Part shown: positions 1 through 21,860 of the stretch, piece by piece
Numbering within the stretch: the stretch's first letter is position 1
Layout of the letters: every line of letters begins with the position of its first letter
From: a virus
IMG/VR virus record: IMGVR_UViG_3300035698_014172
Coordinates: 1 to 21,860 of that record
Strand: one strand, 5' to 3'
DNA length: 21,860 nt
Translations under genes and position numbers: made by a program
Notes under the pieces: generated by a model
The model's database searches: none
What the model saw: only the letters and a program-made list of their open reading frames with translations
Told to the model about the DNA's origin: nothing

Positions 1-305
1 CGGTCCTGCTGCTTGACCATGTGCCGTATCGCGGTATCAAATATGGCCTGACCAGCTTTAATATCGCTCAACTCCCGTCGGACAATTTGCATTTCCTTGG
101 CGCCCACTTCAGCCCGCTCTATAGAATTCTGCTCTGCCATCTTCGCGGTGGTCAGCGCGGTATCCGCAGTGGTCTGCGCTACAACTACATCAACCTGCAG
201 AGTTGTGTAGAATACGCCAGCTAGAAAAACGAACCCGCACGTCAGTATAAAATTCTCGACCGTTAAAAGTCGCGCTAGCGCGTTATTGGTTAATTCCTTG
301 TTCAT
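1..305 (-). CDS. Membrane-anchored coiled-coil protein, partial (C-terminus outside window)
   Basis: This open frame begins at the minus-strand ATG at 305 and runs off the left edge, with about 101 residues visible. The N-terminus is MNKELTNNALARLLTVEN. One strongly hydrophobic segment (about residues 18-38, FILTCGFVFLAGVFYTTLQV) is followed by a long Ala/Glu/Lys/Gln-rich stretch that should form a helix or coiled coil. A single anchor plus coiled coil at the 3' end of a late phage operon, just after the tail-fibre genes, fits a holin, an inner-membrane spanin or another lysis accessory; the sequence does not decide which. AGGGA lies 9 bases upstream of this ATG. An in-frame ATG at 311 is possible but its spacing to that site is short. 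The gene starts 16 bases after the DUF4376-type gene ends. Confidence 0.6.
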   Translation of the reverse strand, partial: MNKELTNNALARLLTVENFILTCGFVFLAGVFYTTLQVDVVVAQTTADTALTTAKMAEQNSIERAEVGAKEMQIVRRELSDIKAGQAIFDTAIRHMVKQQD

Positions 306-321
306 AAACATGGTTCCCTGT

Positions 322-939
322 CTACGCGGGCCAGCCGCTGTCGATGTCTACTGCGTTGATGTCGTCTATAGTAGCTGCTGCTGCGATATCCAGACTCTTC
401 GTGTTCTCGTTAGCACGGCAGGCCTGGGTGTGCTCAAACACGCCGTCGCTCATAACTATCATAGCGGCTCTGTTCAGTGAGTGCCACGAACCGTTGCCGT
501 CCTTCCACTGCACGACCTTGTTGGGGTTCCGGCCCATGCCCGTCAGGGTCGTGGTGAGCAGGGCGGTGCTGTCCCGCGCGGTGTTCATTGGCATACCTTT
601 CACTTCTACGCCCCCCACCTCTTCCGAGTAACGCTTGCGTGCTAGTTCATCCTGGCGCTCAGCACGGCGGTCCTCTGTGGCAGTGATCAGTTCGTCCGGC
701 GTGTAGTCCCTGGCGTTCCACACTAAGGTGGGAACGCCGCTGACCAGAGCCATAGGTGCCTTGGTTACCACGTCCCTGTCCGGCTTAGGTGTCTGGTCGA
801 CATCGAACAGGTGCCCCTCTTCGTACTGAGCAGTGCTGGGGTCAGCGGCTAGAGAAAGTAGCGTGCCGTTGTCGTCGACAGCGTCTTTTTTATTGGCGCG
901 TTCGTTTAGAATTGCGCCGTTAAGTACCAGTGCTTTCAT
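322..939 (-). CDS. DUF4376-type tail-fibre-associated protein
   Basis: A 205-residue protein. The C-terminal half (about residues 98-204) has the layout I associate with DUF4376 phage proteins: an Arg/Glu-rich helix (RRAERQDELARKRYSEEVGG), a central WKDGNGSWHSL stretch, a helix through HTQACRANE, and a terminal SGWP. The N-terminal half has a short beta-rich start (MKALVLNGAILNE) and a segment resembling tail-fibre assembly proteins. Such genes usually lie just downstream of tail-fibre genes, as here, so a role as fibre chaperone or fibre-tip component is inferred. The ATG follows the TAG of the upstream gene by 4 bases, and GGGAG within that gene's last codons serves as ribosome site. The family match is from memory of the pattern and is moderately secure; the function is inference. 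Confidence 0.75.
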   Translation of the reverse strand: MKALVLNGAILNERANKKDAVDDNGTLLSLAADPSTAQYEEGHLFDVDQTPKPDRDVVTKAPMALVSGVPTLVWNARDYTPDELITATEDRRAERQDELARKRYSEEVGGVEVKGMPMNTARDSTALLTTTLTGMGRNPNKVVQWKDGNGSWHSLNRAAMIVMSDGVFEHTQACRANENTKSLDIAAAATIDDINAVDIDSGWPA

Positions 940-943
940 GTTT

Positions 944-2176
944 CTACTCCCTGACTACTATTCCAGTCTTTAAGTTATAACTTGTGTCTACGCCCACTAC
1001 GGCTATTGTGTTGTCGTCTAGTGTGGCAAACCTGGACATGCTCTGATAAAAGATGGGGCTGGGCATATGAGCGGCGTCCGAAGCTATTTCCGTACCGTTT
1101 TCTGGGTCACTAAACTCATGTACATTGACTCCCTGAAAAGTCGAAGTGTTAGTGTTCTCCATACGCAGGAAGTACACTCCTGACAAATGGTGCCACGAGT
1201 GACAATATTGGTTGGGCCAAGTAGTCACGCTTGCTGACGTTTGGCTGAGGTCATAACTAGTGTCGTCTGCGGTTATGGTTGTAGAACCATCCCATGTTAG
1301 AACCTGCGTTCTTGCCAGCCATAATACAACTGACGTCGCAGTTGCGTCCGCGCCGTAGCTTATAATTATTGTTCTATCAGAGTTGGCGGCTACACTGACA
1401 CTTCTGGGGCTATACACAGTGCCCGACGTATACGTTGCTTCTATGGTGACGGTAGTACCAGACAGTGTTAAAACTCTCACTTCAACCCAGTCACCCGCGA
1501 TGTCGCCGTACCCCACAGCGATAGCGTTAGACGCGTCGTTCATTAAAGCAGCGGAAATACCTTCGCGAGCCGAGTTGTATACGCCTGCGTCAATTAGAGT
1601 CTCCGCACCAACGGTTACAGTCGTACCGCTGTACGTCACCAGCTCCACAACGTAGTTGTCAGATGCCCTGTTGGAGTAGAAGTAGGCGTAATTCCCACCT
1701 GTCCACTTAAGAAGTGAAGCCATGACAGTTCTGTTAGACGTGTTGGTGCTTTTTGCGACTGTTCCTGCAGAAAAAGTACCGCCGCCATAAGTTAAGATGA
1801 AGTAGCTGTTATAGTCGTCGCCAACGCCGTTATACGCGACCAGCCACTTATCATCTTCATCTGTCGGCACTATTCTTACGTTTCGAATGTTATTAGCTGG
1901 GGTGTCCGTTACTACGTCTGCGGCTGCGGTTGTTGTCCCTCCTGCAACCGTGTACAGCCCAGCTCTTATAACGTCATCTACTTTGGAGTAGACTACGACG
2001 TACTCCGTATCACTTCTACGGGCTACGTCGCACTTATACCAACTATTTAGATTGGAAATAGCTGTCTCTATTTGAACACCTGTAACGTCTTGGGACCCGT
2101 CCCACGAAGACCAGTCAACGTCAGATGACCCGCCCTGCCCAGCCGCGCCCATCATGGCTCTGCGTATATTATTCAT
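944..2176 (-). CDS. Probable receptor-binding/tail-fibre tip protein, beta-repeat rich
   Basis: A 410-residue protein translated by a 4-base ATGA overlap with the tail fibre. The N-terminus (MNNIRRAMMGAAGQGG) is followed by repeated beta-strand units of the type 'VVYSKVDD..RAGLYTVAGGTT', 'YFYSN....VVELVTYSGTTVTVG' and 'VEVRVLTLSGTTVTIE'. At least five such blocks recur, rich in Thr, Ser, Val and Tyr, which suggests a beta-propeller or other repeated beta fold. I recognise no enzyme motif. Placed between the fibre shaft and the DUF4376-type protein, it is most likely the distal, host-contacting part of the fibre. Its DNA is lower in G+C than the adjoining fibre gene (hand-counted 60-base lines here 42-47%, against about 62% in one line of the fibre), consistent with separate acquisition. 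Function is inferred from position and composition. Confidence 0.75.
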   Translation of the reverse strand: MNNIRRAMMGAAGQGGSSDVDWSSWDGSQDVTGVQIETAISNLNSWYKCDVARRSDTEYVVVYSKVDDVIRAGLYTVAGGTTTAAADVVTDTPANNIRNVRIVPTDEDDKWLVAYNGVGDDYNSYFILTYGGGTFSAGTVAKSTNTSNRTVMASLLKWTGGNYAYFYSNRASDNYVVELVTYSGTTVTVGAETLIDAGVYNSAREGISAALMNDASNAIAVGYGDIAGDWVEVRVLTLSGTTVTIEATYTSGTVYSPRSVSVAANSDRTIIISYGADATATSVVLWLARTQVLTWDGSTTITADDTSYDLSQTSASVTTWPNQYCHSWHHLSGVYFLRMENTNTSTFQGVNVHEFSDPENGTEIASDAAHMPSPIFYQSMSRFATLDDNTIAVVGVDTSYNLKTGIVVRE

Positions 2177-3456
2177 TTAACGTCCAGCCCCACAACAAAG
2201 CCCATCCAGGTCGTGCCGCCGTCGACGGTGGTGTTCACCCACACATCTACGCCCGCTGTTGTCCAGGTCGGGGCAGTGCCGCCTACCCAGTCTTGCCCAG
2301 CAGGGTACGCTACCGTCTGCGACCCGCCGTTGGTCATCTGGCAGACAAACCCGCCCTCGATGCCGCTCGCTGGAGGGTTAGAGTAGGTGAGGGTGTTGGT
2401 GCTGGTGTCCACGGTAAGCTTGACCGCTTGACCCAGCGCGCAGTCAATGTCCTGCGTACCGCCACCGGAAGAGCCAATGTCGTTGACCGTGTTGCCGGTG
2501 TCCTTGAATGTGGTAGCAGTCATTAACTGGTCCGCGCCCACTAGAGCCGCGCCGCCCATCGTAGCCAGCATGGCTGCGACAGTGGCGTCGTCCAGCACTG
2601 TCCGTGCGGCTGCTGTCAGGGTAGCGACCGCGTAAGTGTCCATCGCAGTGGCGTAGATCATACGGTCAGCAACGGTGGTCAGGCCCGCTATGGACTGTAG
2701 CCCAGCGTCGAACGCCTGTATGTTCGTGCCAATGGTGAGTCCAAGGTTATCCCTGGCGTCACTTGCAGTTGAAGCTGCCGTACCGCCGTGAGCTACTGCC
2801 AGATCGGTAGTCAGTACCAGTGAGGTGAGCGTACCCGCTCCTGCACCGAGGGTGCCGGTCGTTAACAGGTTGTTGGCTATGAAGTCCCAGGTAGTAGCGG
2901 ACAAGTCATAGTGGCCGGTAATGCCAGCGTCACTGAGGAACTCAATGTCGCCGGCCTTGGTCCCGTGGGTGTCGCCGTACAACTTAACCAGACCGCCCAG
3001 TATCGCGGTGTTGGGGCTGATGGTGACTACGCCGTCAGTGTCCCCGCCCAGTATGGTCGGGTTAGCGCCGGTGAAGTTGAGGTTACCGGCTGTGTTTATG
3101 TCGCCGGTTACGGTCGCCGCGCCGGATACAGTTACTACGCCGGTGACGGCGAGTCCAGCAGCAGTAACGGCCAGTACGTCAGCACCGGTCACTACAAACC
3201 GGAAGTCAGCCGCGCCCGCACGGCGGATACCACCGTTGACTTCACTACCGAAGGTCAGGCCAGGGAGAGACACCGTGCCGTCGACAGCCTTGAGTGGGGC
3301 CAGCATGGCGCCGCGACCGCTCCGGTCCAGACTGCTGGTCAGACCGGTTTCTATGTCCGTCATGGTGTCGTTAGCCCAGGTAGACGTGACCGTCGTACCG
3401 GAGACTACTGGGTTACCTGAAGGGAGCGAATATACCCCTGATGCGTTTCTAGACAT
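2173..3456 (-). CDS. Tail fibre protein (adaptor and shaft)
   Basis: A 427-residue protein with three tail-fibre signatures. The N-terminus (about residues 1-40, including YSLPSGNPVVSGTTVTSTWA) matches the virion-attachment start common in podophage fibres. The middle is Gly/Ala/Thr/Val-rich with the shaft motif GGTAASTASDARDNLGL at 224-240. The C-terminal domain (about 336-427, including LTYSNPPASG, VAYPAGQDWVGG and GGTTWMGF) is a module found at the end of many phage fibres. It should form a trimeric fibre attached to the tail. Its ATG overlaps the TAA of the preceding ejection-type gene (TAATG), with AGGAGAGG upstream, and its TGA overlaps the ATG of the next gene. A fibre that ends in this generic module and is followed directly by a beta-repeat protein suggests that receptor recognition lies in the downstream gene. 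Confidence 0.88.
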   Translation of the reverse strand: MSRNASGVYSLPSGNPVVSGTTVTSTWANDTMTDIETGLTSSLDRSGRGAMLAPLKAVDGTVSLPGLTFGSEVNGGIRRAGAADFRFVVTGADVLAVTAAGLAVTGVVTVSGAATVTGDINTAGNLNFTGANPTILGGDTDGVVTISPNTAILGGLVKLYGDTHGTKAGDIEFLSDAGITGHYDLSATTWDFIANNLLTTGTLGAGAGTLTSLVLTTDLAVAHGGTAASTASDARDNLGLTIGTNIQAFDAGLQSIAGLTTVADRMIYATAMDTYAVATLTAAARTVLDDATVAAMLATMGGAALVGADQLMTATTFKDTGNTVNDIGSSGGGTQDIDCALGQAVKLTVDTSTNTLTYSNPPASGIEGGFVCQMTNGGSQTVAYPAGQDWVGGTAPTWTTAGVDVWVNTTVDGGTTWMGFVVGLDVK

Positions 3457-5489
3457 TATTCCTCTCCTGGTGAAGCAGCTAACTGGCGACTAAACGCCCG
3501 CATCAGCCTCTCAAATTGCTCTTTGCTGTAGCCTCCAGCATCATACTTTTTAATCATTTTAGCCAGCCCCTTCTGCATACCAGTCTGCCCAGCTAACGCA
3601 CGTTGGGTTCTGGGACTGCCGAGTATGCTCGCTACCGCAACACCTGACGCCGCGCCAATCGGGCCTAACACCGCCAGACCAGGCAAGGCCAACAGCGCGT
3701 TCAATGCGAGCTGGTTAATCGGCCCCACATGCGCGGTGGGCACAGACTCTTTAACGCCAGCTTGACGTTGCCTTGCCTGTTGCAAACCTTCTGCTGCGTC
3801 GTCCAGTCTGACATCCGCGTTAAGCTCCAACTCTTGTTGAGGCAGCTCGCGTGCTGTCTGCTTCGCTTTAGCTTTAGCCAAACCGCCGCTCCGTAAAGAC
3901 TTATCTGCGTGCCCCTGCATAGGCGCGCTGCCGGTAGCGGCGTCACCGTATTTGCCCGCACCGGTCATCCACTCTTCAGGCGTAAACTTACCTTGCGATT
4001 TCCGCGCGCGCCTGGCTGAGTCAAGGTAGTTGCGCTGGGTAGTCCACCGCGCTATCTGGTCCTCAAACTGGGCAACACCGTCGCCGTCGAGCTGCTTCTT
4101 AATCATGGCGTCAAACCGCTGCTTAACAGCCCTGTACGCAAAAGCGTTATCCCCAGGCTTGTTAGCCAGTTTGGCGAACACGTTCCGCATTTCCATCAGG
4201 GCATCGCCGTCAAGTTTTATATGCGGGGTGAACATTTGCGCTATGTCGGCGGGCAGGCCTTCACCGGAGGCGCTGCTCTTACGAAGTTGTTCCATAGCGT
4301 CAGTCATACCAAACCGGCGCTCCAAGGACTTCACCATCCCTGGGGCCTCGCCCATCGCTAGCATCAGCGCAGGGTCGTCGTTTATCATCCGTTGTACGTC
4401 GTCGGAGAGCGAACCGTCCCAGTCGAACTGGCGCTCTTTAACCATGCTGAAACCTTTCTTTTGCCACCAGGTTTTCAGTTTGCCAGCTACCTTATGTACA
4501 TCCTCAAGGTCGACATCTTTGAGAACTTCCACGCGGAAATCATCCGGCAGTGCTTCCTGCGCGGTTCTAGCGCGGAGGTCTACTGCCTCCCTGGAGATTA
4601 CGTCATCAGCCTCGTCCGCTGCCATTTGCACGGTCTGCTTCAGCCCGCGCTTCTCGACTTTCAGTTCTCTACCTACACTTTTCTTTGCGGCTTGTGCGCC
4701 TTCTACAGCCTCCGTCGCCTCGTCCAGGTAGCGTTGACTTTGGCGCAGTATTTTCCCCCGGCCGCCAATAGCCTTACCGACCACGTTGCGGTAAAAATGG
4801 CGGAGCGCGCCGTCTTCGCCAGCCAGGTTAAGCGGTCTGAAATCCGCGCCTTCACCCAACTCTTTAGCTACCCGACGCTTCACTACCGTGTTCATGCTAG
4901 ACCGGCCAGCTTGCCCCGCTAGGGGGAACAGTGTGCCCAGCGCGGCGCCCATGCCTGCGCCCTGCAGGCGTTCGCCTTCTCTCGCAGCACCACCACCGGC
5001 GATAGCGCCTTCACTTACGCCGACCCCTAAAGCCTTAGCCAGCTTAGGGGCGTTCTTGAATGCTTTTGCGCCGGCCACTCTACTGGCACCCATGCCGCCG
5101 GTTAGAAACCCGCCCGCTACGTTGAGCGCCAGAGCCTCACCGGCGTTATCACGCTCATAAACTCTTCTGTCATAGTCGACGATGTCTTTCATTTCACCGT
5201 AAACATCACCGTAACTCTTGCCGGTATCGTCACCCAACCAAGCTGGGGCGGCGGCTATAGCGGAACCTATCTCGTCGGACCAACCCAGCATCGCGCCCTG
5301 CCCAACAGCCCGTATGCGGTCGATGCCTGTAGCTTCGTGTTTTACGCGCTGAGTTTCTTCAGCAGCAGCCTCAGTGGGGTCCGGTATGCCGGATGCCTTG
5401 GGCGGCGCTACGCGTTCAGCGCGCGCAGTTCTACGCGCCTCCAATTCCTGCAGGCGCTGAAGTTTTATTTCGCGTTCTTCAGGCGTCAT
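3456..5489 (-). CDS. Large internal virion / DNA-ejection-type protein
   Basis: A 677-residue protein if started at MTPEER (5489); an upstream in-frame ATG at 5510 would add MSWGYNL but lies inside the previous gene. I prefer 5489 because it follows that gene's TAA by 4 bases and because the previous gene also begins MTPEE. A charged helical N-terminus is followed by IDRIRAVGQGAMLGWSDEIGSA (about 56-77), a pattern seen in large virion proteins of marine podophages. Next comes a Gly/Ala-rich, glycine-zipper-like segment (about 122-193), then long Lys/Glu/Gln-rich helices and a second hydrophobic Gly/Ala segment (about 591-625). Membrane-active small-residue segments joined to coiled coil suit an ejection protein that inserts into the host envelope. 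No lysozyme motif was found. Family assignment is inference. Confidence 0.72.
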   Translation of the reverse strand: MTPEEREIKLQRLQELEARRTARAERVAPPKASGIPDPTEAAAEETQRVKHEATGIDRIRAVGQGAMLGWSDEIGSAIAAAPAWLGDDTGKSYGDVYGEMKDIVDYDRRVYERDNAGEALALNVAGGFLTGGMGASRVAGAKAFKNAPKLAKALGVGVSEGAIAGGGAAREGERLQGAGMGAALGTLFPLAGQAGRSSMNTVVKRRVAKELGEGADFRPLNLAGEDGALRHFYRNVVGKAIGGRGKILRQSQRYLDEATEAVEGAQAAKKSVGRELKVEKRGLKQTVQMAADEADDVISREAVDLRARTAQEALPDDFRVEVLKDVDLEDVHKVAGKLKTWWQKKGFSMVKERQFDWDGSLSDDVQRMINDDPALMLAMGEAPGMVKSLERRFGMTDAMEQLRKSSASGEGLPADIAQMFTPHIKLDGDALMEMRNVFAKLANKPGDNAFAYRAVKQRFDAMIKKQLDGDGVAQFEDQIARWTTQRNYLDSARRARKSQGKFTPEEWMTGAGKYGDAATGSAPMQGHADKSLRSGGLAKAKAKQTARELPQQELELNADVRLDDAAEGLQQARQRQAGVKESVPTAHVGPINQLALNALLALPGLAVLGPIGAASGVAVASILGSPRTQRALAGQTGMQKGLAKMIKKYDAGGYSKEQFERLMRAFSRQLAASPGEE

Positions 5490-5493
5490 TAGG

Positions 5494-6834
5494 TTATAAC
5501 CCCAGCTCAAGTCGTAACTCTTCTTCTTCGTCCAGTTCCCCCAACTGTGCGAAATAATCTGCTGTAGTCAGGGACTCGCCGCCTTTGCGCCGGTCATAAA
5601 CATCCGTTACGTCAGGACCATAAGCCGCGTCATAATTACCTTTAACCTCTGCCAGAGCCTCTTTAATTACCGGCCACATAGTGAGGAAATCTTCGTCACC
5701 ACTCCAGGTATCGACGCCAGAACCTGTGCGGTTACGAATCATTTCCTGCAAGGTTACAGCAGCACCAGACTGCGCCCGTATCTCCGTGTTCAGCACTCGC
5801 TGTATAAGCGCGCGCATCTGTGTAGCTTTATCCCCAGGCGCACCTTCAGGTGTCAATACCTCCTGCGTGAACGAAAGCATGCCGCCGAGGTAAGGGGTGT
5901 TTTGCCCGTAGCCAACACCAGGTACTGACGTTATGTTGCCTTCCTCGTCACGAGGTATGTCAGCTAAGAACGCGTCCACTGCGGCCACATCTGCCTGCAC
6001 TCTGGGTATCTGCGATTTTTCCAAATCCTTGCCGTATTTTATGAGTCGCAAATCCAGTTTGTCCGCTGCACGGGCACGCGCTACACGGTTGCCTTTAACA
6101 GCCGCCGAGCGTTCGAGGCGCTGATTGTCCATGTACTTGTCCCACTCAACGTGACCGTCCGGTACTGGCTTGTTGGTGTCTTTGAAGTACGGCTTGCCAT
6201 CACGATGAACCACGTTAACAGGTCCGTTCTCAGGGTTGTTGGTGTCGATCATCCGCATGTCGGTGCCTTTGAGCTTGGCGTTCTTATCCGCCAACTCAGC
6301 TGCGGTAAAGCGGTTTTTAGTAGCTAACTCAGCGGCTTGTTTGCGCGCGTTTATAAGCCCTACTTGCCGCTCATCTGTAGCGCGCTCCGTGTCCAGACGC
6401 TCAGAGGTGCGGAATTCGTTAGCCAGCACAGTGTCGTCCCGCTTGAGGTCTCGCCCTGCCACAGCAGCGGCGGTGTCCATTTGATCTGCGCGCCCTCTGC
6501 CTTGCCCGACCAGGTAGCTACCGTAAGCACCGGTGCCAGCTTTAGCCATAGCACCGAGGCTTTCCAACGGGTTAGATGCTACAAATATGTCGCCAGTTTG
6601 CCGCCCTTCAGACAGGGGGGCATCGCGCATCGCGTCAGCGTACTGTTGTGTAGAGTCCAAAGAACTACGCATGCCGGCGGTACTTTGAGCGGCTTGTGCG
6701 GCTGTCGCGGCCCGCACTTCTGGTGACATAGACGCCGTAGCTCCCTGGCTTATCATGCCAGTACCGCCGGTGTTTGACTGCGACAATATAGCCGCAGTCT
6801 GTTGCTGCATGCGCGCGTACTCTTCAGGTGTCAT
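5494..6834 (-). CDS. Virion / ejection-type structural protein, helical
   Basis: A 446-residue protein beginning MTPEEYARMQQQTAAILSQS, rich in Ala, Gln, Asp and Arg. A short Gly-rich stretch (AKAGTGAYGSYLVGQGRGRAD, about 97-117) precedes a long helical region with dense Arg/Glu/Asp/Lys, probably coiled coil (about 120-270). The C-terminal part ends acidic (ELDEEEELRLELGL). I recognise no catalytic motif. The start overlaps the stop of the upstream gene (TAATG), and GGGGG about 7 bases before the ATG is the only ribosome-site-like sequence. Lying between a Gln-rich virion protein and the 677-residue ejection candidate, in the place where T7 and P22 relatives encode internal proteins, it is inferred to be a virion core or ejection protein. 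Confidence 0.65.
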   Translation of the reverse strand: MTPEEYARMQQQTAAILSQSNTGGTGMISQGATASMSPEVRAATAAQAAQSTAGMRSSLDSTQQYADAMRDAPLSEGRQTGDIFVASNPLESLGAMAKAGTGAYGSYLVGQGRGRADQMDTAAAVAGRDLKRDDTVLANEFRTSERLDTERATDERQVGLINARKQAAELATKNRFTAAELADKNAKLKGTDMRMIDTNNPENGPVNVVHRDGKPYFKDTNKPVPDGHVEWDKYMDNQRLERSAAVKGNRVARARAADKLDLRLIKYGKDLEKSQIPRVQADVAAVDAFLADIPRDEEGNITSVPGVGYGQNTPYLGGMLSFTQEVLTPEGAPGDKATQMRALIQRVLNTEIRAQSGAAVTLQEMIRNRTGSGVDTWSGDEDFLTMWPVIKEALAEVKGNYDAAYGPDVTDVYDRRKGGESLTTADYFAQLGELDEEEELRLELGL

Positions 6835-7859
6835 TAGCCGGCCCCCAATTTCATTCCGTAGGCGCCGATGCCTGCCTGTGCAAGCCCGCCCAGACCGCTC
6901 ATAACACCCTGGTCTGCCATCTGGCTAGCATTGCTGGTGTCGACAGCACCCTGATACAACGGTGCGGGCTGTGCAGCCTGCGCCTGTGCAAAGTTGGGCA
7001 TCTGCGGGTTCTGAACCTGCTGGCCGCTCATCAGTGCGTTGATCTCGTTCAGGCTGAATCCGCGCTGCTGCATTTCCTCAGTCATCTGCTGCTGACGAAT
7101 CTGGTTGGCGTAGGCAGACTGTTGCATGCCCTGCCCAAAGTTCTGCTGGTTCGCCGCCTGGTTCTGGCCGAACGTCTGCTGGTTGCCGGCGTTGGCAAAT
7201 TGCCCCGCTTGCAAACCTTGACCCCACGCCTGCGCCTGTTCGCCTTGGCCCTGGGTGACAGCGGTAGATTGCAGGTTGCCGTAGGCGTCGTTCTCCTGCT
7301 CACCGAGTCCCGCCATCTGTGACTTGTACGCTTCGTCTTCAGGGTTCAGTCCCTGATTACGCAGCTTGATTTCCATCCCCTGGCGCTTGCTGTCGAACTG
7401 TGACCCCAGTCGTTTGGCACCCTTGTCGTACACTGCGCTCTCTGCGCGAGTACGCATGTCTGCTGGGTCGCCCAGTGTAGTCTGGGCGTCCTCAGATCGG
7501 GTGTACTGCGCCTCCGGCACGGTACCCATAGGGTTGAGTCCAGACCAGTCCATCGCTTCCCCGAACTCACTGCCCATACGACCAACCAGGCTACCGGCTA
7601 CGTCGCTCTTACCGGACTGAATTGCCTGCTGTTTATACAGCTCATTCTGCGCTTCCGGTGTCAGGCCTTGGGTCTGCGTCCACTTGTCAGTGAACCCGCC
7701 GTTGCCGTCAGGAATCTTTTCCGTAGTCCAATTGGTGTAGCCCCAAGGGGTGTACTGGTCAGGTCGATTAGCATACAACTGGTCTTGAACAACCTGTCGG
7801 TTATCCTCGCCCTGCGCTGCTGCTACATTGCCGAAATCTGGTGTGCTTTTGCCGCCCAT
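6834..7859 (-). CDS. Gln/Asn-rich virion protein of unknown fold
   Basis: A 341-residue protein. Residues 1-60 include DQLYANRPDQYTPWGYTNWT, a pattern I have seen in podophage virion proteins of unknown function. The middle, about residues 165-275, is unusually rich in Gln, Asn and Ala with repeats of the type 'NQQTFGQNQAANQQNFGQGMQQ'. The tail (QMADQGVMSGLGGLAQAGIGAYGMKLGAG) is Gly/Ala-rich and may be membrane-active. A strong AGGAGG lies 5 bases before the ATG, so this gene may be translated at a higher rate than its coupled neighbours. Its stop overlaps the next start (TAATG). A role as ejection or internal virion protein is inferred from composition and place; no enzyme is visible. Confidence 0.68.
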   Translation of the reverse strand: MGGKSTPDFGNVAAAQGEDNRQVVQDQLYANRPDQYTPWGYTNWTTEKIPDGNGGFTDKWTQTQGLTPEAQNELYKQQAIQSGKSDVAGSLVGRMGSEFGEAMDWSGLNPMGTVPEAQYTRSEDAQTTLGDPADMRTRAESAVYDKGAKRLGSQFDSKRQGMEIKLRNQGLNPEDEAYKSQMAGLGEQENDAYGNLQSTAVTQGQGEQAQAWGQGLQAGQFANAGNQQTFGQNQAANQQNFGQGMQQSAYANQIRQQQMTEEMQQRGFSLNEINALMSGQQVQNPQMPNFAQAQAAQPAPLYQGAVDTSNASQMADQGVMSGLGGLAQAGIGAYGMKLGAG

Positions 7860-7869
7860 GAGTGGCCTC

Positions 7870-9165
7870 CTAAATTACTGGCGCGTAGCCAGGTGAGGCT
7901 TTGGGGCCTCCACCGGCTGGCGTCGTTAAGTCTGTTCTGTTGTACAGCAGGTTGGTGAACTGATCCAACGCGCCTTGGTAATTGGTGTCCGTATTCGCGT
8001 CACGGTGCGAGGAATAGTAGCTGGGGTCCATATGCTTGCCGCTGGCAAACTGCACCATGTCACCGGCTGACTGGTTCAGCGGGTCGTTAAAGCCCTTGTG
8101 CAGCATGTTCCGGTTCTCCTGCGACAACTGCCCTTCGACAGCCCCGAACGCTTCACGGTTGGTCATGCCGGCGTATACACCAGGGGCGAACTGCCAGTTA
8201 GACGCGTCAGCGCCGCCCGCCATTGGGTTCATAGCTGCCGTGGCTGTCTTCAAGCCGCCCTGATCTGGGTTGTACCAGTCGAAAGCAGTTTTACTGTTGA
8301 ACTCAGTCGGGGCTGGCTTGTCACCACGAACAGCCTGTGCCTGCTGCTGCTGGTTCATGAAGTCGTTCTGTTGGCCTAGCAGGTTGCTGAACTGTGCGTC
8401 GTACAATTCTGGGTTACTCATGCCGCCGTGCGTTTGCTGGCGCTCGAAAGTGGACTCGTAGCCGGCGTCAACAGTGTTGTCGCCGCTACCAAAACGGTTG
8501 TCCCCGTAGTTACCGCCGCCGCCCGCATAAGGTAGTCCGCCGGTGCCGCCAGGGCCAGACGTTCCGTCACCTGGTAGTGTAGGCTGCTCTGCACCAGGCA
8601 GTGGAGTGCCGCGTGCGCCAATCTGTGATGGGTTAAACGGGTCATACGGCGCGCCTACAGCAGGGTCAACGTGTTCGTCGCCGTAAGGGTTACGGAAAGC
8701 GCCCCTGTCCTCTTCTACAAATCCAGACCACTCACCACCTTCGCCCCAAGTTGGGTCCCAGGCTTGCGGGTTCTGGTCAAACGCCTGACCTTCGGCGCTG
8801 GCATTCAATTCTAGTTGTATCTGGTCCCAGTCATCGCGGCCGGCATAGAACTCTTCACCCTCACGTTGTGCGGGGCGCCCGAACTCCTTCATATAGTAAT
8901 CATCCAACTGGGAATTGTTGGCGTCCATCATATATTGCCGCTCTGGGGACGCCATCAGGGTGGCGTCCAGTTCGCTCAATGGCGTCCCAGCGTAGTAATC
9001 AAGACCTTCCTGCTGCACATCGCGGCCTAGTACGCGCCTGTACGCGGCTGCTACGTCCGCTTCGGTAGCCGCACCCCCGCCTGTGGCCGTAGCAGCACCT
9101 GTACCGGAGGCCTCTGCCTCCATTTTCGCTATAGCCGCTGCCATCTGCTCTTCAAAACTAGCCAT
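7870..9165 (-). CDS. Virion-associated protein with tandem DUF4214-like repeats
   Basis: A 431-residue protein started at MASFEEQ (9165), whose ATG overlaps the TAA of the GNAT-like gene (TAATG) with GAGAGAGG about 7 bases upstream; a farther in-frame ATG at 9198 is inside that gene and less likely. Residues about 37-75 (VAAAYRRVLGRDVQQEGLDYYAG, read with the following LSELDATLMASPE) match the DUF4214 pattern 'Y..vLGR..d..Gl.yy.g....s.i..S.E'. Residues about 87-127 (LDDYYMKEFGRPAQREGEEFYAG) repeat it. The rest is Gly/Asp/Asn/Pro-rich and poorly structured until about 250, followed by a Gln-rich helix. DUF4214 occurs in secreted and surface proteins of bacteria. In this late position the protein is inferred to be a virion component; its role is unknown. 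Confidence 0.68.
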   Translation of the reverse strand: MASFEEQMAAAIAKMEAEASGTGAATATGGGAATEADVAAAYRRVLGRDVQQEGLDYYAGTPLSELDATLMASPERQYMMDANNSQLDDYYMKEFGRPAQREGEEFYAGRDDWDQIQLELNASAEGQAFDQNPQAWDPTWGEGGEWSGFVEEDRGAFRNPYGDEHVDPAVGAPYDPFNPSQIGARGTPLPGAEQPTLPGDGTSGPGGTGGLPYAGGGGNYGDNRFGSGDNTVDAGYESTFERQQTHGGMSNPELYDAQFSNLLGQQNDFMNQQQQAQAVRGDKPAPTEFNSKTAFDWYNPDQGGLKTATAAMNPMAGGADASNWQFAPGVYAGMTNREAFGAVEGQLSQENRNMLHKGFNDPLNQSAGDMVQFASGKHMDPSYYSSHRDANTDTNYQGALDQFTNLLYNRTDLTTPAGGGPKASPGYAPVI

Positions 9166-9596
9166 TACGCTGCCTCTCTCCATTCTTTCGACAACCACCG
9201 ACAGCTTTCGCGCGTCATGGTCATCACAATATAATCTATTCCTTCACCCATCGCATGCGGTATCCGTGTCACTTCCGTCATGCCGATATGAAAATTAAAC
9301 TTCAAAGCCTTGGCGTTGGTAGACGGTATCAGGCCGAAAACGCGCTTCCGGTTACGAGTCACGAACGCATGGAACGAGACAGCATCGATGAACCCGTGAC
9401 GGATAGCCATAGGGTTCTGGATTGCCCAGTGTACGTTGCACCCATCCGGTGAGAAACTGTCAAATACGGCAACGGCGGCTATGGTGAGGTCATTGTTGTA
9501 CATGACCATGCCTTCGGAGTCCTCACACGCGATAGTGTGCGTCCGCCGGCGGAACCAGTCCCACTCGTGGGGCATTGCTAAAGTGTGTATTTTCAC
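9165..9596 (-). CDS. GNAT-fold-like protein at the T7 gp13 position
   Basis: A 143-residue protein begun at a GTG (9596) that overlaps the TGA of the upstream gene (GTGA), with GGGGGG 5 bases before it; an ATG at residue 8 (MPHEW) is the alternative. Residues about 70-128, with VFGLIPSTNAKALKFNFHIGM and then GIDYIVMTMTR, match the back half of the GNAT acyltransferase fold: a strand, the Asn-x-x-Ala helix, an 'lGf'-like turn and the final strands. The acetyl-CoA pyrophosphate loop (Q/R-x-x-G-x-G/A) is not seen; its place reads HGFIDAVSFHAF. Size and position, just after the large tail protein, match T7 gp13 (about 138 residues). I infer a virion-assembly or internal protein derived from GNAT, not necessarily an enzyme. 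Confidence 0.7.
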   Translation of the reverse strand: MKIHTLAMPHEWDWFRRRTHTIACEDSEGMVMYNNDLTIAAVAVFDSFSPDGCNVHWAIQNPMAIRHGFIDAVSFHAFVTRNRKRVFGLIPSTNAKALKFNFHIGMTEVTRIPHAMGEGIDYIVMTMTRESCRWLSKEWREAA

Positions 9597-11251
9597 ATGA
9601 ACCCCCCTTTGGTGCCGACCAGGTCCCACGCTACGATTGTGTCGCGGCTGGTGGAGCTGCCAGTCAGGCCGATAGCCACAGCGCGGCCAATGCCCAGAGA
9701 ACCGGCAATATATGAGTTGGCCTCTATGCCTGGGTCCCAAGTCGCCACATCCCACAGGGCGCTGTCCCAACTGTCAGGGTCTACAACACCAGCAGCCGTC
9801 GGCGCGGTAACGATAGCGGTCAGGTCGTAATCGTAAATAGCCTTAACTGCCAGGCGGGTGTTGTTCGATGTCAGCCCCACGGTGCGGATAAGGCCTATCT
9901 GTTTATTGTGTGAAAGTTCACCAAATGGCGCCTGGAAGCTGGTCAGTGAGCGGAACTCTACCGGCTCGCCGACCGCACCCGCTAGAGTGACGCCGTCGCG
10001 GGTGCCGGTGTACTGGTATAGCACGCCGTCTTCGCCGCCCATGAAGTAGTCACCGTCCCAGGTGTCGGCGCAGACCATAGGCACTGCTTCCCACATCCCC
10101 CACGCTTTAGTGTTCAGGCACTGGCTGTACTGGGTGAAAGGCGTGTTGGCGGGTACTGGTGTCACGATCTGCAGGAAACCGTCAGCAGGGTGTACGTTCA
10201 GGGACCACTCGTAACGGGGCAATCCGTTCGCCACGTCAGCGCGCAGGAAGCGGTTAATTTTTGCACTGGGACTGTTACGGGTGATGTTGGTCGCCGCGCC
10301 TTCCAGCAAGTCGCGTATGCTGGTGACGCCGAAGGACGACAGCACATACAGTTCAGATCCCTGAGGTACGGCTATCCGGCGGGAGTTTGGTGTCTGGCCT
10401 ATAAACCACGCACCAATTTCCTGCCAGGGCTGACCGGTGGCGGAGTCTACATTTGTCGGGTCGCCGCCCTGATACACGATGATGTCGCCCGCCTCACTGA
10501 TTGCTATCAGCAGGTCATCGACACCGGCGCCGCCGTCTATAGTCCAGTTGTACAGACCCATCAGTCGCCCGCCGTGAGGCATCTTGGCGCCAAAGGTGAA
10601 CTTCTCCAGTTCCCCCGCTATCGAGGCTACCGGCAAGTACCAAGCGTCCGCACTGCCTTCCAGAATGACCCAGATACGCAGCTTATGCACCATGACAAAA
10701 GCCACATCGTCGACAGGGAACGCTACCGCGCCAGCGCCTATATCGTAGGTCCAGCCGGTGGGCACAGACCAGCCGGTGCCCTCCAGGTACTGGTGGATGC
10801 CGTTAACAGCATCCGCGTAAAACATATAGTGGTCTTGCGCGTCACTGGTGAATTCAGTTTTTACACCGTAGCCGGCACCTGGGGATTGATCAGAAAAGTT
10901 CACGTCCAGAGTCGGGGAGGTGGTGTTATAGGTGGTCACATCGTAGATGCCTTCCTCAGTCACTGCCCACAGTTTGCTGTTGGTAGCGTCTGAAAACGAC
11001 GTGTAGGGTAGTACGGTGTGGACATCGCCGGTGCATCCGGTAGCCCACTCGCGGTAGCCCATACGGACCCGCATACCGTATTCGACAGGCATAAGGTTGT
11101 AGGCGTAGATACAATCTTCTGGGGGCATGCTAGCCAGACCGTCGAGCGCGTTAACACCGCCGACGCTGGCCGGTACGGATGATTCACCCCCTGTAACTGG
11201 TCTGGGTCGTCCTATCGTCCCGACTGTGCGCTCTCTGAAAACAACGCCCAT
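9593..11251 (-). CDS. Large tail / nozzle-like structural protein
   Basis: A 552-residue, beta-rich protein with few Cys and many aromatic/Gly turns. The N-terminal part includes GGVNALDGLASMPPEDCIYAYNL and VRMGYREWATG, a start typical of podophage proteins annotated as stabilisation or tail proteins: a 'PP.DC....N..P...G...R.G' layout. It is followed by repeated blade-like units (KLWAVTEEGIYDVTTY, DLLIAISEAGDIIVYQGGD, GDYFMGGEDGVLYQYTGTRDG), which suggests a beta-propeller. It sits between the adaptor-like protein and the GNAT-like protein, as T7 gp12 (nozzle) sits between gp11 and gp13, and P22 gp10 is a functional parallel. GGAG lies 6 bases upstream of the ATG, which follows the previous TGA by one base. 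A head-tail or tail-hub role is inferred; the CDS itself is secure. Confidence 0.8.
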   Translation of the reverse strand: MGVVFRERTVGTIGRPRPVTGGESSVPASVGGVNALDGLASMPPEDCIYAYNLMPVEYGMRVRMGYREWATGCTGDVHTVLPYTSFSDATNSKLWAVTEEGIYDVTTYNTTSPTLDVNFSDQSPGAGYGVKTEFTSDAQDHYMFYADAVNGIHQYLEGTGWSVPTGWTYDIGAGAVAFPVDDVAFVMVHKLRIWVILEGSADAWYLPVASIAGELEKFTFGAKMPHGGRLMGLYNWTIDGGAGVDDLLIAISEAGDIIVYQGGDPTNVDSATGQPWQEIGAWFIGQTPNSRRIAVPQGSELYVLSSFGVTSIRDLLEGAATNITRNSPSAKINRFLRADVANGLPRYEWSLNVHPADGFLQIVTPVPANTPFTQYSQCLNTKAWGMWEAVPMVCADTWDGDYFMGGEDGVLYQYTGTRDGVTLAGAVGEPVEFRSLTSFQAPFGELSHNKQIGLIRTVGLTSNNTRLAVKAIYDYDLTAIVTAPTAAGVVDPDSWDSALWDVATWDPGIEANSYIAGSLGIGRAVAIGLTGSSTSRDTIVAWDLVGTKGGFM

Positions 11252-11252
11252 A

Positions 11253-11984
11253 TCACGCTCCGTATCCAGTATCGCGGAGGTTGTAGTACGGGTTGATCAG
11301 CGGCACGCCGCCTCTGCTTCTGCCGGCGTTTAGAATCGGGGCGCCAGTGGAACGTCCGGTGCGGGAATTGAAGATGTTCTCAAATTCGATACGCGCGGCT
11401 GCGGAGTCAAACCCTTTGGCCTCCAGCCACTTCACCTTCAGGAATTTCTGCGTCATCAACGGGTCATACAGCACCACGTCACTACCGTTTACTATGGCTT
11501 CGATCGGTGTCGTGTCGGCAAGGGTAGCCCAGTTGCGACTGATGTACTCATAGCGAACCAGCAGCCCGTTGGGAGGGGGCTGGGGGAATAGCTCAAATAG
11601 GCCGGCCTGTATACGGAAGCTGGCGTAGATAGACTGACTAATCAGATCACGCCCGTCCAGGTACGACCATTCCTGCGGCGATAGCGGACCCGCCAACGCC
11701 ACGTTGTTGGTCTTGTCCCAACCAGTCTGGTCGAGCATGTAAGCGAAATCGGTAGGCAGTGCGTAGCTGCCAGTGTCACTGGGTACAACAGTGGTGAATG
11801 ACTCGATGGCGTTCAGCACTTCCCACGGGTGCAGTTCGACAAGCTCCATGCCAGCTACGGTCAGCAGGCCGGTGAGCTGGATGAAGTTATCATCCGTAGA
11901 AGCGACAGGATCAGTTATCGGCGTAAGCCCCACTTCAAGGGCTGTCCGGTTGATGATTACTGTCGCTGTCTCCTGTCGAGCCAT
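11253..11984 (-). CDS. Head-tail adaptor / tail-tube-A-like protein
   Basis: A 243-residue protein. The N-terminal helices (residues 1-25, ETATVIINRTALEVGLTPI) are followed by conserved-looking podophage segments: SYALPTDFAYMLDQTGWDKT, LSPQEWSYLDGRDLI, ELFPQPPPNGLLVRYEYISR and a long C-terminal helix (FLKVKWLEAKGFDSAAARIEF). This layout is familiar from T7 gp11-like and P22 gp4-like connector proteins that bind below the portal ring and join it to the tail. Position agrees: after the capsid block and before the large tail protein. GGAG lies 6 bases before the ATG, and the gene begins 3 bases after the previous stop. Which of the two families it belongs to was not resolved by eye. Confidence 0.75.
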   Translation of the reverse strand: MARQETATVIINRTALEVGLTPITDPVASTDDNFIQLTGLLTVAGMELVELHPWEVLNAIESFTTVVPSDTGSYALPTDFAYMLDQTGWDKTNNVALAGPLSPQEWSYLDGRDLISQSIYASFRIQAGLFELFPQPPPNGLLVRYEYISRNWATLADTTPIEAIVNGSDVVLYDPLMTQKFLKVKWLEAKGFDSAAARIEFENIFNSRTGRSTGAPILNAGRSRGGVPLINPYYNLRDTGYGA

Positions 11985-11987
11985 GCT

Positions 11988-12770
11988 TTACTCCGTTGCT
12001 GGTGTGCGCTTACGTGCTCTGCGCTTTTTAGGCGCCGGCTCTTCCACGGGGGGCGCGTTTTCGCCAGGTTCTTCCACGTCAGGATCGCCGGCAGTTTCAG
12101 CACCGGCTACCTCATTGTAGTTCACCGCGGCAACCTCAGCACCGAACTCTTCCGCTAGTTCAGGATCCTTAGCGGCGTTCATTAAAGCGTTATTTTCAAT
12201 TGCCGGCGAGTAGTTGCCGTCCGCTTTTTCTAAGGCGTCCAAACGCGCAGCCATGCGTGCAATCTGCTCGTCTTTCTCTGCCAGTGCGTTGCCCAGCTTG
12301 GCGCTGTCCGCTGCTGTCAGGAAGCGCCGCGCGTTATCACGCAGCTGGGATATACCCATGAAGCCTTGAGCGTTGACGTCTGTCATGCCAGCCAGCTGCT
12401 CGACCGTAAGCACATGCATACAGCGAAGCTCTGCCGCTTGGCTCTTTGTGACGCCTGTCCACTGCTCCAGCGGGGTGCCTTCACTAGACTGCTGCTCTTC
12501 ACGCGACTTGAAACGCTTGTAGTGCTCAGGGAAGCGGGCCTTGTCCATATTCATCGCAGGTCGGCGGACAATGCTGTCCTTGTTACCTGGCTGGATAATC
12601 TGGATGTACTCGCAGTCGTTGAAGATTGGGCGATTTGCTTCCGCCGTAGCCTCCATGTCCTGGCGCGGGTTGATGAAAAACTTCACCAGCAAAGTGTCGT
12701 CGCCCAAACCGCGAGCGCCGCCGCCTTGCATGGCAGCTTCAGTCAAATTGTAGTCTGCTTGTTCTAACAT
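11988..12770 (-). CDS. Conserved podophage protein with HhH-like segment and basic tail
   Basis: A 260-residue protein. Residues about 27-90 form a beta-rich module (LLVKFFINPRQDMEATAEAN ... FPEHYKRFK) that I recognise as recurrent in marine podophages but without known function. Residues about 104-151 (LTVEQLAGM then MGISQLRDNARRFL) resemble a helix-hairpin-helix element that often contacts DNA. A coiled coil follows (about 158-184), then an acidic Glu/Pro linker and a strongly basic tail (KKRRARKR, 248-255). The combination suggests a protein that touches DNA in or near the capsid or connector; this is inference. Translation probably starts at ATG 12770 with GAGG 8 bases upstream. It is the first recognised gene after the intrinsic terminator at 12927-12952, so its expression depends on read-through or an unseen promoter. 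Confidence 0.72.
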   Translation of the reverse strand: MLEQADYNLTEAAMQGGGARGLGDDTLLVKFFINPRQDMEATAEANRPIFNDCEYIQIIQPGNKDSIVRRPAMNMDKARFPEHYKRFKSREEQQSSEGTPLEQWTGVTKSQAAELRCMHVLTVEQLAGMTDVNAQGFMGISQLRDNARRFLTAADSAKLGNALAEKDEQIARMAARLDALEKADGNYSPAIENNALMNAAKDPELAEEFGAEVAAVNYNEVAGAETAGDPDVEEPGENAPPVEEPAPKKRRARKRTPATE

Positions 12771-12916
12771 ATTGTCAGCCTCGTCATTTTATAAAGCCGG
12801 CGCCCTGTGGGCACCAGTCGGGTAGTTATAGTAACAGAAAAACCCAGCACGCTGGCTAGGGTCAAGTTGATAGTGCGCCTGCGGCAGGTAGAGTAACGCT
12901 TCAATACTTCAAGCAT
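12764..12916 (-). CDS. Possible small membrane-type protein (50 aa)
   Basis: A short frame fills the otherwise empty space between the terminator and the 260-residue gene. The ATG at 12916 has GGAG 6 bases upstream, and the TAG overlaps the next ATG by 7 bases, the tight junction style used across this operon. The predicted product starts MLEVLKRYSTCRRR, has a mildly hydrophobic stretch (INLTLASVLGFSVTITTRLV, about 16-35) and ends with a basic tail containing RRLYKMTR. That pattern suits a small membrane or membrane-interacting peptide. No family is recognised. It could be chance, because the stretch is only 153 bases; in favour are the ribosome site and the coupling. Confidence 0.4.
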   Translation of the reverse strand: MLEVLKRYSTCRRRTINLTLASVLGFSVTITTRLVPTGRRLYKMTRLTIC

Positions 12917-12926
12917 ACGCGGCTCC

Positions 12927-12952
12927 AAAAAAGGGTGCCCCGAAGGGCACCC
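12927..12952 (-). terminator. Intrinsic terminator after the capsid/decoration genes
   Basis: On the minus strand GGGTGCCC-TTCG-GGGCACCC forms a perfect 8-bp stem with a stable TTCG tetraloop, followed at once by six T residues (plus-strand positions 12932-12927). It lies 19 bases after the stop of the decoration-like gene. T7 has a terminator at the equivalent place, after the capsid gene, where it reduces but does not abolish downstream transcription. The same role, boosting capsid over tail transcripts, is inferred here. Confidence 0.9.
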
Positions 12953-12970
12953 AGGCAGGCTGATCAGTAA

Positions 12971-13471
12971 TTAGTTACTGATGTTCGTAACGAACGGGTA
13001 GTTGATCGAAAGCAATGCCTGTCCAGGGGCGGGTGTTGCAATGTCGCTGTAACCAAAGGCAGTGTGACTACAATCGCCAGCTACAACAGCATCGTCAAGT
13101 TCGCCAGGAGTTGCGGTCAGGTACGCCAGTGTGTCGTCTGCAAAACTTGCCAGAACTTCCGCCACTGCCAATCCGCGAATTTGATACCAGCCGTACTCGC
13201 CGGTGACACAGGCTGACATCGCAAACGCAAGGAGTCCTACACCATTGGCAACTGCCAACGTGGTGGCATAGCTACCGTACTCATACGTCACAGACGTGCC
13301 GACAATCGTGGCATCCAACCCTTTCAGGTAGATAAACTCACCATAGCCGTAGTCTGTGGACGCCGTGTCCAAGGCAACAATGGTACGCCCCAGTCTGTTC
13401 TGCAAGGTAGCACTGCTCTCGTCAATCGCTTGACCGCCAAGACTGCCATCTGCTGTTTGAAAATTACTCAT
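12971..13471 (-). CDS. Probable head decoration / minor capsid protein
   Basis: A 166-residue, beta-rich, Gly/Ala/Thr-rich protein directly after the major capsid gene. Segments such as GYGEFIYLKGLDATIVGTSVTY, GEYGWYQIRGLAVAEV and ATPGELDDAVVAGD look like a compact beta-barrel decoration protein; these small proteins typically follow the capsid gene and stabilise the shell. I did not recognise a specific family. AGGAGT lies 8 bases before the ATG. The gene is separated from the capsid gene by 52 bases with a hairpin, and is followed by a strong intrinsic terminator, so capsid and this protein form one transcriptional block, as expected of two high-copy shell components. Confidence 0.7.
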   Translation of the reverse strand: MSNFQTADGSLGGQAIDESSATLQNRLGRTIVALDTASTDYGYGEFIYLKGLDATIVGTSVTYEYGSYATTLAVANGVGLLAFAMSACVTGEYGWYQIRGLAVAEVLASFADDTLAYLTATPGELDDAVVAGDCSHTAFGYSDIATPAPGQALLSINYPFVTNISN

Positions 13472-13502
13472 CGTAACATACTCCTTAGTACATTTGAGTG
13501 TT

Positions 13503-13518
13503 GGGGGCCGAAACCCCC
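13503..13518 (-). other. Short G/C hairpin between capsid and decoration genes
   Basis: GGGGG-TTTCGG-CCCCC on the minus strand begins a few bases after the capsid stop codon. No T-run follows (next bases AACACTC), so it is not a standard intrinsic terminator. It may protect the capsid mRNA 3' end or tune read-through. Confidence 0.55.
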
Positions 13519-13523
13519 GTCAT

Positions 13524-14498
13524 TTACCCGTTGGCGTCGTAACGGCCCTGGAATTGTGAACCAGAAGTCGTCAAGTTACCCGCCCAGGCCAGAATCTGAA
13601 CTTCAGCATCCTGGTTGGTTGAGTACCGCTTATTGGGAGATAAAGGGACCATGTTCCGCGCGCTGTGCGGACGATAGTGGATGTAGTCGCAGTTGAGGAA
13701 GAAGCCAGTACCAGCTGGGCAGCTGCCGCCAATTCCGCCGTCCAGGACCACATCAGCGTCCATGAACTTGAGTGAGGGGAAACCGAGGTTACCGACTTCA
13801 GGCTGTGCAAAGCGTTGAAGCGCCTGCAGGGATGCCATGTAGGTAGCCCAGACAGTGCTGTCGACCATGATCAGGTCAGGACGATCATTACCGCGGCACT
13901 GTGCGGCCCATAGGGCGTTCCAGTAACCTTGGATCTTATCCTTGTCCAAACCATTGACGGCCGTCTGGTTGCTCAACTGAGACTGCCAGAAGGTCCAGGT
14001 AGCGCGATCAATGCCGCCGTAGGTGCCGGTAGTGGGGTCTAGAGGTACGGCGGCGTTCAAACCGTCTACCTGCTTACCGCCAGAGCCAGTACCGTCAGAA
14101 TACAAACCGGTGGACATCAGGTTGGCCAGAGTAGATTCAGCTACCGTGAGGCGGCTTTCCATCAGGTCAATCATTCGTTCCTTGCCGGCGTTCTGGAGCA
14201 TTTCCAGACCGGACATTACAACAGGCACTGCTGCCTGCTTGATATCAAACTCAGCCGCACTGATCACGTCAGACGCACCAGTAGGCAGGATATCGTAGCC
14301 AGAATACCAGCCACTATTGCCGTTTTCGGCAAAGGACAGTTCCTGAAGGATTTTGTGACCGCCGCTGAAACTCTTCTGCTTACCCTTCAAGGACAGCTTT
14401 TTCAGTATGGCGTTGTTGTCGGTGACGTTGTCAGCGATCTTCTTAGACCGTGACTCAATCGTGGTAGCGAGGATATCGCTGATATTTGGGAATGACAT
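13524..14498 (-). CDS. Major capsid protein (HK97-fold podophage type)
   Basis: A 324-residue protein matching a well-known podophage capsid pattern: N-terminal ATTIESRSKKIADNVTDNNA (about 11-30), GGHKILQELSFAENG, SGYDILPTGASDVISAAEFD, AAVPVVMSGLEMLQNAG and a helix with MESRLTVAESTLANLMSTGL. Towards the C-terminus GNDRPDLIMVDSTVWATYMASLQALQRF corresponds to the A-domain region typical of HK97-fold shells. It has no long N-terminal delta domain; scaffolding is supplied by the separate upstream gene. AGGAG lies 8 bases before the ATG. A candidate promoter and structured leader precede it, and a hairpin and terminator bracket the following gene, all consistent with a highly expressed shell protein. 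Recognition is from conserved pattern, not a search. Confidence 0.92.
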   Translation of the reverse strand: MSFPNISDILATTIESRSKKIADNVTDNNAILKKLSLKGKQKSFSGGHKILQELSFAENGNSGWYSGYDILPTGASDVISAAEFDIKQAAVPVVMSGLEMLQNAGKERMIDLMESRLTVAESTLANLMSTGLYSDGTGSGGKQVDGLNAAVPLDPTTGTYGGIDRATWTFWQSQLSNQTAVNGLDKDKIQGYWNALWAAQCRGNDRPDLIMVDSTVWATYMASLQALQRFAQPEVGNLGFPSLKFMDADVVLDGGIGGSCPAGTGFFLNCDYIHYRPHSARNMVPLSPNKRYSTNQDAEVQILAWAGNLTTSGSQFQGRYDANG

Positions 14499-14606
14499 AG
14501 GTCAGTCTCCTAAAATAGGTTAACGAAAAAAGTTCTTTCGGAGTGAGGCTTTTGAGAGCCTTTCCTAACTCAGGAGTGCTGCGTGAAGCAGCAACCTAGT
14601 ACTGTA
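14499..14606 (-). promoter_or_regulatory. Structured 5' leader of the capsid gene
   Basis: The 108 bases before the capsid ATG contain no gene. On the minus strand they can form a perfect 6-bp hairpin with a 5-base loop (14577-14593, TGCTGC/GCAGCA) and a 5-bp hairpin with a 6-base loop (14546-14561, AGGCT/AGCCT) enclosed by GAGT/ACTC pairing, ending in an A/T-rich stretch with AGGAG. Such a leader may control stability or translation of capsid mRNA; this is inferred. Confidence 0.45.
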
Positions 14607-14642
14607 GCCCCGAATATATAACGATATTCGGGGCGTTGTAAA
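14607..14642 (-). promoter_or_regulatory. Candidate capsid promoter overlapping a perfect inverted repeat
   Basis: On the minus strand TTTACA (14642-14637) and TATATT (14618-14613) are separated by 18 bases; each matches the sigma-70 consensus at 5 of 6 positions. The -10 lies inside a perfect 11-bp inverted repeat, GCCCCGAATAT-(6)-ATATTCGGGGC (14607-14634), which lacks a T-run and so is not an intrinsic terminator. It sits just after the scaffold stop codon and before the capsid gene. It could be a promoter with an operator, or an RNA hairpin formed by read-through transcripts. Confidence 0.5.
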
Positions 14643-14645
14643 GCA

Positions 14646-15731
14646 TTAAACTTTGCCTTGATTGACCCAGGCGTCCTCTATCGCACCACGAAGTGAGTCC
14701 GCACCGGCTGTTTCGCCGCCGTTACGCTGGCCCAGTACACTGGCCGCAGCTAGTTCCTTGGACGCTATATCACCGGTCAATTTACGGTCCTGCAGGATTT
14801 TGTACACCTCAGGTGTCAACATGCAGGCTTTGTCGTAGGCGTCTTTCAGGGTGAGCTGCTGACCGCGATTAGCCGCCATCTGCAGCAGATCGGCCATTTG
14901 TGACCTCACATCCTTGTAGAACTCGTTCTGCCTGCCGAACTGCTCAACTTCACCCATCACCGCCTGGTTGCTCTGGGCTTGGGCATTCTGCTGGTTCTGC
15001 TGGTAGTTTTGCATGAACTGCTGAAACGGCTGCATAGCTGCGGCTACCTGCTGCCCTACAGCGTTATCGCCGCCTTCCTGCGCCGGTTTGCCGACCAGCA
15101 GGTTGTCCAGGGCGCCGATATCAACCCCAAATTGCTCAATAAGCCCCGCCACAATCTGCGCTTTTTGCGCCGGCGACCCCATTTGCAGGCCTGAACCTGT
15201 CTGCAACAAGCCGTTAATGGCTTGCCCACGCCCGCCATTCATAGCCATATACTGCTCAAATGGGGCCATTAACTGGTCCATCTGCTCTGCGCGTTTGGCG
15301 TTAGTGGCGTATTTCTGGATGCCTTTGGAGATATCCACCTCACGCTGACGGATAGCGTCCTGCATGACTTTGGGGGTGTTTTTCCACTCTTCACGAGCGG
15401 CAGGCGGCAAGCCGGCGGGTGGACCGTCGTCTAGATCGGCGGGCGCCCCTGCATCCGCGCCATCGTCGCCTGTCGGCGCTGGAGCGCCTTCACCCTCTGC
15501 CGTGACACCGGTGCCTTCAGGGTCCGCATCGCCGTCGCCGTCGCTGCCATCTCCTTCACTTCCTCCGGTGTCTCCTGATGCATCGACCGGCTCCCCAGAC
15601 GTATCTGAGGCATCTCCACTGGGGGCACCCTGTTCACCTCCTTCGTCTTTTTCGCCATTATCGTCACCCTCAACCTCTTCCCATGCGGCCTCAATGTCTT
15701 GAACCGCAGAACCTTGACCTAATTTAACCAT
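14646..15731 (-). CDS. Capsid scaffolding protein
   Basis: A 361-residue protein, highly acidic at the N-terminus: a Gly/Asp/Glu/Ser-rich, low-complexity region over about residues 17-105. This is followed by REEWKNTPKVMQDAIRQREVD, a helix-rich region (YATNAKRAEQMDQLMAPFEQY), and a Gln/Asn/Met-rich coiled segment (MQNYQQNQQNAQAQSNQAV). These features and the place between portal and capsid are typical of podophage scaffolds, which guide procapsid assembly and then leave. I chose the ATG at 15731 (MVKLGQG), which overlaps the upstream stop by 8 bases and has GGAGAGAG about 10 bases before it; an ATG at 15758 would add nine residues inside the previous gene. No protease motif was found. Confidence 0.85.
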   Translation of the reverse strand: MVKLGQGSAVQDIEAAWEEVEGDDNGEKDEGGEQGAPSGDASDTSGEPVDASGDTGGSEGDGSDGDGDADPEGTGVTAEGEGAPAPTGDDGADAGAPADLDDGPPAGLPPAAREEWKNTPKVMQDAIRQREVDISKGIQKYATNAKRAEQMDQLMAPFEQYMAMNGGRGQAINGLLQTGSGLQMGSPAQKAQIVAGLIEQFGVDIGALDNLLVGKPAQEGGDNAVGQQVAAAMQPFQQFMQNYQQNQQNAQAQSNQAVMGEVEQFGRQNEFYKDVRSQMADLLQMAANRGQQLTLKDAYDKACMLTPEVYKILQDRKLTGDIASKELAAASVLGQRNGGETAGADSLRGAIEDAWVNQGKV

Positions 15732-16047
15732 GTCTTTCTCTCTCCGTCCAGATGTCATAGATATTTTGGCGTCTTTTAAAACGCTCTTTTGATGAGATTA
15801 CTCCGGTGTAGAAGTCGTCCCGTTCTTTTTCTTTTTTAGCCAGGAACTCAGGCGAAAACTCTGCAGCAGGCACCACGCCATGCTTTTTGCAATGCTCACG
15901 ATAATCTTTCCGCCCGTTAATAACAGTACCATCGATAGGGCTAACAAAAGAGTCTATAGGACCGTGGATAGCCACTCCGTAGCTCTTCGCCGCCGCCGCG
16001 TCAATGGGGATCATCTCGCCGGTGTCTTTGTCCTGCCGCCACCTCAT
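15724..16047 (-). CDS. Small conserved portal-adjacent phage protein
   Basis: A 107-residue protein joined to the portal gene by a 4-base ATGA overlap and to the scaffold gene by an 8-base overlap. The central part, DSFVSPIDGTVINGRKDYREHCKKHG (about 32-57, shown in pieces as SFVSPIDGTVI and GRKDYREHCKKHG), belongs to a pattern seen widely in tailed phages between portal and capsid genes: a 'sPvdG..I..R...reH...hG' layout. The C-terminal third is a highly charged helix (KKEKERDDFYTG, SKERFKRRQN). The family's function is not known to me. The start is fixed by the overlap with the portal stop. Confidence 0.75.
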   Translation of the reverse strand: MRWRQDKDTGEMIPIDAAAAKSYGVAIHGPIDSFVSPIDGTVINGRKDYREHCKKHGVVPAAEFSPEFLAKKEKERDDFYTGVISSKERFKRRQNIYDIWTERERHG

Positions 16048-18194
16048 GAAGGCGCTCCGGTAGGTTTGGCACGGGCGAGCTGCATAGCGTTGTGGTGCGC
16101 CAGCTGCTCTTCAGTGATGTTGTTGTCATGCTGGGTGTCCTCTTCGGCGATAGCGTAAGCGGCCTGGCCCCGCTCAACCTGGAGATCAGCGTCCAACTTG
16201 GCCTGTATGACGCCCATGTCCGCTTCGTAGTCGACACGTATTTTCTCCAGGTCGCCCGCTATCTTGGCGCGCTCTGACTCAGATTTGCCAGCGGCTTGCA
16301 TCTGAGCAAGCTGCATGGAGGTCTGGAACTTGGCTTGCAGGAACTGCATGTCGGACTGCGCCTTCATCTGCATCTTCTGCATTTCGCCCTGCTGCTTCAT
16401 CTGCTCCAGCTTCATGGCGCCGGCTGCTTTGCCGCCGTCTTCCTGCTGCGGCGGAGCGTTCTTAGCCTGCTCGATAGCCTGGTCCATGATGCCTTCCAGG
16501 TAGTCGGCGCCCTTGAATCCTGCCATGCCCCATTTCATCAGCTCCATCAGCATGGGTACGGACCCAGGCATAGCCTTGCCGACTGCCTGTGCGCTCTGCA
16601 GGAAGGTTGCCATTGCCGTGAGGAATTCTGTACGTTCTGACTTCAATTGCGCGTAATCGACCATAGCGATCGATTCAGGCTTGATGTTGACCCGCCAGCT
16701 GATTTCAGGATCTTTCATCAGCTGGATTGCCGGCCCGACCTTGTCCAGGTCCGCTTTAGGCAGGAACTGGGCATTGGACTGTTTGGCGATACTCTCCGGC
16801 GTGAAGTGCTTGGAGACTACTTCGGCCTTGAGGGAGTCAAGGTCGCTGGCGAATCGGGCAAACTCGTCCTGCATAGCTTGAACACGAACTGATCCGAATT
16901 TGGCTTTGAGCTGGTTGGTGCCGTCTGAGGTGTACTGGTCAGTATTCGCACCACGAAGCAAGTCGGACATTCCGGTGATTTGATAGAGTTTCTCGATTGT
17001 TTGGGATTGTATCTCCGCCAGGGTCTTCAGCGTGCTGACGACCTCGTGGACCGGAAACCACGCTACAGAACCCACAATTCCACCTTTTTCGGCAAACATA
17101 GCCCAATTCTGGACCGGAATCATGTCGTTTTCGCCGCCTTCCTTGAATATGCGGCCAATAGCCTCTTCAGAGGCATCATAGGCGCCCACAACACGCACGG
17201 CGTCGGTGATAATGGAGATTCGGGACTGCAACACGTCAATTTCAGTGTACAGGCTCTGCGCCATAGCGTAATCGGCTTTGGGCATAAACAAATTGGTGGT
17301 CAGGTTGGCTGTCAGGGGCTTTGGTGAGGGCCAGAAGTTAGCCAGCTGCAGCGGGTCCGGTTTGGAGTCCAGAATCAGGTCAGCATCCTTCGACCACCAG
17401 AAAACCTTCTTAGTGGCCTTGTGCCAGAACTCCCAGACTTCAGCTTTGTAGGCATTATCGCCCTCGTCAGGGTTGGTAGTGCCGTCATCGTCTGTCGACT
17501 TGGCCTGTTGCTGCCGGTAGTCGAGGGATTCGGCCTGTTTCTTACCGAACCGCTCAGTGGCCTCGTCTTTGTCGAGGAAATTGCGATAGCCGAGCCAGGG
17601 TACTTCTTTCCATATTCTGGCCCAACCCCAGGCGAAGTCCTGCCAGTGGACGTACACGGGGTCGCACTTCTCACTGATAATAGTTTCAGTTTCCGCGACC
17701 TCGCCGGTTTTTGGGTCCAGCTGGGGCTTTTTGCCCTTCTCAAAACTATAGTGGACCCTGGCAACGCCAAGGCCTGGTAGCAGCCGGTCCTGAAGGCACG
17801 CATGCAGCACGGTAGGAATATCGCACCCAGAGGGTAGGGTGTCAGCTTCCAGAATACGTTGGAACATCAGGCCGGCGACCCTGGCGATGTCGTCATCAGG
17901 GTCATTGTGTTCACGGGTAACATCAGCCTTGGGCACCTGCCCGAACATCATGCTCTGCAGGGTGATGATGTTGGTCCAGAATAAATTCAGACGATCGTCG
18001 GGGATGTCTTCACCGGATTCAGGATTGTCGTCGATGAACCGTTTTACGACTTTCATGCCGGTTTTCTGGAACTTGCCTATACGCTTGCCATAGGCACCCA
18101 TTTCCTTCGTCCAGTAATCGTGCCAACCTTTCGGAGTTTTCTCCTTGGGCGCCCTGGACTCTTCAATATCAGTTACATTGCCTGACTCTGCCAT
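16044..18194 (-). CDS. Portal protein (P22-like)
   Basis: A 716-residue protein, close to P22 gp1 in length. The N-terminal part includes WTNIITLQSMMFGQVPKADV and IARVAGLMFQRILEAD, a layout typical of P22-type portals, followed by GLGVARVHYSF, a membrane-free alpha/beta core, and VHWQDFAWGWARIWKEVPW. The last 120 or so residues are a Met/Gln/Lys/Glu-rich, very helical region (MKLEQMKQQGEMQKMQMKA), analogous in place to the P22 C-terminal barrel. Twelve copies would form the ring through which DNA is packaged and ejected. The ATG follows the terminase TAA directly (TAAATG), with AGGAGA in the terminase tail as ribosome site. Assignment is secure as a portal; the P22-like label rests on pattern and length. 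Confidence 0.9.
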   Translation of the reverse strand: MAESGNVTDIEESRAPKEKTPKGWHDYWTKEMGAYGKRIGKFQKTGMKVVKRFIDDNPESGEDIPDDRLNLFWTNIITLQSMMFGQVPKADVTREHNDPDDDIARVAGLMFQRILEADTLPSGCDIPTVLHACLQDRLLPGLGVARVHYSFEKGKKPQLDPKTGEVAETETIISEKCDPVYVHWQDFAWGWARIWKEVPWLGYRNFLDKDEATERFGKKQAESLDYRQQQAKSTDDDGTTNPDEGDNAYKAEVWEFWHKATKKVFWWSKDADLILDSKPDPLQLANFWPSPKPLTANLTTNLFMPKADYAMAQSLYTEIDVLQSRISIITDAVRVVGAYDASEEAIGRIFKEGGENDMIPVQNWAMFAEKGGIVGSVAWFPVHEVVSTLKTLAEIQSQTIEKLYQITGMSDLLRGANTDQYTSDGTNQLKAKFGSVRVQAMQDEFARFASDLDSLKAEVVSKHFTPESIAKQSNAQFLPKADLDKVGPAIQLMKDPEISWRVNIKPESIAMVDYAQLKSERTEFLTAMATFLQSAQAVGKAMPGSVPMLMELMKWGMAGFKGADYLEGIMDQAIEQAKNAPPQQEDGGKAAGAMKLEQMKQQGEMQKMQMKAQSDMQFLQAKFQTSMQLAQMQAAGKSESERAKIAGDLEKIRVDYEADMGVIQAKLDADLQVERGQAAYAIAEEDTQHDNNITEEQLAHHNAMQLARAKPTGAPS

Positions 18195-19658
18195 TTAAAT
18201 TCTCCTGCGTCGGCCGCCGCGGGACCGTCGCTGCTCTCGTTCAGCCCACAGCGGGTTGAGTTGCACTTCAACCGACTTCAAACGCTGTATGGCCTTTTGG
18301 GGGTCAGTAGCGGCCGAATAATTGGGGTTTTGCTGCTGTACGACCAGCGCCAGGTACCTGAAAGCGTCAGATGCGTGGCTAGACCAGTCGTGCAACGGCT
18401 TATTACTGTAGCTGTTGGCTACTTCATCGTAACGTCTCCGGTAGGCCCTGAGAGCTTCTATACCCAGTGTGCAGGCAGCTAGATCGAAGTGACATGATGG
18501 CAGTATAAGGCGTGTGGCGTCAATACCGGCCTGAATGGACAGATGTGGCGTGATTCTAATCTCGAGATCGTCATCTTCAAAACGCTTCAGGAACTGCTCG
18601 ATGGTGGAGCGGCCGGTTTGCAGTGTTTTGGCTCGCGCATCGTGGGGGAGCCAGATGGTGTCGTACTCGTAGGGCTTGTCTTCCAGCATTTCGAAGTAAA
18701 ATTCGAGGGGTTTGGAATCATCCTCCTCGAAATCGATAATAGCGATACCGTCAGGACGTTGCTGCCAGAACCACCACGAGCAGGAATCGGTAAACCCGAG
18801 GTCGCCGGCCACATTGACCTTGAACTCGGGGTCATACGGCACGGTGGTGATCTTACCCTTCTGCTCCGCCAGGTTGATCAAGGAGGCGTAGTAGGTGCCC
18901 AGCACCGCGGCCTCGAAACTACACTCGAATTCCTGCGCGTACTGGTCTTCGGTCTGCAGCTCGCGTAATTCGGCCAGATCGTCAGGGGAGAGCAGGCCTG
19001 ACTCGCTTGCCTTCAGCGTCATGTCGAACCACGTATCTCCCGCGCGGGCCTTTTCCATGATCTTGAAGAATTCGTTTTTTCCTTTGGGAGTGCCGATAAA
19101 TACGACCCAGCCCCTTCGGTCCATCAGCGTTGGGAGTATGACTTCAGCCCATAGATTAGGCCTGCAATCCCCGAACTCGTCCAAAATAGCGCCGTCCAGA
19201 TAAAGTCCGCGGAGAGCATCTGGGTTGTCAGCCCCGTATAGAGTAATCCAAGCCCCGTTAGGCAAAACAACACGCAGCTCGCTCTCGCGAATGTCGACGG
19301 CGAACTCGCGAACCATATCCTTGAGATACATCCACGCAACGTCTTTGGCCTGTCGGAAGAAGGGGGCAACATAGGCATATCTCGCATTGGTTTTAGAGGT
19401 ATATAAAGCGCGATGTACAAGCTCCGCAACGCATGCAACTGTCTTTCCTGCTCGTCGGTGACAGACGAGGGATGCCCAGCGTTGCTGCCGGTTGTGAAAA
19501 GGTAGGAATAGCGGCCGTGGCTCATAAGGCACCTGGATAACATCTGGGCTGAACTCGATGTCGTTGGCAGAGGGGGTGTCGTCGAATATGCGCTCGTCAG
19601 GCTCATAGTCCCAGTTCTTGAATAGCGGCTCTTCTAGCTGGTGGGCTAAGGCGGCCAT
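18195..19658 (-). CDS. terL: Terminase large subunit
   Basis: A 487-residue packaging motor protein. The ATPase domain shows the Walker A motif CHRRAGKT (66-73), Walker B AILDEFGD (157-164) with catalytic Glu in the DE pair, and the coupling motif GTPKG (189-193). The nuclease domain shows GDLGFTDS (285-292), LPHDA (337-341) and SHASDAFRY (427-435), which supply acidic metal ligands. The C-terminus is strongly basic (RRSRGGRRRRI), perhaps a DNA or portal contact. The ATG shares its A with the stop of the small subunit (TGATG), and the stop is followed immediately by the portal ATG. Length and motif order are complete, with no sign of truncation. The cutting strategy (pac or cos) cannot be read from this sequence. 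Confidence 0.96.
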   Translation of the reverse strand: MAALAHQLEEPLFKNWDYEPDERIFDDTPSANDIEFSPDVIQVPYEPRPLFLPFHNRQQRWASLVCHRRAGKTVACVAELVHRALYTSKTNARYAYVAPFFRQAKDVAWMYLKDMVREFAVDIRESELRVVLPNGAWITLYGADNPDALRGLYLDGAILDEFGDCRPNLWAEVILPTLMDRRGWVVFIGTPKGKNEFFKIMEKARAGDTWFDMTLKASESGLLSPDDLAELRELQTEDQYAQEFECSFEAAVLGTYYASLINLAEQKGKITTVPYDPEFKVNVAGDLGFTDSCSWWFWQQRPDGIAIIDFEEDDSKPLEFYFEMLEDKPYEYDTIWLPHDARAKTLQTGRSTIEQFLKRFEDDDLEIRITPHLSIQAGIDATRLILPSCHFDLAACTLGIEALRAYRRRYDEVANSYSNKPLHDWSSHASDAFRYLALVVQQQNPNYSAATDPQKAIQRLKSVEVQLNPLWAEREQRRSRGGRRRRI

Positions 19659-20002
19659 CAGGTCAGGTCCTCGTATTCACCCTCGATCGGTTCGCCGACA
19701 TCGCCATCCAGTGCGGCGTTTCTTTGGAGGGAGAGTGCTATTTTAACCTCGCCGGAGTGCTTGTGCTGTACGGGTTTTGGTGCCATCGCGGTGAACATGC
19801 GGTAAAAATCGGTGGGGTTTTCGTCCGCCCATTCTTTGAGGTGTTCTTGTCCGCCCAGGCTTTCATACGCCTCGCCGAACTCACCATGTATGGAATGCTG
19901 CTTGTCGAGCTGCTGACGTATGGCAGACCGCACGGCAGGAGCCAGTTGTAGTGGCGTGCCAAGCTGCAAGCGGGGGAATCTTATTTTTGGTGATTCATCC
20001 AT
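19658..20002 (-). CDS. terS: Terminase small subunit (likely)
   Basis: A 114-residue protein immediately before the large terminase and coupled to it by TGATG. The segment HGEFGEAYESLGGQEHLKEWADENPTDFYRMFTAM (about 40-74, seen as LGGQEHLKEWADENP and FYRMF) is a pattern I associate with proteins preceding large terminases in podophages. It would bind the packaging start and feed DNA to the motor. I begin it at MDESPKIRF (20002). The frame stays open upstream to 20422, but that stretch crosses the repeat region and has no protein-like character. There is no good ribosome site before 20002; instead an extended -10 lies such that transcription could begin on the ATG itself. Role is inferred mostly from position. 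Confidence 0.72.
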   Translation of the reverse strand: MDESPKIRFPRLQLGTPLQLAPAVRSAIRQQLDKQHSIHGEFGEAYESLGGQEHLKEWADENPTDFYRMFTAMAPKPVQHKHSGEVKIALSLQRNAALDGDVGEPIEGEYEDLT

Positions 20003-20008
20003 GTACGC

Positions 20009-20014
20009 AGTATA
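20009..20014 (-). promoter_or_regulatory. Candidate extended -10 promoter for terS
   Basis: Minus strand TGCTATACT carries an extended TGn and a TATACT hexamer (5 of 6 to consensus). Six bases separate it from the terS ATG, so the expected start point is the A of the ATG, implying leaderless mRNA. No convincing -35 was found. Confidence 0.35.
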
Positions 20015-20090
20015 GCAGCCCGCTCCCTGAAAACACCAAATTTTTGCCCACATGCCATTTTGAGAAAAATGTGGAGATGGTAGGGGATGA

Positions 20091-20096
20091 ATTATA
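20091..20096 (-). promoter_or_regulatory. Candidate -10 box for the leftward late operon
   Basis: A perfect TATAAT on the minus strand lies about 90 bases before terS. The -35 region is weak (CTTCAA at 16-base spacing). The resulting leader would carry the CCACAT/ATGTGG inverted repeat. Confidence 0.35.
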
Positions 20097-20124
20097 AGAC
20101 AATCAATTAAAATTGAAGGCGGGG

Positions 20125-20245
20125 GCCTGTATTTTTGTACAGTATTAAATAGGACCCGAATTAGAATAGGCAAGGGCGCCGCCTTGCCTCTTTTAGCTGG
20201 CGCGCCTGTAGTGAATTGATACAGGCAAGGGCGCTGGCCTGTATC
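20125..20245. repeat. GCCTGTA repeat family with hairpins
   Basis: GCCTGTA occurs at 20125, 20204 and 20237 and inverted (TACAGGC) at 20220. The pair GATACAGGC/GCCTGTATC (20218-20245) is a perfect 9-bp stem with a 10-base loop. A second stem, AGGCAAGG/CCTTGCCT (20168-20189), is followed on the plus strand by CTTTTAG and could be a weak rightward terminator. A 14-bp direct repeat AGGCAAGGGCGCYG (20168-20181 and 20223-20236, one mismatch) links the two hairpins. Function is unknown; binding sites for a replication or transcription protein are plausible. Confidence 0.7.
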
Positions 20246-20293
20246 GTTAGTGCACTGGTAGCCGTGCCCGCGTCGCCAGGCTGGGCGGTCGGC

Positions 20294-20607
20294 TGTTACA
20301 GCCCCATTCAGACCGTTACACGCTGTAACGCGCGCGCTTCGGGGCTTGTAACAGTTTACGGCCTTGTAACAGTTTTTTCCGCCAAACACGCAGCATATAT
20401 AAAACACGCGATATACCCTCAAATAAACCCCAGTTAACCTAATAATAAAATATTATGGTAATAACAATAATAAACCGTAACATTGTTACAAGCCGCGCCA
20501 GATGGCGTTACACGGCCGTTACAGCCGTTACAGATTTGTAACGCGTCGTCTTTTTCTACTGTTACAGTTTTTAAGGTGTTGCATTTTTATACAAGCTAGT
20601 GTTACAC
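20294..20607. repeat. Iteron-like YGTWACR array with A+T-rich core (candidate origin)
   Basis: Thirteen copies of YGTWACR lie in about 314 bases, starting at 20294, 20314, 20324, 20347, 20365, 20476, 20484, 20506, 20517, 20526, 20537, 20560 and 20600. Twelve contain GTTACA or its complement exactly. They form a left cluster of five and a right cluster of eight around an A+T-rich stretch (about 20390-20475, with AATAATAAAATATTATGG). The right cluster has a 9-bp tandem repeat CCGTTACAG at 20516-20533, and neighbours there are 9-11 bases apart. Iterons beside an unwinding element are the layout of many phage and plasmid origins; an operator array is the alternative. The next gene resembles a sliding clamp, which favours a replication role. 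Confidence 0.75.
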
Positions 20608-20615
20608 TCGCGTAT

Positions 20616-20629
20616 CGGTCAATTGACCG
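20616..20629. promoter_or_regulatory. Perfect 14-bp palindrome upstream of the clamp-like gene
   Basis: CGGTCAATTGACCG is a perfect palindrome 45 bases before the clamp-like ATG and just after the last YGTWACR repeat. Its symmetry and place suit an operator for a dimeric regulator. The rightward promoter was not found with confidence; TATACA at 20588-20593 is a possible -10 without a matching -35. Confidence 0.5.
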
Positions 20630-20674
20630 TGTTTCGAACCACTAAACGTGAATCAACCTAAAGGAATTAACATC

Positions 20675-21202
20675 ATGAAAAACATCACCCTACCCGCTTC
20701 ACTAATCCGCGCTGCGATGGCCTGCCAGTCAAAGAACGACATTCGCTACTACCTCTGTGGGATCCTACTCGCCAGCTCCGGCGACGTAGTTGCTACCGAC
20801 GGCAACATCCTTTTCAAAGGCCACAACGCTGAGCTGAGCCAGACCTCAAACGCAGACACTATCATCAAGATAGACGGCACGGTCCCGATCAGCGCAAAGA
20901 CAATCGCGTTTGACTTCGCCAGTACTATAGCCACAACCGACAAGGGCAAGCCGCTAGCCTTTAAAGTGGTAGAAGCCAAATACCCCGACTACCAGCAAGT
21001 GATACCTGACACCACCAACCGCACGGCAGGCCCCGACCCGATCAAGCTGGATTCCAGCTTTTTTGCCAAGGCTGCGAAAGCGACCGCTGGCGCGCCCTTC
21101 CTGCTTAACATAGGTGCGCCCGGCGACCCTGTAGTCCTCACCTACGCGGGCGTAGTTGAGGCGCTCGCAGACTCACTGATCGTGATCATGCCTATGCGCT
21201 AG
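20675..21202 (+). CDS. Reduced beta-sliding-clamp-like protein
   Basis: A 175-residue protein from ATG 20675, chosen because AAAGGA lies 9 bases upstream; a GTG at 20648 would extend it by nine residues without a ribosome site. It shows bacterial DnaN hallmarks in the right order: KNDIRYYLCGILLASSGDVVATDG (about 20-43, with ATDG at 40-43), the linker-like YPDYQQVIP (103-111), and C-terminal IMPMR (171-175), the same ending region as E. coli DnaN (VMPMRL). DnaN is about 366 residues with three similar domains; this has room for only about one and a half to two, and the last is shortened. It would tether a DNA polymerase or other factor to DNA. The placement beside the repeat array supports a replication role. 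The homology is by eye. Confidence 0.65.
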   Translation: MKNITLPASLIRAAMACQSKNDIRYYLCGILLASSGDVVATDGNILFKGHNAELSQTSNADTIIKIDGTVPISAKTIAFDFASTIATTDKGKPLAFKVVEAKYPDYQQVIPDTTNRTAGPDPIKLDSSFFAKAAKATAGAPFLLNIGAPGDPVVLTYAGVVEALADSLIVIMPMR

Positions 21203-21250
21203 CGGTAGCCCTTAACTCTCACAACCAATCAACGAACGGGAAGCGTCAAC

Positions 21251-21316
21251 ATGGAATTTGCAAAACTGGTCAACGAAGAACTGGCAAAATTGATCGTTAT
21301 AGGAGCGACCGCGTAA
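21251..21316 (+). CDS. 21-residue leader ORF
   Basis: ATG 21251 to TAA 21316 encodes MEFAKLVNEELAKLIVIGATA, a short amphipathic helix-like peptide. Its TAA overlaps the ATG of the next gene (TAATG), and that gene's AGGAG lies within its coding sequence, so translation of the two is probably coupled. A GGGAAG 7 bases upstream is a weak ribosome site. It may be a true micropeptide or just a coupling leader. Confidence 0.45.
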   Translation: MEFAKLVNEELAKLIVIGATA

Positions 21317-21663
21317 TGACATATACAACCATTAAGGTGCTGGCCAGTGAATTGCAGGCCAGCGAAAAGGGTATTGCCATACCTGAACCATATCGCGCCG
21401 TTTTGTGCCTCTGGCGCGACGGTATCGAATCCGGCCGCGTCACAATACGTGTTGAACGATCCATTACCCGCGATGGCGTCGCCAGTTGGTATCCGACCGG
21501 CGGCGTGTGGTATCTGTCCACACTGCTAGGCGACGACGAGGTCGCCGACGGTATCAGTATTGACTACGGTCAAGGTTGGCAAGTTGATACCGGCTTGCGC
21601 GCTGCAATATTCGAAGCCGCAAAGCATTGCGCGGATAACTTTATCAATGGCGGTGAATCATGA
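21316..21663 (+). CDS. Unknown protein, rightward early cluster
   Basis: A 115-residue protein of no family I recognise. It starts MTYTTIKVLASELQ, has a strand-rich middle (GRVTIRVERSITRDGVASWY, GGVWYLSTLLGDDEVADGI) and a C-terminal helix (LRAAIFEAAKHCADNFINGG). The start is set by the TAATG overlap with the 21-residue ORF and an AGGAG 10 bases upstream. Its stop overlaps the next small ORF by ATGA. The tight coupling shows it belongs to the same operon as the clamp-like gene's downstream cluster. No catalytic motif is visible. Confidence 0.75.
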   Translation: MTYTTIKVLASELQASEKGIAIPEPYRAVLCLWRDGIESGRVTIRVERSITRDGVASWYPTGGVWYLSTLLGDDEVADGISIDYGQGWQVDTGLRAAIFEAAKHCADNFINGGES

Positions 21664-21725
21664 TCTGCCAATTGCTAGCTATCGTGCTAATCGGCGCGAC
21701 CTATAACCTTTGGCGTACGCTATGA
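21660..21725 (+). CDS. 21-residue single-span membrane peptide
   Basis: ATG 21660 overlaps the preceding stop (ATGA) and the frame ends in TGA at 21725, which again overlaps the next ATG. The peptide (MICQLLAIVLIGATYNLWRTL) is almost entirely a hydrophobic segment with one Arg near the end. Double stop-start overlap on both sides favours a real coding unit. No function can be assigned. Confidence 0.5.
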   Translation: MICQLLAIVLIGATYNLWRTL

Positions 21726-21860
21726 AAAATCTAGGCTATGTATTATGGCAAGGCCGCTCAAGGCTTGAGAATTCGCCAATCGCCGCTATTGCTACCCTAA
21801 GTACTAGCAATAGAAAGACTGGCGACATGGTGCAAGTGTGGATCATCGCGACCGATAGCC
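21722..21860 (+). CDS. Conserved phage protein, partial (runs off window)
   Basis: From ATG 21722, in an ATGA overlap with the membrane peptide, the frame is open to the window end (46 residues). The visible part (YVLWQGRSRLENSPIAAIAT ... NRKTGDMVQVWII) matches a pattern I recall from small early-region phage proteins, 'QG.S...g.PI..I.T...N.KTG.M.q.wI'. Their function is unknown to me. The C-terminus lies outside the window. Confidence 0.65.
   Translation, partial: MKNLGYVLWQGRSRLENSPIAAIATLSTSNRKTGDMVQVWIIATDS

Follow-up and report, generated by a model that had tools for sequence, protein, structure and literature searches.

A two-sided array of short repeats around an A+T-rich core as the probable replication origin of an uncultivated phage

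Introduction

In iteron plasmid origins (RepA, TrfA, pi), the iterons are typically 17-22 bases long, direct and placed on one side, often together with DnaA boxes, and iteron-like arrays also serve as plasmid centromeres. Phage P4 has two separate sites, ori and crr, whose type I iterons carry a GGTGAACA-like word and are bound by the alpha primase-helicase; these short iterons, direct and inverted, are recognised by the C-terminal DNA-binding domain of the enzyme. Among the closest described systems are those of the phage-inducible islands: the C-terminal domain of SaPI Rep recognises iterons downstream of the rep gene (PMC7581432), and the origins of Gram-negative PICIs always contain two iteron sets around an A+T-rich region, and a PICI pri-rep-ori unit replicates in E. 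coli (PMC6092414).

Here we analyse a virus record from IMG/VR, 21,860 bases long (the whole stretch is called the window), which is read as a fragment because its ends fall inside genes. An earlier note on this DNA had proposed that a repeat array near its right end is an iteron origin with an unwinding element. We consider the array most likely to be an origin, since the same layout, built of other words, recurs in relatives and, in many phages that are not related, immediately follows primase-helicase genes.

Results

The array and its surroundings

The left 20 kb of the window is a leftward virion block, which contains fibre, tail, capsid, portal and terminase genes. It is separated from a rightward module by a gene-free gap of 672 bases (20003-20674), in which the array sits. 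The features used below are the following:

13524-14498, minus strand: capsid gene (phrog_9953, E 2e-109)
16044-18194, minus strand: portal gene (phrog_12082)
18195-19658, minus strand: terminase large subunit gene
19658-20002, minus strand: terminase small-subunit-like gene (in relatives, tblastn gives weak matches of 29-38% immediately upstream of TerL)
20168-20189, no strand: terminator-like hairpin with a T-rich tail, left of the array
20294-20371, no strand: left iteron set, five copies (20294, 20314, 20324, 20347, 20365)
20372-20475, no strand: A+T-rich core, 69% A+T, candidate DNA unwinding element
20476-20606, no strand: right iteron set, eight copies (20476, 20484, 20506, 20517, 20526, 20537, 20560, 20600)
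20675-21202, plus strand: sliding-clamp-like (DNA polymerase III beta-like) gene, the first of the rightward module

The array comprises 13 matches to YGTWACR, as the earlier note had counted, and ends at 20606, one base before the end given there. Twelve exact GTTACA/TGTAAC hexamers are present, also as claimed. Only nine further YGTWACR matches occur in the other 21.5 kb, so that 0.13 would be expected in 313 bases; the motif is thus not frequent elsewhere and the "well under one" foreseen by chance stands (Poisson P ~5e-22, for a motif picked post hoc). The 22 matches of the whole window exceed those of 100/100 dinucleotide shuffles (mean 10.4). The proposed split into five left and eight right copies around an A+T-rich stretch was found in both its parts, and of all 90-mers in the window the one richest in A+T (20395-20484, 74% against a window mean of 44%) overlaps the core. 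In the left set, 20314-20330 (CGTTACAcgcTGTAACG) is an inverted pair, and TGTAACAG is the sequence of the two core-proximal copies (the TGTAAC reading); the right set, which contains CGTTACAgattTGTAACG at 20526-20543, is mostly GTTACA and therefore inverted relative to those two copies. The copy-to-copy distances are, from left to right, 20, 10, 23, 18, (111), 8, 22, 11, 9, 11, 23 and 40. As just four of them are 9-11 bases, the idea that such spacings would place bound proteins on one face of the helix holds for part of the array only.

The GC skew had been expected to turn at this place. Its sign does change near 20.3 kb, from slightly positive on the left to negative on the right. This is the reverse of what a classical bidirectional origin shows, divergent transcription in a fragmentary record confounds the signal, and the skew gives no support. 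A 36-nt hairpin-forming element (GGCAAGGGCGC...) occurs at 20168-20248 in two diverged copies (72%), the first being the terminator-like one and the second lying at 20213-20248.

Support for the clamp-like gene noted beside the array comes from a match to phrog_947 (processivity factor, E 6e-8) and from tblastn matches annotated as DNA polymerase III beta. It also matches phrog_3007, a family labelled RusA-like resolvase; the members of this family and the 20675-21202 protein look like sliding clamps, and the label is probably an error. The small-terminase-like gene had no family match, and the region 19600-21860 had no DNA similarity to named phages. Single-protein queries against IMG/VR with the clamp and the terminase found no relatives, and the capsid query worked; the clamp gene was sought in 31 relative records and found in none. 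Among the 20 window proteins searched, all from a fragment, none matched an initiator family.

In its multiple short iterons, arranged as two sets around an A+T-rich stretch, the array is like the SaPI/PICI pri-rep-ori units, and elsewhere among phages this word forms arrays behind genes for VapE helicases, which are related to the island initiator of structure 7pds. Unlike those units, it lies in the divergent gap between terminase and clamp genes and not directly behind a helicase gene, its word is GTTACA/TGTAAC, and it belongs to a phage with virion genes of its own, in a contig where no initiator is seen. Because it is not directly downstream of a rep helicase gene, we do not file it as a SaPI/PICI origin, and suggest only that it would work like one. 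With P4 it shares short direct and inverted iterons, although one array is seen in the window instead of two sites, and with another word. As in the iteron plasmids, the iterons adjoin an A+T-rich candidate unwinding element, but they are 7-base words, on both sides and inverted, and the window contains no perfect DnaA box.

Arrays behind primase-helicase genes

The helicases considered here are self-loading primase-helicases of the SF3 type (VapE, D5 or DUF5906) or of the AAA_25/RepA-like type. In named phages that carry helicases of these kinds, the gene is immediately followed by an array in 7/8, with a different word each time, for instance AGGTGAC in Escherichia phage 606R2, GGTAAC in Streptococcus phage Javan385 and GTCAAC in Paenibacillus phage Pd_22F. 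Escherichia phage rolling (L123) has two CGGGAC(A) arrays, one of 14 copies between tail genes (8265-8532) and one of seven directly behind the helicase/primase gene (AAA_25; 25377-25478), a disposition reminiscent of the P4-type two-site origin.

These phages bear on the possibility that the array is a site where packaging starts (pac or cosB-like) and to which the small subunit of terminase binds. In the window the array does adjoin the TerS-like gene and, among the matches listed, Terminase_2 was matched by seven ORFs close to IMG/VR arrays. In the named phages, however, the arrays follow the helicase and lie at least 2.7 kb from terS (phiSa2wa of Staphylococcus, L246: array 6461-6718, terS at 9427; 606R2, L249: helicase gene 11833-14094, array 14097-14350, terS at 17072), and the identity of the word follows the helicase C-terminus (see below), which makes a packaging role improbable.

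A VapE alignment query yielded 80 IMG/VR loci, of which 77 had a readable stop codon and 350 bases around and behind it. At least six copies of one hexamer were present in the 350 bases behind the VapE stop codon in 65/77, compared with 1/228 downstream and 1/206 upstream control segments. The commonest word was GTTACA, whose share is inflated because the query alignment held helicases found through GTTACA arrays; GTCAAC, GTAGAC, GTATAC, GTGAAC and GAAACA were also found, and with words so varied this seeding does not inflate the overall rate. The window array, which combines the anatomy of PICI origins with the commonest word of this VapE-linked class, is read on these grounds as the origin of the phage.

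IMG/VR was also scanned for three close GTTACA words, and the figures that follow are among the matches listed. The 75 dense arrays comprised 25 that were set aside as coding repeats and 50 non-coding ones, many of which surround an A+T-rich core. Such coding repeats, rich in GTTACAGGTGAT-like units (L157, L170, L184, L186 and others) and apparently belonging to fibre-like proteins, resemble the array closely enough to be picked up by simple motif scans. Ten of the larger genes beside the arrays were identified one by one: the 3' end at the array belongs to a VapE gene in L161, L198, L206 and L217, to a D5/DUF5906 gene in L201 and to a PrimPol-DUF3987 gene in L160; DUF5906 genes in L131 and L164 have their 5' end towards the array; and the arrays of L228 and L239 follow a large terminase gene, not a helicase gene.

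The earlier note had cautioned that a regulator array is possible, that is, a phage regulator would bind the repeats as operators and so govern transcription of the virion and early units, which diverge here. The position in a divergent intergenic region would suit this, as would the near-palindromic 7-mer, of the kind bound by dimeric regulators. We regard it as unlikely, since a search of 19900-21400 for promoters of the sigma-70 type gave zero matches, the same word forms arrays behind helicase 3' ends elsewhere and not at promoters, and an operator has no need for an A+T-rich core with inverted iteron sets. The comparative evidence (relatives, helicase-linked arrays and the PICI layout) favours the iteron origin with an unwinding element, as first proposed. 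The outermost copies may have a secondary regulatory role.

The same design occurs with another helicase class in L086 (13423-14962), where an AGGTGCG array of eight copies and a 283-aa protein, ParB-like by eye, lie behind a Prim-Pol/AAA_25 helicase gene. That protein, and the use of iteron-like arrays as centromeres in plasmids, would fit a partition array of a plasmid-like prophage. For the window this seems very improbable: no partition gene was recognised there, the A+T core with inverted sets better fits an origin, and most array loci are not tied to partition genes.

Word identity and the helicase C-terminal domain

Words and proteins were compared in 58 non-redundant VapE cases. Word similarity tracks the identity of the C-terminal domain when the helicase core and the N-terminus are controlled for, a modest effect (partial rank r 0.25, Mantel p 0.0005), to which the helicase core adds nothing (partial r 0.04). 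The C-terminal domain is predicted to be a winged helix (pLDDT 84), and its best solved match is PriRep1 with dsDNA (7pds; Z 13.3, 114 residues aligned, rmsd 3.3). The full VapE query matches the same entry, the staphylococcal island initiator PriRep1, by sequence (E 1e-77). In the literature searched, no paper on iterons of phage VapE or on the Sfi21 origin was found, and the phage-wide pattern of arrays may have been described before.

Arrays at the same place in capsid relatives

The capsid protein query gave 80 IMG/VR loci at ~69-80% identity. The exact YGTWACR array was present in none of them, so the expectation that it is kept in relatives fails as to the word; the architecture and the place are kept in several, where an array of another word lies upstream of the terminase genes:

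L014, 222-393: words GGTAACAGGGTAACA / TGTTACCGCGTTACC, upstream of terminase, judged by eye
L018, 911-1260: word TGTAAGT, upstream of terminase, judged by eye
L099, 252-462: judged by eye (L040 and L099 are one virus)
L097, 19418-19688: judged by eye
G010: word GTAAGCA, upstream of terminase
G011: words AGGTAACTAAAGGTAACT / AGTTACCTTTAGTTACC, upstream of terminase
G012: words as in G011, AGGTAACTAAAGGTAACT / AGTTACCTTTAGTTACC, array split at a poly-T in the core, judged by eye
L061: word AGATTACA, upstream of terminase

A structured detector, which requires an A+T core with a tandem word before it and the inverse of that tandem word after it, was run on 1.78 Mb comprising the window, the capsid relatives and three named phage stretches. 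It matched only the window, L040/L099, L061 and L097, in all of them upstream of the terminase genes, and gave zero matches on shuffles. A simple k-mer cluster scan matched 19/61 control segments (~30%), and for this reason we rely only on the structured detector and on the 350-base VapE test with its matched controls. With the looser k-mer scanner, no clear array was seen there in a sizeable share of the capsid relatives whose upstream sequence was long enough.

G011 and G012 have the gene order of the window, namely terminase module, array and divergent early genes, and encode a DUF5906/RepB-primase protein ~9-11 kb further on the early side. In G010 a VapE helicase lies ~1 kb from the array. 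The arrays of G010-G012 are not directly behind the helicase gene. The 38-kb record of G012 (L100/L101) starts and ends in poly-T within the A+T core of its array, so the assembly broke there. In L014, a 75-aa C-terminal piece that precedes the array was considered as a helicase and dropped, as it had no family or phage match.

Discussion

The origin function of the array is strongly suggested by these comparisons. We put at roughly 0.8 the probability that it is the iteron replication origin of this phage and would be opened by a phage-encoded self-loading primase-helicase. As there is no initiator gene in the 21.86-kb contig, the link to a helicase is made by analogy; we infer that such a helicase is encoded by the phage to the right of the contig, and that this protein would bind these words, with replication starting at the array. 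The candidate initiator, of one of the SF3 or AAA_25/RepA-like types named above, would use its C-terminal winged-helix domain to bind the short iterons of the left and right sets, and would assemble as two oppositely oriented rings. These rings would melt the A+T core between the iteron sets, divergent forks would start from the melted core, and the adjoining clamp gene would serve the replisome.

More tentatively, at somewhat below even odds, self-loading phage primase-helicases and their origin iterons may form a rapidly diversifying recognition pair. The C-terminal winged helix would set the word (GTTACA, GTCAAC, GTAGAC, GTATAC, GGTGAC, TGCAAC and others), and in some lineages, this one included, the origin would have left the helicase gene for the place where virion and early genes meet. 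If the winged helix sets the word, the origin word might be predictable from the protein.

Few phage origins have been mapped. An array signature that would mark the origin in uncultivated phages, with a word that varies together with one initiator domain, opens origin recognition to tests in many genomes, and the pairing of word and domain could help to match origins to helicases and to separate co-infecting phages and satellites by the compatibility of their origins.
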